This document shows, one piece after another, positions 1 to 64,000 of a stretch of 64,000 bases of DNA; position 1 is the stretch's first letter, and every line of letters begins with the position of its first letter. This DNA comes from Chlorobiaceae bacterium (GTDB lineage Bacteria; Bacteroidota; Chlorobiia; Chlorobiales; Chlorobiaceae). A model generated the notes under the pieces. That model was not told the origin of the DNA. It saw only the letters and a list, made by a program, of their open reading frames with translations, and ran no database searches. The translations under genes and the position numbers were made by a program. The DNA is taken from NCBI GenBank assembly GCA_013334225.1, contig JAAXXY010000013.1, forward strand, positions 1-64,000, given 5' to 3'.

Positions 1-439
1 GATTTCGCCCTTTCTGACTCCGTCGTCTTAAGGTTTTCAACCACGCTTTTACCACAAGCTCTCGGTACCTACTCAGAGCTTTGTGATTTCCCGGTACTCC
101 AAAGTATAGACCAAATCCCTGGACGACGCTCTTCAACCATGCTCCGGTTTCGGATATTGGTTCATGCATCTTCCTTCTCAGTTTTTCGGTAATACTTCGG
201 ATGGTGTCTCGCAGTCTTTTGCCTATGGTCTGACGTTTCAGAAAAAACCATCCTTGTCGGGTAACGCTGCATAAGTGTGTAAACCCGAGAAAATTGAAGC
301 TTTCAGGTTTACCTTCTCCCCGTTTCTACCTTCTTTCGGCAGCATACCGACCGAATTCAATCAGCCGGGTTTTCTCAGGGTTGAGGGTGAGTCCAAATTC
401 GGCAAGCCGTTCTTGCATGGCTGTGAGGTGGCAAAAGGA
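1..439 (-). pseudogene. Group II intron reverse transcriptase/maturase remnant (partial)
   Basis: On the minus strand this reads as the second half of a bacterial group II intron reverse transcriptase. It contains the motif EKTRLIEFGR followed by a stretch beginning FNFLGFTH, and continues to the window edge with the typical end-of-RT segment containing LRRRSQKG. An in-frame TAG at about 326-328 interrupts the reading frame between the EKTRLIEFGR region and FNFLGFTH, and no frameshift is needed to read through it. The 5' part of the gene, including the YADD catalytic box, is missing: homology stops near 439, where a WYL-domain fragment begins on the opposite strand. The element is therefore dead. 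I cannot see intron domain V/VI here, because that end lies outside the window. The family call is confident and the exact left boundary is unknown. Confidence 0.85.
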
Positions 440-442
440 TAA

Positions 443-661
443 GAATGGCACCCGACGCAAAGCGTCGAGGAAAGAAACGACGGTTCGCTTGTACTGAAAC
501 TGAAGGCTGGTGCGCTCGACGCGTTGAAACGGTGGGTCATGCGATTCGGCACGCAAGCCGAGGTGGCCTCTCCCCACGAACTGCGTAACATGATCAGAAA
601 GGAGCAGAAGGCATTGATGGGGGTACGACAGATAAACCAAAGCCTGCACAATGTGCCATAA
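443..661 (+). pseudogene. WYL-domain regulator, C-terminal fragment
   Basis: An open frame of about 72 codons begins directly after a TAA at 440-442. It starts with a WHPTQ segment, followed by DGSLVLKLKAG and a stretch of the form W-x-x-x-F-G-x-x-A-E-V-x-x-P-H-E-L-R. This is the usual end of WYL-domain proteins (WHPSQ, DGS, FG, aEV, P-eL). There is no start codon and no DNA-binding or WYL core, so only the C-terminal part survives. WYL proteins are ligand-sensing regulators often associated with defence islands. The fragment abuts the reverse transcriptase remnant head to head at about 440, which marks a rearrangement junction. It is probably not expressed. Confidence 0.7.
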
Positions 662-877
662 TCCTCTATCTCAAAGGTTACATCTCCCAGATAATATTCG
701 CCCAGTTATTCAGATTCGGCACATGAAAAAATAAACTATTGCGTACTTTTACTGTATTATAGACCTTGCACTTTTTTCATCTGTCACATAGACCTCGTAA
801 ATGATTCATATAACCGTGATTTCAGAACCCGGGATTTTTTCAGATATTAAAACAAATAGCATGGATCCCGTGTTATC

Positions 878-1171
878 ATGATACAGTCATTCAGCAATCT
901 GGCAACAGAAGACATTTTCAACGGCGTTCAAACAAAATCGGCACTGAAATTATGCCCTGCATTTTTATGGCGACATGCTGGACGCAAACTCGATCAGCTT
1001 GAGTCAGTGGTTTTTCTTGAAGAATTGAGAATACCGCCGGGAAATCATCTTGAGGCTTTATCAGGAGATCGATACGGACAGCACAGTATCCGTATAAACC
1101 GTCAGTACAGAATTTGTTTCGAGTGGACTGTTTCAGGACCTGAAAACGTGGAAATCATAGATTATCATTAA
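878..1171 (+). CDS. higB: HigB-family toxin (type II toxin-antitoxin)
   Basis: This 97-residue protein resembles HigB/RelE-superfamily ribosome-dependent mRNA interferases. Features are the N-terminal strand IQSFSN, a short helical segment with R-K-L-D-Q-L, the PPGNHLEALSGDR turn and the end HSIRINRQYRICFEW, which carries the basic and aromatic residues expected of the family. The length is normal for HigB. It lies 10 bp upstream of higA on the same strand, in the toxin-first order typical of higBA modules. Expression is probably repressed by HigA bound to the promoter upstream of 878, but I did not find a clear operator. The gene appears intact, with no frameshift. It sits among fragments of other defence genes. 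Confidence 0.93.
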   Translation: MIQSFSNLATEDIFNGVQTKSALKLCPAFLWRHAGRKLDQLESVVFLEELRIPPGNHLEALSGDRYGQHSIRINRQYRICFEWTVSGPENVEIIDYH

Positions 1172-1181
1172 TTTTTACAAT

Positions 1182-1502
1182 ATGATACGCATACCGACGG
1201 ACAGAACCCCGACGCATCCGGGAGAGATGCTGCTCGAAGAATTCCTCACACCTATGGGAATCACACAGCGCATGCTTTCCGATGCCATCCATGTTCCCTT
1301 TCAGCGCATAAACGAGATTATCAACGGGAAACGGGGCGTCACCCCGGCAACCGCACTGAGGCTTGCCGCGTTCTTCGGCAACACGCCCGATTTCTGGTTG
1401 AATCTGCAGCAGCGATGGGACCTCTGCCATGCCGCAGAATCCGAAAAACAGGTCCTGAAAACCATCGTCCGGTTTGCCGCCAAACAACCAGCAAAATCCT
1501 GA
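1182..1502 (+). CDS. higA: HigA-family antitoxin (HTH XRE)
   Basis: This 106-residue protein has the HigA signature near the N terminus (THPGEMLLEEFL). It is followed by a helix-turn-helix of the XRE family (residues about 20-75) and the typical LAAFFGNTPDFWLNLQ segment. It neutralises HigB by direct binding and represses the operon through its HTH. It starts 10 bp after the higB stop and is intact. A second, decayed copy of its first 125 bases lies at 3626-3750, with colinear similarity from the ATG to the codons for the HTH. The locus therefore once held two higA genes, or underwent a duplication. Confidence 0.95.
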   Translation: MIRIPTDRTPTHPGEMLLEEFLTPMGITQRMLSDAIHVPFQRINEIINGKRGVTPATALRLAAFFGNTPDFWLNLQQRWDLCHAAESEKQVLKTIVRFAAKQPAKS

Positions 1503-1601
1503 CAATGATGTTATAACGTTTGCTGAATAGCATATATTGACAACGGCACGCAGGAAAGACGGTTGGTGCATCGTGAAATCTCCGGTAATTCAGCAACCCG
1601 A

Positions 1602-1880
1602 AAAACATTACCACTGATAACCGACTTCACCCCTGCCGACCAGCTCTTTTTCGATCAGGTTCAGGCCGCAGCCACGGAAAACGAAAAAATCCGCCAGGCA
1701 GCGATGGCCAATACGCTTTCGAATTTCGAACCGGTATTCAACCAGCACCTTGAAACCCTGCTGCTTGACCGCATGAACGGAAATGAAGCCATATTCAATC
1801 GAATCATGAACGACGAAGCCTTCAAAACCTTCATCGCTCAGAAACTGATGCATAACGTCTTCGAAAAGATCAATCAGTAG
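1602..1880 (+). pseudogene. hsdR: Type I restriction enzyme HsdR, C-terminal remnant
   Basis: The frame contains a stretch of the form L-P-L-I-T-D-F-T-P-A-D-Q-L-F-F-D-Q-V, then F-x-x-V-F-x-x-x-L-E-x-L-L-L-D-R-M and an ending rich in F and K. This matches the extreme C terminus of EcoR124-like HsdR subunits, where PADQLFFDQ is characteristic. The helicase and nuclease domains (roughly 900 residues) are absent, and no homologous frame lies upstream: higA ends at 1502. The remnant marks the former 3' end of a type I restriction operon. It is open for 93 codons but has no credible start or ribosome binding site. Confidence 0.72.
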
Positions 1881-1937
1881 GCGGAGCCATGAATAGATTT
1901 GAGAGGTGAAAAAATCCGGGATTTCAGGAGCATGAGC

Positions 1938-2580
1938 ATGGCAAGACCTGAAAAAATCTGGCTGTTTCGTATTACACATATCGACAATATTCCTCATATC
2001 TTACGGCATAGGTTGGCTACGCGCTTTTCTCCTGACGCAAATAAATACTTTGTCGAGATCGGAGATATTTCACTTATTGAACGTCAGGGATGACTTATAC
2101 TCCTGTTCCTCCGGTGGTAAATTATCCGAATACATCCCGTTTAACTTTGGCCCGCGTTCACCGATGCTTTACCAGATCGCAACAGGTTTTGACGGTGTAA
2201 AAAAATATCCGCAGGAAGAAATTGTTTACATTATCAGCTCGCTCGATAAAATCAAGGAGCACGAGCTGGAGTATTTTTTTACTGATGGGCATGTACGAAG
2301 CTGCACATCAACTTCTTACAACGACGAAAGCTATCTTGAAATTCTTGACTGGGATGCAATCAATGCGAGGATCTGGAAAAGTGACGATACCGACTTAAGA
2401 AGACAGGAAAAAAAACAGGCTGAATTGCTGGTAAAGCATCATGTTCCAATAAACGCTATTGAGCTTTTTTGCGTTTACAATGAAAAAGCTCAACAAATCC
2501 TGTGTTCCTGTCTGGTGGCGGAAAGTCTGAGTTTCGACGTAAAAATATCTCCACGAAAACTGTATTATGATCACCTATAA
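1938..2580 (+). pseudogene. darT: DarT-type DNA ADP-ribosyltransferase toxin, frameshifted
   Basis: The N-terminal part (from ATG 1938, with AGGAG at 1926-1930) reads MARPEKIWLFRITHIDNIPH and continues to IGDISLIER, as in DarT proteins. The frame then stops at 2091-2093. The rest (YIPFNFGPRSPMLY to the end at 2580) continues in the next frame. Reading past one extra base near 2088 joins them as SLIER/RDDLYSC, matching the family layout. DarT modifies thymidine in single-stranded DNA and acts in toxin-antitoxin and anti-phage systems. The downstream part overlaps darG by 14 bp, the usual operon arrangement. The shift could be a true inactivating mutation or a sequencing error. I see no slippery run that would suggest programmed frameshifting. 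Confidence 0.82.
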
Positions 2581-3604
2581 AACCGGTAACATACTTGATG
2601 CGAAGGTTTCTGCACTGATCAATACGGTCAATACCGTAGGAGTGATGGGCAAAGGAATCGCCCTGCAGTTTAAAAACGCCTTTCCTCAAAATTTCAGCGC
2701 ATACACTGAAGCGGTAAAACGGAAAGAGATCAGAACCGGCATGGTTCAGATCGTACCGGTTTCATCACTGAACGGGATTCAGTACATCATTAATTTCCCA
2801 ACCAAAAACCACTGGCGCTATCCGTCCAAAATCGAATGGATCACGGACGGACTGCAGGACTTGCGGAAGAAGATCGTCGATTACCATATCGAATCCATTG
2901 CGCTCCCCCCACTTGGTTGCGGGAACGGTGGGCTTGACTGGAGTGTCGTGAAAGTTGAGATAGAAAAGGCGCTTCGGGATCTTCCAATTGAAATTCAGGT
3001 CTATGAACCGTCATCCGCTATAAAACAACTGCTCTCGAAAGAGGAAAAACCTGCAGCTGCCCGTTTGACGCCGGTCAGAGCCATGCTGCTTCTTCTGCTT
3101 TACCAATACCGTGCCATGGGCGAGCATGCCAGTGAATTTGCCGCAGAAAAACTCAGCTATTTCCTGCTGAGAGCCGAAGAAACGCAGTTAAAACTTGAAT
3201 TCACCAAAGGGTATTATGGCCCCTATTCCGGTAAGGTCCGCCATGTACTGTATGCACTGAACGGCTATTATCTGAAAGGGTTTGAACAGAAAGCCGCAAA
3301 ACCTTTCGAACCGCTTGAAGTTGTTGTCGAACGCAGTAACGAAGTGATGGAATACATCGAGACGAAATTGAACGCTGTTGAAAAATCACATCTCGACAAA
3401 GTCCTGAAACTTATCAAAGGCTTTGAATCTCCATACGGTCTTGAACTCCTTGCAACCGTTGATTTTCTGATCAGCGAAACAGGAAGCCGCGACCCGAAAT
3501 TTCTCTCAGAAGCGATCAGGCAGTGGTCTGCAAGAAAAGGAGAGTTGTTCCCTCTCGAACACATAAGCCTGGCTGCAGAGCATCTTGAAATGCTGAACAA
3601 CTGA
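2567..3604 (+). CDS. darG: DarG-type antitoxin (macrodomain ADP-ribosylglycohydrolase)
   Basis: This 345-residue protein starts with a macrodomain (residues about 1-155). It has the DarG-like pieces TGNILDAKVSALINTVN, GVMGKGIALQFK and LPPLGCGNGGLDW, which line the ADP-ribose pocket. The C-terminal half (about 165-345) is a helical domain typical of DarG that binds DarT directly. DarG removes ADP-ribose from DNA and also sequesters the toxin. The gene is intact even though its partner toxin is frameshifted. Its start overlaps the darT stop by 14 bp, implying translational coupling. It ends 21 bp before a decayed higA copy. Confidence 0.93.
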   Translation: MITYKTGNILDAKVSALINTVNTVGVMGKGIALQFKNAFPQNFSAYTEAVKRKEIRTGMVQIVPVSSLNGIQYIINFPTKNHWRYPSKIEWITDGLQDLRKKIVDYHIESIALPPLGCGNGGLDWSVVKVEIEKALRDLPIEIQVYEPSSAIKQLLSKEEKPAAARLTPVRAMLLLLLYQYRAMGEHASEFAAEKLSYFLLRAEETQLKLEFTKGYYGPYSGKVRHVLYALNGYYLKGFEQKAAKPFEPLEVVVERSNEVMEYIETKLNAVEKSHLDKVLKLIKGFESPYGLELLATVDFLISETGSRDPKFLSEAIRQWSARKGELFPLEHISLAAEHLEMLNN

Positions 3605-3625
3605 TACTCGTTTCGCTTTCAAATC

Positions 3626-3750
3626 ATGATACGCATACCGACAAACAGGAATCCGACGCATCCCTGAAAAATGCTGCTCGATGAAAATCCTCACTCATAT
3701 CGGAATCACGTAGCGCAAGCTCGCCGATGCCATATATGAACCATTTCAGC
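3626..3750 (+). pseudogene. Decayed second copy of higA (5' end only)
   Basis: The sequence from ATG 3626 aligns colinearly with the first 125 bases of the intact higA at 1182. The shared stretch ATGATACGCATACCGAC is identical, and the similarity continues to the HTH codons. The copy has an in-frame TGA after 13 codons (MIRIPTNRNPTHP, then stop) and small differences further on. It ends where the rhuM remnant begins, near 3750. No adjacent higB copy is visible: the intact darG lies immediately upstream. Confidence 0.8.
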
Positions 3751-4197
3751 CATCACTTTTTCAGCATCCTGAAGAATTTCACGATCCCAGAGTTGCAGAA
3801 ATCCGTTAAGACGGGGTTCCCAGTCTGCCATGAACATGGGAATACGTCGCATTGCCTGAAGTTCAGCCATATCGAGGTTTGCTGAAACAATCCGCTGCAT
3901 TTGAGCAAGCTCGAATCCGGAGAGGTAGTTCCTGGCAATTGAAACGTCGTATTTGTGAATTTTTGCTTTGGGTGCTCCCTCCCAAGTGGTCAGACCCATG
4001 TATTCTTTCTGGTGTTCGGCTCTGTCAACAATGACTTCGGCTGCTGTCTGACCGTGAACAGCATAGTGCATCTTTTTTTGTACAGTGGCAGTTATCCGAA
4101 AATTTCGGACAACTGAATCTTCCTGCAATTCACTGTCACTGAATATTTTTTTCAGGTGATAGTTGATGGTGCGCACATCCACATCAAAGCAAAGATG
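3745..4197 (-). pseudogene. RhuM-family protein remnant with internal deletion
   Basis: The minus-strand frame begins at a point preceded by an in-frame TAA. It reads D-V-D-V-R-T-I-N-Y-H-L, then DSVVRNFRITAT, as in RhuM proteins. It then jumps directly to KMHYAVHGQTAAEVI and continues to KAKIHKYDVSIARNYL and the RRIPMFMADWE segment. In full-length RhuM a long central region separates FRITAT from the HYAVHG block, so that region appears deleted in frame. The N terminus and the last residues are also missing, and the frame runs out into the higA remnant. RhuM genes are frequently embedded in type I restriction operons, which fits the hsdR fragment at 1.6-1.9 kb. It is probably non-functional. 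Confidence 0.75.
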
Positions 4198-4323
4198 TTA
4201 TGAAAGTTTTCACGATAGCATGATATTGACAAAGAACGTACAGGTCCAGCAGCCGGTAAGCCTTGATATCGAAGCGTATCATGCTGAATGCAAAAACATA
4301 ACATCAAGCATCAAATAACAGCC

Positions 4324-6027
4324 ATGCAGATCCCTTTAAACCGGTTTGACGAATATATCGACGATACCATCCTGAAGCGCGGGCTGGCATATTTCAGGAA
4401 AGGAAAGGTCCATGAACCTGAAAAAACAGGTCCGGGCGAGTATGAAGCGGTTGTGGAGGGAACGGAAGACTATACCGTGCGGCTGGTCGTTGCCAACGAG
4501 GTTGTGACCGAGCATGTCTGCAGTTGTCCCTACGACATGGGCCCGGTCTGCAAACATGTGGCTGCCGTCCTGTTTTTCCTGCAGCAGGATACGCTCGATC
4601 TGAAAAAGAAACCCTCCAAAAAAGGCACTGCCGGCGTAAAAAAAACCGCAAAGCGCAAAACCGTTGCCAAGCGTATCGATGAGATGCTTGACAACATCGG
4701 GCATGACGAACTGAAACAGTTCGTCCGCGAACAGGCTGCCGTGAATATCCAGTTCAGGAACCTGCTCCTTGCATCGTTTGCCGTTCATGACCCCGATGAA
4801 TCGAAAGGTTTTTACGAAAAGCAGCTGAAATCGATCATCCGAAGTGCGACCGACAGGTACGGTCTTATCGACTGGTCAACTTCGAATCGTGTAGGTGAAA
4901 CGGTAAACGAGTTTTTACGCCTGGCGAAAAAGCAGCTTGACGGCAATAACCATACAAGCACCATTTACATCTGCACCGCTGTCATGGAACAGATGGTCGA
5001 TGCCCTGCAGAGTTCCGACGACAGCGACGGCTCTATCGGGAATTGTATTTATACCGCTTGCGATATGCTTTTTTCTATTGCGGAATCCCGGCCTCAGGAA
5101 ACTATCAGAAAGCTCCTTCTCGATTATTGCCATGAGGCTGCAGAGAAAAAAATCTATTCCGGCTGGGATTGGCATATCGAGATGCTGCGATTAGCCGCTT
5201 TGCTTGTCATCACCGATGATGAGATCGAACGTCTGACAGGCGATCTTGACAAAGAACAGAGAACAGGATATGACAGCGAAGAAACACAGAGCATAAAGTA
5301 TGGGCTCATTGTAAAAACAAAACGTCAGAAAGAGGCTGAAGCTTATCTTGAAGCGAACCTTGGCAATCCGAAACTTCGGAGAATTGCGATACAGCTGGCG
5401 ATCGAGAAAGGCGATTACGGGAAAGCTGCCGGTATCGCCGGGGATGGAGTCATTTATGACCGGAAAGATCGTCCGGGACTGGTCGTCGAATGGTATGACT
5501 GGCTGCTCAAAATTGCACAGGTCCGGGGTGACCGGGAACAAATTCTGCAATATGCCCGGAAATTGTTTATGGAAAATTTCAGGCATGAACAGGATTATTA
5601 CGCAATCCTGAAACAACAGGTGGAACCGGGGATGTGGTCCGGGTATGTCGAGGATCTCATCAGAGAAATCACCGGAAACAAAAGAAGCTGGTATGCCAGA
5701 GATCAGATTGCGGGCATCTACATCCGCGAGGGATGGCTTGACCGGCTGCTGCGGCTCGTGAAGGCATCGCCCGACCTGAAAACGCTCGAAAAATATGAAA
5801 GTGCACTTGCCGGAGAATACCCCGCGGAGCTGGTCCGCCTATATGCCAGTGCTGTTGTCGAATACCTGAAAACCAATGTCGGCAGGAACCATTATCAGCA
5901 TGCCTGCCGATATCTGCGGAGAATGATCAAGCTCGGCGGAAGAGAAAAAACCAGCGAACTTGTAGCGTTATTTCGTGCAGAGTACTCTCAACGGAAAGCG
6001 TTGATGGAGGAACTGAATAGCTTGTAA
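4324..6027 (+). CDS. SWIM zinc-finger protein
   Basis: This is a 567-residue protein if started at ATG 4324 (MQIPLNRFDEY). An upstream in-frame ATG at 4288 would add 12 residues, and neither start has a strong ribosome binding site. Residues 66-78 form a SWIM finger, C-S-C-P-Y-D-M-G-P-V-C-K-H (CxCx7CxH). A Lys-rich linker follows (about 97-120), then a long helical region of about 440 residues with TPR-like character. SWIM fingers bind DNA or proteins, and the function of this family is not established. The gene stands alone on the plus strand after the decayed rhuM. It appears intact. Confidence 0.85.
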   Translation: MQIPLNRFDEYIDDTILKRGLAYFRKGKVHEPEKTGPGEYEAVVEGTEDYTVRLVVANEVVTEHVCSCPYDMGPVCKHVAAVLFFLQQDTLDLKKKPSKKGTAGVKKTAKRKTVAKRIDEMLDNIGHDELKQFVREQAAVNIQFRNLLLASFAVHDPDESKGFYEKQLKSIIRSATDRYGLIDWSTSNRVGETVNEFLRLAKKQLDGNNHTSTIYICTAVMEQMVDALQSSDDSDGSIGNCIYTACDMLFSIAESRPQETIRKLLLDYCHEAAEKKIYSGWDWHIEMLRLAALLVITDDEIERLTGDLDKEQRTGYDSEETQSIKYGLIVKTKRQKEAEAYLEANLGNPKLRRIAIQLAIEKGDYGKAAGIAGDGVIYDRKDRPGLVVEWYDWLLKIAQVRGDREQILQYARKLFMENFRHEQDYYAILKQQVEPGMWSGYVEDLIREITGNKRSWYARDQIAGIYIREGWLDRLLRLVKASPDLKTLEKYESALAGEYPAELVRLYASAVVEYLKTNVGRNHYQHACRYLRRMIKLGGREKTSELVALFRAEYSQRKALMEELNSL

Positions 6028-6347
6028 CAGCTGCAATCCGTTATTCTCTGTAATATCCTGCAACATCTCGTCAGCGTCTGCTTTTTGTTGTCTGCAGGAA
6101 AATGCACATCAATAGAAAATTGACATAAAATAAAGTTGACTAAATCAATCTTATTTTACAAATTATCATGAAAGCCAATTACCGACGGGATTGTCTGCCT
6201 GCAGATACGTCAAGGTAAGGAACGGGAAAAGTTATGGTTAACGGATTTGGTGTTCCTTTCCTGCTTTGGTTTTACTTGTTACTGTGATACCTTAACAAAA
6301 TGTGTTTTTCAGCTGACCATCAACCTTAATAACTTCGGAGGACCATT
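6028..6347. other. Intergenic stretch before the CsgG-like gene
   Basis: These 320 bases hold no credible gene. The middle is AT-rich and contains TTGACA at 6120-6125 and a second TTGACT 16 bases later, but no good -10 box stands at the right distance, so I do not call a promoter. GGAGG lies six bases before ATG 6348 and is the ribosome binding site of the downstream gene. Confidence 0.6.
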
Positions 6348-7079
6348 ATGAGGATTAAAGCTTTTCTCCTGTTTCTGTTTCTTTTCTCCATCTCTCTGTA
6401 TTCGCAGGGATACGCTCAGGGCTATGGCGACCAAAGACCTCGGCTCGGGGTATTGAGATTTACCAACCACACCTCAGCGGGATGGTGGGATGGCAGTGTC
6501 GGTACCGACCTGCAGGACATGCTCATTGCTGAACTCGCTGCGACGAACAGTTTCCGTGTGCTCGAACGCAAAGAGCTCGATGCAGTTATCATGGAACAGG
6601 ACCTGGGTGCATCAGGAAGAGTAAACCCGCATACAAGATCGAAACTGGGAAAGATCACCGGAGCCAAATACCTGGTTGCCGCAACGGTCTCGGCATTTGA
6701 ACAGAATACAAGCGGCGGCGGCGGCGGGATTTCCTTCGGAGGATTCAGCGTCGGCGGCAGACAGGACAAAGCTTACATGGCTGTAGACCTGAAAGTCATC
6801 GATGTCGAAACAGGCGAAATCTATGATGCACGTACCGTAGAAGCCACCTCGAAATCCAGCGGTATCAGTGTTGGCGTTCACCGCGGAGGTTTCGGCGGCC
6901 ACCTCAACGAATATCAGAACACGCCGGTAGGAAAGGCCATCAGGGCATGTATCATGGAAATCGTGGACTACCTGCAATGTTCTCTGATCGAAGGAAAGAA
7001 CAGCCCATGTATGGATGAGTATTACCAGAAGGAGAGAAACAGGAGAGAGAAGACCAAAGGGTCGATCAATCTTGACTGA
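6348..7079 (+). CDS. CsgG/HfaB-like secreted protein
   Basis: This 243-residue protein has a cleavable signal peptide (residues about 1-24, ending SQGYAQG) and a CsgG-type domain. Diagnostic pieces are RLGVLRFTNHT near residue 32, LAATNSFRVLERKELDAVI and TGAKYLVAATVSAFE. A Gly-rich loop (about 122-138) and VIDVETGEIYDARTVEA follow. CsgG family proteins form or assist outer-membrane export channels, or act as periplasmic assembly factors. Here no lipobox cysteine is present, unlike true CsgG, and no curli genes are nearby, so the export role is only inferred. It has a strong GGAGG site before the ATG and an intrinsic terminator just downstream. Confidence 0.82.
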   Translation: MRIKAFLLFLFLFSISLYSQGYAQGYGDQRPRLGVLRFTNHTSAGWWDGSVGTDLQDMLIAELAATNSFRVLERKELDAVIMEQDLGASGRVNPHTRSKLGKITGAKYLVAATVSAFEQNTSGGGGGISFGGFSVGGRQDKAYMAVDLKVIDVETGEIYDARTVEATSKSSGISVGVHRGGFGGHLNEYQNTPVGKAIRACIMEIVDYLQCSLIEGKNSPCMDEYYQKERNRREKTKGSINLD

Positions 7080-7094
7080 TTGTCAGCAATGCAG

Positions 7095-7127
7095 AGGGGC
7101 GGCTTTTGAAGACTGCCCCTTTTTTTA
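7095..7127 (+). terminator. Intrinsic terminator after the CsgG-like gene
   Basis: Inverted arms AGGGGC (7095-7100) and GCCCCT (7115-7120) are followed by a run of seven T, 16 bases after the stop codon of the plus-strand gene. Confidence 0.85.
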
Positions 7128-7204
7128 TTTACTCCGGCAATAAATGTCTCCCCCCCCCTTTACGACCTGTAGTTGCCGCTTCCATCATGACAGGGAAAGT
7201 TACA

Positions 7205-7543
7205 TCATGCTTTCCTGACAAATTCGGATTTCAGCTGCATCGGCCCGAATCCCTCGACCTTGCAGTCGATGTCATGATCGCCCTCGATGAGACGAATGTT
7301 CTTCACCTTCGTACCGCCCTTGATCACCGATGACGAACCCCTGACCTTCAGGTCCTTGATCACCGTTACCGTATCGCCATCCTGGAGCACGTTACCGTTC
7401 GCATCCTTCCAGACACGGACTTTTTCCTGACCTGAAACCACCGAACTGCTCCATTCGTGGGCACATTCGGGGCAGATATAGAGTGTTCCATCCTCATAGG
7501 TGTATTCAGAATTGCATTTCGGGCAGTTGGGCAGATCGCTCAT
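7205..7543 (-). CDS. yjdM: PhnA/YjdM family zinc-ribbon protein
   Basis: This 112-residue protein has an N-terminal zinc ribbon with two Cys pairs ([13 protein letters not shown], then CPECAHEW). A compact C-terminal domain carries [22 protein letters not shown] and [20 protein letters not shown]. The length and layout match E. coli YjdM (formerly PhnA). The name comes from linkage to phosphonate genes in E. coli, but this protein is not phosphonoacetate hydrolase and its biochemical role is unclear. It is a single gene, convergent with the CsgG-like gene and divergent from methionine gamma-lyase. Confidence 0.93.
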
Positions 7544-7744
7544 AGTGTTCCTTATTGAATATTGTCAAATCAAAAATTCTGCGCCATAATAACGAATTCC
7601 GACAAAAAACGCATACGGAACCGCATCCAGTATGTCCTGTATCCGGGTGGGTTTTACGGTAACAATTGTGTTGTATCGCGTTTTCTTATTGCTTAATATG
7701 AATCCCGATACCTCACTGAAGCCTGAAATCCCGGAACAGATACA

Positions 7745-8941
7745 ATGACCAGAAACAATCCTGATATGAAAGGGTTTTCCACCCGTGCAATACATCGCGG
7801 ATACGATCCATATGAAGCGCCCGGTGCACTGAACCCGCCAATCCATGTCAGTTCGACCTATACCTTTCCCACGGTCGAAGACGGAAGTGCACGCTTTGCG
7901 GGGGAACAGGAAGGCTTTATCTATTCACGCACGGGCAACCCGACGACGGCGCTGCTCGAAGAGCGCATTGCCGATCTGGAAGGCGGCGAAGCCGCTCTCG
8001 TCACAGCCTCAGGAATGGGTGCGACGGCTGCGCTGCTCTGGACCATTCTTGCCCCCGGAGACGAGGTCATCGCCGATAAAACGCTCTACGGATGCACGTT
8101 CGGATTTTTCAACCACGGACTCGCAAAATTCGGGATCAGGATAACCCATGTCGACCTGACCGATCCCGCCAATCTCGAGGCAGCAATCAGCCTCCGGACC
8201 AAAGCGGTATTTTTCGAGTCACCAGCCAATCCCAACATGCGTCTGGTGGACATTGCGGCAGTTGCGGCGGTCGCCCACGCTCACGGGGCACCGGTAATTG
8301 TGGACAACACCTACTGCACCCCTTACCTCCAGCGGCCTCTGGAACTTGGAGCGGACTATGTCGTGCATTCCGCTACGAAATACCTTGGAGGGCATGGAGA
8401 CCTCATTGCAGGCGCAATCGTCGGCCCGAAAGAATCGATTACAAAAATCCGTTATTACGGTCTGAAAGACATGACCGGCGCCGTACTCTCCTCGCAGGAT
8501 GCGTTCCTTATCCTCCGGGGGCTCAAAACGCTCTCGATACGCATGGAACGTCACAGCGAAAACGCTCAGGGAATCGCGGAATTCCTCGCTTCACACGACA
8601 AAGTCGCGGTCTGCCACTACCCCGGGCTCTCCTCTTTCCCCCAGCGAGAACTTGCAGAAAGACAGATGAAACTCCCCGGCGGCATGGTGGCATTCGAACT
8701 CAGGGGCGGTATCGAAGCAGGTCGGCGTTTCATGAACGCATTGCAGCTCATTACACGCGCCGTAAGCCTCGGAGATGCCGAAAGCCTCGCGCAGCATCCG
8801 GCCAGCATGACTCACTCGTTCTATACCCCCGAGGAACGCATGCTCCACCTGATCGAAGAAGGACTGGTCCGTATTTCAGCGGGGCTCGAAGACCTCGATG
8901 ATCTGCTCCGGGATATCAGTCAGGCATTATCGGCCGTGTGA
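7745..8941 (+). CDS. megL: Methionine gamma-lyase (PLP-dependent)
   Basis: This 398-residue protein is of the Cys/Met-metabolism PLP enzyme family (fold type I). The PLP lysine is K212 in HSATKYLGGHGD. The stretch TLYGCTFGF puts a cysteine at 117, matching Cys116 of Pseudomonas methionine gamma-lyase, which distinguishes it from cystathionine gamma-lyase and gamma-synthase. The N terminus carries ALNPPIHVSSTYTF and YSRTGNPT for phosphate and dimer contacts. The expected reaction is methionine to methanethiol, 2-oxobutyrate and ammonia. It is a monocistronic plus-strand gene. Cystathionine gamma-lyase activity remains possible because the families overlap. Confidence 0.88.
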   Translation: MTRNNPDMKGFSTRAIHRGYDPYEAPGALNPPIHVSSTYTFPTVEDGSARFAGEQEGFIYSRTGNPTTALLEERIADLEGGEAALVTASGMGATAALLWTILAPGDEVIADKTLYGCTFGFFNHGLAKFGIRITHVDLTDPANLEAAISLRTKAVFFESPANPNMRLVDIAAVAAVAHAHGAPVIVDNTYCTPYLQRPLELGADYVVHSATKYLGGHGDLIAGAIVGPKESITKIRYYGLKDMTGAVLSSQDAFLILRGLKTLSIRMERHSENAQGIAEFLASHDKVAVCHYPGLSSFPQRELAERQMKLPGGMVAFELRGGIEAGRRFMNALQLITRAVSLGDAESLAQHPASMTHSFYTPEERMLHLIEEGLVRISAGLEDLDDLLRDISQALSAV

Positions 8942-9035
8942 TCGAAACAATCGCAGCAACATCCGGACCTATCAAGCAACATCTTCCTTATTGCTCCGGC
9001 AACAATAAGTCGTAAAAAAATCCATGTAACGGGAC

Positions 9036-9073
9036 TGTCATTCCGCAATGAAGTGTAACGGAATGAAGAATCC
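9036..9073 (+). repeat. Dispersed intergenic repeat, copy A
   Basis: This element starts GTCATTCCGCAATGAAG and ends GGAATGAAGAATCC. It matches the reverse complement of 47683-47719 over its full length with scattered differences, and resembles 9152-9187. It lies in a gene-free stretch between megL and the response regulator. Confidence 0.6.
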
Positions 9074-9151
9074 ATCCTCTTATAAAACAATGACATATAG
9101 ATTCTTCTCTCCGCTTTCCATGAACATGTACTGCTTTTGACATCGTGTTCC

Positions 9152-9187
9152 GTCATGCTGAACGTAATGAAATGAAGTGAAGCATCC
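9152..9187 (+). repeat. Dispersed intergenic repeat, copy B
   Basis: This element starts GTCATGCTGAACGTAATG and ends GAAGTGAAGCATCC, a diverged copy of the same repeat in the same orientation. A partial inverted copy follows at 9209-9234 (GGATTTTTCAC to CAGAATGAC). The 345-base gene-free stretch 8942-9286 therefore consists largely of such repeats. Confidence 0.5.
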
Positions 9188-9245
9188 ATTTCCTGACTTT
9201 GCTCTTATGGATTTTTCACTTTGTTCAGAATGACAAGAAAAAGAC

Positions 9246-9284
9246 TGAAAAACCCGGAATGCCAGATTCACAATGCAATTCCCG
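9246..9284 (-). terminator. Probable terminator of the sigma-54 regulated operon
   Basis: On the minus strand, just after the response-regulator stop, GGAATTGC and GCATTCC form a stem with one bulged base. GGGTTTTTC follows. The structure sits where the four-gene operon should end. Confidence 0.5.
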
Positions 9285-9286
9285 TT

Positions 9287-10645
9287 TCATTTCATGCCGT
9301 ATTTCTTCAGCTTGTACCGCAGGTGCCGCTCGCTGATGCCAAGCATCTCCGCTGCCCGTGTCTGCACATTGCCGGCCTCCTTCATGGCGCCGAGAATCAT
9401 CGCCTGCTCGTAGGCTTCGACCTTGTCGGTAAATGTACCCTGCCCCTCATCCGTTCCGGAACCTTCCGGAGGGGGTTCGGATACCCTGATGGGAAGATCG
9501 TCCCTGGTTATGGTCGAAGAACGGGAGAGCACAACGGACTGCTGCACGATATTTTCGAGTTCACGGACATTGCCCGGCCAGGAATATTTCATCAGGACAT
9601 CCATTGCCTCCCTTGAAATCCCGTTGATCTGCTTTCCGTTTTCTTCGCTGAACCGTCGAATAAACGTGTCTGCAAGCGGTGGTATATCGTCGCGGCGCTC
9701 CCGCAGCGGAGGAATCCGGATGGAGACAACATTGAGACGGTAATAGAGATCTGCCCGGAACAAACCCTCGCGAATCATCGCTTCCAGATCGCGGTTTGTC
9801 GCTGCAACGATCCTCACATCGGCTGCAAGAGGAATGGAACTGCCAACACGCTCGAATGTTTTTTCCTGCAACACCCTGAGCAGTTTTACCTGCAGGGATA
9901 GCGGTATTTCGCCGACTTCATCGATGAAGAGAGTGCCGCCCTGCACCATTTCGAAGCGTCCCCTCCGCAATCTTTCAGCTCCTGTGAAAGCACCTTTTTC
10001 ATGACCGAAAAGCTCGCTTTCAAGCAGGGTTTCAGGAAGTGCCGCACAATTGACCACAACAAAGGGTTTGTCACGACGGGAGCTGGAAAAATGGACTGCC
10101 TTCGCAACAAGCTCCTTGCCTGTTCCGGTTTCTCCGGTAATAAGCACCGCCGCATTGCTGGAAGCGACCCTTCCGGCGATATTCATCACCTGATCCATCG
10201 CGGAGGATTGCGAGATTATGCCCTGAAAACCGAACCGCTCAGAAAGCTGTGTTCGCAGAAGACGGTTTTCGCTGATGAGCTGCTTCCTCTCCAGGGTATT
10301 GCGGATCATGGTCTGAAGCTGGTGAAGATCGACTGGTTTGGTGATGTAATCAACCGCTCCGAGCTTCATGGCCTCGATAGCCGATTCCACACTTCCGTAG
10401 GCTGTCATGATGATAACCTCGATACCGGGATTACGGTGCTTCAATGCCGAAAGCAGTTCGACACCGCTCATCCCGGGCATTCTGAAATCGGAAAGCACGA
10501 TATCCAGCGCTTCCTCGCCTGCGATCTCAAGTGCTCTCTGAGGACGCGAAGCTTTCAGCACCCGGTAACCCTGTTTTGAGAGAAAACCCGCGATGCTCTC
10601 GAGCTGAATGCTTTCATCTTCTACGACAAGTATGGTACTGTCCAT
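9287..10645 (-). CDS. NtrC-family sigma-54-dependent response regulator
   Basis: This 452-residue protein has three domains. The receiver (1-120) has the phosphoacceptor D53 in VLSDFRMPGMSG. The AAA+ domain (about 140-370) has GETGTGKE (Walker A), the GAFTGA loop that contacts sigma-54, and the segment LFIDEVGEI. A Fis-type helix-turn-helix (about 415-452) ends with RAAEMLGISERHLRYKLKKYG. It lies 43 bp downstream of the histidine kinase gene on the same strand and is the last gene of an operon preceded by a sigma-54 promoter. It probably activates that promoter, giving positive feedback. The architecture is like ZraR/AtoC, and the target specificity is inferred from context only. Confidence 0.96.
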   Translation of the reverse strand: MDSTILVVEDESIQLESIAGFLSKQGYRVLKASRPQRALEIAGEEALDIVLSDFRMPGMSGVELLSALKHRNPGIEVIIMTAYGSVESAIEAMKLGAVDYITKPVDLHQLQTMIRNTLERKQLISENRLLRTQLSERFGFQGIISQSSAMDQVMNIAGRVASSNAAVLITGETGTGKELVAKAVHFSSSRRDKPFVVVNCAALPETLLESELFGHEKGAFTGAERLRRGRFEMVQGGTLFIDEVGEIPLSLQVKLLRVLQEKTFERVGSSIPLAADVRIVAATNRDLEAMIREGLFRADLYYRLNVVSIRIPPLRERRDDIPPLADTFIRRFSEENGKQINGISREAMDVLMKYSWPGNVRELENIVQQSVVLSRSSTITRDDLPIRVSEPPPEGSGTDEGQGTFTDKVEAYEQAMILGAMKEAGNVQTRAAEMLGISERHLRYKLKKYGMK

Positions 10646-10688
10646 CGTATCCCGGGTCCTTGTTTACAAAGTTTTTGAAAACAGCCTT

Positions 10689-12755
10689 TTATGCACAAGG
10701 CAGTACAATACTGAACACACTCCCCTCTCCTTCCCTGCTGGAAACCTCGATCATGCCCCCATGAGCATGGACAATCTGGTTCGCGATACTCAACCCCATT
10801 CCGGTTCCGTCATCTTTGGTGGTAAAATAAAGGTTGAATATTTCAGGCAGTTTCGCGACAGGAATTCCTGTGCCGGTATCGGCAATAGCTATGACAGCCT
10901 CGTTTGCACGGCAGTATACCCTGAGAGATATACTGCCACCTTTTGCTGTTGCTTCAACACCATTGCGGACGATGTTGAGCAGCACCTGCTGCATCTGCTC
11001 CCTGTCTATCAGTACCGTTCTTTGACACCCGGTCTGAATCGTAAACCTGATATCTTTTTTTTCAGCCTCGCTCTGCAGAACGGTTCCGTAACTCAAGATA
11101 TACTCATCGAGATTCACCGGTGCAGGCACAAGCTGCGGCGGCCGCCCGAATTTGAGAAACCGCTGGATAATCGTATTGACACGGTTTACCTCGGATACCA
11201 CGGTTCGAACCAGATGGCGGTATTCAGGTTCATCGGCAATCGGAGAGAATTCGATATCAAGACGTTGAGCCAATATGCCGATGGCGTTCAGCGGATTCCT
11301 GATCTCATGTGCCACACCCGAAGCCAGCTCTCCCATTGCCCGCAGTTTTTCCTGCCGGTCGATTACCTGCTGCATTGCCCTCTGCTCCGTCAGGTCGCGA
11401 AGTACGGCTACGGTTCCCTCGATACGATTTCCGCTTCCGGTTATGAGGCTGAAATTCCCTGCCAGCAAACGCTCTCTGCCGCCTGCGGAACAGAGAAATT
11501 CGCGATTGAGCATACCGCTCTCTCTTGCCGCCATGATGCCGGAGAGAAATTCCGGACATTCAGGGAAAACCAGCTGCACCGGTTTGCCGAGAGCTTCCTT
11601 CGAGGAGAGCTGAAAGAGCTTTTCCGCCGGTCTGTTGACCAGAGTCACGGCACTGTCGGCATCAACCGTAACGACCGCATCCGCCATGCTTTCAAGAATG
11701 GTTGATGAAAATGTCTGTACCCGCCGGTAAGCATCTTTCATTTCGGTTTCGTTTCTTCGGGCCATGACAAGGTTGAACATGACAAGCGCTCCGATAGCAA
11801 TAAGTCCGAGGAGCATTACAAAGCGGTTTCGCAGCTTCTCCAGTGCCGCGGTAAAATGATCTGCTTTCAGCCCGATACGTAAAAGCCCGATATTGGTCTT
11901 GTTGTCATAAAAGGGATTCACGACTTCGAAAACCTTTCTGCCGCCGAATTCGGTCATCCGGGTCAGCGGTATCTGCGTATGCATGGCCGATTCGAGAAAG
12001 GAGTCCTGCCGGACAACCGCGGCTTTCGAAATATTCGGCGTAGAGGCCAGAATCCGGGTTGTATCCTGCCAGATGATGTAATCGATGCCGGTCTTGTCTG
12101 CTCCTATGCGCTGAATGAGCTGTTCAACGCCAAGTTTCCGGCGCAGATCAATCAGCCCTGTCGCATCGACATTACCTGCAATGACACCGCCCCTGCTACG
12201 TCTGACGGCGGCAATCAGCCGCGGTCCCCGGCCGGAAGTGCTCTCTCTGATCCCGAGCATCAGGGAATCCTTCTCTCCGGATAAAACCGGCTGCAGGAAC
12301 ATCCTGTGATCGCACTCCCGTTCGAGAGGGGTATGATCGGGAGGCGAGCTGAAGGCTACACGCATTCCGCTGCGATCGAAGATATTGAGGCGATAAATGC
12401 CGCTTGATCCTGCAATGGTGGAAAGATCCGCTGAAGTCAGCTCATGCTGTCTGTCCAGACGGTCGATAAGACGAAGCTGATCGATAAGGCTTCCCGTAAG
12501 GAGAGCTTTGTTTTCATTGTAACCGGTGACGGCATTTTCAGCCCCTTCCCTCAGGGCATGCATGAGCAGGGCGGCCTCTTCACGCATGACATGTTCGATC
12601 TCGGATTTCCGGTAGTTATATTCGAAAATAGCCGTTCCAAGAAACAGGAGCACAAAAAGGGTAAACAGCCCCCCCAGATACTTTGGTGAGAGCATCATTA
12701 CCCTTTTTTCCTGAAGCTTCTCCTGTTTCATCTTTTTCAGAAATATTCCTTTCAC
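10689..12755 (-). CDS. Membrane sensor histidine kinase (PAS, HisKA, HATPase)
   Basis: This 688-residue protein has TM1 at about 27-46, a large periplasmic sensor (about 47-310) of Cache-like size and pattern, and TM2 at about 312-331. A PAS domain (about 350-455) follows. A HisKA box has the phosphorylated H483 in ASGVAHEIRNPLN, and a C-terminal ATPase domain carries DTGTGIP and GTGMGLSI. It pairs with the NtrC-type regulator immediately downstream and lies 26 bp after the DUF4405 gene. The external location of the sensor suggests it monitors the periplasm, where the operon's cytochrome c works. The ligand is unknown. The start is uncertain by up to about 20 residues because several Met codons lie at the N terminus. 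Confidence 0.93.
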   Translation of the reverse strand: MKGIFLKKMKQEKLQEKRVMMLSPKYLGGLFTLFVLLFLGTAIFEYNYRKSEIEHVMREEAALLMHALREGAENAVTGYNENKALLTGSLIDQLRLIDRLDRQHELTSADLSTIAGSSGIYRLNIFDRSGMRVAFSSPPDHTPLERECDHRMFLQPVLSGEKDSLMLGIRESTSGRGPRLIAAVRRSRGGVIAGNVDATGLIDLRRKLGVEQLIQRIGADKTGIDYIIWQDTTRILASTPNISKAAVVRQDSFLESAMHTQIPLTRMTEFGGRKVFEVVNPFYDNKTNIGLLRIGLKADHFTAALEKLRNRFVMLLGLIAIGALVMFNLVMARRNETEMKDAYRRVQTFSSTILESMADAVVTVDADSAVTLVNRPAEKLFQLSSKEALGKPVQLVFPECPEFLSGIMAARESGMLNREFLCSAGGRERLLAGNFSLITGSGNRIEGTVAVLRDLTEQRAMQQVIDRQEKLRAMGELASGVAHEIRNPLNAIGILAQRLDIEFSPIADEPEYRHLVRTVVSEVNRVNTIIQRFLKFGRPPQLVPAPVNLDEYILSYGTVLQSEAEKKDIRFTIQTGCQRTVLIDREQMQQVLLNIVRNGVEATAKGGSISLRVYCRANEAVIAIADTGTGIPVAKLPEIFNLYFTTKDDGTGMGLSIANQIVHAHGGMIEVSSREGEGSVFSIVLPCA

Positions 12756-12781
12756 ACATCAACAGCCACACCGGAAAAATC

Positions 12782-13627
12782 TTACCGGCTTATCATGCTT
12801 TCGATCATCCGGCGCAGTTCGTTCATCTCGATATGGTTCTTTTCTGCTATCTCTTTCATGCTCATGCCGGTTTGGGCTTCAATACCTTTCTGGCCAAGCG
12901 CCAGCTGCAGGGAAACGGACGATATTCCGTTATCGTTGGCTATTTCCTCAAGGGTTTTACGGCCAAGCCCTTCGGACGGCAAATTCTTCGCACCTCTTTT
13001 TTCAGGAGCAATATATCTATAAACATTTTCTGCCGTTGTATGGTTCTTAACGGCTATATCGGCAAGGGTCTCCTGAACCGAAACCACAGTATATCCGGCT
13101 TTTTCGAGCTTCGCCTTCAGGACTTCGGCATCACCGCCCAGCCCCGGCTGCTGCGCGAGTTCGGCAAGCGTCATGGCCTCGGCATGAGGTATGGGGGGCT
13201 GCTTGTCCTGTTGCTCCCATGATGCGGAGATGCTGTTTCCGAAATCGATAACCGCTGAAAACGGCTGCAGGGAAAAATAGGTCCCGACCCCGAAAAACAG
13301 AGCAAGCGTAACGATGACGAACAGCTCGAACGGACTTTTCAACCCTGCGCTTGCCTTTGTTTTCAGATAGGAGAGAAATGCCTTCCAGTTGATGAAAAAA
13401 AGATGAAATATCGACAGGATCGCGAAACCGAAACCAAAAATCGTGTGCTGGTTGATCCACCCTCTTTTGGACAGACCGAGCATTCGCCAGTCCGTCCAGT
13501 TGGCCACCCTGCCGGGAGGAGAGATATAGAGTATCACGCCTGAAACAAGCAGCATCAGAAACGAAAGCAGCAGTCCGAAGCTGATGAATATCCGCCAGTT
13601 GAATGTTTTTTTCACTTTCAGCTCCAT
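12782..13627 (-). CDS. DUF4405 membrane protein with repeated C-terminal motif
   Basis: This 281-residue protein has three predicted membrane helices (about 11-35, 60-80 and 100-120) and H61 and H75 bracketing the second. DUF4405 belongs, to my knowledge, to the group of di-heme cytochrome b-like membrane domains, so b-heme binding is plausible. After the third helix, a polar region of about 150 residues contains four related segments (153-175, 187-206, 225-244, 257-276). Each follows the pattern T/S-L/M-x-E/D-I/L-A, then N-H/G, then a hydrophobic helix. The stop is one base before the cytochrome c stop region's partner: the gene starts 2 bp after the cytochrome c stop and shares its promoter. 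Its role is probably to pass electrons between the quinone pool and the periplasmic cytochrome. Confidence 0.8.
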   Translation of the reverse strand: MELKVKKTFNWRIFISFGLLLSFLMLLVSGVILYISPPGRVANWTDWRMLGLSKRGWINQHTIFGFGFAILSIFHLFFINWKAFLSYLKTKASAGLKSPFELFVIVTLALFFGVGTYFSLQPFSAVIDFGNSISASWEQQDKQPPIPHAEAMTLAELAQQPGLGGDAEVLKAKLEKAGYTVVSVQETLADIAVKNHTTAENVYRYIAPEKRGAKNLPSEGLGRKTLEEIANDNGISSVSLQLALGQKGIEAQTGMSMKEIAEKNHIEMNELRRMIESMISR

Positions 13628-13628
13628 G

Positions 13629-14066
13629 TTACTGGTTTATGCACTGTCCCTGCCCTCTGCCCATCCCCCATCCTCTTCCCATACCACGTCCTCTGCCCAT
13701 AGCCGGATTGTACTGCTCCCAGAACCACTCAGACACCGCCTTCAGTTCCGCATCAGGGAGGGTAAGAGCGGGCATGAGCCCGAACCGGGATACCGCCTGG
13801 GCATCGATGGCCTGGTTTTTATCGGGTTTTTTCAAATATGCCGCCATGTGGGCTACACCCTGCTCTTTGGTCGCAAATTTCTGATGGTAGCGGTTTGCCA
13901 GAGGAATGACCGGTGGTGCTGATTTCGGAGGCGGATAGATGGAATGGCAGACACTGCAATTCCTGGTAAAAACAGCTTCGCCATCCAGCGCTGCAGCCGA
14001 CATTACTGCCGGTAAAAACCCTGAAGCGATTCCGGATACCATACATGCATAGATGATCTTTTTCAT
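13629..14066 (-). CDS. Periplasmic c-type cytochrome with Gly/Met/Arg-rich tail
   Basis: This is a 145-residue protein if started at ATG 14066, which follows the ribosome binding site AGGGAG seven to eight bases upstream. A longer in-frame start at 14189 would add a stretch without a signal-like character and is unlikely. It has a signal peptide (residues 1-25), one haem site CSVCH (37-41), a probable axial Met at 98 (FGLMPAL) and a tail (122-141) built of repeated M-G-R-G units. It is a class I single-haem cytochrome c. It is the first gene of the operon with DUF4405, kinase and regulator. Such tails are unusual, and a role in metal or protein contact is only a guess. Confidence 0.92.
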   Translation of the reverse strand: MKKIIYACMVSGIASGFLPAVMSAAALDGEAVFTRNCSVCHSIYPPPKSAPPVIPLANRYHQKFATKEQGVAHMAAYLKKPDKNQAIDAQAVSRFGLMPALTLPDAELKAVSEWFWEQYNPAMGRGRGMGRGWGMGRGQGQCINQ

Positions 14067-14197
14067 AACAACACTCCCTTGTAATAATTTTTTCAGAATA
14101 ACTGGTATTCGTTGCATACAGAGCGTATCACTCGGAATCAAAACGGCACTCTGCCGTAAACCGCTCCGAAGGTTACAAGTGATACCCAATTAGTCAT

Positions 14198-14213
14198 AGC
14201 AAAAGACATGCCA
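14198..14213 (-). promoter_or_regulatory. Sigma-54 (-24/-12) promoter
   Basis: The minus strand reads TGGCATGTCTTTTGCT, matching the consensus TGGCACG-N4-TTGCT. It has GG and GC at the fixed spacing of 10 bases between them. It sits 132 bases upstream of the cytochrome c start codon and points toward it. The last gene of the same operon is an NtrC-family activator, which needs exactly this type of promoter. Confidence 0.88.
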
Positions 14214-14302
14214 ATCAGACGCAATAAATCGTAACCCTATTTTTTATTACTATTTACAAGTCAATCAGCGTTAATCCCCTCATCATGACAGGATAACATT
14301 TC

Positions 14303-14336
14303 CGACCGTATAGTCGAATATACGACCATTTGGTCG
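14303..14336. promoter_or_regulatory. Two palindromes, probable activator binding sites (UAS)
   Basis: CGACCGTATAGTCG (14303-14316) and CGACCATTTGGTCG (14323-14336) share the outer arms CGAC and GTCG, with six-base perfect arms in the second. Their centres are 20 bp apart, about two helical turns. They lie about 100 bases upstream of the -24/-12 promoter, the usual place for NtrC-type enhancers. The assignment is inferred from position and symmetry. Confidence 0.7.
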
Positions 14337-14470
14337 AGAGAATGGCCTCTTGGCAATGAAAGGAACAGTCTTGATTCTGCGGAAGCTGCCCCTTTGACCA
14401 GTAATACTTGTTTGTAGAAGTGATGAACGTTAAAATCAGCTGTTCGCTTTTGTGATATTGGGCTTATAAA

Positions 14471-14501
14471 CACCGAAAGCCCCGGTTTGGGGCTTTCGGT
14501 G
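14471..14501 (-). terminator. Hairpin terminator of the VWA-protein gene
   Basis: Perfect 13-base arms CACCGAAAGCCCC and GGGGCTTTCGGTG flank GGTTT. On the minus strand they follow the VWA stop (14517) by 15 bases, and a short TTTATAA follows. The 450 bases 14067-14516 otherwise hold the regulatory region of the cytochrome operon. Confidence 0.8.
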
Positions 14502-14516
14502 CATCATTCATCAAAA

Positions 14517-15752
14517 TTATTTATATGTGAAGTGTTTCGTTCCGGCCTGTGTCCGCAACTGTTCAAGAATCGCCGACCCGAGGGTCTTGCGGCCCGCACT
14601 CTCCTGCTGCTTCTGCCGGATATAGGCGTCCCTCTTGCGGCCGAGCTCCGCAATCTGTGATTTCACCTCCTGGCGCTCCTTCTTTTTCTGTTCGACATAG
14701 GAGTGCAGCTGCCCTGAACTCATGCTGCGAAGCTCTTCGGGAAGTTCCGACCTGTCAAGCTTGTCAACGGAAACCCTTTTATCTTCGAGTGCATCGACAA
14801 GGTCCCAGTCCGACGACCTGTACAGGCTCGAACCTTTCGATGCGGACCTTGCCGCAGAAACAGGTGCAGCAAGTTTCGCGGCATTCACGTCCTGCTCAGC
14901 CTGACGAGCAAAGCTCGCTTTCCCGGACCGGCCATAAGGCACATAAGTGCTGTTTATCCGGCCGTTCAGCCTGATAAGGTCGTCGTCATAAGGAGTCGGC
15001 ATGTCGAAAGCCGACCTGTCGCTGTCGATGGAAAAGTAGCTGCCGCCGCCGAGGTCCGCACCCCGCTTCCAGAACGACATGATCCCGGACCAGTAATCTC
15101 CGCAATAGATCGTGTTGACCACGATATCCTTTTCGGCCGCCCACCTGCATGCGACCTCGTAATTGACCGATCCCTGGTTGAACGGCTCGTTGCCGGCGAT
15201 AAAGATCATTTTCAGCCCTTCTCCCGAACTGTTCCAATGCAGCTGGTTCAGGCTGCTGCCGATCACATGGCCGCAATACTCCTGCCCGCCATTGGTATCG
15301 AGCGAGAAAAGGGCTTCCGAGAGCAGATCGATGTTCTGCGTGAAGGGCACCACCTGCCGGATATACCCAGAAGTCGCAGTAAGATCGTTATTACCGTATT
15401 CAAAGAGCGCAACTTCGAGACGGATGTTTTCCCCGCGTTTATGCATCCTCGACAGTTCGTTCACGATCTGCCACAACTGGCTCTTCGCCTGGGTTATCAG
15501 GCCGTCCATACTGTTGCTTGTATCGAGCAGCAGGCAAAGCTGGATCAGTTTGTAATCATGCGGACATCTTGCTTCAACCGGTCTGAGGTTGTCAAACTGC
15601 CGCGCATAACCATCCATTGCTTTTCGAAGGGAGAGTGATTCCACCCTGTTTATCCCTGATTTATGTTCATCCCTCGGAGGCTTTGCTTCGAGCGATGTGA
15701 TTCCCGGTGTCGTACAAGCAACAAAAAGCAGCGGCAACAGTTGTATCTTCAT
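14517..15752 (-). CDS. Secreted VWA-domain protein
   Basis: This 411-residue protein has an N-terminal signal (about residues 1-22) with a cysteine at 13 in FVAC. The signal could be a type II site, although F at -3 is atypical. A von Willebrand A domain spans about 70-270. Its metal-ion site is D-T-S-N-S at 77-81, and a later strand reads MIFIAGNEPF. The C terminus (about 330-411) is a Lys/Glu/Gln-rich coiled coil. Such domains mediate protein contacts or metal-dependent adhesion in the periplasm or outer membrane. The gene stands alone and ends at a strong hairpin. I do not recognise a more specific family. Confidence 0.78.
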   Translation of the reverse strand: MKIQLLPLLFVACTTPGITSLEAKPPRDEHKSGINRVESLSLRKAMDGYARQFDNLRPVEARCPHDYKLIQLCLLLDTSNSMDGLITQAKSQLWQIVNELSRMHKRGENIRLEVALFEYGNNDLTATSGYIRQVVPFTQNIDLLSEALFSLDTNGGQEYCGHVIGSSLNQLHWNSSGEGLKMIFIAGNEPFNQGSVNYEVACRWAAEKDIVVNTIYCGDYWSGIMSFWKRGADLGGGSYFSIDSDRSAFDMPTPYDDDLIRLNGRINSTYVPYGRSGKASFARQAEQDVNAAKLAAPVSAARSASKGSSLYRSSDWDLVDALEDKRVSVDKLDRSELPEELRSMSSGQLHSYVEQKKKERQEVKSQIAELGRKRDAYIRQKQQESAGRKTLGSAILEQLRTQAGTKHFTYK

Positions 15753-15931
15753 GACATATCAATAAGTACAGTTAAGGAGTCAATATTTACCTTAATGACG
15801 CTATCCTGCTGCATTTCTTGTACTACTCCTGAAAATACCGAACAGCCGCATGCACTTGCTGCAGGATTTAGTATCATACCCTGCACAACAGAATGATAAA
15901 CGTCAGGCAACAGGAATAACCTTTATACCAT

Positions 15932-16363
15932 ATGGCTCGAATACACAAGCTTAACGTAAAATCGATCTACATGGGCCGGCTGAAACGGGGCGACGACCTG
16001 CTCGAGGCAATAACAAAGGTATGCAGGGAAAATGGAATCTCGCTCGGCAGGGTCGAAGCTATTGGAGCGGTCGAAAAAGCAACGCTCGGTTACTATGACC
16101 AGGCAGGAAAAGAGTATGAATACTTCACTGTCGATACCCCCTGTGAAATTACTTCCCTCCTTGGAAACATTTCACTTCGGGACGGAGAACCGATGGTGCA
16201 CGCACATCTGACACTTGCGGGACGGGATGGCGCGGTTTTCGGCGGTCATCTCGCGTCAGGAACGAAAGTCTTCGCCTGTGAGATCGTTCTGGAAACATTC
16301 GACGGACCGGAATTCAAAAGAGGGTTCGATGAAGAAACAGGCCTCGCTCTATGGGAGATATAG
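15932..16363 (+). CDS. PPC/DUF296 domain protein
   Basis: This 143-residue protein consists of one PPC (DUF296) domain. The N terminus reads GRLKRGDDLLEAITKVCRENG. The core carries S-L-L-G-N-I-S and a metal- or nucleotide-site motif G-E-P-M-V-H-A-H-L-T-L-A, and the end contains G-G-H-L-A-S-G-T-K-V. In plants the domain follows AT-hooks. In bacteria it occurs alone as a trimer of unknown function. The stop overlaps the Nudix gene start by 13 bp, so the two are probably co-translated. Confidence 0.88.
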   Translation: MARIHKLNVKSIYMGRLKRGDDLLEAITKVCRENGISLGRVEAIGAVEKATLGYYDQAGKEYEYFTVDTPCEITSLLGNISLRDGEPMVHAHLTLAGRDGAVFGGHLASGTKVFACEIVLETFDGPEFKRGFDEETGLALWEI

Positions 16364-16770
16364 AAGCAGTACCGCATATCGGGGATGTGGTCTGTGCAAT
16401 TATTGAAAAGGACGGCAAGTTCCTTATTGCACAACGCCCCGTGGGTAAATCGATGGCGTCCCTGTGGGAATTTCCCGGAGGGAAAGTGCACAAAAATGAA
16501 ACCGGAGAATGCGCTCTGCTGAGGGAACTGCAGGAAGAGCTCGGCATAACGGCGAAAATCATACAGCGGCTTACCCCTGTGCTCCATAAATATCCTGACT
16601 TTTCCCTGAGGCTTATCCCCTACCGCTGCCTGCTGCACGAAGGTGAACCCAAGGCGATGGAACATGCAGACCTCCGCTGGATAACGCCCGGAGAAATCTG
16701 CCTGTACACCTTTCCCGAAGCCGACCTTCCGATACTCGAAGAGTATCTCGGGCAGATCCGCACTTCCTGA
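16351..16770 (+). CDS. mutT: Nudix hydrolase (MutT-like)
   Basis: This 139-residue protein has a Nudix box, G-G-K-V-H-K-N-E-T-G-E-C-A-L-L-R-E-L-Q-E-E-L-G, preceded by LWEFP. This is the pattern of 8-oxo-dGTP diphosphatases, with WEFPGGK before the box. The N terminus VVCAIIEKDGKFLIAQRP also fits MutT. The expected role is to cleanse oxidised dGTP from the nucleotide pool. It overlaps the PPC gene by 13 bp. A different nucleotide substrate cannot be excluded. Confidence 0.87.
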   Translation: MGDIEAVPHIGDVVCAIIEKDGKFLIAQRPVGKSMASLWEFPGGKVHKNETGECALLRELQEELGITAKIIQRLTPVLHKYPDFSLRLIPYRCLLHEGEPKAMEHADLRWITPGEICLYTFPEADLPILEEYLGQIRTS

Positions 16771-16795
16771 AGCACTGGAAAGCTTTATATATGTC

Positions 16796-17104
16796 TCACA
16801 GGGAGAGAGCCTTCGTCACCTGAGCCTTCAACTGGGAATAGGGTATTGCACCGGAAGTACGCCAGATGACCTCTCCGCTCCTGAAAATCATAAGGGTTGG
16901 AACGCCCTGTATCTTGTAGCGACCGGCCACGCCGGGCTGCTCGTCGATATCGATTTTCACCACTACAAGCTTTCCGCTGAATTCCTCGGCAAGCTGCCTG
17001 ACCGCAGGAGCTACCGCTCTGCAGGGCCCGCACCAGTCGGCCCAGAAATCGACAAAAACAGGAAGGGTGCTGGTTTTTAAAAGATCTTCAAATGATTTAG
17101 GCAT
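16796..17104 (-). CDS. trxA: Thioredoxin
   Basis: This 102-residue protein is a single thioredoxin fold with the redox motif WCGPC (residues about 24-28, in FWADWCGPCRAV) and the cis-proline segment GVPTLMIF near 70-77. The length is typical of TrxA. It reduces disulphides in the cytoplasm and needs thioredoxin reductase, which is not in this window. It is convergent with the Nudix gene and lies 31 bp downstream of the OsmC gene on the same strand, so the two may form an operon. Confidence 0.95.
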   Translation of the reverse strand: MPKSFEDLLKTSTLPVFVDFWADWCGPCRAVAPAVRQLAEEFSGKLVVVKIDIDEQPGVAGRYKIQGVPTLMIFRSGEVIWRTSGAIPYSQLKAQVTKALSL

Positions 17105-17135
17105 GATCTGTTGTACTTGTGTTTATCGTTATGTA

Positions 17136-17549
17136 TCAGACAAGCTGTGTCGACCAGGATATACTGCATCCCCCGGCCTTCAGCATGGCCGCTACACTGC
17201 AGTATTTTTCCATTGACAGGCGGACAGCCTTGTCGAGTTCCTCCTGCCTGCAGCCGGGGCTTTCAAGGCAGTATATAACATGGATTGAAGTGAATACTTT
17301 CGGATGATCGTCAGCCCGTTCAGCATCGAGCCGGGTTTCCAGCAACACCGGTTCACGCTTCATCTTCTTCAAGATCGAAAGAATATCCATCATCGAACAG
17401 GCTCCGAGCGCTTCCAGAACGGTATCCATCGGTGAAGCTGCCGACCCCGTCCCCGAAAACTCCGGAGATGTATCGAAAAGGGTTTCGTGCCCCTTACCAT
17501 CGATGCCCGAAAGAGGCATTCTGCTCCTGAATGTCACCGTTGCATGCAT
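17136..17549 (-). CDS. OsmC-family protein
   Basis: This 137-residue protein has the OsmC/Ohr fold. GSAASPMDTVLEALGACSMMDIL carries the first active-site cysteine, and YCLESPGCRQEEL and SMEKYCSVAAML carry the second. This is the YhfA-like branch rather than Ohr, judged from LGACSMMD and the D-I-L-S-I-L-K-K-M stretch. Members act on organic hydroperoxides or as thiol-dependent redox proteins. It lies just upstream of the thioredoxin gene, a plausible electron donor. Confidence 0.88.
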   Translation of the reverse strand: MHATVTFRSRMPLSGIDGKGHETLFDTSPEFSGTGSAASPMDTVLEALGACSMMDILSILKKMKREPVLLETRLDAERADDHPKVFTSIHVIYCLESPGCRQEELDKAVRLSMEKYCSVAAMLKAGGCSISWSTQLV

Positions 17550-17759
17550 AATTGTAAACTGAGATGTCAGAATTGTGGAAACTCGTAATGAAACTTACTG
17601 TTTCGTCCATAAAGTTTCATTATCATGCCGCAGACGAACTTCAGGTTCAGAAATGAAACTTATAGGGATCGGCTCAGGTTATTTAAAACAAAAATAAGCA
17701 TTTCCGGATTCATTATTCTCTCTTTCCGGAACGGCCGGACAACCAATTTCTTCATTTTC

Positions 17760-18209
17760 ATGAACGATATCTTAAAAAAACCGAGAAAAATATACGTCAC
17801 CAGAAGAATAGAGTTCAATGCTGCCCACCGTCTTTTCAACCCGGAGCTTTCCGACAGCGAAAACAGCATCCTTTACGGCAAATGTGGCAGCAAGTACGGT
17901 CATGGGCACAACTATCAGCTTGAAATAACTCTCTCGGGTACCGTCAACCCGGTAACAGGGTACCTTTTCGATCTGAAGGAACTGAAATCGATACTTGAAG
18001 AGGAAATAACGGAACGTTTCGACCACAAACATCTGAACCACGACGTAGCCGAACTTCAGAACTGCGTGCCGACAACCGAGGTCCTCGCCGTTCTGGTGTG
18101 GGATATACTTGAAGAACGATTCAACAAAATCAATAACAGAGAGTTCTCTCTCCATGAAGTCAAAATATATGAAACAGGAAAAAATACAGTCCGCTATTTC
18201 GGAGAATAA
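17760..18209 (+). CDS. 6-pyruvoyl-tetrahydropterin synthase-like protein
   Basis: This is a 149-residue protein if started at ATG 17760. A longer in-frame start at 17625 would add 45 residues without homology. Zinc ligands H23, H48 and H50 are seen in FNAAHRLFN and YGHGHNY, and the catalytic cysteine is C42 in [13 protein letters not shown]. The C terminus ([16 protein letters not shown]) fits PTPS. In green sulfur bacteria this enzyme with FolE should make the biopterin side chain; QueD activity is an alternative. The gene overlaps folE by about 56 bp, so the pair is co-translated. Confidence 0.85.
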
Positions 18210-18840
18210 GCACGTTCATTCAGGACGTGGCTGCTGCTGTGATGACGATGAATGCATCAATGCGCTGCTGGAAACCGAACCGTTGGTCGTGAAAAGGATC
18301 GAAGGAGCCGTAGGCACCATACTTGAAGGCCTGGGAGAAGATCCCGTCCGCGAAGGACTGCTGAAAACGCCGGAACGTGTTGCCAGGTCACTGCGTTTCC
18401 TCACGTCAGGATACAGCCAGAACCCGGAAGAGCTGCTGAAAAATGCCGTATTCACCGAGACCTACGACGAGATGGTACTGGTGAAGGATATCGATATATT
18501 TTCCATGTGCGAACACCATATGCTCCCCTTTTTCGGCAAAGCCCACGTAGCATACATACCGGACGGAAAAATTGTAGGACTTTCGAAACTTGCCAGAGTG
18601 GTGGAGGTATTCGCCAGAAGACTGCAGGTTCAGGAAAGGCTTACCCAGCAGATACGGGATGCCATCCAGCATGTGCTCCACCCGAAAGGAGTCGGTGTCG
18701 TCATCGAAGCCCGGCACATGTGCATGGTGATGCGTGGTGTCGAAAAGCTGAACTCTGTCACCACCACTTCAGCAATGTCGGGCCAGTTCATTACCTCGCA
18801 GTCGACCAGGAACGAATTCCTGAGACTGATCCGTCCCTGA
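18154..18840 (+). CDS. folE: GTP cyclohydrolase I
   Basis: This is a 228-residue protein if started at ATG 18154. Longer (18109) and shorter (18169) starts exist. The catalytic core holds [20 protein letters not shown], giving the zinc ligands C119 and H122. A later HMCMVMRGV gives the third ligand, and [10 protein letters not shown] is the family signature. It converts GTP to dihydroneopterin triphosphate for folate and biopterin. The N terminus carries an unusual Cys/Asp cluster (27-34) not needed for activity. It overlaps the PTPS gene, pointing to pterin synthesis as a shared task. Confidence 0.95.
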
Positions 18841-18899
18841 CCGGGCGAACTCTGCATCCTGGTCCCTTTAAAAAAATATCCCTGGACCAGGATGCAACG

Positions 18900-19373
18900 T
18901 CAGGAAACCGAAAGCCACTCGTCCACAATCTCTTTAGCCGCAAGCACCGCTTCCGGAAGAAGCGCCGAAACTTCAGAACTCAGCCCGATACCAAGCTCGA
19001 GGTCTTTAGGAGGTATACCGATCAGGACAATTTCACGCGGCATGTTGCCTCGAAGTCTCGCAAGACCGATCAGTTCGCTGAACCCCATCTGATGGGAGGA
19101 CATCTTGCGGTGGATAAATCCAGGAAGCTCTTCGTTCCGGTAGACATAAACTTTACGGTCATAATCAAGAGGAATGAGAGCATCGAAAACAATGACGGCA
19201 TCCCCTGATTCAAGATAATCGAGCAGATAGATTCCCTGCGTTCCTCCGTCGATGCACTGGACGGAATCAGGATAATCACTCGACTCGAGGAAACTCTTCA
19301 CGGCTTCGACTCCGAACCCTTCGTCTCCGTACAGGACGTTTCCAAGACCTATAACATTGATTCGATCAAACAC
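18900..19373 (-). CDS. hyaD: Hydrogenase maturation protease (HyaD type)
   Basis: This 157-residue protein has the family N terminus VIGLGNVLYGDEGFGVEAV, which carries a nickel-sensing Glu (in DEGFG). The conserved F-D-A-L-I-P and S-S-H-Q-M-G-F-S-E-L follow, with the second ligand His. It removes the C-terminal peptide of the large subunit after nickel insertion; the large subunit here ends with a 15-residue extension after DPCLACASH. It lies downstream of the hydrogenase cytochrome gene, separated by a hairpin at 19407-19444. Confidence 0.93.
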   Translation of the reverse strand: MFDRINVIGLGNVLYGDEGFGVEAVKSFLESSDYPDSVQCIDGGTQGIYLLDYLESGDAVIVFDALIPLDYDRKVYVYRNEELPGFIHRKMSSHQMGFSELIGLARLRGNMPREIVLIGIPPKDLELGIGLSSEVSALLPEAVLAAKEIVDEWLSVS

Positions 19374-19406
19374 CTTGCTTCATTAATTTATTTTTGAACA
19401 ATACAA

Positions 19407-19444
19407 ATGCCCGCTGCAGGATGGGTTCACCCCGCAACGGGCAT
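19407..19444 (-). terminator. Hairpin between hyaC and hyaD
   Basis: Arms ATGCCCGCTGC and GCAACGGGCAT (one mismatch) enclose about 16 bases. The structure lies in the 107-bp gap after the cytochrome b stop. On the minus strand it is followed by TTTGTATTGTT, so it could attenuate transcription into hyaD or stabilise the upstream mRNA. Confidence 0.55.
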
Positions 19445-19480
19445 CGACTCAAGCTGAAAAAGCATTCAAATTCTGTTACC

Positions 19481-20164
19481 TCAGACAGGCTCCTCCTCAA
19501 CTTTATGCTTGTAACCGGTCACGATCGACGATGTCACACTGGTGCGGTCGACGATATCGTGACGGAAAACCGCATAAAGATGCATGATAAGATAAAACGG
19601 GAAAATCCATGCCATGAGATGGTGCGCGAAATGCAGGGTATAGCTGCCTCCGAATAAAGGCACGAGCCATCCGAACAACACCCCGGTGAAACCTCCCGGA
19701 TTGTTCTCGCCGTACATGGCGAGGCCTGTGAGTATCATGAAGCTCGACCCGCAGAAAATGAAAACAAAATGAGCCAGCGCAGCAACCGGGTTGTGGCCGA
19801 CATAGTTCGGTTCGTCGGAGCGAAGGAAAAGATAGGATTCCACCTGCTCCTTGAAAGGCCGGCCCCACCATGCTGGCGACCAGGGCCTGAATCCGCCGAA
19901 CCGTCCATACTTGTCATTGCCGAATATCGCCCAGTACATGCGGAACAGAAAGTTAGCGATGAAGATGAATGCAGCGGCGAAATGCACATAGCGCCACCAC
20001 GACATCTGTTTGTACCAGACCGCTTCACCGACAGGCGGATTCAAAAATGGTCCGGCAATGTATACGCCTGTCAGCAGAAGAAGCACTGTACAGATAGCGT
20101 TTATCCAGTGATAAAGCCTGACAGGCAACCTCCATACGTAGATTTCTTCAATTAATCTGCCCAT
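19481..20164 (-). CDS. hyaC: Hydrogenase b-type cytochrome subunit
   Basis: This 227-residue protein has four membrane helices. It opens with YVWRLPVRLYHWINAICTVLLL (helix 1 and first His), then a WWRYVHFAAAF helix, and two further helices with HFVFIFCGSSF and HFAHHLMAW. The histidines can bind two b haems. It anchors the hydrogenase to the membrane and passes electrons to the quinone pool. The start lies 12 bp after the large-subunit stop. It fits the HyaC/HupC family in length and motif order. Confidence 0.94.
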   Translation of the reverse strand: MGRLIEEIYVWRLPVRLYHWINAICTVLLLLTGVYIAGPFLNPPVGEAVWYKQMSWWRYVHFAAAFIFIANFLFRMYWAIFGNDKYGRFGGFRPWSPAWWGRPFKEQVESYLFLRSDEPNYVGHNPVAALAHFVFIFCGSSFMILTGLAMYGENNPGGFTGVLFGWLVPLFGGSYTLHFAHHLMAWIFPFYLIMHLYAVFRHDIVDRTSVTSSIVTGYKHKVEEEPV

Positions 20165-20176
20165 GGCTGACTCCGT

Positions 20177-21895
20177 TTAAACGATTTTAACCGTCGTTAT
20201 CTCCTTGCCGTTCACATCGAAAACGTGGGATGCGCAGGCAAGGCATGGATCGAAGGAATGCACTGTCCTGATGATCTCGAGCGGCTGCTCGGGATTATGC
20301 ATCGGTGTACCTTTCAGCGCAGCTTCGTAAGCACCTGAATTGCCGTTTCCGTCTCTCGGTGAGGCGTTCCAGGTCGAAGGCACGACAATCTGATACTCCT
20401 TGATCTTCTCGTTCTCGATATGGATCCAGTGACCAAGCGCACCTCTCGGGGCCTCGGTATATCCGAATCCCTTGCATTGTGCCGGCCAGGTCGAAGGGTC
20501 CCAGCGCTCACCGTTGAACGTGCGGTAATCACCTGCCTTGATGTTCGCGACAAGCTGATCGTAGTAATGACGCATGAAACCTGCTGTCTGCTTGCATTCG
20601 ATACCTCTTGCGGCCGTACGTCCGAGCGTCGAGAAAAGGGCTTCTGGGCCGACTTCGAGTTTTTTCAACACCAGACCGACAGTATCCTTGATCATCGGAT
20701 CACCTTTCGCATAGGCGACAAGCACACGGGCGAGTGGTCCGACCTCCATGGGGTTGTTTTTCCAGCGCGGTGTTTTCAGCCAGCTGTATTTCTTGTCGGT
20801 ATCGAGGTGCTCGAATGGCGGTTTCGGGCCTGTATAGCTCGGTTTTGTTTCACCCTGCCAGGGATGCAGCCCCTTGCTGTCTCCTTTCGAATAGGTGTAC
20901 CAGCTATGGCTGACCTCTTCGGTAACCTGAGAGGCATCTCTCGGATCGACATCGATCACTGTGGAAAGGTCCTTGTTCAGAATAGCACCTCTCGGCCATA
21001 GCAGAGACTTGAAATCGGAAAGGGTGGTTTCAGGGAAATCACCGTATGTGAGATAGTTGCCGAGACCACCGCCATAGAGCCATTCCTTGTAGAAGCCGGC
21101 GATGGCTATCAGGTCGGGAATGTAGACCTGGTCAATGAACGCAATGGTATCATCGATAATCTTCTTGATCATCGCCAGACGCTCGATATTGATCGCTGTA
21201 TCGCTGTTCGGATCGATAGCACAGGCCATTCCTCCGACCAGATAGTTCGGATGCGGGTTTTTACCGCCGAAAATGGTCTGGATCTTGATGATCTCCTTCT
21301 GGAAATCGAGCGCTTCGAGATAATGGGCAACGGCGATAAGGTTCACTTCCGGAGGAAGTTTGTATGCCGGATGACCCCAGTAACCGTTCGAGAAGATACC
21401 GAGCTGCCCGCTTTCGACAAACCCGACAAGCTTCTGCTGTAAATCCTTGAAGTAACCGACGGATGATTTAGGCCAGGAAGATATGCTTTGAGCAATTGCT
21501 GAAGCCTGTTTCGGATCGGCTTTCAGTGCGCTTACGACGTCAACCCAGTCAAGTGCATGAAGATGGTAGAAATGCACCAGATGGTCCTGGGTCTGCTGCG
21601 TTGCATTCATGAGGTTTCGGATAATGCGTGCATTCGGCGGTATGGTTATACCAAGCGCATCCTCGACACAACGGACGGAAGCAAGTGCATGCACCGTCGT
21701 ACAGACACCGCAGATGCGTTCGGCAAATGCCCAGGCATCCCTCGGGTCACGCCCTCTGAGAATGATTTCAATGCCGCGCCACATCGTGCCGCTGCTGAAT
21801 GCTTCTTCTATAACATTGCTGTCGTTCAGTTTCGCTTCGATCCTCAAATGTCCCTCGATACGGGGAATCGGATCTACAACAATTTTTTTTGCCAT
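20177..21895 (-). CDS. hyaB: Uptake NiFe hydrogenase large subunit
   Basis: This 572-residue protein has the N-terminal nickel site RICGVCTTVHALASVR (residues about 61-76) and the C-terminal site DPCLACASH, which together supply four Cys ligands for the Ni-Fe centre. Fifteen residues follow the last His and would be removed by HyaD. IPRIEGHLRIEA at the start is also typical. It oxidises hydrogen in the periplasm, carried out with the Tat-exported small subunit. It lies 14 bp downstream of hyaA and 12 bp upstream of hyaC. Confidence 0.96.
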   Translation of the reverse strand: MAKKIVVDPIPRIEGHLRIEAKLNDSNVIEEAFSSGTMWRGIEIILRGRDPRDAWAFAERICGVCTTVHALASVRCVEDALGITIPPNARIIRNLMNATQQTQDHLVHFYHLHALDWVDVVSALKADPKQASAIAQSISSWPKSSVGYFKDLQQKLVGFVESGQLGIFSNGYWGHPAYKLPPEVNLIAVAHYLEALDFQKEIIKIQTIFGGKNPHPNYLVGGMACAIDPNSDTAINIERLAMIKKIIDDTIAFIDQVYIPDLIAIAGFYKEWLYGGGLGNYLTYGDFPETTLSDFKSLLWPRGAILNKDLSTVIDVDPRDASQVTEEVSHSWYTYSKGDSKGLHPWQGETKPSYTGPKPPFEHLDTDKKYSWLKTPRWKNNPMEVGPLARVLVAYAKGDPMIKDTVGLVLKKLEVGPEALFSTLGRTAARGIECKQTAGFMRHYYDQLVANIKAGDYRTFNGERWDPSTWPAQCKGFGYTEAPRGALGHWIHIENEKIKEYQIVVPSTWNASPRDGNGNSGAYEAALKGTPMHNPEQPLEIIRTVHSFDPCLACASHVFDVNGKEITTVKIV

Positions 21896-21909
21896 GAGCT
21901 CACTCCCGG

Positions 21910-22995
21910 TTATGCTTTATCTTTTTCATGCTTGTCTTCTTGCGTCTTTTTAACTGCAGTTACAGCTGCATGTGCAGCGGCACCGGCAGCAGCGGCACCC
22001 AAAGCGATCATACCGATCCTGTCGGCATTACTGTCGCTTCCAAGGAAAGGAACCTCAGCCAGCCTCTTGTAGAACGGTCCCCTGTCCCAGAAATTCGGCT
22101 CGGAGCAGCCGATGCACGGATGGCCGGAACCGATCGGGAAGCTTGTACCTTCGTTCCATTGGATCTTCGAGCAGGAGTTATAGGTGGTCGGGCCTTTGCA
22201 ACCCATTTTGTACAGGCACCACCCCTTTCTTGTGGCCTCATCGTCGAAGCTCCTGACAAACATGCCCGCATCGAAGAATGCACGCCTGTAGCATTTATCA
22301 TGGATTCTGGTGTTGTAGAAAGCTTTCGGACGACCGAAACGGTCAAGATCAGGCAGGGTACCGAAGGTATGGAAATGCGTAATGACACCGGTCATGACCT
22401 CTGAAATCGGTGGACATCCCGGAACTTTCACGATCGGCTTGTCCTTGATGACTTCATCGATCGGTTTCGCTCCGGAAGGGTTGGGTTCGGCATTCTGAAC
22501 GCAACCGAACGAAGCGCATGCGCCCCATGCAATGATTGCGGCGCAATCGGCTGCAGTCTCCTTTATGATGTTCAGGAAAGAGTCGCCGCCGACCATGCAG
22601 TAGACACCGTCATCCTTTGTCGATACATTACCTTCTACGGCAAGAATGTACTTCCCCTTGTACTCTTTCATGATTTTCCTGCGTACGGCTTCGAGCTGGT
22701 GACCGGCAGCAGCGCTGAGCACATCATCGTAATCAAGGGAAATCATGTTGAAAAGGAGATCTTCGATTCTCGGGTGGGAAGAGCGGATGAAGGATTCCGA
22801 ACAACAGGTACATTCCTGACCGTGGAGCCATAATACGGGTGTTCTCGTCTTTTTTTCCATGGCATGCACAATGCTGGGAACCATCGATGGTGAAAGGCCG
22901 AGATAAACCGAGGTAAGGGAACAGAACTTGAGAAAATCCCTGCGGCTTACTCCCCTGGCCCTGAACAAATCGGCAAAGGTCTGGTTACTTTGCAT
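21910..22995 (-). CDS. hyaA: Uptake NiFe hydrogenase small subunit
   Basis: This 361-residue protein has a Tat signal with SRRDFLK (17-23), cut after about residue 45. Iron-sulphur ligands include C62, C64 and C65 in E-C-T-C-C-S-E-S, and C160 and C165 in W-G-A-C-A-S-F-G-C. Counting from the cut site gives 17, 19, 20, 115 and 120, the numbering of E. coli HyaA. The two extra cysteines (19 and 120) are those of oxygen-tolerant enzymes with a [4Fe-3S] proximal cluster. A hydrophobic C-terminal helix and a Lys/Glu tail anchor it. GGAGG lies five bases before the ATG. Confidence 0.96.
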
Positions 22996-23216
22996 TAATA
23001 CCTCCGTTTTGAAAGGATCAGTTTATAGGGTAAAATTTATTAGACAAATCTAAGAAAAAAACTGAAATATTTCAGAAAGCGAAGAAGGAGTTACTACTGT
23101 ATATTTACCGTAAATTAACAATCGTTTAAATAAATTACAAAGAATATCATAAAAATAAACCCTTTATTCCATTTGACCTAACTTGAAGCGTTCCTTTATT
23201 CCGTTCATGGTAAAAA

Positions 23217-23256
23217 TAAAAAGGCCGTCTCGGTTTTATTACTGAGACGGCCTTTT
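23217..23256 (-). terminator. Terminator of the nuo operon
   Basis: Eleven-base arms AAGGCCGTCTC and GAGACGGCCTT flank a 12-base loop, and both sides carry T/A runs. It lies 28 bases after the nuoN stop and could also work for transcripts from the other side. No gene is seen between here and 22996. Confidence 0.88.
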
Positions 23257-23283
23257 CTGATATTTACTTTTCCGGACTGATAT

Positions 23284-24819
23284 TTACTGGAATTTCATGC
23301 CGAACATGGCCGATGAATAGCTTGCAAACTCCATCATAGGAGCGAAGTAGATACCGAAATATATCGTCAGAACCATTAGCGCTACCATGACAATCCGAGC
23401 CGACATGGAGATGCTCATGTTCCGCTGTTCAGACTGGGTAGAGTCACGCAGGAACATGTTGAGCGGAATAAGCATGTAATAATAGAGCGAGATAACGCTC
23501 GTCATGATACCGATGAAAGCAAGGACCATATAGAGCGATCCCTTGTTCAGCAGGGCGGCGAAGATCATCAGCTTGCCGATGAAACCTGCAGTGGGAGGAA
23601 GGCCGACAAGTGAAATGAGAAATACTGTCAGTGCCGCTCCGGCAAGGGGCATTGTTTTGCCGAGTCCGCGGTAATCATCGAGGTTTTCGCTGCCGGTCTT
23701 GTTGGCAATGAGAATGACGACGTAAAAAGCTCCGAAGTTCATGAGGAAATAGGCAAGCAGGTAAACAAGGGTCGCCTGGGTGCCAAGCTTGTCCATCACG
23801 ATTATGCCGAGAAGGATATATCCGGCATGAGCGATAGAGGAGTATGCAAGCAGCCTTTTGACGTTTTTCTGCCACAATGCGACAACGTTTCCGTAAATCA
23901 TGGAAGCTGCGGAAATGAGGATAAGCAGTGAATGCCAGTCCAGGCCGACGATATCCTCGTAAGGCTTGAGGCCGTGGGGAACCGATATAAAATAGTAACG
24001 GACGAGAAGAGCGAATCCGGCCGCCTTCGATGCAACCGACAGAAGAGCGGTAATCGGCGTGGGTGCACCTTCATACACATCGGGGCTCCAGAAGTGGAAA
24101 GGAACTGCGCCGATCTTGTAGCCGAACCCGGCAAGGATGAGCAGGGTCGCAAGAATCATCACCAGCGGATCGTAACCGTGAGCGGCAAGTTCCGCACTGA
24201 TCTTAAGAAGATTGGTCTGGGCGGTGAGGCCATAGATCAGCGAGAAACCGTAAATCATGAGACCTGAAGAAACAGCACCGTAAACGAGGTATTTCAGGGC
24301 TGCTTCCGACGAATTGGCGTTACGTTTGAAATAGCCGGTGAGAACATAAGCTGAAAGTCCGACAAGCTCCATCGAGAGGAAAATCATGAGGAGATCGGCC
24401 GAGGATGCCATCATGATCATGCCGATGACCATGGCGACGACTATCGCGTAATACTCACCGATACTCCTAACCTCGTGATCGAACTGATCGTCCGCCATGG
24501 TGACGATGACGGCCAGCATACCGGAGACGACGAAAAAGTATTTGAAGAACAATGCGAACTCGTCGAGGACATACATCCCGAAAAAGAACTCCCCTGCCGG
24601 CATGGCATGCTGCTGGTAGATAAAGTACATGCTACCGGCAAGCCCTATGAGGGTCGTCATTGCAAGTAAATCGTTTTTCCGGTCTTTAACAGCGAGATCG
24701 ATCACGATCAGGAGCATAAAGAGCGCGGACAGGAATATTTCAGGTATAAAAAACCCAACGCTTGCATTGAGAGTTGCAATGATCGCCTGAATTTCAGCAC
24801 CTGATGGCAGCTCGAACAT
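23284..24819 (-). CDS. nuoN: NADH-quinone oxidoreductase subunit N
   Basis: This 511-residue polytopic membrane protein is related to Mrp-type antiporters. It has about 14 helices and the family-typical stretch GAVPFHFWSPDVYEGAPTPI with a transport-channel Lys nearby (FGYKIG). It also contains KRLLAYSSIAHAGYIL. It is the last gene of the nuo operon, 39 bp after nuoM, followed by a strong terminator. It forms one of the proton-pumping units of the complex. Confidence 0.97.
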   Translation of the reverse strand: MFELPSGAEIQAIIATLNASVGFFIPEIFLSALFMLLIVIDLAVKDRKNDLLAMTTLIGLAGSMYFIYQQHAMPAGEFFFGMYVLDEFALFFKYFFVVSGMLAVIVTMADDQFDHEVRSIGEYYAIVVAMVIGMIMMASSADLLMIFLSMELVGLSAYVLTGYFKRNANSSEAALKYLVYGAVSSGLMIYGFSLIYGLTAQTNLLKISAELAAHGYDPLVMILATLLILAGFGYKIGAVPFHFWSPDVYEGAPTPITALLSVASKAAGFALLVRYYFISVPHGLKPYEDIVGLDWHSLLILISAASMIYGNVVALWQKNVKRLLAYSSIAHAGYILLGIIVMDKLGTQATLVYLLAYFLMNFGAFYVVILIANKTGSENLDDYRGLGKTMPLAGAALTVFLISLVGLPPTAGFIGKLMIFAALLNKGSLYMVLAFIGIMTSVISLYYYMLIPLNMFLRDSTQSEQRNMSISMSARIVMVALMVLTIYFGIYFAPMMEFASYSSAMFGMKFQ

Positions 24820-24858
24820 AATTCTCTACGTTTATTCTTTTACGTCACTTAATTCACG

Positions 24859-26496
24859 TTAATTCATCGATGTCATCACGACCGGGGTCAGAACAGTGAC
24901 AAGCTTGTTGATGCTTGTCGTCAGCAGACCGATCACAGGCATCGGATAGATTCCGAGTGCGATGATGATGACGGCAAGCGGAACAAGCATCACAAGTTCG
25001 CGTGCATCAAGATCAAGTTTTCCTTTCCAGTCATGGAAATGGATATGCTCATGTCCATCTGAACCGACTTCGAGGTCATATGCCGCATCCGGTTTCCTTG
25101 TACCGAGGAACATCCTCTGCAGCGACCAGAGCAGGTAGGCCGCACCGAAAACGATGCCGAGCACGGAAACGATGGCGATATTGCGGGTCGTGACGGAGCT
25201 GAAGGCACCGACAAAAACGAACGCTTCGGAAATGAATCCGCTGAGACCCGGAAGACCGAGCGAAGCGAACCATGCAACGGTTACGATTCCGGCATAAACC
25301 GGCATATAGGTAGCCAAGCCGCCGAACTTGTCAAGCTGGCGGGTATGGGCACGGTCATAGATGACGCCGACCAGAAGGAATAGCATGGCGGTGATGGTGC
25401 CGTGGTTGAACATCTGGTAAAGAGCGCCGACCATGCCTTCGCTGTTGGCGGCTGCAAGACCGAGCAGTACATAGCCCATATGGCTGATGGAAGAGTATGC
25501 GACCATCTTCTTGAGGTCCTGCTGGGCAAGCGCGCAGAATGCGCCGTAGATGATATTGATGGCGCCGAAGATGCCGATAACATAGAGCGATGCATGGAAC
25601 ACTTCCGGGAAAAGCGGGAAGTTGATCCTCATCATTCCGTAAGTACCGAGCTTAAGAAGAACACCAGCAAGAATTACCGAAATCGGGGTCGGAGCCTCGA
25701 CGTGTGCGTCTGGCAGCCAGGTATGGAACGGGAACATAGGTACCTTGATGGCAAAACCGATAAACAGCACGATGAAGGCGACATAACGCCAGAAGACGTT
25801 GTCTGGACCGAGGATAGCACCTTTGATATAGTTCTCCTGGCTTGCCATCGCGACAAGACTGAAGGTATTATTATGGGTAACCGGATCGATAACGCTGAAA
25901 TACAGGCCGATCATGACAAGCAGCATGAACACGGAACCGAACAGCGTGTAGAGGAAGAATTTGATAGCTGCATATTCACGGTTCGGTCCACCCCATATAC
26001 CGATAAGGAAGTACATCGGAAGCAGCATGATTTCCCAGAATACATAGAAAAGAAAGAAGTCAAGCGCTACGAAACATCCCATCATCGCTGAAGCAAGCAG
26101 GTTGTAGAGGATGAAGTAACCTTTGACCTGTTTCTGGATCGTCCAGCTCGACAGTACACCTATCGCAGAGATCAGCGCAGTGAGGATAACCATGGAGATG
26201 GATATACCGTCAACTCCGAGGAAATACTCGATATTGAGCCTGCCGACACCCCCGAGATCGAGATTGATCCATGGCAGGCGCTCGATGAACTGGAATGAAC
26301 CAGCAGGAGAACCTCCGGGAGCCGCAGTAATTCCGGCCATTGAGGGATCGTAACCTCGCCAGATCAGAAGCGAAATCACTATCTGGGCAAGCGCCGCAAG
26401 CAATGAAACAATTCTGATTACCTGCTTTTGTGATGATGGCACGGCAAGAATCACCAGACCGGCAAGAATAGGCAGAAAGACAATTATACTGAGCAT
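24859..26496 (-). CDS. nuoM: NADH-quinone oxidoreductase subunit M
   Basis: This 545-residue antiporter-like membrane subunit contains K-V-P-M-F-P-F-H-T-W-L-P-D-A-H-V-E-A-P-T and LKKMVAYSSISHMGYVLLG, both diagnostic. The conserved Glu of helix 5 lies in VFWEIMLLPMY. Near residues 490-500 a short His-bearing loop (HEHIHFHDW) interrupts the last helices. It pumps protons within complex I and lies 40 bp after nuoL in the operon. Confidence 0.97.
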   Translation of the reverse strand: MLSIIVFLPILAGLVILAVPSSQKQVIRIVSLLAALAQIVISLLIWRGYDPSMAGITAAPGGSPAGSFQFIERLPWINLDLGGVGRLNIEYFLGVDGISISMVILTALISAIGVLSSWTIQKQVKGYFILYNLLASAMMGCFVALDFFLFYVFWEIMLLPMYFLIGIWGGPNREYAAIKFFLYTLFGSVFMLLVMIGLYFSVIDPVTHNNTFSLVAMASQENYIKGAILGPDNVFWRYVAFIVLFIGFAIKVPMFPFHTWLPDAHVEAPTPISVILAGVLLKLGTYGMMRINFPLFPEVFHASLYVIGIFGAINIIYGAFCALAQQDLKKMVAYSSISHMGYVLLGLAAANSEGMVGALYQMFNHGTITAMLFLLVGVIYDRAHTRQLDKFGGLATYMPVYAGIVTVAWFASLGLPGLSGFISEAFVFVGAFSSVTTRNIAIVSVLGIVFGAAYLLWSLQRMFLGTRKPDAAYDLEVGSDGHEHIHFHDWKGKLDLDARELVMLVPLAVIIIALGIYPMPVIGLLTTSINKLVTVLTPVVMTSMN

Positions 26497-26536
26497 GTTC
26501 CGTATCTGTAGGTTTTCAAATTAAATAAAATCCCTC

Positions 26537-28828
26537 TTAGTAGATCAGTTTTGTAAAGTAGTAGATAAAATATCCGACCACGGCAAAAAGAGCCAGAACG
26601 ACGTAGGTCTGTACTTTTCCTGTCTGGAATTTTCTCAGGATGCCGCCGGTAGTGTTCACAACAAATGCCGTGAAGTTAACCAGTCCGTCTACAACATATT
26701 TATCGAAGCTTCCGTTGGCAAAAGCGAAATTCCTTGTTGTGATGGCTACTCCGTTCACGATGCCATCGACAATCTTCGCGTCGAACCAGGAAAGAGCTTT
26801 GGATAGCAGTATGGAGAACCTGATGACGGTAGCCTCGTACATTTCATCCCAGTACCACTTGTTGTATGAGAAGAGGTAGAGCGGACGAATGGCTGCTGCA
26901 GTCCTGTCCGGATCGATGATCCTGAATGCAAAGACGACAAGGGCCATGCTGATACCGATCACCACCATAATGCTCGATATGATGATAGCGGTGTAATGGG
27001 CCGCATGTGAACCGTGAGCAAGTTCCGCCTGCCGTTCATCGGTGAATACCGGTCCTTCTCCATGATTTCCGGCAGCGGCATGTGCCGTTTCCGTGTTTGC
27101 ATGCGAAGCATCTGTCATGGCATGGGATGCTTCAGGCTGAACAGCTTCGGCCATCAATGCAGTTTCCGCTGTAACCATTGCCTTCGGATGTTCCGATACA
27201 TAACGGCCAACGACGGTCTGCGGGGTCTGCACCATGTGCATGAACCAGCCCTTGGCGCCATCGAGCGGATCGGGCGAGAAAACGAAGAATACCGAAAGTG
27301 AAGCAAGGATAACGAGCGGGGCCCTCATGTTCCAGGCAACTTCATGGACACCATGATGCTCGTCGTGCGCATCGTGGTTGTCATGGCCGTGATGAGCACC
27401 ATGAGCGGCATGGGCATCATGCCCGTGATGCTCTTCCGCTGGTTTCAGATGGGTACGGCTTTCACCGAAGAAAACGAGCCAGATCTGGCGTCCCATGTAA
27501 AAAGCGGTAAGCATGGCCGAGAAAAAGCCGAGAACCGGAATGATATAGTAAATACCCCCGCCTTCAACCTTTGCAAAGCCGATCGCGCTGGCGAGGATTG
27601 CGTCTTTGCTCATGAAGCCGCTCGTGAGTGGAAGTCCTGCAAGGGCGAGCGTAGCGAAAGTGAAAGTAGCGAATGTCCATGGCATGTGTTTTCTCAGGCC
27701 GCCCATCCAGCGCATATCCTGCTCATGGTGCATTGCATGGATGATCGCACCGGAACCGAGAAAGAGGCAAGCCTTGAAAAACGCGTGCGTAAGGAGATGG
27801 AAGAGCGCGGCAGAGTATGCGCCGACACCGAGGCCGAGCACCATGTAGCCGAGCTGTGAAACCGTAGAGTATGCCAGAACCCTCTTGATATCGTTCTGGG
27901 TGATCGCGATGGTGGCAGCCATGAAGGCGGTGAGCGCGCCGCAGAAAGCGATCACGTGCAGCGCGTCCGGTGTGAGAAGCGCGAAGATTCTTGCAACGAA
28001 ATATACTCCTGCGGCAACCATGGTAGCTGCATGGATAAGTGCCGATACGGGTGTCGGACCTTCCATGGCGTCAGGAAGCCAGATATGCAGCGGGATCTGT
28101 GCGGATTTACCGACACAACCCATGAAGAGCAATACGCCTGCAGCGGTGAGCCATGCATTTGACATGGTGAATTTGCCGGCTGCGAGGTTATCGAATATTT
28201 CCTGGTATCCGAATGTATGGAACTGCGAATAAAGGATCAGGATACCGAGCCACATTCCGATATCGCCCACGCGGTTCGCAAGAAACGCTTTTTTCTGTGC
28301 ATCTGCAGCGCTCTGCTTTTCGAAAAAGAACCCGATCAGCAGATAGGAGGAAAGACCGACAAGCTCCCAGAACATGTAGATCGAGAAGAGATTGTCCGAA
28401 AGCACGATACCGAGCATCGAGAACGTGAAAATTCCGAGATAGGCAAAAAAACGCCCATAATGCTTGTCGCCTGCCATATATCCTGTCGAGTAGAGGTGCA
28501 CGAGCAGGCTTATGAGCGTTACCATAGCGAGCATGATGACCGTCAGATTGTCGATCATGATGCCCATTCTGATTTTCAGCGGTCCGACATTGGGCACATT
28601 TCCGAGATCAATCCAGATGAAATCCCATGCAAGTTTGAATGCCGGATCGTAAGTCTGTACAATAACCGTCCAGAACATGTAGAGGGATATTGCAAATGCA
28701 GTGCCAAGTATTCCCACCCCCACGAAATCGCCTCTTCTCGGAAGCCGGCGGTTGAAGAAAATAAGAATGATGAAAGAGAGCAGCGGCAGCAGCAGTACGA
28801 CTATTGATAACTGAATTAAACTGTGCAT
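26537..28828 (-). CDS. nuoL: NADH-quinone oxidoreductase subunit L, enlarged
   Basis: This 763-residue protein is about 150 residues longer than the usual NuoL. Core motifs are present: YMFWELVGLSSYLL (Glu in helix 5), KSAQIPLHIWLPDAMEGPTPVSALIHA and KRVLAYSTVSQLGYM. The extra length is mainly in the C-terminal half. Residues 467-495 form a His-rich loop with 13 His in 29 positions, and residues 569-609 form a second His/Ala-rich loop. The end carries the long lateral helix and a final TM. It is the first of the three antiporter subunits, 54 bp after nuoK. Confidence 0.96.
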   Translation of the reverse strand: MHSLIQLSIVVLLLPLLSFIILIFFNRRLPRRGDFVGVGILGTAFAISLYMFWTVIVQTYDPAFKLAWDFIWIDLGNVPNVGPLKIRMGIMIDNLTVIMLAMVTLISLLVHLYSTGYMAGDKHYGRFFAYLGIFTFSMLGIVLSDNLFSIYMFWELVGLSSYLLIGFFFEKQSAADAQKKAFLANRVGDIGMWLGILILYSQFHTFGYQEIFDNLAAGKFTMSNAWLTAAGVLLFMGCVGKSAQIPLHIWLPDAMEGPTPVSALIHAATMVAAGVYFVARIFALLTPDALHVIAFCGALTAFMAATIAITQNDIKRVLAYSTVSQLGYMVLGLGVGAYSAALFHLLTHAFFKACLFLGSGAIIHAMHHEQDMRWMGGLRKHMPWTFATFTFATLALAGLPLTSGFMSKDAILASAIGFAKVEGGGIYYIIPVLGFFSAMLTAFYMGRQIWLVFFGESRTHLKPAEEHHGHDAHAAHGAHHGHDNHDAHDEHHGVHEVAWNMRAPLVILASLSVFFVFSPDPLDGAKGWFMHMVQTPQTVVGRYVSEHPKAMVTAETALMAEAVQPEASHAMTDASHANTETAHAAAGNHGEGPVFTDERQAELAHGSHAAHYTAIIISSIMVVIGISMALVVFAFRIIDPDRTAAAIRPLYLFSYNKWYWDEMYEATVIRFSILLSKALSWFDAKIVDGIVNGVAITTRNFAFANGSFDKYVVDGLVNFTAFVVNTTGGILRKFQTGKVQTYVVLALFAVVGYFIYYFTKLIY

Positions 28829-28882
28829 GTTCTATTTGTGTTTACAAGAAAAAATTAAAACAGATAGTGCGGATTACGCCCT

Positions 28883-29206
28883 TCACTCCTTCATGTTATC
28901 GATACTCGACACATCGACACTCCTGAACAACTTGAAAATATTGATCACGATTGCAAGCGCAATGGCTGCTTCGGCAGCTGCAAGAACAATCACGAAGAGG
29001 CTGAACATCACCCCGGCCATGTCTCCGTTGTATTTTGAAAAAGCCAGGAAATTTATGTTTGCGGCATTGAGAATAAGCTCGACGCCCATCAGGATGACGA
29101 TGGCATTTTTTCGGGTCATGACCGCAAAAAGGCCGAACCCGAGAAGAAAGGCCGATATCGTCAGATAATGGTTGAGACCTATGTTTGTCAACTGTTCCAT
29201 GTTCAC
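28883..29206 (-). CDS. nuoK: NADH-quinone oxidoreductase subunit K
   Basis: This 107-residue protein has three membrane helices. The second carries the conserved Glu in ILMGVELILNAANINFLAF, and the third carries a further Glu in VIVLAAAEAAIALAI. Length and layout match NuoK. It starts 5 bp after the nuoJ stop, so the two are translated together. Confidence 0.97.
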   Translation of the reverse strand: MNMEQLTNIGLNHYLTISAFLLGFGLFAVMTRKNAIVILMGVELILNAANINFLAFSKYNGDMAGVMFSLFVIVLAAAEAAIALAIVINIFKLFRSVDVSSIDNMKE

Positions 29207-29211
29207 TGTTC

Positions 29212-29733
29212 TTATTGTTCTTTATTTCCCTGCTTTTCGAAACGTGCAAGGAATGCGGCACCGAGAAGGGCTACCAGCAGCACGATCGAGGCCATTTCAA
29301 ATGGAAGCACAAACCCGGACATGGTCTCGAACCCGATGCGTTCGACGATGCTGCCCTGCAACTGTGTCGCGGAGGGCATCCAGGAGTGTGTCGAATAAAA
29401 GGTGTACAGAATGCCTGTGAGCAAACCGATAAGCAGGATGGTACCCGGCACCATATTCAGTACATCGGTCTTCAGATCGGTCTGCATGATGCTGTTGGTG
29501 AACATAACACCGAAAAGCAGCAGAACGAGGATACCGCCGACATAAACCACGACCTGGGTGACGGCGATGAAGTCTGCACTCAGGAAAACATAGATGGCCG
29601 CCGCACCGAAAAAGGTAAAGAGCAGTGAAAATGCGGAGTAGATGACATTCCGGGAAAAAACCACAAAAGCCGCGGAAAAGACCGTGATCGCCGCAAAGAG
29701 ATAAAAGATTACTGTATACGCTTGGTTACTCAT
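29212..29733 (-). CDS. nuoJ: NADH-quinone oxidoreductase subunit J
   Basis: This 173-residue protein has five membrane helices, with the NuoJ pieces RNVIYSAFSLLFTFFGAA and VVVYVGGILVLLLFGVMFT, the latter corresponding to the pi-bulge helix. It forms part of the proton path next to NuoK. It lies 29 bp after the nuoI stop in the operon. Confidence 0.96.
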   Translation of the reverse strand: MSNQAYTVIFYLFAAITVFSAAFVVFSRNVIYSAFSLLFTFFGAAAIYVFLSADFIAVTQVVVYVGGILVLLLFGVMFTNSIMQTDLKTDVLNMVPGTILLIGLLTGILYTFYSTHSWMPSATQLQGSIVERIGFETMSGFVLPFEMASIVLLVALLGAAFLARFEKQGNKEQ

Positions 29734-29762
29734 AGTCAGTAGAGCATATTAATTTGGTTCGC

Positions 29763-30431
29763 TTATTCCCCGCCCTTCTCACCCGGATTCGCTGCTGGAG
29801 CCGGCTTTGCCGCCGGTACCGGTTTTGCTGCGGGTGCCGGTCGCTCTCCCGCAGCTTTCTTTTCAGCTGCCGCTTTTGCTGCAGCTTCTGCTGCCTTGCG
29901 CTTCTTCGCTTCCGCTTCGTCTTTGGTAAGGTTGCCGAAGTGGTAGAGAAAGTTGCTGCGGTCGAATTCAGAAAAATCGCTGACCTCGGTGTGCACAAGG
30001 CACTCTGTCGGACATACCGTTGTACAGATACCGCAAGTCATGCATTTTGCGACATCGATATCAAAAACAGGGATCCAGAATTTTTTCTGCTGACCGTCGG
30101 ATGTCTTTCCACACACAGCGAAATCTTCAGGCAGAACCTTGATTGTCTCCATGTAGATACATGATATCGGGCATGCCCTTACGCACTGGCCGCAACCGAT
30201 ACAGTCGTTGATATCGTTATGAAGACGATAACGCCCGATTTTCGGTGTCGGTATAGCTTCCTTCGGATACTGGAGCGTACAGAGACCGTCAACCTGATTG
30301 AAATAGTCCTTTTCAGCTACGCCTGCGTCACCCTTGCGATGGATCGCATTGATGAAGTGCTTCAGGGTGATGCCCATGCCTGTGGCAATGGTAACGGCAC
30401 TGTTTTTTATATTACTGAAATACTCACTCAT
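29763..30431 (-). CDS. nuoI: NADH-quinone oxidoreductase subunit I with Ala/Pro tail
   Basis: This 222-residue protein has two [4Fe-4S] motifs, CIGCGQCVRACPISC (77-91) and CMTCGICTTVCPTEC (130-144), which carry clusters N6a and N6b to NuoB. The N-terminal region (1-70) is typical of the phototroph form. After residue 172 comes a low-complexity tail of about 50 residues rich in Ala, Lys and Pro, with repeated A-A-K-P units, not seen in standard NuoI. NuoEFG is absent, so the input electrons probably come from ferredoxin or a similar donor. The gene follows nuoH by 45 bp. Confidence 0.95.
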   Translation of the reverse strand: MSEYFSNIKNSAVTIATGMGITLKHFINAIHRKGDAGVAEKDYFNQVDGLCTLQYPKEAIPTPKIGRYRLHNDINDCIGCGQCVRACPISCIYMETIKVLPEDFAVCGKTSDGQQKKFWIPVFDIDVAKCMTCGICTTVCPTECLVHTEVSDFSEFDRSNFLYHFGNLTKDEAEAKKRKAAEAAAKAAAEKKAAGERPAPAAKPVPAAKPAPAANPGEKGGE

Positions 30432-30476
30432 ACTCTTTCGTCTTTGCTGTTCCGGCTTTGACTTGTTGAACTTCTC

Positions 30477-31595
30477 TTATGGCACATAAATGACCCAGAT
30501 TGCCGTCAGTACGAAACTGACAAAAGCGAAAGGGGTAAGAACTTTCCAGCAGAGGTACATGAGCTGGTCAACCCTGAGACGGGGAAGTGTCCAGCGAAGC
30601 CACATCTGCACAAAAATAAAGAAGAACCCTTTCATGATGATCCAGAAGGCACCCCATATCGGGCCGCTTGTCCAGGTATTCAGGGCCAGACCGCCGATAT
30701 TCGGCAGCGGTGAATTCCACCCGCCGAGAAATACGATCGATATAATTGCGGATACCATGAACATGCTGCCGTACTCCGCGAGGAAGATAACGGCAAACTT
30801 CATGCCTGAATATTCAGTGAAGTAACCGGCAACGAGTTCGGATTCAGCTTCAGGAATATCGAAAGGCGCACGGTTCACTTCTGCGAGCGATGCGATGAAA
30901 TAGATAAGGAACGGAAGCCATGCGATAGGGTTCTGAAACAGATAAAAATGTGCGAAACCGAAATCACCGGACTGCAGCATCGTAATCTTCTGCATGTCGA
31001 GTGTACCAGCCATCATCGCACCGCAAAGGAGTGCTATTGCAGCAGGAATTTCATAGCTCACGATCTGCGCGACACTGCGGACAGCCCCGTAAAGCGACCA
31101 TTTATTGTTTGAACCCCAACCTGCGGCAAGAATACCGACAACCTCTAACGATACGATACCGATCGCATAAAACAAACCGACATTGAGATTCGCCCCTATG
31201 AATGCCGGGCTGAAAGGAAGCACCGCAAAAGCGAGGAAAGAACCCACAAACAGGATTCCGGGACCAATGACAAAAAGGAACTTGTCCGCCGAGGTCGGAA
31301 CAACATCCTCCTTCTGGATCAGCTTGAGAATGTCGGCAAGCGTCTGCAGGATACCCCAGTAACCGACTTCCATCGGGCCGAGGCGGTCCTGCATGAAAGC
31401 GGAGATCTTGCGCTCGCCGTAGACTCCGTAGGTAAGCGCATAGACCGCAATGAACACGAGCGGAATAGCGGCAAGAATAATGAGTCCGAGAGGAATTCCC
31501 ATCGGATTGAAGCCTGTCAGCCAGTCGGACCAGGCGTTGATCGAACTACCCATAAGAAGCGGCATGCTGAATTGCGAAAATGCGGAAATACTCAT
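30477..31595 (-). CDS. nuoH: NADH-quinone oxidoreductase subunit H
   Basis: This 372-residue protein has eight membrane helices, with the diagnostic [16 protein letters not shown] and the quinone-site segment [26 protein letters not shown] carrying conserved Glu residues. It holds the quinone chamber between NuoB/NuoD and the antiporters. Its start overlaps the nuoD stop by 4 bp. No nuoG is present between nuoD and nuoH, as expected for this group. Confidence 0.97.
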
Positions 31596-32794
31596 CTGTC
31601 AACCTCCCCGAGAACGATATCGATACTGCCGATGATAGCGACGAGATCAGGTATCAACTGACCTCTGGAAAGGTCTTTCATAGCCGAAAGGTTCACGAAA
31701 CACGAGGACCGGGCCTTGCAGCGCAGAGGCTTGGTTGATTTTCCGTCGCTCATGATATAGAACCCAAGCTCGCCTCTCGGATTTTCTGCACGGCCGTAAA
31801 CTTCACCGGCTTTTGGTCTGATACGCTTGGGGATGGCCGCTCTTGGATCAAAACCTTCCGTTGAAGGCATCTTTTCGAGGCACTGATCGATAATCTTGAG
31901 GCTCTCATCCATTTCGAGGGCCCTGACAAGATGGCGTGAAAGACAGTCACCGATTTCGGAGAACTTTCCGTCTGGAACAGGAACATTGAAATCGAGTTCA
32001 GGGTAAACCGAATAAGGATCATTTCGCCTGAGGTCCCATTTGACACCGGATCCCCGGAGCATCGGACCGGACCATCCGTAGTTGATTGCGACATCGGCAG
32101 GCATGATGCCGACTCCTTTCGTACGCTTGACGAAGATCTCGTTTTCGGTCAGAAGCTTGAAAAGCTCAACGGCTTTAGGTTTGAAATAATCGACAAACTC
32201 CTTGACTCTCTTCGGAAAATCAGCAGGCACATCATAGGCAAGGCCACCGATCCATATATAATTATAGAGCATTCGTGCACCGGAAGCCCATTCGAGAAGG
32301 CCGAGAATATGTTCGCGGTCACGGAAACAGAAAAGAAACGGAGTAAATGCGCCAAGGTCGATAGCGTATGTACCTATTGCCACAAGGTGGGAAGCTATCC
32401 TGTTGAGCTCTGCCACAATGACCCTGATGAATTCGACACGCCGAGGTATTTCAACGTCGAGAAGTTTTTCGACAGCAACGCAGTATGCAAACTCGCTGTT
32501 CATGCCGGCAAGATAGTCCATCCTGTCGGTATAGGGGACTATTCCCGGATAATCTACATGTTCACAATGCTTTTCAAAGCAACGGTGCAGATAGCCGAGA
32601 TACGGCTCAGCCTCGGTCACAACCTCTCCGTCTGTAAGACATTCGAGCTTGAGAACTCCGTGTGTTGAAGGATGCTGGGGACCCATGGCAAGCACCATCT
32701 GCTCGGTCGCAAGGTCCTTTTCAAGAACAACAACGTTGCCGCTTTTCCGGGTCACCCTGATCGAACCCTGTCCAGCTGTATCTAATTCCTGCAT
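31592..32794 (-). CDS. nuoD: NADH-quinone oxidoreductase subunit D
   Basis: This 400-residue protein is of the 49-kDa family, with [20 protein letters not shown] at the start of the core and the quinone-site His within it. It also has [22 protein letters not shown]. It is homologous to NiFe hydrogenase large subunits but has lost the Ni ligands. NuoC and NuoD are separate genes here, with a 41-bp gap. It overlaps nuoH by 4 bp. Confidence 0.97.
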
Positions 32795-32835
32795 ACTTGA
32801 GCTGCTTTTTTCTATTGTAAACCCTTTTTTCCTTG

Positions 32836-33354
32836 TCAGTAAGGCACCTTCACGCCGTGGTACGTCTCCTGCACCTTGTAATCCTTGAGAAGCGGATAAC
32901 CCTCCCAGTCTTCGGGACAGAGAATCCTTCTCAGATCCGGATGACCGGCAAAAACCATACCATACATATCATAAGCCTCCCGCTCATGCCAGTTGGCCGT
33001 GTGCCATATGCAGGAAACAGTCGGAATTGAACCCCCGTTACGCGCACACCTGACCTTCACGGCGATTTTGTGGTTCAGCTCCCCGAGAGACTCGAGATTA
33101 CAGACGATACCGACTTTTTCTTCCGAAGGATAATCGACACCGGAGAGGCAGGCCATGTAATTGAACCTGAGCCTGGGATGATCACGCATGAAAAGAGCTA
33201 TCTTCTGCCAGAGAGCAACATCGAGCACCTCGAAAAAAGGCATGGTGGGGTTGGCATCAAAAACCGACACCGCATCGCCGAATTTTTCATGGATAATCGC
33301 ATATGCTTCAGCACTTTCTTTTACCGCCTGCGACAAAACCGCTCCTTCTTCCAT
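32836..33354 (-). CDS. nuoC: NADH-quinone oxidoreductase subunit C
   Basis: This 172-residue protein is of the 30-kDa family. The signature [19 protein letters not shown] is followed by [23 protein letters not shown]. It is a peripheral-arm subunit that supports NuoD and NuoB. It sits 22 bp after the nuoB stop. The N-terminal half is less conserved. Confidence 0.96.
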
Positions 33355-33376
33355 CTCTTTCCTGACCTTTTAATGT

Positions 33377-33946
33377 TTATACACTGACAGCTTTGCGTTC
33401 CCGCTGGATAACCGTCTTCGGATCGGCACTTTTTTCTGCAAGTTTTTTCAGAGCATCGGCACGGGATATCCCGATCTGCTCCATCCTGATCAGCTCCTGG
33501 ACTTTCATCAGGCCTCCAATCAGCGATTCGGGCCTTGGCGGACATCCCGGCACATAGACATCAACCGGTATGATACGATCGACACCCTTGAGCACATGGT
33601 AGCCGTGCTCCCAGTAGGGACCGCCGCAGTTCGAACAACTGCCCATCGAGAGAACATAACGAGGTTCCGGCATCTGTTCGTATAGCCGGACAACCCTTTC
33701 AGCCATTTTCATGGTAACGGTACCCGCAACAATCATAAGATCGGACTGACGCGGCGATGAACGGGGAAATATCCCGAAACGCTCGAGATCGTAATTGGAC
33801 GCATTGGTAGCCATCATCTCGATAGCACAGCAGGCAAGACCGAAACCCATCGGCCACAAGGAAGAGAGGCGCGCCCAGTTTAGAACATTATCAACCGATG
33901 TCACCAGCACATTGTGCTTTGTAATTGCGGCATCAAGTAAACCCAT
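33377..33946 (-). CDS. nuoB: NADH-quinone oxidoreductase subunit B
   Basis: This 189-residue protein carries cluster N2. Ligands are C39 and C40 in [13 protein letters not shown]104 in [14 protein letters not shown], and C134 in [10 protein letters not shown]2 reduces quinone next to NuoD. A C-terminal extension after residue 160 is Lys/Arg-rich. The gene lies 31 bp after nuoA and 22 bp before nuoC. Confidence 0.97.
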
Positions 33947-33977
33947 AACGTCTGAGGTAAAATAAGGTGAATAGTAT

Positions 33978-34409
33978 TTAGTCCCCGATTTTCCGGGATG
34001 TTTCCGACGGCATCTCAGGCATCTTCGGAATATTGGGAGTCGGCCTTACCCAGTCGAGATCACCCTTGACCCAGGCATAGACAAGCCCGAGAATAAGGAT
34101 ACCTGCAAATACAAGAGCTTCTATAAGGGCAAACTGACCGAGTTGCTTGAACACCGTAGCCCAGGGAAAAAGAAAGACAACTTCGACATCGAAAATGATG
34201 AAAATCAGCGCAACAACGTAAAACCTGATATTGAACTTCACCCATGCGCTTCCCACGGCGGTTTCACCGCATTCGTAAGTCGAATTTTTTTCAGGATTAG
34301 GTCTGTTGGGGCGCAGAAGACGGGCGGTCAGAAAACCTCCTGCTACGAATACGATACCGAGAAGGAGGAAAGCAAAAACATTGCCAAAATTACTTAAGGT
34401 TTGATCCAT
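33978..34409 (-). CDS. nuoA: NADH-quinone oxidoreductase subunit A
   Basis: This 143-residue protein has three membrane helices and the family signature [40 protein letters not shown]. The conserved Cys and Asp/Glu residues lie at the quinone chamber. It is the first gene of the eleven-gene operon. The upstream 213 bases to 34622 should hold the operon promoter, but I cannot assign one with confidence. Confidence 0.97.
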
Positions 34410-34622
34410 GTTATGCGTTTTGAGTTAAACCCGACCAACCGGCACAATATTCTTTAAAACTCTTGAAAAATGGTCTCTGGTTCAGGTGCGCAAATATAAA
34501 AAAAAATTCCTTTTGACGCTGAAATAAATCATTTTTTTTAAAAAACAGACTATTTTCAGGCAATCAGAGCGAAATCCCTAAAATATCACAAATTAAACTA
34601 TAACTATTTATAAAAAACATCT

Positions 34623-34877
34623 TCATTTTGATCTTTCACTGTAAACTCTTTTGTTGAAACGCCTGAATACGGTCAACAATAAATAGGTGAAAAGACAGGC
34701 AAACAATACGATGATTACCTGGGTCACCACCCACGAACCCGTAAGAATAAAGAGTGCCGGGCCAAGAAAGGCTGTCACGACCATCCAGATGATAGGGACC
34801 CAGGCAAAACCGAGGAGAAATGGAAGGCCGGTTTTCATGAACCGCTTCTTCGTCTCGATGTCAGGAAATAGTTTCAT
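34623..34877 (-). CDS. Small two-helix membrane protein
   Basis: This 84-residue protein has two membrane helices, about 17-38 (GLPFLLGFAWVPIIWMVV) and 44-66 (TGSWVVTQVIIVLFACLF). A basic C-terminal tail rich in Arg/Lys presumably faces the cytoplasm. I do not recognise a family. It is the last gene of a tight minus-strand operon: it starts 6 bp after the stop of the TPR protein gene. The length and position suggest a role tied to that protein at the membrane. Confidence 0.7.
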   Translation of the reverse strand: MKLFPDIETKKRFMKTGLPFLLGFAWVPIIWMVVTAFLGPALFILTGSWVVTQVIIVLFACLFTYLLLTVFRRFNKRVYSERSK

Positions 34878-34883
34878 GGCTGT

Positions 34884-35495
34884 TCAGGTTGAGAAAAACA
34901 GGTTTCCGATCTGCTCCGCCATCGAAGCATCAAGTGTTTTCAATAGCTCATATTCCCTTTTAAGTCCTTTCATATCGCCTCTTGAAAGATAAAACATGGC
35001 AAGCTTGCAATGGGGCTCGGCATGGTCCGGTGCAAGCTCGAGAGCTTTCTCGAACGCCTCCTTTGCCTGATCATACTCGCAAAGGTCGAGATGAACATCA
35101 CCAAGTACACAATAGAGGTCGGCACATTCGGGATCGATAGCGAGCGCTTTTCTGATGGTTTTCATCGCAGCTTCCTCCTTTCCGAGCATCAGCTGGATAA
35201 CTCCGAGGTGCCGGTGCGCATCGACATTGTGCTGTTCAAGGGCAATGACCCTCAGAAAATCGTTACCCGCCTTGCGGTAATCGTTCAACGAAAGATATGC
35301 AACTGCCCTCGCATAGAGAGCCGCTGCATCCCTGCTTCTTTTCTGAATACAGCGGTCGAGAAGCTCAAGAGCTTCCGTATTGCGCTGAATATCGATATAA
35401 GCAAGCGCAAGATCGAGCTGTCTGGCTGCATCTTCCGGATCGCGCTGAAGTGCTTCCTCCCTCCGCTCTAATTCATCGAAAGTTACTGTATTCAA
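34884..35495 (-). CDS. TPR-repeat protein
   Basis: This 203-residue protein is built of five TPR-like repeats with the pattern A-x-x-L-G/A-x-x-Y. Examples are ARAVAYLSLNDYRKAGNDFLR, AHRHLGVIQLMLGKEEAAMK, YCVLGDVHLDLCEYDQAKEAF and PHCKLAMFYLSRGDMKGLK. There is no signal peptide or membrane helix, so it is cytoplasmic. It is an interaction scaffold. It starts 12 bp after the ferrochelatase-like stop and shares that operon, so its partners are probably the neighbouring membrane proteins. Confidence 0.88.
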   Translation of the reverse strand: MNTVTFDELERREEALQRDPEDAARQLDLALAYIDIQRNTEALELLDRCIQKRSRDAAALYARAVAYLSLNDYRKAGNDFLRVIALEQHNVDAHRHLGVIQLMLGKEEAAMKTIRKALAIDPECADLYCVLGDVHLDLCEYDQAKEAFEKALELAPDHAEPHCKLAMFYLSRGDMKGLKREYELLKTLDASMAEQIGNLFFST

Positions 35496-35507
35496 TTTTC
35501 CGGCAGT

Positions 35508-36572
35508 TTATGGTTTACGTTCAAGGCTTTCAAATGCGTTCTGCAGGTTGCTGAGCGCCTGAACCTCTTCAAGCGCCCTGTCAGCCAGCCACCTGGTAAA
35601 CTCCGGTGAATCGTTTATACATCTTACGTACTGTGATAAAGGGAAACCTGCCTGATCAAGCTTGCCTTTCGAGTCGAATTCGGTTTCACTGTTGTCGGCG
35701 AAAAAGCCGTATGGAAACATGACGACAGCCTGGTACCCTTCTCTTTTGAACTCTTCGAGGGCTTTTTCGACAGTCTCTTCCGTCCATTGCCCGCCTCTCG
35801 AATGATTGATGCAACCCTGCCGGACATCGAGAAAAATGTTTTCAGGAGTTTCCATAATCTTCCGTTTCATGATCCTGAAAAACTCCTCGGTCTCTTCGAG
35901 CCCTGTAAAAACCTTCGGAGGATTTCCAGCCCTGTCCCTGACAAGTGTACCGTGAATGACAAGCACCAGACCAACCTTTCCGCCTCGAATCCCTTTTATC
36001 GCTCCGTCGAGCTGCCTGAAAAGATAATCGGTGTAAATACGGTGCAGACGCTCATCCTTCCACATTTTGCTGATAACTCTGACGGTACCGAGCGTCCCCT
36101 CCTTGCAGGTATCCATCACCATCTGGCAGGCAACTCCGCAGGAAAAAGCCGATTCGACAGGTATCATCGGCATCACAATGATACCGTCATATTCTGTCTT
36201 CAGCTTCTCGAGCATGATATCAAGATAGGGAGGAACAAAATAATATGCCTCGATTACCCTGATATCTTTATCGGCAAGTACCGGGCTGCTGCTTTCAGCG
36301 ATGTAACCTGCCACCCGTTTTGTCTGCGACCGATGAATGGCAAGGAAAGATGAGTGGTAGCGGTTGAGCTTCCAGTTGATATAATGCTTCGCCGAACGAT
36401 AATCAGCAATAAAATAGATCAGTACTGCAGGTATCCTGACAATCTGGCGGGTCACAACTTTGAGAATCTTTCTGGAACTTGGCCAGAGATTGGTTACTGT
36501 CAGTTTTTCAACTTCCCCGTAAGTCGTGATGACAACGGCGTATTTTTTCCTTTTCACAATCCTGTCCACCAT
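35508..36572 (-). CDS. Ferrochelatase-like protein
   Basis: This 354-residue protein follows the two-lobe ferrochelatase layout. The start is YAVVITTYGE (compare LLVNLGTP in HemH), and the second lobe carries the catalytic-type H207 in LVLVIHGTLVRD and a late Glu in FADNSETEFD. The chelatase fold (class II) is likely. Identity to HemH is low outside these motifs and several conserved HemH residues differ. It may be a ferrochelatase or a chelatase for another tetrapyrrole, which matters in an organism making bacteriochlorophyll and cytochromes. It overlaps the PAP2-like gene by 19 bp. Confidence 0.72.
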   Translation of the reverse strand: MVDRIVKRKKYAVVITTYGEVEKLTVTNLWPSSRKILKVVTRQIVRIPAVLIYFIADYRSAKHYINWKLNRYHSSFLAIHRSQTKRVAGYIAESSSPVLADKDIRVIEAYYFVPPYLDIMLEKLKTEYDGIIVMPMIPVESAFSCGVACQMVMDTCKEGTLGTVRVISKMWKDERLHRIYTDYLFRQLDGAIKGIRGGKVGLVLVIHGTLVRDRAGNPPKVFTGLEETEEFFRIMKRKIMETPENIFLDVRQGCINHSRGGQWTEETVEKALEEFKREGYQAVVMFPYGFFADNSETEFDSKGKLDQAGFPLSQYVRCINDSPEFTRWLADRALEEVQALSNLQNAFESLERKP

Positions 36573-37153
36573 TTTAACTCCGCAAACATCACCGCAAACC
36601 CGACAATACTGCCCACAAGTGTCTGCATGAAGTTATGAGCCTTCAGAAACATCCTCGACCATATCAACAGGGGCACAACGGCAAGCAGCCAGAGCGAGTT
36701 GAAACCGAACTGCATAAAAAGCAGTGCAACCGATGAAGCGAATGAAAAAAGATGGATACTGATCTTCCACTGAAGAGTGATCAGCAGGATTAAAACAGTA
36801 TTGACTGCATTGAAGAGAAGTATGCCTGACAACAGTCTCGGGGGATGAAGCTGCTGCATGAATTCATACCCGAGCACATTGACCGCAACGAGTACAAGCA
36901 AAGGAAGAAATCGCTGCTCCCTGAAGGTGATATTGTAATCGGAAACCTTCCCTGTTTTTTTCAGCCCGTAGATCAGAAGCATGGGAACAATGGTGCTTGA
37001 TGCAAAAAGCACAGACAGGTGGGAAATATTTTCAGGTTTATTTCCATATCCGACAAGGACAATCGCCATATATGCCGCAGGTGCAACTACAATCGGACTG
37101 ATAACCCATGAAACCAAGTTTGCAAAGCGGTGTAAATCAAACTTCATGGGCAC
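36554..37153 (-). CDS. PAP2-like membrane protein
   Basis: This 199-residue protein has five or six hydrophobic helices. The end reads SRMFLKAHNFMQTLVGSIVG, resembling the C-terminal part of the PAP2 motif (SR...H...Q...G...G), but the KX6RP and PSGH motifs are not evident, so catalysis is doubtful. The rest is typical of divergent members in Bacteroidota/Chlorobiota. It is the first gene of the four-gene operon and overlaps the ferrochelatase-like gene. It is divergent from the tRNA pair. Confidence 0.65.
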   Translation of the reverse strand: MPMKFDLHRFANLVSWVISPIVVAPAAYMAIVLVGYGNKPENISHLSVLFASSTIVPMLLIYGLKKTGKVSDYNITFREQRFLPLLVLVAVNVLGYEFMQQLHPPRLLSGILLFNAVNTVLILLITLQWKISIHLFSFASSVALLFMQFGFNSLWLLAVVPLLIWSRMFLKAHNFMQTLVGSIVGFAVMFAELKWWTGL

Positions 37154-37256
37154 TCGGGTCTCTCGATAGTGAATTTTTTTAGTTACATACCTGAAAAAGT
37201 ATGTCGAAAGATAGTTTTTATTAAAATAAAAACCACGTATATTCTCTGGCAGTCAT

Positions 37257-37338
37257 GCGAGAGTGGTGAAATTGGTATACACGCTAGTCTTAGGAACTAG
37301 TGCCGTGAGGCGTAAGGGTTCGAGTCCCTTCTCTCGCA
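37257..37338 (+). tRNA. tRNA-Leu (anticodon TAG)
   Basis: Acceptor arms GCGAGAG (37257) and CTCTCGC pair perfectly. The anticodon stem CTAGT/ACTAG encloses CTTAGGA, which gives the anticodon TAG. A long variable arm marks a class II tRNA, and the T arm is GGGTTCGAGTCCC. The discriminator is A at 37338 and CCA is not encoded. Confidence 0.97.
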
Positions 37339-37352
37339 CGCCTCAATAACAA

Positions 37353-37440
37353 GCCAAAGTGGCGGAACTGGTAGACGCGCTGGACTCAAAATCCAGTGAG
37401 TGCATAACTCGTGTGGGTTCGAGTCCCACCTTTGGTACCA
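37353..37440 (+). tRNA. tRNA-Leu (anticodon CAA)
   Basis: Acceptor arms GCCAAAG and CTTTGGT pair with a G-U at the end. The anticodon stem CTGGA/TCCAG holds CTCAAAA, anticodon CAA. It has a long variable arm and a T arm GTGGG/CCCAC, and CCA is encoded at 37438-37440. It follows the first tRNA by 14 bases, probably in one transcript. Confidence 0.97.
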
Positions 37441-37475
37441 TACAGAAACTTGCAATTTATCGGGACACCTTTTCC

Positions 37476-37994
37476 ATGCAAAGAATGTACTCACCGTGGC
37501 GTGAAGTATACATGCAGTCTTTCAAGGAAGAAAAAACCCTCTGCGATTCAGGGAAATCGATTTTTTCCGATATGCCCCCCGAAGAGGACGAGCAGCACTT
37601 TGTTCTTCACAGAGCAAAAAAATGCTTCATCATCATGAACCTCTATCCCTATAATTGCGGACATCTGATGGTGATCCCCTTCATGCAGACCCCTGAATTT
37701 TCAGACCTTGACAGGGAGACGAAACTTGAAGTGATGGAATTGACCGATCTCTGCATCAAAGCTCTGAAACTTACCCTGAAACCACACGGTTTCAATCTCG
37801 GGGCAAATCTCGGACGGATAGCCGGGGGAAGCATCGATAACCATATCCATTTCCATATCGTCCCGCGATGGGACGGCGACACGAATTTCATGCCTGTTCT
37901 TGCCGATGCAAAAGTGCTCAGCAACGATATGATACTGACTTATAAAAATCTGAAAAAGGCAATCGCCGAACTCCTCGAAGCGGAAGGTCAATAA
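37476..37994 (+). CDS. HIT-family hydrolase/transferase
   Basis: This is a 172-residue protein if started at ATG 37476; ATG 37485 (MYSPWREVYM) is also possible. An in-frame upstream reading through the tRNA is an artefact. It carries the HIT motif H-I-H-F-H-I-V-P-R-W and, before it, CGHLMVIPFMQTPEF. The N-terminal MYSPWR signature is typical of the Ap4A-phosphorylase-like branch. Members cleave or transfer nucleotides such as diadenosine tetraphosphate. It follows the tRNA genes by 35 bases, and no own promoter is obvious. Confidence 0.88.
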   Translation: MQRMYSPWREVYMQSFKEEKTLCDSGKSIFSDMPPEEDEQHFVLHRAKKCFIIMNLYPYNCGHLMVIPFMQTPEFSDLDRETKLEVMELTDLCIKALKLTLKPHGFNLGANLGRIAGGSIDNHIHFHIVPRWDGDTNFMPVLADAKVLSNDMILTYKNLKKAIAELLEAEGQ

Positions 37995-38006
37995 CCTCCA
38001 CCGCCC

Positions 38007-38945
38007 ATGGAAACATCCCCCTGCCCCATCAGCCATGCAATGGAGTTCTCTCCTTTTATTCATGTATCTGACCGGTTCGATACAACCGGTGAAAAAAAAT
38101 GGACTATCGTCCGTTCATGCAAATCGGGACTGCTGATGCTCAATCCGCGCCCCGGGCAGGCGGAAATACCATTTTACTACCGCACCGGACGATACGATCC
38201 TCATCTCACAGTTGAAGATACTGCCTCCAGTGGCGAACAGATTTATCTCGCACTGCACCGGCTGCTGCTTGGATATCGTGCCGGGATCATCCTGCAGGAA
38301 ACGCAGAAACCGGCCAATAAGCTTTCGGTTCTCGAAATCGGATGCTCGACCGGTGACCTGCTCGACTATCTGCACCGGAAAAAAGGTATCTCTCTTCAAC
38401 AGCTTGCGGGAATCGAACCTGATTCCGCAGCGGCGGAACATGCAAGGTCCGCATTCAATCTCGAACTGCACGGTTCAATTCCTGCAGAAATGTGGCAAGC
38501 AAGAACATTCGACCGCATCGTCCTGTGGCATGCACTCGAACATATCCATACCATAAACGAAACTCTTGCCCAGATATCAGGAATGCTCTCCCCTGAAGGC
38601 AGGATTGTGATTGCTGTACCCAACGCAGACAGTTTCGACGCTCTGCATTACCGGGAAAACTGGATTGCCTGGGATGCACCTCGCCATCTTTTTCATTTTT
38701 CTCCCGGTACTCTCGAAAAGCTTCTCGAAAGGCATAAACTCAGGATCCTCGCATCCAGAACATACTTTCCGGACACTCTGTATAATTTTTTCTTCAGTGA
38801 AAAACTTGCATGCAGCAATCTGAAGAAACCGTTTCACCTCTTCCGCAAAGCAGGTGCACTCTTAAAAGCCGGTTTTTATGGAAGCAGAAGCATGGTCCAT
38901 CCCGACCGCTCATCGAGCCTGGTTTATTTTGCCGTCAAAACCTGA
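38007..38945 (+). CDS. SAM-dependent methyltransferase (class I)
   Basis: This 312-residue protein has a Rossmann-type methyltransferase core. Motif I is VLEIGCSTGDLLDYL (residues about 110-124). A following acidic segment AGIEPDSAAAEHA binds the adenosine, then FDRIVLWHALEHIHT and GRIVIAVPN mark motifs II and III. The last third (NWIAWDAPRHLFHFSP) is typical of UbiE/CmoA-like proteins that act on small molecules. It starts 12 bp after the HIT gene, probably co-transcribed, and overlaps the convergent TolC gene by 22 bp at its end. The substrate is unknown. Confidence 0.85.
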   Translation: METSPCPISHAMEFSPFIHVSDRFDTTGEKKWTIVRSCKSGLLMLNPRPGQAEIPFYYRTGRYDPHLTVEDTASSGEQIYLALHRLLLGYRAGIILQETQKPANKLSVLEIGCSTGDLLDYLHRKKGISLQQLAGIEPDSAAAEHARSAFNLELHGSIPAEMWQARTFDRIVLWHALEHIHTINETLAQISGMLSPEGRIVIAVPNADSFDALHYRENWIAWDAPRHLFHFSPGTLEKLLERHKLRILASRTYFPDTLYNFFFSEKLACSNLKKPFHLFRKAGALLKAGFYGSRSMVHPDRSSSLVYFAVKT

Positions 38946-40297
38946 GACGATGTTCTTCCCAATGCCTTGTCCAGCTGAACGCTTGCAACAAGATAATCGT
39001 AAATTGCCTGAAGGTAGTTTGTTTTTGACTTGTTAAGCTGCAATTCTGCATCGGTCAGCTCCAGTCGCGAACCGATACCTTCGCGAAAACGCAAAAGGGA
39101 AATTTTATAACTTCTCTCGGCAACACCGATGGTTTTTGACTGAACCTCGATGCGTTTCTGCGACTCCCTGAAATTCGACAGTCTTATTTCAATTTCGGCT
39201 CGGATATTTGCCTTGAGGTCCTCGTACCTTGTCTTTGTCTGAAGCTGAACGATCTTGGCCTCCTGAACTTTTGCGCTTATACGGAAGCCTGTGAAGATAG
39301 GAAGCGACACTTTCAGACCTATCGAGGAAGATACTGGCCAAAGGGCATCAGCAAGCCTTGTATCATCATTGAAACCAGTCTGTTTTTCCCATTTCCCGAA
39401 AGCAGAAAGTACCGGAAAATGCTCGGCATTTACAGCAGAAACCTGCTCTCCCTCCGCCTTGACCTGAAGCTCGAGTTGATGAAGATCCGGCCTCGATGCA
39501 AGAGCTTCGCTATATGCTGCTGCGATCTCTGAAGGATAAGATGAAGGGAGCACTTCGAGCTTTCCGGTAAGGATAATGCTGCTGTCAGGAGGTATGCCCA
39601 TGGAGTTTTTCAGCTTCGTCATGGTTATACCCACGCGGTTCTGGGCCTGAATGAGATCGGGCCTGAGGTTTTCGACCGAGAGAAAAGCTTTGAGGGTATC
39701 GATGTCGGCGGCTATTCCCTGACGGAACATCGCCTTTGTGTCTTTACGTGACTCTTCCCAGCGTGCAATGCTCTGTTCAATGAGCCTTAGCTGATCTTTC
39801 GAGATCAGTGCGTCGAAATAGGCCATTTTTATATCGGTAATGACTCCGGTTTCGGCATTCCTGTATGCCTCGTCACTCATTCTGCGAACGATGTTTGCCG
39901 CCCTTATACCCGCAATCGCGGCGAGGTTGAAAACAGACTGGTTGACATTGACATTTGCTACACCAGCGTTGTCGGTGCTTATGTTAAACTGGCCACTCGG
40001 GAAAAGAGGACTGGGTGGAATAATGAGTACCATTGGCTGGATAGTGCGGGTATAGGTAAAATCCGCCGAAATCTGCGGAAGAACCTGCGACCAGGTTTCA
40101 CGGATTTTCTGGCCCGCCATCTGCCGGTCGAGTCGGGCGATTTCCAGTGCGCGGCTTTTCTCGAGCCCTATTCGAACGGCATCCTCAAGAGAAACGCGCA
40201 TGCCGGCAGGCGTCTCTGCCGCTTGAAGCTGTGAGAATACCGGATATCCGAAAAGCAGGAAAAAGAAAAAAAGTACTGTTCTTATCCTATTGTTCAT
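38924..40297 (-). CDS. TolC-family outer membrane efflux protein
   Basis: This is a 457-residue protein if started at ATG 40297. A longer in-frame start would add 54 residues before the signal peptide and is unlikely. The signal peptide covers residues 1-26. The rest has two TolC-type repeats with the pattern A-x-x-x-x-R-x-D-L-x-x-L and long helices (EEIRLSNFRESQKRIEVQ-like region near the end). It forms the outer-membrane channel of a tripartite efflux or type I export system. No periplasmic adaptor or inner-membrane pump is adjacent in this window, so its partners are elsewhere. Confidence 0.9.
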   Translation of the reverse strand: MNNRIRTVLFFFFLLFGYPVFSQLQAAETPAGMRVSLEDAVRIGLEKSRALEIARLDRQMAGQKIRETWSQVLPQISADFTYTRTIQPMVLIIPPSPLFPSGQFNISTDNAGVANVNVNQSVFNLAAIAGIRAANIVRRMSDEAYRNAETGVITDIKMAYFDALISKDQLRLIEQSIARWEESRKDTKAMFRQGIAADIDTLKAFLSVENLRPDLIQAQNRVGITMTKLKNSMGIPPDSSIILTGKLEVLPSSYPSEIAAAYSEALASRPDLHQLELQVKAEGEQVSAVNAEHFPVLSAFGKWEKQTGFNDDTRLADALWPVSSSIGLKVSLPIFTGFRISAKVQEAKIVQLQTKTRYEDLKANIRAEIEIRLSNFRESQKRIEVQSKTIGVAERSYKISLLRFREGIGSRLELTDAELQLNKSKTNYLQAIYDYLVASVQLDKALGRTSSQVLTAK

Positions 40298-40388
40298 AAC
40301 TGGATCTTTCTTGATGAAAAAAGCCTGCCTTGAAATCCCTTTGAAAGCATTGGCCTGAATATACAAAGAGTGAGCGGTTTCACTGCAA

Positions 40389-41732
40389 TCACATACGGTA
40401 TCGATCGTTCCATAAACTCCCGAGACGTTCCCTGAGGAACTTTTCTCTACCCTCATCACCGGGACGGTAATACGCTTTTATATCCATTCCCTCAGGAAAA
40501 TACCGCTCCCGGACAAAATGTCCCGGAAAGCTGTGGGGATATTTGTACCCGGCGCCATATCCCTCGTTTTTCATAAGTTTTGTCGGAGCGTTTCGCAAAT
40601 GCAGCGGAACAGGAAGATGCTGGAGATTACCTGCATCACCCATCGCTTCATTGAGCCCCTGGTAGCTTGCGTTCGATTTCGGGGCTGATGCAAGGTAAGT
40701 AACCCCCTGGGCAAGGTTGATCCTTGCTTCCGGAAGCCCGATCAGCTCAACAGCATGAAATACGGAAATCGCAAGGGTCAATGCATAAGGATCGGCATTT
40801 CCGATATCCTCGCTTGCAAATATCACCATCCTGCGGGCGATGAATTTCGGATCCTCCCCCCCCTGGATCATCCGGGCAAGCCAGAAAAGTGCCGCATCGG
40901 GATCTGAGCCACGCATTGATTTTATGAATGCCGAAATAATGTCATAGTGGTACTCTCCTCCCTTGTCATAGATCGGTGCCCGGTGCTGCAGAGCCTGTTC
41001 GAGAAGTTCCCGGGTCAGTACAAGTTCCGTTGCATCCTTCGGCAGAAGTGATACGGCTGCTTCAACAGCATTGAGCGCTTTGCGGGCATCGCCTCCGGAA
41101 AACTGCAGGAGGAAATCAAGATCGCGTATCTTGACAGAATGGTCCTTCAGTAAGCGGTCTTCCTTCAGCGCACGGTGAATGACTGCTTCGATTTCCGCGT
41201 TACCGAGCGGTTTGAGAATATAAACCTGCATCCGGCTGAGAAGTGCCGCATTCACTTCGAAGGAAGGATTTTCTGTTGTCGCTCCGATCAGCACGATCAA
41301 ACCCTGTTCGATGGCATGCAGAAGCGTGTCCTGCTGAGCTTTGTTGAAACGGTGGATTTCGTCAATGAACAGGATCGTATAGAATCCGGCGCGTCTCGAT
41401 TTTTCAGCATTTTCAAGTGCCCGCCGGACATCCTTCACTCCTGAATCGATAGCTGAAAGCTGCTCGAAACGGTAATTCATGGAATTGGCGAAAATTTCAG
41501 CCAGGGTTGTTTTACCGGATCCGGGAGGCCCCCAGAAAATCATCGACGGAATCTGGCCCGATGCAAGATATCGACGAAGCGGCCCATCGGAACCGACCAG
41601 ATGCTCCTGCCCCGCCAACTCGTCAAGTGTGCGAGGACGGACTCGCTCGGCGAGAGGCTGAAAAAGCTCTCCGCCTCCGGTTGACGGGAAAAACCCGAAA
41701 AGATCGGGCTGCATGTCTGCTTTCAGGGCCAT
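40389..41732 (-). CDS. rarA: Replication-associated recombination protein A (AAA+ ATPase)
   Basis: This 447-residue protein of the RarA/MgsA/WRNIP1 family has Walker [10 protein letters not shown] and Walker [11 protein letters not shown]. Sensor 1 lies in [20 protein letters not shown], and the C-terminal clamp-loader-like tetramer domain follows. The N terminus [23 protein letters not shown] is diagnostic. It acts at stalled replication forks. It starts right after ribE, with the stop and start adjacent. Confidence 0.96.
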
Positions 41733-42389
41733 TTAAAATCCATGTTCACGAAGCCAGGACTCGTTTATGGTTGAAACCGGAAGTTCAGGTGACTGCCGTG
41801 AAGCAAGCTGCCGGGCAACATATTTACCGAGAATGTCGAATTCAAGATTGACCCGGCTGCCCGCTCTGAGCAGGTGGAGAGTGGTATGCGCAACAGTATA
41901 GGGAATAACCGCAACGGCGAAACGCTGTGTATCAAGTTTTGCAACCGTGAGGCTCACACCGTCGATGGTGATTGAGCCGGCCGGAACGATATAGGGATTG
42001 AAGGTTTCAGGAAACGATATCCAGATCTCGCGGCTGGTGCCAAGTTCCTTTATTTCATGGACAGATCCGGCACAATCGACATGACCGAGCACAAAATGAC
42101 CGCCAAGCCGGTCCATAGGCCTCACTGCCCGTTCGAGATTCACCCTGGAACCATTACGCATTGAACCGAAGGTTGTCTTTGACAGGGTCTCTTCCACGCT
42201 ATCCACTTCAAACCAGTTTTCACCGAGGGCTATGACAGTCTGGCAGACACCGTTGATGCTCACGCTTTCGTCGACAGAAAGTCCGCCGAACTCTCCGATG
42301 TTTGTATACAGCACCCTGAGCCTCAGCCCTCCGTTCCGCGGGGTAACCCCTTTTACCATACCGACATCCTTGACAATTCCGGTAAACAT
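41733..42389 (-). CDS. ribE: Riboflavin synthase alpha chain
   Basis: This 218-residue protein has two lumazine-binding repeats of about 90 residues. The first starts MFTGIVKDVGMVKGV and the second carries GHFVLGHVDCAGSVHEI. It joins two molecules of 6,7-dimethyl-8-ribityllumazine to give riboflavin. Its stop lies one base before the rarA start. No RFN riboswitch is seen upstream (only about 70 bases separate it from the amylase gene). The other riboflavin enzyme here, ribD, lies 6 kb away. Confidence 0.95.
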   Translation of the reverse strand: MFTGIVKDVGMVKGVTPRNGGLRLRVLYTNIGEFGGLSVDESVSINGVCQTVIALGENWFEVDSVEETLSKTTFGSMRNGSRVNLERAVRPMDRLGGHFVLGHVDCAGSVHEIKELGTSREIWISFPETFNPYIVPAGSITIDGVSLTVAKLDTQRFAVAVIPYTVAHTTLHLLRAGSRVNLEFDILGKYVARQLASRQSPELPVSTINESWLREHGF

Positions 42390-42461
42390 TGTTCAGCTTT
42401 TCATTTTTGGATAACTTGCAACTGCAGTAAAAATTATTCGGACAATAATAATATATAACGC

Positions 42462-44432
42462 TTATCTGTACACAACAAACCCCGCAGGAGGTACCGATAT
42501 GCGGACAGCTGAACCCATTGCAGCCGATACCTGCGATTTATCTCCCGCCTGCAGCGGATCTGTTGAATAGAGACATTCCATAAGGCTGCCTGAAGGATGA
42601 AGACCGCTGTCTACAACGACCCATATGCTGATCCCGCGTTCGGTATCGGTATTGATCGCACAAAGGTATTCGGACCTGTCGAAAATCCTTGACCAGGCTA
42701 CAATCCAGTGCAGTTCACCGTTGACCGGCTGCGGATAGTAAAAATCCCTGTCCTGACCGCTTTCAGAAACCTGCCTGAGGTACTGTCTGCCTCTTCTCAG
42801 CGCTATGTGCTCTTTCCTTAGAAGACTGACCTCCTGAATGAACCGGTAAACCTCATGCTGTTCATTGAAAAAATGTTTTCCTGTGCTCTGGTACGAACCG
42901 AATGGTCCGCCGAACATACACTCACGCAGAAAAACGTCACTCCATGAATCGTCATCGCCGCTCCGCTTGTCCGCACCGTCGAATGCCTGTTCCGTTCCAT
43001 AGTAAATACAGGGAATGCCTGCAGAGGTCAGGTTCAGACCGAGCGCCGGACGAAGCAGCCGGGTGCTGCGGGAATCATCGCCGCAGAAACGGAACTTGTG
43101 CCGGACCCCGACCTGATCATGGTCGTCGAGCATCGTTACGATCTGTTTCGAATACCACTGATGGCTTCTCCGGTTATCGAGGATACTGTTCCTGAACAGA
43201 TCGAAATACCCTTCCTGATCGGCCGTATCCGGATTTCCGGGGCTCCTCCAGCCCTTCACGAGAAACTCGAGCTTGTCAGGAATATCGTCGATACCGAGGG
43301 CGGCATCGAGACCTGTCGCGTTCAGGATGGTTTCCGCATAAGCGCGCCCTCCCGTGATCTCGCCGATAATCGTGAAATTTTCTTTTCCGATTGATTCCGC
43401 GAATTCATGGATGGCGGTATCGAAAAACCTCACGGCTCCCGGTTCCATATGCTTTACGGTATCGAGACGGTATCCGTCAATATCGGCATAGGCAATCCAG
43501 AACCGGTAGACATCGGTCAGATGCCGCAAGGCATCCGACGGCACGAACTCCCTGATACGCCTTTCGATATCCTGGAATGCTTCGGGGTCCCTCATCGCAT
43601 TTCCGAGATTGATATCCTTGAGGGAACAGAAATCCCCGTCAAGAAACTCCGGAAAAGTATCCCATGCCCTGATTTCTCCATGCCTGCTCCAGGTTTCCGG
43701 GGACTGCAGCTCCTCCGGCCAGATACCGCCTTCCGGCCAGGCTCCGCTTTCGAAACATGACGGAGCAGCCCTGAATTCAAGGCTTCCCTGCTCTCCGCTT
43801 GAAAGCCGGTAACCGGATACAGGCCACTGCCGCCCCTCATCGTAGAAATAACGCTGGTTGCCTTCATAAGCGAAAACATCTCCGGCATGATTGATAATGA
43901 TATCGAGTATAACCCTGATGCCCGCTTCATGTGCAGCCTGTACAAAATCCCTCAGTTCCTCTCTTGTGCCGAAATGAGGGTCGACATCAAGAAAATTCTG
44001 TATCCCGTAACCATGGTAATCGCTGCTTCCGGTAACCTGCCTGAACACCGGGCTGACCCAGATGGCGGTAATACCGAGCCTCGACAGATAGCCGAGCTTC
44101 TGCTTCATGCCGGCAATGGTACCGCCGCACCATGTTCTGCCTGCTTCGAACCAGGCTTCCCTTTCAGCGGACCTGCTGTCGGTCAACAAATCGAAAAGAG
44201 GAGTGGTTCGAGCATCTTCAAGAGCTTCAACCGGGGCCCCTTTGCTATCAGAGAACCCCCCGTATTCCTTTCCGTCTGAAAAACGGTCGAGAAAAAGAAA
44301 ATAAAGCACTTCATCTGCCCATGACCCCGGAGAAGGATAAAATTTCCTGTTTTCAACCAACGAATGAAAATCGATATCACAAAGCCGTTTTTCTACGTCA
44401 TCTTTCCGGTATGCAGGTATTTCGAGGGTCAT
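42462..44432 (-). CDS. GH13 alpha-amylase-family protein
   Basis: This 656-residue protein has the four GH13 regions. LDIIINHAGD (region I) is followed by DGYRLDTVKHM with the catalytic Asp (region II), then IIGEITGG with the catalytic Glu (region III). MLDDHDQVG (region IV) has D in place of the usual N of the DNHD motif. The barrel starts with LYFLFLDRFSDG. No signal peptide is present, so it acts in the cytoplasm, probably on glycogen-like glucans. The last 100 residues form the C-terminal beta domain. It stands alone. The exact specificity is not clear from sequence. Confidence 0.9.
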   Translation of the reverse strand: MTLEIPAYRKDDVEKRLCDIDFHSLVENRKFYPSPGSWADEVLYFLFLDRFSDGKEYGGFSDSKGAPVEALEDARTTPLFDLLTDSRSAEREAWFEAGRTWCGGTIAGMKQKLGYLSRLGITAIWVSPVFRQVTGSSDYHGYGIQNFLDVDPHFGTREELRDFVQAAHEAGIRVILDIIINHAGDVFAYEGNQRYFYDEGRQWPVSGYRLSSGEQGSLEFRAAPSCFESGAWPEGGIWPEELQSPETWSRHGEIRAWDTFPEFLDGDFCSLKDINLGNAMRDPEAFQDIERRIREFVPSDALRHLTDVYRFWIAYADIDGYRLDTVKHMEPGAVRFFDTAIHEFAESIGKENFTIIGEITGGRAYAETILNATGLDAALGIDDIPDKLEFLVKGWRSPGNPDTADQEGYFDLFRNSILDNRRSHQWYSKQIVTMLDDHDQVGVRHKFRFCGDDSRSTRLLRPALGLNLTSAGIPCIYYGTEQAFDGADKRSGDDDSWSDVFLRECMFGGPFGSYQSTGKHFFNEQHEVYRFIQEVSLLRKEHIALRRGRQYLRQVSESGQDRDFYYPQPVNGELHWIVAWSRIFDRSEYLCAINTDTERGISIWVVVDSGLHPSGSLMECLYSTDPLQAGDKSQVSAAMGSAVRISVPPAGFVVYR

Positions 44433-44508
44433 GACAATGAGGGTTTTAATGTTGTAAGTTACATCAAGGAATAATCATACAGCTGTATAAGGTACGTAGA
44501 AAAATAGA

Positions 44509-44530
44509 AAGCCGGCTAAAAAACCGGCTT
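44509..44530 (-). terminator. Terminator of tpx
   Basis: Arms AAGCCGG and CCGGCTT flank a T-rich loop on the minus strand and are followed by TTCTATTTTTC. The hairpin lies about 35 bases after the tpx stop. Confidence 0.75.
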
Positions 44531-44564
44531 GAATGCAGTTTAAATCGGCATAATTCTTTTCTGA

Positions 44565-45065
44565 TCATCCAAGAACCTTGAGTATGTTTGCATAATCCGG
44601 TTCCTGTACGATTTCGGGAACCTGTTCGGAATAGATGACGATTCCGTCGGAATTGACGACGACGACAGCTCTCGAAAGAAGTCCCTTCAAAGGTCCCGAG
44701 GTTATGGTCACACCGTAATCTCGGCCGAATTCAGGAGAGCGGAACACTGAGAGCGGCACGACATTCTGCAGTCCTTCCGTTTCGCAGAAACGTTTGTGCG
44801 CAAAAGGAAGATCAGCCGAAATACAGAGCACGACCGTATTTTCGAGCGACGAAGCATCCTGGTTGAACTTCCTGACGGAAGATGCGCAAACAGCGGTATC
44901 AAGGCTCGGAAAAATATTCAGCACCATTCTTTTTCCGTGAAAGTCCGCGGGACCAGCTTCTGAAAGATCAGTCCTTATCAGACAGAAAAAAGGCGCTTCG
45001 GAACCTTTTGCAGGCAGTGTTCCGACAGTTTCAACAGGATTGCCCTTGAGAGTGATCTGTGCCAT
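44565..45065 (-). CDS. tpx: Thiol peroxidase
   Basis: This 166-residue atypical 2-Cys peroxiredoxin has the peroxidatic C60 in DTAVCASSVRKFN and the resolving C94 in KRFCETEG. The layout (about 34 residues apart) matches Tpx. It reduces peroxides with electrons from thioredoxin. It is a single gene with a terminator downstream. Confidence 0.96.
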   Translation of the reverse strand: MAQITLKGNPVETVGTLPAKGSEAPFFCLIRTDLSEAGPADFHGKRMVLNIFPSLDTAVCASSVRKFNQDASSLENTVVLCISADLPFAHKRFCETEGLQNVVPLSVFRSPEFGRDYGVTITSGPLKGLLSRAVVVVNSDGIVIYSEQVPEIVQEPDYANILKVLG

Positions 45066-45157
45066 AAAAAAGTCGTTGATGGTTGTATATGCTTATTTAT
45101 TTTTTGTATCACTGAAAAAAAGAGCCTGGTTCACGGCTTGAAATCCATAATGCAGAT

Positions 45158-45913
45158 TCACTTCTCGATGACCAGCGTAACAGGATCTCCAAGTCGTATC
45201 CAGTTAAATATACGCTGGGCGTCGACTTCAAGCAGTCTCACACACCCGTGTGAAGCCGGGTAGCCGGGCATGGACTGCTGATGAATGAAATAACCTTTGT
45301 TGAAATTGATTGAAAAAGGCATCGGTGCATCATCATATTTCAAGGAACGCTTGAAACGCTGCTTATAATTGACAAAGAACTTGCCGGAAGGGGTGTTTTT
45401 CCCCTTTTTCCCCGATGAAACAGGGCCCCAGAACAACAGCTGCCCTTTCTCATAGGCCCCGAAATACTGACGGCTGAGAAAAATCCTTACTTCCCGCTCT
45501 CCGCGACTGTCGGAAATCAACCTGGGAACAGGAATGTACATCTGTGATTTTTCCTTATCAACCGGAACGAGAATATTCCTGCCAGTGACCAGATGCCTCT
45601 GGTCTATACGGTTCACTTTCATAAGGATGACCTCACAGCTCGAGTCAGCCTTGCATATACCGGTCAAAGACTCTCCTTTTTTAAGCGGCCTTCGTACAAA
45701 ACCTTCAGGGATTTCGGCACCACTCTCCACTGGTTTTACTGCTCCAGGCGCAACAGACGGCAGAGTGGACTGAACGGGGTTGATGCCTGACGTTCCGTTT
45801 GAAATATTACCATTTTCAGCCGAAAAAGCCCTTCCGGAAAAAGCAAGCAGTAAAAGAGGGATAACTGGAGACAGCCTTTTTGTAAGTGATTGCAATGTAT
45901 TTATGGTATTCAT
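45158..45913 (-). CDS. L,D-transpeptidase (YkuD family)
   Basis: This 251-residue protein has an N-terminal signal peptide (about 1-31). A LysM-like stretch holds RRPLKKGESLTGICK and the ERFK region that follows. The YkuD domain (about 140-251) has the catalytic motif Y-F-I-H-Q and, after a short gap, S-H-G-C-V-R-L with the active cysteine. It crosslinks peptidoglycan or attaches proteins to it. It stands alone. A 120-base gap separates it from tpx. Confidence 0.9.
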   Translation of the reverse strand: MNTINTLQSLTKRLSPVIPLLLLAFSGRAFSAENGNISNGTSGINPVQSTLPSVAPGAVKPVESGAEIPEGFVRRPLKKGESLTGICKADSSCEVILMKVNRIDQRHLVTGRNILVPVDKEKSQMYIPVPRLISDSRGEREVRIFLSRQYFGAYEKGQLLFWGPVSSGKKGKNTPSGKFFVNYKQRFKRSLKYDDAPMPFSINFNKGYFIHQQSMPGYPASHGCVRLLEVDAQRIFNWIRLGDPVTLVIEK

Positions 45914-46162
45914 GATATCTGGCAGATGCGATAGTGAACAAAGTTATCTAAACACTTGGTTCCGGGAGTTCTCCTGGAAGCCTGTAAGCAGCATCTGCAT
46001 ATAACCACGAAATACAAACCATAATCATCTTAAGGCAACATCGATAAGATGTATACCGGCATACCTGACTTTAACAATCACATTCACATCACAAGGCAAC
46101 AGGAGGCGATTCCTTCGGGGATAAGAGCGCAAAAACAGCTTAAAAAGTTCCGGTTCAGAAAG

Positions 46163-46978
46163 TCATTCTTCAAACTCTTCATCATCATGCCTTAAAGCTG
46201 GCAGAACCTCATAAAATCCGTTGAGAGAAACTACCTCAAGGGGGTGATCAAACAACGCTGAAAGTCTGCCTGAAGTGAGCAGGTCCTGTTTCAGGCCGTC
46301 AGATATAACCTTGCCATCACTGATCAGTACCACCCTCTTGATCTCCGGGGGTATCTCGTTGATATGATGCGTTACAAGAATGACCGTCTTGCCTGATCGC
46401 ATCAGTTTTCTCAGCGTTTCAAGGTAAATCAGGGAAGCTTTGATATCCAGCCCGGAGGTAGGCTCATCGAGCAAAAGTGCATCGGGATCGTTGACCAGTG
46501 CCCTGCCAAGCAGGAAACGGCGCTGCTCACCGGTCGACATGGTCCCGAACCGGCGGTTGGCAAGTGATCCGATTCCAAGCATCTCCATGACCGCTTCGGC
46601 TTTCCCGAGATCGGATGAGCTGAACTGCTGATGCCTCCAGGTATCGATACTTGCATAAAACCCCGAAAGAATGACATTGATCCCCCTCGCCCCGGTGAGA
46701 TAACTGTTCTGCAGATCATGGGAAACGATACCAAGACGACTCCTCAGTTTTTCAACATTCCAGCGCTCATGCCCGAAAATTTTCACATGACTGCTTTCAA
46801 GAAATACAGGGTAAAGTTCACAGGAGAGCAGCTTCATGAGGGTGGTTTTCCCCGATCCATTCGGACCGAGGATCACGGTGTTGCATCCATTTTCGACCGT
46901 CAGTGAAAAATCCCTGAATACACAGGTGCTGCCGTTGTATGCCGTGATGTTACGGATATCGATGATATGCTCTTTCAC
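46163..46978 (-). CDS. ABC transporter ATP-binding protein
   Basis: This 271-residue single nucleotide-binding domain has Walker A GPNGSGKTT (residues about 38-46), the signature MSTGEQRR, Walker B ALLLDEPTSGLD and a switch His in VILVTHHINE. The acidic end (DDEEFEE) is unusual. It resembles iron-siderophore- or ModF-like ATPases. No permease is adjacent. It starts 3 bp after the DoxX stop, so the two may share an mRNA. Confidence 0.87.
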   Translation of the reverse strand: MKEHIIDIRNITAYNGSTCVFRDFSLTVENGCNTVILGPNGSGKTTLMKLLSCELYPVFLESSHVKIFGHERWNVEKLRSRLGIVSHDLQNSYLTGARGINVILSGFYASIDTWRHQQFSSSDLGKAEAVMEMLGIGSLANRRFGTMSTGEQRRFLLGRALVNDPDALLLDEPTSGLDIKASLIYLETLRKLMRSGKTVILVTHHINEIPPEIKRVVLISDGKVISDGLKQDLLTSGRLSALFDHPLEVVSLNGFYEVLPALRHDDEEFEE

Positions 46979-46981
46979 ACC

Positions 46982-47428
46982 TCAATTCCATGGACTTTGA
47001 CCCCTCGAAGCGCTGAAACGTCCTGCTCCGAGAAAGAACACCGCGAGGGAACCGAAAAAATAAAGCGCCTGCAGCTCGAGCGCATAGTCTCCATGATCGG
47101 CAAGAGAGTAGAGCTGGCCGCGATGTACAAGGTAAACTGCCATACCCATTGTAAAAGCTTCAACAAGAGCTGCCGGTCGTGTGAAAATGCCGAGCACGAT
47201 CAAAATCGGTGCGAGCAGCTCACCTGCAAGCACACCATGAGCGAGATACGCAGGAAGATGTGCTTTCTGAAGCAGAGGGTTGATAAATACATACCCTGTC
47301 TGGAGTTTGTTGAGACCATGAAACAGCATCAGGCCTCCGACCGGAACGCGCAGCAGCAACTTGCCGAGATCACTGTTGTTCATGAAACGGTCCACCACAG
47401 CCATACTCCTTTTTGAATTTTTTTTCAT
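46982..47428 (-). CDS. DoxX-family membrane protein
   Basis: This is a 148-residue protein if started at ATG 47428. A shorter start at 47404 is close to AAGGAG but with poor spacing, and a longer frame reaches 47503. It has four membrane helices, with [22 protein letters not shown], the typical first DoxX segment. [18 protein letters not shown] and the later helices follow. DoxX-like proteins are membrane components linked to thiol or sulphur metabolism. It is adjacent to the ABC ATPase. Confidence 0.85.
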
Positions 47429-47799
47429 ACAGCAATTCTTTTTTTCAAATCCATTGCCGACATCCGGACGGCATGTTATTACTCCAGCAATTAAAGGTAT
47501 CAACTATCTTTTGGTATAAACTCCTTCTTGCTTGTCATGCTGAGCCCCCTGTATCCGGCCGCTACCGCACACGGACCATGAACAACAAATCAGTGAATTT
47601 TGGTCAGTGAATATGCTGAAATCAGTACTTGTTCATGGAAAGCGGAGCCGAGAATCCGGTTGTTTTTGTTTTATAAGAAGTTGGATTCTTCATTACGCTA
47701 TGCTTCGTTGCGCAATGACAAACCTTTATTCAGAATTTATTTGCGACCTATGGTTGCCTAAGGCATAAAGCATATGGCTCATGGATTATGAAATGCTTT
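47429..47799. other. Gene-free stretch with a repeat copy
   Basis: These 371 bases contain no convincing gene. They hold the inverted repeat copy at 47683-47719 and a short related GTCATGCTGAG at about 47536. The remainder shows no signal I can name. Confidence 0.55.
47683..47719 (-). repeat. Dispersed intergenic repeat, copy C (inverted)
   Basis: The plus strand reads GGATTCTTCATTACGC and ends GCGCAATGAC. Its reverse complement aligns with copy A (9036-9073) over the full length, including GTCATT at one end and GAATCC at the other. Confidence 0.6.
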
Positions 47800-48900
47800 T
47801 CAATATCTGATATACGATTCCAAAAGTATGTCTTTTCCGAAAAATTTCGGAGTTTCAAAACAGAGATCCAGGGCCTGTTCCGGCATGGTGATTCCAAGAG
47901 GTGCAAACGAACTCAGTGCATCTGCGCCGAAAAGTTTTGGAGCGATGAACATGTAGAGCTTGTCCGCAAGTTTTTTGTGGATGAACGATGCGGCAAGACG
48001 GCTTCCCCCTTCTACAAGGACGGAAAGGATGTTCCTGCGGTGCAGTTCTTCCAGAACTTCCCGGAGATCGAGTCCTTCGGCATGATCGTTTACGAAGACG
48101 ACATCCACGCCCATTTTTTCAAGCGATTCAGCCTGAGGAAGAAACCTGCAATCTCTGGATGCAAAAACAATGGTCGGGGCTTCGGGACCGAAAACAGCGG
48201 CCTCCGCAGAAAGGCAGAGTCTGCGGTCAACGACAATTCGTACCGGATTTCTACCCTCAATATTTCGCACCGTGAGAAGCGCGTTGTCAAGTCTTACGGT
48301 TGCTTCACCGGCCATTACAGCGTCATACCGGGCTCTGAGTCTATGCACTTCCGTTCTTGACTCTTTGCCCGTAATCCAGCGCGATGCACCTGAGGAAGTA
48401 GCAATCTTGCCGTCAAGCGTCTGGGCAAGCTTCAGAGAGACAAACGGCAACCCCGTAGTATGGTACTTGATAAAAGCCTCATTCAGTTTCATGGATTCCT
48501 CTTCGAGAACACCCTCGATAACCGAAATACCAGCCGCAAGCAGTTTTGCAATTCCCTTGCCCGCAACGGCAGCATGAGGATCACGGCATCCTGTTACGAC
48601 CCGAGGAATACCGGTTTCAATGATGAGATCACTGCAGGGTGGAGTTTTTCCAAAATGAGAGCAGGGTTCAAGGTTTACATACAAGGTCGAATGCCGGAGC
48701 CGGCTTTTATCGACCACAGAAGCGATTGCGTTTACTTCCGCATGAGGACCACCGTAGTGCTCGTGAAACCCCTCCCCGATCACCTCTCCATCATGGACAA
48801 CAACCGAACCCACCATAGGGTTGGGGCTTACCTTTCCGGCCCCTTTCATGGCAAGTTCGAGGCAGCGTTTCATATAAAAGAGATCACCAGCCGGTTTCAT
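47800..48900 (-). CDS. ribD: Bifunctional riboflavin biosynthesis protein RibD
   Basis: This 366-residue protein has two domains. The N-terminal deaminase (about 1-145) has the zinc motifs HAEVNAIA and [15 protein letters not shown]. The C-terminal reductase (about 150-360) has the NADPH-site stretch [24 protein letters not shown]. It makes 5-amino-6-ribitylaminouracil phosphate from the GTP-derived precursor. Its start overlaps the dCMP-deaminase-like gene stop by 4 bp. Confidence 0.96.
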
Positions 48901-49430
48901 GACTGTTCCTTCTCGATTTCAGCTGCACTTACCTGAACGAGCCTGATGCCGGACAGCCTGAGCAGTTCATCGATATGCTCGATTTTATAAGGCTTGTCGA
49001 AGTAAATGGTTTTAATACCGACATTGATCAATACCTTCAGGCAGTGTATACAGGGACTTGCCGTAATATAGATGTCCGCATCCCTGATTGATACTCCATG
49101 CTTCGCTGCCTGGGCAATGGCATTGATTTCCGCATGGATGGTATTCACGCAATTCTCCTCTACGGTTCCGTCGGGGTGTGTACTGCGGTAGATTTTGCAA
49201 TTTGTTTCATTACAGTGCGGCATACCTGCAGGGGCACCATTGTAACCGGTGGACAGAATATTGTTATCCCGTACGATCACGGCTCCTATATGGCCTCTCG
49301 TACAGGTAGCCCTGCGTGAAATAAGATGCGCCACACTCATGAAATATTCATGCCATCCGAGCCTTTTCGCGGGTTCCCGTCCGCCCGCCCCTTCCGGACA
49401 ACCACATCCGGTTACATTATATTCCGGCAT
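48897..49430 (-). CDS. Deoxycytidylate deaminase-family protein
   Basis: This 177-residue protein is of the ComEB/dCMP deaminase family. It has [14 protein letters not shown] (zinc ligand and catalytic Glu) and [15 protein letters not shown] with two further Cys ligands. The [27 protein letters not shown] stretch is diagnostic. It probably converts dCMP to dUMP. It overlaps ribD by 4 bp, and the shared deaminase fold may explain the pairing. Confidence 0.92.
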
Positions 49431-49918
49431 ACTGGTTCTGATTTTCTTTTGCTTTGATGCTGACTGCTTTATATAAACAAATTATTGAATATAGAAGAAT
49501 TAATCCCCGGACGATCCTTTGTGTATCAAACCCGTTCAATTACTTCACCCCCACAGTTGACATCGCATTCACTCATACATTTCGCCAGTTCAATCTAAAA
49601 TCTTCCATCTTCACTCTATATTTGAAATATAAGCCGTACTGCCGCAACAATCCGGAAACTATGACGAAACAGAGGAAATAACGTCAGGCAACGGATCACC
49701 TCTCCTGAAACAGGATCCTCCTCCGAGGGGCTTCATTACAGTTCCTGTTTTGCCGCAAGCATAAAACCGATGCAATCAACAGCATTGAAGCTGACGGTAA
49801 CCGATATTGAGAACAGAGCGAAATTCAAAGGGTCCGATGTGTTATTAAATTAATTTTTTTATATTATTTAACGATTCGTTGCCACTCGAACCCCCAAGGT
49901 CAGTAATCATAACTGATT
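49431..49918. other. Gene-free stretch before the DnaJ-like gene
   Basis: These 488 bases contain no credible gene. The short open frame at 49454-49681 lacks a start context and homology. The region is AT-rich near its end, just before ATG 49919, and I cannot identify a promoter. Confidence 0.5.
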
Positions 49919-51358
49919 ATGAAGGCAATTTATACACATTATGATAACCTCGGCGTATCGAGAAATTCGCCGGATGATGTTATCAAAGCTGCTTACAGGA
50001 TCCTCTCAAAGAAATATCATCCCGACTTGAATCCGGGAAACCCCGAAGCAGCTAACCGAATGAAAAGCATCAATGAGTCCTATCGAATTCTTTGCGATCC
50101 AAACAGGAGAAAACTCTACGATGAATGGATCAGGGAGCAGGAAATACATGCAAGTGATGCCAAACCGGAAAATCAGTCATACGATACACAAAAAAACATC
50201 GTCCAGAAAAAATCCGACAGGGTAATAAAAAAGCCTTCAAATCAGAATATTGTAAAATACAACTATCACGATCAGATTAAATTTGTTATAACTGCAGGTA
50301 TAATAATTTTTGCAGCACTCCCGTTTTTTATATTATATGAACCAATACAGCAAAATGTACTGGATTACAATAAATCACAAAAAAAGCCATTTGAAAAAAC
50401 TGTATCATCTTCCGAAATTTCAAATCAGCCGGTTATCGAACAATACTCTTCCATTATTCCAAAAAATTTCAGTGGTGACGATATTTCCGAACTTTTCAAA
50501 GAAGTGATTAAATCATTTCCACCAAAAGATGAATTTGAAAAAACGGATGATTATAAAAACAGATTCAAATCAACAGCATTTCATAAACCATATTATTTTA
50601 TCTCCAGATATGCACAGGTAGCTTCATATGATATCGATAAGCAGATTATTTCGATTAATTTTATCGATAACAATGAAACATCAACGGAAAAAACAATAGT
50701 AATCGATACAAGAAAAAGCTTTTTAAACACCGAAAATGCAAACAATGCCATTCCGGAAATATCAACTTTCTTTTTAAGAGATATACGTCTCGAACCTGAG
50801 TTTGCAGAGATCCTTAAATCAAGTATCAGGTTCAGAATTGAGCCGGGCAATGGGAGAGAACTGAAAAACCATCTTGGCTTATTAATAATCGCAACACCCG
50901 AAGCAGATAAAAGCGGACAGGTTGTATCTGAAAATCTCAATAATGAATATGGACCTTTTTATCAGATCAATAAAAAAAATTCCGATAAATACATCCATTC
51001 CTTTATAAAATCCATCTGGGTATACAATACAGATACCGGCGTGGTTTATTATAAAAAAAACATTCCGGATAACCCGGAAGACGAATACAGGCTTGGACTT
51101 GCTTTTGAAACCGGCAACGAACAGCTTAAAGATCGCAGCGCAGCGCTGAAATGGTATTCACTTGCAGCAAAACATAAAAACACGAATGCTCAATATAAAT
51201 TGAGAAAAATGTATTCAAGAGAAACCGAAAACAGCACCTCCGACAATGAACAAACGTGGTACCATTCAGCATCAGATACCCGTAATGCAAATCAGGACAT
51301 CAACCTCTCTTCAGAAAACGAAAAAAATAAAATCGCATCGGAACCTTTAAACAAATAA
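49919..51358 (+). CDS. Membrane-anchored DnaJ-domain protein with Sel1-like end
   Basis: This 479-residue protein has an N-terminal J-domain (about 4-70) with the HPD motif at 34-36. A polar linker and one membrane helix (about 122-140) follow, then a long unassigned region (about 150-400). A Sel1-like repeat lies near 405-450 (E-Y-R-L-G-L-A-F-E, then A-A-L-K-W-Y-S-L-A-A). It recruits an Hsp70 to the membrane. The codon use is visibly AT-richer than its neighbours, with many AAA and ATT codons, which suggests acquisition. It is a single gene. Confidence 0.83.
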   Translation: MKAIYTHYDNLGVSRNSPDDVIKAAYRILSKKYHPDLNPGNPEAANRMKSINESYRILCDPNRRKLYDEWIREQEIHASDAKPENQSYDTQKNIVQKKSDRVIKKPSNQNIVKYNYHDQIKFVITAGIIIFAALPFFILYEPIQQNVLDYNKSQKKPFEKTVSSSEISNQPVIEQYSSIIPKNFSGDDISELFKEVIKSFPPKDEFEKTDDYKNRFKSTAFHKPYYFISRYAQVASYDIDKQIISINFIDNNETSTEKTIVIDTRKSFLNTENANNAIPEISTFFLRDIRLEPEFAEILKSSIRFRIEPGNGRELKNHLGLLIIATPEADKSGQVVSENLNNEYGPFYQINKKNSDKYIHSFIKSIWVYNTDTGVVYYKKNIPDNPEDEYRLGLAFETGNEQLKDRSAALKWYSLAAKHKNTNAQYKLRKMYSRETENSTSDNEQTWYHSASDTRNANQDINLSSENEKNKIASEPLNK

Positions 51359-51442
51359 AAACCGATAAGCCAAAAGCTACTCCGTATCGATGCCCTCCGT
51401 TTTTTTTTATTGAAAAACAGCCAACCAAACTTTGCAGTACTC

Positions 51443-53080
51443 ATGCACCGGAATTATTTCACACTCTATCAGGCCGCACTTGAACTTAATGAACGGCTTG
51501 CAGGAGCCACTGTCACCGGAATCTGTTCACAGGAAAAAAATCAACTCATCTTAACATTCGAAACAGCTGACCATCATCTTTTTCGGCTTTTCGTCATTAC
51601 CGCGACACCGCGTTTGAGCATATTCGTCAAAGAGGGCCCGGAGTCGAAAACACGTCAATCGGCAATTCTCATGACGGAGGCTTGCGGAAAATCAGTATCA
51701 GGAATAGAAATCTCAACTTATGACCGGGAAATAACCATCCATCTGCCAGATGAAACGGCGATCATACTTCAGCTTTTCGGTCAGAAATCAAATGTATTTC
51801 TTGTCCATAACGATGTTATAACGGACGCATTCAAAGCGAAAAGCAGCCATATTGGCCAACTTTACCCTCAAAACTTATCCGGAGAGCATATCCTGAAAAA
51901 GCTGGAATCGCTCGCTCTCGATAAAACACTTTTTATCAGTCGGCTGAATGAGAACAGAACAGATGATATTGTTGAAACAATTTGTACATTTTTGCCGGGA
52001 TTCGATCCGAAACTTTCAAAGGAACTTCTGCGGCGAGCCGGTACAAACAGAGACCCTTCGGCCATTTTTGAAGCATTCCGCACAATCTTTTATGAACTGC
52101 TCGATCCCCTTGCAACCGTCGAGGAAAAAGAAAACGGTGAACCTGCATTCACAATTACAGCAGTAACCGGAAGTAATTCACACACATTCGATTCAGTTCT
52201 CGAAGGCCTTTCCTTCTACAGCATCTCCATGCTTAAATTCCTCGATACAAAAGAGGAACTGAAAAGTTTTCGCACCAGACAACTGCAACTGCTCAGGAAA
52301 AAAACAAAAGAACTCGAATCATACAATCCCGGAATGCTTGAAGAGTTCATCAGGAATTATGAAACATGCGGTCACCTGCTCATGGCTTACCTCGGCAATG
52401 AAGGAAAAGGCAGGAAAAGCATTACCCTGCAGAATATTCTTGAAAAAGAGGCGCCCGATATAACCATTGCTTTGAAAGAAGCTCTCTCTCTCCGTCAGAA
52501 TGCGGAAGAATATTTTTCAAAAGCAGCGAAAACAAGAGGAAAGCTGATAACGATGCAGGAAAGGCACCTTGTCCTGGAGCAGGAAAAAAAGGCTGTCGAG
52601 CGGCTTCTCAATGAAATGGAATCTATCGGAAGCCCCAAAGAGGCGCGGAAGTTTCACGAAGAACATGGGACATCAAAACCGGGAAAAACACAATCCGGCA
52701 GGAATAAACATGAACAGGGACTTCCTTTCCGTACTGTCCGCCTTTCGCCAGAGGTCACGCTTCTCGTCGGAAAAAATGCAGAAAACAACGAACTCCTGAC
52801 CTTCGAATTTTCAAAACCCGATGATATCTGGCTCCATGCCCGTGGCGCCTCTGGTTCCCACTGCGTGCTGAAAGGGGCAGGCATGAACCACCTCGACCTC
52901 ATAAAAAAAGCCGCCGCAATTGCCGCCTGGTATTCAGCTGCGAAACATTCGAAACTGGTGCCGGTTATCTATACCCAGAAAAAATTTGTGCGCCGCTCGA
53001 AAAAATTGCAGACCGGCCAGGTAATCGTCGAACGTGAAAAAGTGCTTTTCGTCAAACCGTCAAGAGAGAGCGAACATTGA
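51443..53080 (+). CDS. NFACT-family ribosome quality-control protein
   Basis: This is a 545-residue protein if started at ATG 51443 (MHRNYFTLYQAALELNERL). An alternative TTG start at 51410 adds 11 residues. An NFACT-N domain is followed by a coiled-coil region (about 270-400) and the NFACT-R domain, with DDIWLHARGASGSHCVLKG and KKAAAIAAWYSAAKHSKLVPV. The family (RqcH, Rqc2, FbpA) binds obstructed 50S subunits and adds C-terminal tails to nascent chains. It follows the DnaJ gene by 84 bases. Confidence 0.93.
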   Translation: MHRNYFTLYQAALELNERLAGATVTGICSQEKNQLILTFETADHHLFRLFVITATPRLSIFVKEGPESKTRQSAILMTEACGKSVSGIEISTYDREITIHLPDETAIILQLFGQKSNVFLVHNDVITDAFKAKSSHIGQLYPQNLSGEHILKKLESLALDKTLFISRLNENRTDDIVETICTFLPGFDPKLSKELLRRAGTNRDPSAIFEAFRTIFYELLDPLATVEEKENGEPAFTITAVTGSNSHTFDSVLEGLSFYSISMLKFLDTKEELKSFRTRQLQLLRKKTKELESYNPGMLEEFIRNYETCGHLLMAYLGNEGKGRKSITLQNILEKEAPDITIALKEALSLRQNAEEYFSKAAKTRGKLITMQERHLVLEQEKKAVERLLNEMESIGSPKEARKFHEEHGTSKPGKTQSGRNKHEQGLPFRTVRLSPEVTLLVGKNAENNELLTFEFSKPDDIWLHARGASGSHCVLKGAGMNHLDLIKKAAAIAAWYSAAKHSKLVPVIYTQKKFVRRSKKLQTGQVIVEREKVLFVKPSRESEH

Positions 53081-53503
53081 AATCTGACCCTGAACAAGGT
53101 CATTACGAGTTACTTTCTCAGAGAAATCCAGGTGCGGACGAAAAAAGGGAATACCTCCGGTATTTCATGGCACTCTTCACCCGTTCACCGGCTAAGTCGA
53201 TGGCTGCTTCGCGCGGCGTCACTTTCCGCTTTTGCGAATCATGAAGAACGTGATAGGTATTTTCGGATATTTTCTCTCCGATCTACTGCGTTGCTTGTGA
53301 GAAAGAATAATAAACCTTAAACCTTCCGATGCCGGAAAGTATATATATTCACAAATATATAAACCGTTATTGAAGCTTGAAGGTGACCTTGAGGTATGAA
53401 ACCTCATTTTCCGGATTTCAGGTATCTGCCCCGCAAACCGCAAAGCCGGGCTGTAATGGTTTACAGCCCGGCTTAATAAAAGGTTCCTCGTAACAACGTG
53501 CTC
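53081..53503. other. Gene-free stretch with a terminator
   Basis: These 423 bases contain no credible gene. The only clear structure is the hairpin at 53443-53474 before the chlorosome-type gene stop. A few short open frames lack homology and start signals. Confidence 0.5.
53443..53474 (-). terminator. Terminator of the chlorosome-type protein gene
   Basis: Perfect 14-base arms AAGCCGGGCTGTAA and TTACAGCCCGGCTT flank TGGT. It lies about 30 bases after the stop of the minus-strand gene and could act in both directions. Confidence 0.82.
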
Positions 53504-54610
53504 TCAATAGTTGATGATGCGAGGCAGTTTTTTAGCCTGCTCCACCCAGGAGACAACCTGGTCAAACGACGGAAGCTGCTCGACCAGATGTTTCGAATGG
53601 TTTAACTCGGCTATTTTCGCATGAAGGTTTACGGGATTCCTCTGGGCAAGCTCGGGAACGGTATCGACACCAGACGATTCAAGCAGTTCGGAATAGGCAA
53701 ATCCAATGCCCTTGATCCTTGCAAGGTCTGCACGATTCACCAGCGTCAGTACCAGGTCTTCAGCGATACCCGATGATCCGGACAGCTCCTTTCGGCCGTT
53801 GCGGTCTTTGCCTCTCTGGAGAAGGTTGTCGAAGTTTTTCACCCCTGCTTTCACAAGCCTGGCGGCATGCTCTTCCCTGATTCCTGCAAGGTCCGCCACA
53901 TCAACTGGCGATGAAGTTTGGGCAACCGATACCGGCAGGGACTGCAGACCCTTTGCACCGACAGTCAATTGAATACGCTCGATCTGTTCAGGAGGCGCCT
54001 TGGGACCGAAAAACGGCAGATTGATAGGAATAGGTAGAGACGGCAACGGCAAGGACGGCAAAGGTAAGGATGGCAGCATGGAAAGCAATCCCATTGCCTG
54101 TTCCCTGAACGGGATCATCTGCGGCAGTGTCGTGACGGCAAGCTGGAAAGCCGCACCAGCTGATTCAAGAAGATCTCCCAGCGTATTCGGAGTGCCGACC
54201 TCCCTTCTCACGATCCTTCCTGCTAGGTTAGCAATACCTGGGCCGATCCTCGACGCGGTATCCTGCCCCATTGTGGCTCCATAGGCAAAAAGGCCGAGAG
54301 GATTGCTGAACAGCAGCCTGCGAACTTCTTCGGGCCGGGACAGCACCCTGATCGCACCATCCTTTTCAATCGTTGCCTGACAGGCAAGACGTCCGCCACT
54401 GCGGATCTGCCGGTCGGACAAAAAAGCCTTTTCGATGTCGGAAAGGGGTGAGAGGCACTCCCCGCCTTCCTGAACGGTAACATAGCAGGCCTGACAAACG
54501 CCGTGCCCGCCGCAAACATACCCCACATGGCTGTGGTTGAGCCTTGCGGCTTTGCCGAGTGTCTGGCCGGGTGACGCCGCACACGCCAGATCATTGATGA
54601 AAAGGTTCAT
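53504..54610 (-). CDS. [2Fe-2S] chlorosome-envelope-type protein with DUF4332 end
   Basis: This 368-residue protein has an N-terminal adrenodoxin-type [2Fe-2S] domain with ligands C33, C39, C42 and C77 (GGHGVCQACY and RLACQAT), as in the CsmI/CsmJ/CsmX envelope proteins of chlorosomes. A hydrophobic middle region (about 95-165) leads to a Leu/Pro/Ser stretch of repeated L-P-S-L-P units near 178-195. The last third resembles DUF4332, with two helix-hairpin-helix-like units (DLAGIREEHAARLVKAGVKNFD, and RIKGIGFAYSELLESSG). It is longer than CsmI and CsmJ (about 220-250 residues) because of this end. It is probably in the chlorosome envelope and regulates redox-dependent energy transfer. Confidence 0.82.
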   Translation of the reverse strand: MNLFINDLACAASPGQTLGKAARLNHSHVGYVCGGHGVCQACYVTVQEGGECLSPLSDIEKAFLSDRQIRSGGRLACQATIEKDGAIRVLSRPEEVRRLLFSNPLGLFAYGATMGQDTASRIGPGIANLAGRIVRREVGTPNTLGDLLESAGAAFQLAVTTLPQMIPFREQAMGLLSMLPSLPLPSLPLPSLPIPINLPFFGPKAPPEQIERIQLTVGAKGLQSLPVSVAQTSSPVDVADLAGIREEHAARLVKAGVKNFDNLLQRGKDRNGRKELSGSSGIAEDLVLTLVNRADLARIKGIGFAYSELLESSGVDTVPELAQRNPVNLHAKIAELNHSKHLVEQLPSFDQVVSWVEQAKKLPRIINY

Positions 54611-54736
54611 AGCCGTATCGTGTTAGCGGTTTATGAAATAAAAAAAATCAATTTCATAAGGGCAGGAAAAGAACGCCGGTATCCGGCAGCACCTTCATTG
54701 AAAAGCCGCCGGACATCCGTCTGAAAAATCAAACCT

Positions 54737-55591
54737 TCACTGACCGCGGTTTTTCATCTGCTCCTGCATTTTCTTCATCATCGCTTCCATCTGCTTCCTG
54801 TCTCCGGGTGATGACCCGTAGTTCATCATGGAAGGTATTTCAGCTTTCACATAGCCATCGGGAACCTTGAAAAGCGATGCGTCGAGCCCCTGTCTTTCAA
54901 CCTTTGTAAGTTCGGTAACAACGGCAGACTCTTCCTGGCCTTGTGCTGTAGTCCTTGTCATGCTCATGCGGGTTCTGACAGGAAAACCGTCCAGACCGGC
55001 ATCTTTCAGCTTTTTGGCCAGGGTGGGCATGTTCCTGTCACGATTGCTCTGCATTTTTGCATAAGTGAAGTAATCGATGATCTCTTTTGAAACCCACATT
55101 TCCATAACATTTTTGTCGTTTGTGATACGGATATGGGTGCAATTGAAGCCGTTGACCGTTTCATTACCGAGATTCTCGATCTTTGCATCCTCATAGAAAT
55201 CCTTTGTGGCGGCTTGGTCCAGCTCTTTTTTCATCTCGTCAGTATCGATAACCGTATAGGTTTTTGGAGCTTCATTGATGAGATAAATGAGGTTCGGAGT
55301 CGCAGCAGGGGAAATCATTACCATTTTGACAGGGGCTTGCATCTCCTTGATAGCGGTCGAGGTCTCATATCGCAGGCCGTCTTTCGAAATGAACATTTTC
55401 GTTTCAGCGTTTACTGCGCCAGGAATGGTGGTCTGCATGGTCAGAATACCTTCAAAAGGCTTGTTGATCGGCAGGATCGAGCTGATAGGAGATCCGCCGG
55501 CAGGAGCGTTCCCGTTCTTTTTGTCACCGCATGCACCGAGCGACAACAGACTCACAAGAACAAGGACCAGAAGTGGAAAATATTTTCGCAT
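54737..55591 (-). CDS. DUF4412-type lipoprotein
   Basis: This 284-residue protein has a lipoprotein signal with LGAC (Cys about residue 21). The body carries the DUF4412-like pattern MFISKDGLRYET and later VNGFNCTHIRITNDKNVMEMWVSKEI, with the end rich in Met and Lys (MKKMQEQMKNRGQ). It is probably anchored in the outer or inner membrane. It resembles the lipoprotein at 61570 in layout, and the function is unknown. It is a single gene. Confidence 0.8.
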   Translation of the reverse strand: MRKYFPLLVLVLVSLLSLGACGDKKNGNAPAGGSPISSILPINKPFEGILTMQTTIPGAVNAETKMFISKDGLRYETSTAIKEMQAPVKMVMISPAATPNLIYLINEAPKTYTVIDTDEMKKELDQAATKDFYEDAKIENLGNETVNGFNCTHIRITNDKNVMEMWVSKEIIDYFTYAKMQSNRDRNMPTLAKKLKDAGLDGFPVRTRMSMTRTTAQGQEESAVVTELTKVERQGLDASLFKVPDGYVKAEIPSMMNYGSSPGDRKQMEAMMKKMQEQMKNRGQ

Positions 55592-55735
55592 AGAGGGTAA
55601 AGTTTTATCGTTTATCAGGATATGAATGCACCCCTATCAATAATGTACCAACAATTCAACTCCGGCCAATCATTTTTCTGAACCGTATTCGAAGTATTAT
55701 CAATACATCAGGCATCAACTGTCGTTCACCCGGCA

Positions 55736-56311
55736 TTATGGCTGCGGCAGGCGCTTGTAACTGTAATCAAAAGTGATCGCTCCTATTCTGCCGTTCAGGC
55801 CCATGACCGGAAGAATGAAAAGGCTTTTCCCGTCCCGAAGGGGGTAGGTGACCGGCTGCTGAACATCGAGCGACAATCCGGGATATTGCGATGTAAACGT
55901 TGATCCAAGCAGTCTCCGGTCGGTCGATACCCTTATGTTTCCTGCCGGCTCCACAAGCATGATAACCCCGAAACCTCTGATCTTGACAAGCTCGCTGAAA
56001 TATTCATCGACCTGGGCATAATTGCCCTGCATCACTTCCTTTCTGACCGACCAGGCCAGAGGCAGGGCAAAAAGACTGATGTCCTGACGCTGGATATCGA
56101 TACAACTGAGCGAAGCTTTTTCGAGAAGCTGCCGTTTTTCAACTGAAAAGCGTTCAGTCGCATTCCTCAGCTGGTATTGTCCGAGAAAATAAACTATGAA
56201 TATCCCGCCGCACAGAAGCAGAATGAGCACGGGAATACCGATCCTGAGAAAACGTTTCCAGAAAGACGGTTTAGCGGTGGAAACTGTCTGAACATCACCG
56301 GAAGAATTCAT
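55736..56311 (-). CDS. Single-helix Cache-like extracytoplasmic protein
   Basis: This 191-residue protein has one membrane helix (about 24-45) and then an extracytoplasmic domain with the Cache-like pattern. The motifs FSELVKIRGFGVIMLVEPAGNIRVSTD and LGSTFTSQYPGL fit single-Cache sensors, with a final strand IGAITFDY. There is no kinase, cyclase or methyl-accepting output domain. It may be a sensory accessory or a scavenger of ligand. It lies 35 bp after ybeY on the same strand. Confidence 0.7.
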   Translation of the reverse strand: MNSSGDVQTVSTAKPSFWKRFLRIGIPVLILLLCGGIFIVYFLGQYQLRNATERFSVEKRQLLEKASLSCIDIQRQDISLFALPLAWSVRKEVMQGNYAQVDEYFSELVKIRGFGVIMLVEPAGNIRVSTDRRLLGSTFTSQYPGLSLDVQQPVTYPLRDGKSLFILPVMGLNGRIGAITFDYSYKRLPQP

Positions 56312-56346
56312 TGGTTCTGATGTTTATCGATTTGCCCGGAAAGGGT

Positions 56347-56757
56347 TCAGGGCATGCTGCCAAGATAGAAAGCCTCTTTTTCCTGCATCTTCGCGCGATC
56401 ATCCGCAGTACGGTCATCATAGCCGATAAGGTGGAGAACCGAATGCAGCGTAACCCGAAGAAGCTCCTGCTGAAAATCAACGGCAAATCTCGCAGCATTT
56501 TCCCGTACCACATCAAGTGAAATATAAAATTCTCCGTCGACTTCCCTGCCTGTATTGTAGCGGAAAGTTATGGTATCGGTAGGATAATCATGCTTCAGGA
56601 ACTCGCGGTTTATGCGGCGTATCATCCTGTTCCCGCAATATACGCCTGAGATGGACTCGACGGTAAACCCTTCTTTTTCAAGGACAAGCATGACAGCTTT
56701 CCGGAGTGCCTGCTCTGGAATTTCCTGCTTCGTGGTGTTATAAAGCTGCAGCATCAT
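56347..56757 (-). CDS. ybeY: Endoribonuclease YbeY
   Basis: This is a 136-residue protein if started at ATG 56757 (an adjacent ATG follows). The zinc motif is HSVLHLIGYDD, corresponding to H-G-x-L-H-L-x-G-Y-D-H with Asp at the last position, as seen in related Bacteroidota/Chlorobiota enzymes. It takes part in 16S rRNA 3' end processing and rRNA quality control. Its start overlaps the hflX stop by about 20 bp, implying coupled translation. Confidence 0.9.
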   Translation of the reverse strand: MMLQLYNTTKQEIPEQALRKAVMLVLEKEGFTVESISGVYCGNRMIRRINREFLKHDYPTDTITFRYNTGREVDGEFYISLDVVRENAARFAVDFQQELLRVTLHSVLHLIGYDDRTADDRAKMQEKEAFYLGSMP

Positions 56758-58042
56758 GATGGAGCTGTTGTGATGAAGCAATGAGCGCGTCAATATGCTT
56801 GGCGCGGTTTTTATGCACCTTGAAAGTCAGTTCCACCTCTTCGTCGAGGTAGCGTTTTCCGGTCACCTCAGTCTGGTCGTAGAGATATCCGATCAGCTTG
56901 TAGTTCGATACATGCGTAACGATTTTTCTGTCGAGAAAATCGAGAGCTACATGCTCGGCGATTATTTCTTTCAGAATCGAGATATTGAGCCCCCGGACAG
57001 CAGATATACAGACCGCATCGGGATATTTGGCTGTGATGTCGCGAAGCACCGAATGGTCTTCGAGGGCATCTATCTTGTTGAACACGTCGATGATATTCTC
57101 GTGACTCACACCGATTTCACGGAGGGTCTGCCTGACCACCTGCATCTGCTCCTCGAACCCCGGATGGCTCACATCGATGACATGGAGCAGGAAATCGGCC
57201 TGCAGCACTTCGTCAAGAGTCGATTTGAAACTCTCGACAAGATGATGGGGCAGTTTCCGGATGAAACCGACCGTGTCCGAGAGCAGGACAAGCTTGTTGA
57301 TTTTCAGTTCAAGACGCCTTGTTTTCGTATCGAGCGTGGCGAAAAGCCTGTTCTCGGAAAACGCTTCGGCATCGGGGCAGAGAATGTTCATCAGGGTGGA
57401 CTTGCCGGCATTCGTATACCCTACAAGCGCGACCCTCGGCACCATCTGCCTGCCGCTGGTCTGGGTATCATGCTGAAGTGAAACTTCGCGAAGCTTTTTC
57501 TTCAGCAGGGAGATACGGTTGCGCACCAGACGGCGGTCCGTTTCAATCTGGGTTTCACCGGGTCCTTTGCTGCCGATGCCGCCCTTCTGTTTCGACAGGT
57601 GCGTCCACTGACCCGAAAGCCGCGGCAGCATATATTCAAGCTGGGCAAGCTCGACCTGCATTCGTGCCTGCGAAGACTGGGCCCGGATGGCGAATATCTG
57701 CAGAATGAGACCGGTACGGTCAATCACCTTGCATTTGAGCGCCCGTTCGAGATTGCCGGCCTGACCGGGTGTGAGATCATCATCGAAAATCACGATATCG
57801 ATGCCCTCTTCTTCAACATATTGCACAATTTCGTCGACCTTGCCCTTGCCTATGCAATAGGCAGGGTCGCGCAGCTTGCGTTCCTGTATGAATACTTCCA
57901 GTACATCGGCTCCAGCCGTATCGGCCAGAAAAGCCAGTTCCGCAAGATATTCCTCAACAAGGGATCGTGGTAAATCGGGAGGAGAACAGAGACCGACAAG
58001 CACGGCTTTCTCCCTTCTGTTTTCTTTGTTCTGTGTATTCAA
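56738..58042 (-). CDS. hflX: GTPase HflX
   Basis: This 434-residue protein has the HflX N-terminal domain, the linker ELAQLEYMLPRLSGQWTHLSKQKGGIGSKGPGETQIETDRR and a GTPase domain. The GTPase domain carries G1 GYTNAGKST, G3 DTVGF and G4 NKID. It binds 50S/70S ribosomes and rescues stalled ribosomes after stress. It is divergent from crtB with a 200-base gap and lies upstream of ybeY. Confidence 0.96.
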   Translation of the reverse strand: MNTQNKENRREKAVLVGLCSPPDLPRSLVEEYLAELAFLADTAGADVLEVFIQERKLRDPAYCIGKGKVDEIVQYVEEEGIDIVIFDDDLTPGQAGNLERALKCKVIDRTGLILQIFAIRAQSSQARMQVELAQLEYMLPRLSGQWTHLSKQKGGIGSKGPGETQIETDRRLVRNRISLLKKKLREVSLQHDTQTSGRQMVPRVALVGYTNAGKSTLMNILCPDAEAFSENRLFATLDTKTRRLELKINKLVLLSDTVGFIRKLPHHLVESFKSTLDEVLQADFLLHVIDVSHPGFEEQMQVVRQTLREIGVSHENIIDVFNKIDALEDHSVLRDITAKYPDAVCISAVRGLNISILKEIIAEHVALDFLDRKIVTHVSNYKLIGYLYDQTEVTGKRYLDEEVELTFKVHKNRAKHIDALIASSQQLHHDAAAL

Positions 58043-58242
58043 TAGATAAAAAGTAAAGTAGCAGGAAATTCAGGCATTCATGATCTGCAACAAGGCATGT
58101 TGCTATATTACGACCATTGTTTTATCTTGACAACTCTTCTTGTAAACATATTCAGGCTGTAAAAAGTTACATCCCAGGGTTTTCCCAGGTATGCTGCCAA
58201 GAGAAGGCAGCATCATGGAGACGATACGAGGCCAATATAAGC

Positions 58243-59187
58243 ATGCATGTTCAGATGAATGAGCGCTCAGAAGGAAATATTCCCGACAGGGACGCCCGAT
58301 TTACGGTAAAGCTTGAAGATGCCTATGAATACTGCAGGCAGATGTCAAAGCATCATGCCAAAACCTTCTACCTCGCAAGCATGTTTCTGCCGAAAATACA
58401 GCAGAAACCCATTTTTGCCCTTTATGCGCTCCTCCGCACGGTGGACGACATCGTCGACAGAGCTGAAGAAGAACTGAAAACCGGCGAGATCACCCGTGAG
58501 GAGATCCAGAACTTGCTCGATGCGTGGAAATCGCGACTCAGGGCATGCTATGCCGGAAGGATCGAAAATGATCCGATCATGCTGGCCTGGAACGATACCC
58601 TGAAAGACTACCGGATTCCCATCGAGCTTCCGCTCGAGCTTATCGACGGCGTCGCGATGGATATCAATTTCAAACCGTTCGAAAGGTTCGAGGAATTGTA
58701 TGTTTACTGCTACAAAGTGGCATCTGTCGTGGGTCTCATGACGTCCGAAATTTTCGGATACACAAATAAAGATGCGCTCGAACACGCCGTTGAACTGGGC
58801 ATTGCCATGCAGCTCACGAACATTCTCCGCGATGTCGGTGAAGATATCGACCGCGGAAGAATATACCTGCCGCTCGAGGACCTCCGACGGTTCAACTATT
58901 CGCGTGAAGAGCTCATGAACAAAACGATGAACGAAAATTTCATCGAGCTGATAAAATTCGAGATCGAACGGGCGAGAAAATATTACCGGTCGTCCGAAAA
59001 GGGCATTCCCATGCTGAAAAAGGAGAGCCGTTTCGGCGTCAGCATCAGCAGCCTGAATTACAGCAATATTCTGACGGCCATCGAAAAAAACGGCTACGAT
59101 GTCTTTACAAAACGGGCTTACCGTTCTTTGCTGCAGAAGATCAGCACGATACCCTATATCTGGTTTAAAACCTTGACTGAACCGTGA
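58243..59187 (+). CDS. crtB: Phytoene synthase
   Basis: This is a 314-residue protein if started at ATG 58243; a longer in-frame start at 58117 and a shorter one at 58255 exist. It has the two Asp-rich motifs of squalene/phytoene synthases, D-D-I-V-D and D-V-G-E-D, with GIAMQLTNILRDVGEDIDRGRIYLP as the diagnostic stretch. It condenses two geranylgeranyl-PP to phytoene, the first step toward chlorobactene- or isorenieratene-type carotenoids of the chlorosome. It is divergent from hflX. Confidence 0.93.
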   Translation: MHVQMNERSEGNIPDRDARFTVKLEDAYEYCRQMSKHHAKTFYLASMFLPKIQQKPIFALYALLRTVDDIVDRAEEELKTGEITREEIQNLLDAWKSRLRACYAGRIENDPIMLAWNDTLKDYRIPIELPLELIDGVAMDINFKPFERFEELYVYCYKVASVVGLMTSEIFGYTNKDALEHAVELGIAMQLTNILRDVGEDIDRGRIYLPLEDLRRFNYSREELMNKTMNENFIELIKFEIERARKYYRSSEKGIPMLKKESRFGVSISSLNYSNILTAIEKNGYDVFTKRAYRSLLQKISTIPYIWFKTLTEP

Positions 59188-59250
59188 AATTCCGAAGTCA
59201 GGCCAAACACTTTCAACATAGTACAGTACTACTCACAGCACCAAGCCACC

Positions 59251-60786
59251 ATGTCCAAAGAAAACACAGAAAACCTGAACAACCCTGAACAGCAATCACA
59301 GCTTTCACTGAACGACCAGATGAAACGCCGGCTCGAAGAACGGCAGCACCTGCTTGATGCCGGAATAAATCCCTATCCATGCCAGTTCGATGTCAGCCGT
59401 TATTCTGAGGACATCATCACTGGTTTCCGGGAGGATGTCAAGGAAGATGTTTCTGTTGCCGGAAGGATCATGACCATCAGAAAGATGGGCAAAGCCTCGT
59501 TTTTGCATCTCCAGGATTCGAGAGGAAGGATCCAGATCTACCTGAAAAAGGACGATGTCGGCGAAACTGCCTACAATACGTTCAAACTGCTCGATATAGG
59601 CGATATCGTTGGAGTCAGAGGATTCACCTTCAGGACAAAGACCGGAGAAATTTCGATCCATGCACAGGAATTCGAGCTGCTCAGCAAATCGCTTCGTCCG
59701 ATACCGGTCGCAAAGGAAAAGGAAGTTGAAGGACAGAAAGTGGTTTACGATGCGTTCAGCGACCGTGAAATGCGCTACCGGCAGCGTTACGTCGATCTGA
59801 TCGTGAACCCCGAGGTAAGAAAGACATTCATCAGGAGAACCTCGATCGTCTCATTCATGCGCCGCTTCTTTTCGGAAAAAGGATGGCTCGAAGTGGAAAC
59901 ACCGGTGCTCCAGCCTGTGTACGGAGGTGCTGCCGCCAGACCGTTCACCACGCACCACAATGCCCTCGACATGGAGCTTTACCTGCGTATCGCGAACGAA
60001 CTCTACCTCAAAAGGCTTATCGTAGGCGGGTTCGAAGGCGTTTTCGAATTCGCGAAAGACTTCCGCAACGAGGGTATCGACCGTTTCCACAACCCGGAGT
60101 TCACCCAGGTCGAGCTATATGTTTCATACAAGGATTACAACTGGATGATGGAACTTGTCGAAGAGCTCTTCTACCGGACCGCGCTCGAGGTGAACAAAAG
60201 CAACGTGACGAATTTCCTCGGCAGCGAGATCAGCCTCAAGCCGCCTTTCAGGCGACTTTCGATCACCGATGCCATTACGGAGTATACCGGAAGGGATATC
60301 AGCGGCAAGGACGAAGCCGAGCTCCGCAACATAGCCAAGGATCTTGGACTCGAGCTCGATCCGAAGATCGGCAGCGGCAAGATCATCGACGAAATCTTCG
60401 GTGAATTCGTGGAACCGAAACTTATCCAGCCAACCTTCATTACCGACTACCCCGCCGAGATGTCGCCTCTCGCCAAAGGGCACCGCTCGAAACCGGGCAT
60501 CGTCGAGCGTTTCGAACTTATCGCAGGCGGCAAGGAGATCTGCAACTCGTTTTCCGAGCTTAACGACCCGGTCATCCAGCGCGAAAGGCTCGAAGCCCAG
60601 GCAAAGCTGAGGCTGCGCGGCGATGACGAAGCGATGATTGTAGACGAAGATTTCCTGCGCGCACTCGAGTACGGCATGCCGCCATGTGCGGGCCTCGGTA
60701 TCGGCGTTGACCGCATGGTCATGCTGCTGACAGGCGAAGAATCGATCAGGGACGTGATTTTCTTCCCGCACATGAAGCCGGAATAA
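59251..60786 (+). CDS. lysS: Lysyl-tRNA synthetase (class II)
   Basis: This 511-residue protein has an N-terminal OB-fold anticodon domain (about 60-165) and a class II catalytic core. Motif 2 is [27 protein letters not shown] and motif 3 is [15 protein letters not shown] near the end. The length matches LysS. It is followed by a strong terminator. Confidence 0.97.
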
Positions 60787-60839
60787 GCAGGATTTTATAT
60801 TATCTGCACTTGCAGAAATATTTCAGCACGAATATGAGC

Positions 60840-60873
60840 CGGAACTCCCTATAAAAATGGGAGTTCCGCTTTT
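60840..60873 (+). terminator. Terminator of lysS
   Basis: Ten-base arms CGGAACTCCC and GGGAGTTCCG flank a nine-base loop and are followed by CTTTT. It lies 53 bases after the lysS stop and 22 bases before the next ATG. Confidence 0.85.
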
Positions 60874-60894
60874 GAAACTTAATAAGAGGCGAGA

Positions 60895-61143
60895 ATGGAA
60901 ATAAAGATCGATGAAGGCTTCGAGTATTTTCGGGAAAAGATTATAGCAACAATGTTTTATGGGTTCCGCAGTGTAGAAAAACCGGTATCCGTAACCGTGC
61001 ACCCTGAGTTGATGATAAAAATAAGGGAAAGTTTCAAGGGTAAAACGATGGCACCGAAAATCTTTGACGACCAGGAAATATTTTTTGGTCTGCCGGTAAT
61101 CGAGGACCCGACAAAAGACAGAAATTATATCGCTGTCGGTTAA
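60895..61143 (+). CDS. Small protein of unknown function
   Basis: This 82-residue, mostly hydrophilic protein has a mix of charged and hydrophobic segments (EYFREKIIATMFYGFRSV, then EIFFGLPVIEDPTKDRNYIAVG). There is no signal or membrane helix. GAGGCGAGA precedes the ATG and may be a ribosome binding site. It is preceded by a terminator, so it needs its own promoter. I do not recognise the family. The antisense open frame over the same bases is less convincing. Confidence 0.6.
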   Translation: MEIKIDEGFEYFREKIIATMFYGFRSVEKPVSVTVHPELMIKIRESFKGKTMAPKIFDDQEIFFGLPVIEDPTKDRNYIAVG

Positions 61144-61569
61144 GAAATCGGCTCTGTCCTTCATCCAGCAATGCAACCTGGCCTGCCCTCTGACCGACAA
61201 AGCATCCAAACCAGGCCGCAATGTTCCGGATAACCGGAGGCTTGGAGCCTCGCTTATTTTAACACAGTTGTTTTAACGGACAATTGGCGAGTCTGCAACA
61301 AAACAATAGCAGGCCGCCAGCGAAGATTCGACATCACGTTCTCATTGCCACACGAAAGCATTCCTTCTCCTCCTGTCAGTGCAGTACTCGGTATCATCGA
61401 GGACCTTTACCAGGAATAACTGCCCGGGCAAGCGTGCATCTTTGTATGATTCAACTCAGGGTATTATATTCGCCCGGCAAGACAACTGCTTGTTTATCAA
61501 TAAAATAGGAATGCATATACATCCTGCCGGAGAGTTGGTTTTTCCGATCACCTTGAAATCATAACGAAC
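61144..61569. other. Gene-free stretch before the second lipoprotein
   Basis: These 426 bases hold no credible gene. A hairpin with arms GAGGCT and AGCCTC and a three-base loop, followed by a T-rich stretch, lies near 61240-61262 and may end transcription from the small gene upstream. Confidence 0.5.
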
Positions 61570-62301
61570 ATGAAAACACCCATGAAATTTACCGCAGGGA
61601 TGATCCTGCTTTCGGCCCTTGCTCTGCTGCCCGGATGTTCCGGACAGAAATCGGACGGTACCGGTTCCGCTCCTGCAGCGGCGCCCTCTTCAATGCCTCG
61701 CCCTTACGAAATTAAATCCGCTATCGTTCACTTCAAGCCGGTTAACATGATGGGCGTCAAGATCACGGAAACCCTCTATTTCGACGACTTCGGGCTCAAG
61801 GAAGCGAGGGAAATCATTACGGAATCCGACATCATGGGAATGAAAAACTACGAGCACAAGATGGAGATCAGGGACGGCAAATATATGATCTCGTACGCTC
61901 TGAAAAGCATCGTCAACGGCAAGGACGAGACAAGCAGAGAGGCGACCAGAACCGATATGGGCGATATGCGCGAACTGGCGGCGGCAATGGGCAAGATCAT
62001 CGACGTGAACGAGATGAAAAAAAATATGGATTACCGTGAGGAAGGTACCGAAACGATCGCAGGAGTTACCGGCAGGAAATATTCAGTAGCCATCGACAAG
62101 AGCAAACTGGATGCCCGCGCCTTTGGGGTCATGTACAAAAACATCGTGCTGAAGAGTGAAATGGGCGGTGTTTCAATAGAAGCGACAGGCATCGAGGAGA
62201 ACGCTGCCGTTCCTGCAGACAAATTCGCTGTTCCCGCAGGCTATAGCGTGAAGGATGTCGATCTTGCCGCCGAGATGAAGCGCGCCGGAGAAGAAAAGTA
62301 G
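61570..62301 (+). CDS. Lipoprotein similar to the DUF4412 group
   Basis: This 243-residue protein has a lipoprotein signal with LLPGC (Cys about residue 23). The body opens with SAIVHFKPVNMMGVKITETLYFDDFG and continues with a Met/Lys-rich region. It ends with IAGVTGRKYSVAIDKSKLDA and KFAVPAGYSVKDVDL. The general layout recalls the lipoprotein at 54737-55591. No catalytic motif is visible. It is probably a surface or periplasmic anchored protein. It is a single gene. Confidence 0.75.
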   Translation: MKTPMKFTAGMILLSALALLPGCSGQKSDGTGSAPAAAPSSMPRPYEIKSAIVHFKPVNMMGVKITETLYFDDFGLKEAREIITESDIMGMKNYEHKMEIRDGKYMISYALKSIVNGKDETSREATRTDMGDMRELAAAMGKIIDVNEMKKNMDYREEGTETIAGVTGRKYSVAIDKSKLDARAFGVMYKNIVLKSEMGGVSIEATGIEENAAVPADKFAVPAGYSVKDVDLAAEMKRAGEEK

Positions 62302-62318
62302 GCTATTGCGTGGAAAAG

Positions 62319-62383
62319 GGAGTGCTGAGTGCTGAGTACTCAGCACTCCAACCTCCCATTACCCATTCCCCATTCCCCACTCC
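62319..62383. repeat. Palindrome and CATTCCC direct repeats
   Basis: GAGTGCTGAGTACTCAGCACTC near 62325-62349 is a perfect palindrome. It is followed by repeated CATTACC/CATTCCC units. It lies between two convergent genes (the lipoprotein stop at 62301 and the epimerase stop at 62384), so it may end transcripts, though no T-run is present. Confidence 0.6.
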
Positions 62384-63391
62384 CTAACACCTGTAATATT
62401 CGCGATACCAGGCAACGAATTTTTTTATCCCCTCTTCCACCGTCGTTTCCGGCCTGTAATGGACATCCTTTATCAGCTGTTCGACATCGGCATAGGTATC
62501 AGGCACGTCTCCCGGCTGCAGTGGCAGGTACTCCTTGATCGCCGTTCGTCCAAGCTCTTTTTCCAGCGCGCTGATATAATCCATGAGCTCCACCGGCCTG
62601 CTGTTGCCGATATTGTAGACACGCCATGGCGCACGGCTCGATCCGGGATCAGGGTTCATGCCTGTCCAGTCCGGGTTCGGCTCGGCAACACGGTCGAGGG
62701 TCCTCAGAACACCTTCGGTAATATCATCGATATATGTAAAATCACGGCGGTGCTTGCCGTAATTGAAAATTTTGATGGGCCTGTCATTCAGGATGGCATC
62801 GGTAAATAGAAACAGGGCCATATCCGGCCTTCCCCAGGGACCATATACGGTGAAAAACCGAAGGCCTGTTGTGGGAAGATTGTACAGATGGCTGTAAGTA
62901 TGGGCCATCAGCTCGTTTGCTTTTTTGCTGGCAGCGTAGAGCGAAAGGGGATGATCGACGTTGTCATGCACGGAAAAAGGCATGGACTCGTTTGCACCGT
63001 ATACCGAGCTCGAGGAAGCGTAAACGAGGTGTTTTACACCGTTATGCCTGCATCCTTCGAGAATATTGAGAAATCCCTGTATGTTACTGTCGATATAGGA
63101 ATATGGATTGATCAGGGAATAACGAACACCTGCCTGTGCGGCAAGATTGACCACCCTTTTAAAACCTCCCTGCCTGAAAAGCTCTTCCATGGCCTGCCGG
63201 TCGGCAATGTCCACCTTGCGGAACGTAAATGTTTCATACGGTTGCAGCAGAGCAAGACGGGATTCCTTCAGGGAAACATCGTAATAGTCGTTAAGGTTAT
63301 CGATCCCGGTTACCTGATCACCTCTGTCAAGCAGCTGCCGGCAGACATGATAACCGATAAATCCGGCTGCTCCGGTAACTAATATTCTCAT
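62384..63391 (-). CDS. NAD-dependent epimerase, UDP-glucuronate 4-epimerase type
   Basis: This 335-residue extended SDR protein starts with the NAD-site [12 protein letters not shown]. It has the catalytic Y-x-x-x-K in [14 protein letters not shown] and SSSSVYG before it. The stretch [22 protein letters not shown] is typical of UDP-glucuronate 4-epimerases and CapI-like enzymes that supply galacturonate for polysaccharides. It is a single gene with no cluster in view. UDP-glucose 4-epimerase or related function is possible. Confidence 0.9.
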
Positions 63392-63617
63392 TTATTCATT
63401 TAATTAAAGTGATATACGTATTCATGAAGGGAGTGGCTCCTCATCGAAACTATGATAAAAAACATTCAAAGAGATTGCGGGAAATACGTTTTTTTCTATT
63501 CAAAAAAACCAGATCATTGCCACTATCCGAAATATTGGCAATAACCGGTATGTCAGCAAACAATTATGGAAATGGGGGAAAAAGAAAAACAACGATCAAA
63601 GTGTAATCAGTCCATGC

Positions 63618-64000
63618 TCATGTTGTATAAATATCACGGTACTTATCGATATTTTCAAGGACTTCTCCCATACCTTTGGCGACTACCGTCATCGGTTCCT
63701 CGCAAATATGTACGACAAGGCTCGTATCCATGTTGATTCTTTTATCGAGGCCTTTCAGCAGTGCACCGCCACCAGCAAGATATAACCCTCTGTCAAGAAT
63801 ATCTACCGAGATATCAGGTTTGATAACAAGCACTTCGAGGCTTTTCTTGATTGCCGTGATGATCTGGGTAATCGGGGTTGCAATAACTTCCCTGATGGTC
63901 GCCGAATCAACATCTCTGGATTCAGGCAGACCGGATGCGAGGTTCACCCCTCTTACAATCATATTTATTTCCTTTTCAAGCTTATAAGCGGAACCAAGCT
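63618..64000 (-). CDS. mreB: Rod shape-determining protein MreB (partial)
   Basis: The minus-strand frame stays open to the window edge at 64000. It carries the MreB C-terminal region: R-G-V-N-L-A-S-G-L-P, then I-T-A-I-K-K-S-L-E, and ILDRGLYLAGGGALLKGLDKRI with the adenosine-binding motif. The end reads MTVVAKGMGEVLENIDKYRDIY. The N-terminal two thirds lie outside. It is an actin homologue that organises cell-wall growth. Confidence 0.95.
   Translation of the reverse strand, partial: LGSAYKLEKEINMIVRGVNLASGLPESRDVDSATIREVIATPITQIITAIKKSLEVLVIKPDISVDILDRGLYLAGGGALLKGLDKRINMDTSLVVHICEEPMTVVAKGMGEVLENIDKYRDIYTT

Follow-up and report, generated by a model that had tools for sequence, protein, structure and literature searches.

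In the ZraSR-ZraP envelope response of E. coli and Salmonella, a sigma-54 activator and a periplasm-sensing kinase switch on the operon that encodes them, together with a small periplasmic protein. In the PrsK/PrsR system of PEP-CTERM proteins, the distribution of an activator and its kinase matches that of a two-part upstream motif which, together with a -24/-12 element, lies before many secreted-protein genes (PMC1569441). As for cytochromes, other DUF4405 proteins bind haem b and have been tied to extracytosolic electron transfer and to ferrosomes (PMC11334425). The locus described here lies in a 64,000-nt window (the whole stretch of Chlorobiaceae DNA analysed), where four genes run head to tail in the order cytochrome c, DUF4405 cytochrome b-like protein, sensor kinase and NtrC-type activator (Table 1). 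The find is best read as a positively autoregulated sigma-54 two-component regulon, and TGGCATGTCTTTTGCT is very probably the enhancer-dependent sigma-54 promoter of the positively autoregulated two-component operon.

With PrsK/PrsR, the locus shares an NtrC-type activator and kinase, the matching distribution of an upstream motif, and secreted-protein targets, whereas the palindrome is a different one and the targets are cytochromes and EF-hand-like proteins. No PEP-CTERM targets were seen among the Chlorobium regulon promoters, and the scores against the PrsR and PrsK models (TIGR02915/TIGR02916) reached 411.6 and 94.5, below the cut-offs of 502.6 and 300. The likeness to ZraSR lies in the sigma-54 activator, the periplasm-sensing kinase, the control of its own operon and a small secreted or periplasmic protein; however, no ZraP homologue was recognised, the targets here include cytochromes, and the ZraR and ZraS equivalog scores (438 and 193) fall short of 760 and 479. 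The AtoSC and NtrC families have the same domain architecture and gave the best NCBIfam scores for both activator and kinase, but their targets differ; the AtoC and AtoS scores were 527.6 (cut-off 714) and 299 (cut-off 646), and both proteins lie below all NCBIfam equivalog cut-offs. Finally, the membrane cytochrome shares the DUF4405 Pfam domain and invariant His residues with the DUF4405 cytochromes already described (PMC11334425), and differs from them in its additional C-terminal repeats, its pairing with a monohaem cytochrome c and its sigma-54 regulator; no apbE gene was noticed next to it.

Table 1. Features of the operon and its promoter region, in window coordinates.
Feature	Position	Strand	Basis or remark
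13-bp perfect hairpin CACCGAAAGCCCC-AAACC-GGGGCTTTCGGTG	14471..14501	-	After the upstream VWA-like gene; direct sequence reading
Palindrome 1 CGACCAAATGGTCG	14323..14336	-	Probably bound by the activator; 123 bp upstream of -24; kept in relatives
Palindrome 2 CGACTATACGGTCG	14303..14316	-	20 bp from palindrome 1; kept in relatives
-24/-12 core promoter TGGCATGTCTTTTGCT	14198..14213	-	Sequence reading; kept in promoter alignment of relatives
Periplasmic monohaem cytochrome c	13629..14066	-	Pfam Cytochrom_C and alignment
DUF4405 transmembrane cytochrome b-like protein	12782..13627	-	Pfam PF14358 and alignment
Sensor histidine kinase	10689..12755	-	Periplasmic double-Cache, PAS, HisKA, HATPase; Pfam, AlphaFold, Foldseek
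NtrC-type response regulator/sigma-54 activator	9287..10645	-	REC, AAA+, Fis HTH; Pfam, translation

In the alignment, the cytochrome c carries CSVCH and an invariant GLMP methionine, with a Gly/Met-rich tail in some members. The DUF4405 protein scores 59.2 against PF14358 (cut-off 26.7), has invariant His61 and His75 and ends in an extramembrane repeat region; it is 92% identical to that of Chlorobium sp. L304-S-6D, the closest named relative, which bears out an origin from green sulfur bacteria. Searching solved structures with the kinase sensor sequence gave no useful match, and an AlphaFold model (mean pLDDT 74) with a Foldseek match to dCache sensors suggests a double-Cache periplasmic domain. 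The activator has the domains of the NtrC family, including GAFTGA in its AAA+ sigma-54 interaction domain, and its closest solved relatives belong to that family; it is presumed to be the cognate activator of the operon promoter. The genome encodes a single sigma-54 factor, rpoN (E 7.4e-54), and further sigma-54 activators, among them a 43% paralog of the one in the operon. Near the operon, the window also holds a [NiFe] hydrogenase cluster (18900-22995) comprising small and large subunits, cytochrome b561 and a maturation protease.

For the 44 promoters of the regulon, the gene that follows encodes a small secreted EF-hand-like protein in at least 34 cases and the cytochrome c of this operon in at least 8; automatic first-ORF assignment missed one target of each type (L050 and L096). 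The small proteins carry the motif FVDxNGDGxND...DGDGIPNG..DPDYVRPQDGTG followed by Gly/Thr-rich tails, and no Pfam or NCBIfam model matched the family (L044, L046, L052, L053 and others). A search of the window genome itself found no such protein, so that only the autoregulated cytochrome operon can be recognised as its regulon. Relatives encode, between the small-protein and cytochrome genes, a conserved protein some 380 aa long that appears outer-membrane-barrel-like by eye (L053:8879-10015, L044:5545-6711) and has no Pfam match. Furthermore, a Bacteroidetes MAG (L181:1382-6391) has in a row a kinase, an activator (54%), TGGCACG-N4-TTGA, a small DGTG protein and DUF4405, and barrel-like ORFs follow beyond these. 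The module may accordingly extend beyond the green sulfur bacteria.

The physiological output can be proposed only weakly. It may consist in passing electrons between the quinone pool of the membrane and the periplasm, linked to a cue from the envelope or from a metal, although the balance leans against this reading; a quinone-to-periplasm route is made plausible by the haem b binding and extracytosolic electron transfer of other DUF4405 proteins (PMC11334425). In Chlorobaculum and Chlorobium sp. N1 (L171:4414-6843, L168:4375-6822), the DUF4405 gene lies beside an ECF sigma-factor-like gene, without the sigma-54 system, and the Chlorobaculum locus also reads as encoding a CpxP-like protein. 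These ECF and CpxP-like neighbours in Chlorobaculum hint at the envelope or metal cue. A role of the regulon in extracellular electron transfer, Fe(II)-dependent or other, that is related to photoferrotrophy, instead of in a general envelope or metal response, is possible but unlikely. The DUF4405 gene set does occur in Chlorobium ferrooxidans, Chlorobium sp. N1 and Boreal lake MAGs, its partner is outer-membrane-barrel-like, and the ties of haem b-binding DUF4405 proteins to extracytosolic electron transfer and ferrosomes (PMC11334425) would suit such a role; however, the set is also found in many other lake MAGs, and DUF4405 in Chlorobium sp. N1 and Chlorobaculum stands next to the ECF gene with no sigma-54 regulator. 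The contig piece examined from C. ferrooxidans DSM 13031 carries the cytochrome pair, and no activator ortholog was seen on it.

The regulatory argument depends on what lies upstream of the core element. The palindromes form a tandem pair of the pattern CGAC-N6-GTCG, the first of which begins exactly 123 bp upstream of the -24 element; the exact tandem occurs once in the genome, and a control pattern not at all. Such a pair is typical of activator sites and is probably the site of the in-operon activator. The locus combines an upstream activator site, assigned from its conservation, with a sigma-54 activator. Elsewhere in the intergenic stretch, the hairpin at 14501-14471 likely ends the transcript of the preceding VWA-like gene; it has a weak T tail, and a terminator scan did not return it. 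Another hairpin, in the leader at 14157-14143, was rejected, being neither enriched in the scan nor conserved in the nearest relative.

Across 86 genomes of the family, searched for the exact palindrome pair and for an activator ortholog, the pair was found in 31 and the ortholog in 39, with an overlap of 30 (Fisher p about 4e-14). The lone genome with palindromes and no activator (G083) is a fragmented assembly in which a cytochrome c homologue sits beside the site, and most of those fetched among the nine genomes with an ortholog and no exact pair contain a pair with one or two mismatches. A TGGY-N7-TTGN element lies 109-132 bp downstream of 31 of the 32 distinct exact sites, against a shuffle mean of 0.28 and a maximum of 3 in 2000 shuffles; at the remaining site, a near match, TGGAATGATTCTTGCA, can be read at the usual place. 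The distances fall into clusters of 109-113, 120-124 and 132 bp, peaking at 123, with steps of about one helical turn. Eight genomes share the gene order of the window (G071, G077, G065, G076, G097, G001, G074 and G079); in this clade the promoter region as a whole shows little conservation (mean identity 55%), and the few invariant blocks include the palindrome half-sites, TGGCA and TTG. The kinase and activator genes lead in most of the remaining Chlorobium relatives, and the palindromes and -24/-12 element follow directly after the activator. Next come genes for small secreted EF-hand-like proteins, in many cases one for an outer-membrane-barrel-like protein, and finally cytochrome c and DUF4405. 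A scan limited to the 500 bp before the cytochrome c and kinase genes of relatives did not pick up the promoter, because most relatives carry it after the activator and before the small-protein genes. The presence, order, conservation, spacing and co-occurrence of the parts are direct observations.

Since most palindrome sites adjoin the activator gene, the co-occurrence could partly reflect joint inheritance of a single island. Several sites are nevertheless distant from that gene, at 55 kb in G018, at 760 kb in G064 and on another contig in G024, and those of G018 and G024 keep the promoter architecture on reading of the sequence; moreover, cytochrome c-DUF4405 pairs of relatives that have no kinase-activator genes nearby have no palindrome pair either. 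Distant sites and palindrome-free cytochrome pairs together argue against island inheritance as the whole story. A rival proposal is that the promoter is a true sigma-54 promoter but that some other protein, either a repressor or a second sigma-54 activator, occupies the palindromes, and the in-operon activator acts elsewhere. The genome does encode a paralogous activator, and a dimeric repressor could equally well recognise palindromes of such a size, but the palindromes track the activator ortholog across the 86 genomes, their fixed phase to the -24 element fits an activator, and they are missing from cytochrome loci with no activator nearby; the proposal is therefore improbable.

The core element itself had been put forward in a preliminary description as a near-perfect -24/-12 match with GG/GC spacing on the minus strand, and it reads exactly so: GG stands at 14212/14211 and GC at 14200/14199, at canonical spacing within TGGCAY-N5-TTGCW. 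It is intergenic, between the VWA-like gene (14517-15752) and the cytochrome c ATG at 14066, and its position upstream of that ATG holds, with a gap of 131 nt in place of the 132 first given. Scans with the strict consensus TGGCAYN5TTGCW found two matches in the window, TGGCATGTCTTTTGCT and one at 28691, against 0.12 expected by chance. The latter, along with a one-mismatch candidate at 34371, was rejected as a promoter, both being chance matches inside NADH-dehydrogenase (nuo) genes. In the whole genome there are seven strict matches, compared with three for the reversed control pattern; one of them is the nifH promoter, 104 bp before nifH, recovered as a positive control. Two further strict matches are L001 (G000:C13:5266) and L006 (G000:C31:70286), of which one precedes a gene that reads as PAS-domain-like and one is apparently intergenic. 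On its own, the bare -24/-12 motif would be suggestive and only modest evidence; what raises TGGCATGTCTTTTGCT far above chance is the presence of the two tandem palindromes at a constant spacing, and their conservation. That a housekeeping promoter reads the operon and the -24/-12 match is accidental is extremely improbable: the strict motif does occur inside nuo genes of the window too, but sigma-70-like matches around the operon promoter are no more numerous than in shuffles, only 4e-4 strict matches are expected on the right strand of this intergenic stretch, and motif, palindromes and spacing are all conserved. Sigma-54 control of the cytochrome c operon, as originally suggested, is strongly supported by the single rpoN, the in-operon activator, the palindromes and the conserved geometry.

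The base that follows TTG deserves separate attention. In the 44 regulon promoters it is A in 30, C in 11 and T in 3 (TTGA examples are L047:12051, L048:11429 and L053:7863), whereas C was found in all 14 nifH promoters of relatives that were checked (Fisher p 4e-7, uncorrected for shared ancestry). The window promoter reads the canonical TTGC. Natural variation at -12 has also been noted for Bradyrhizobium (PMC3162934). Tentatively, and with somewhat less than even confidence, we propose that one sigma-54 activator governs the cytochromes and a new secreted EF-hand-like DGTG family in Chlorobium, and that GA, mostly replacing GC at -12, has been selected, for instance because the closed complex would then be weaker and suited to this activator.

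In the proposed mechanism, sigma-54 RNA polymerase would first occupy 14213-14198 as a closed complex. A periplasmic signal would then act through the double-Cache kinase, which, judging from its domains, would phosphorylate the operon's own NtrC-type activator. Co-occurrence and fixed geometry suggest that this activator binds both palindromes (14336-14303), whereupon its GAFTGA loop and ATPase would open the promoter, with transcription expected to start near 14187. Cytochrome c, DUF4405 cytochrome b, kinase and activator would all be raised, and in relatives the same activator would drive the small EF-hand-like proteins, the outer-membrane-barrel-like protein and the same cytochrome pair. 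Palindrome binding by the cognate activator, phosphorylation, dependence on sigma-54 (rpoN) and autoregulation are accordingly predictions drawn from sequence. Counting against this best reading is the A at -12 in most relatives, which is weaker than the textbook GC. In addition, cross-activation by other sigma-54 activators is possible, given the 43% paralog in the genome.

The kinase, the activator, the palindromes and the regulon are additions to the preliminary description, which had held sigma-54 promoters of small cytochromes to be undescribed in green sulfur bacteria. This agrees with the open-access papers searched, in which neither a report of a Chlorobium sigma-54 cytochrome nor a description of the regulon was found.

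Altogether, few regulatory circuits have been mapped in green sulfur bacteria, and the present locus offers a complete and testable one, with sensor, activator, site, core promoter and targets, which recurs in roughly half of the examined Chlorobium genomes. A DUF4405-cytochrome c pair that is so far uncharacterised and a new family of secreted proteins are thereby linked to a single signal, and the promoters that naturally read A at -12 could be used to probe sigma-54 recognition. In the organism, the two electron-transfer cytochromes should be switched on solely in response to triggering of the sensor and activator that the operon encodes.
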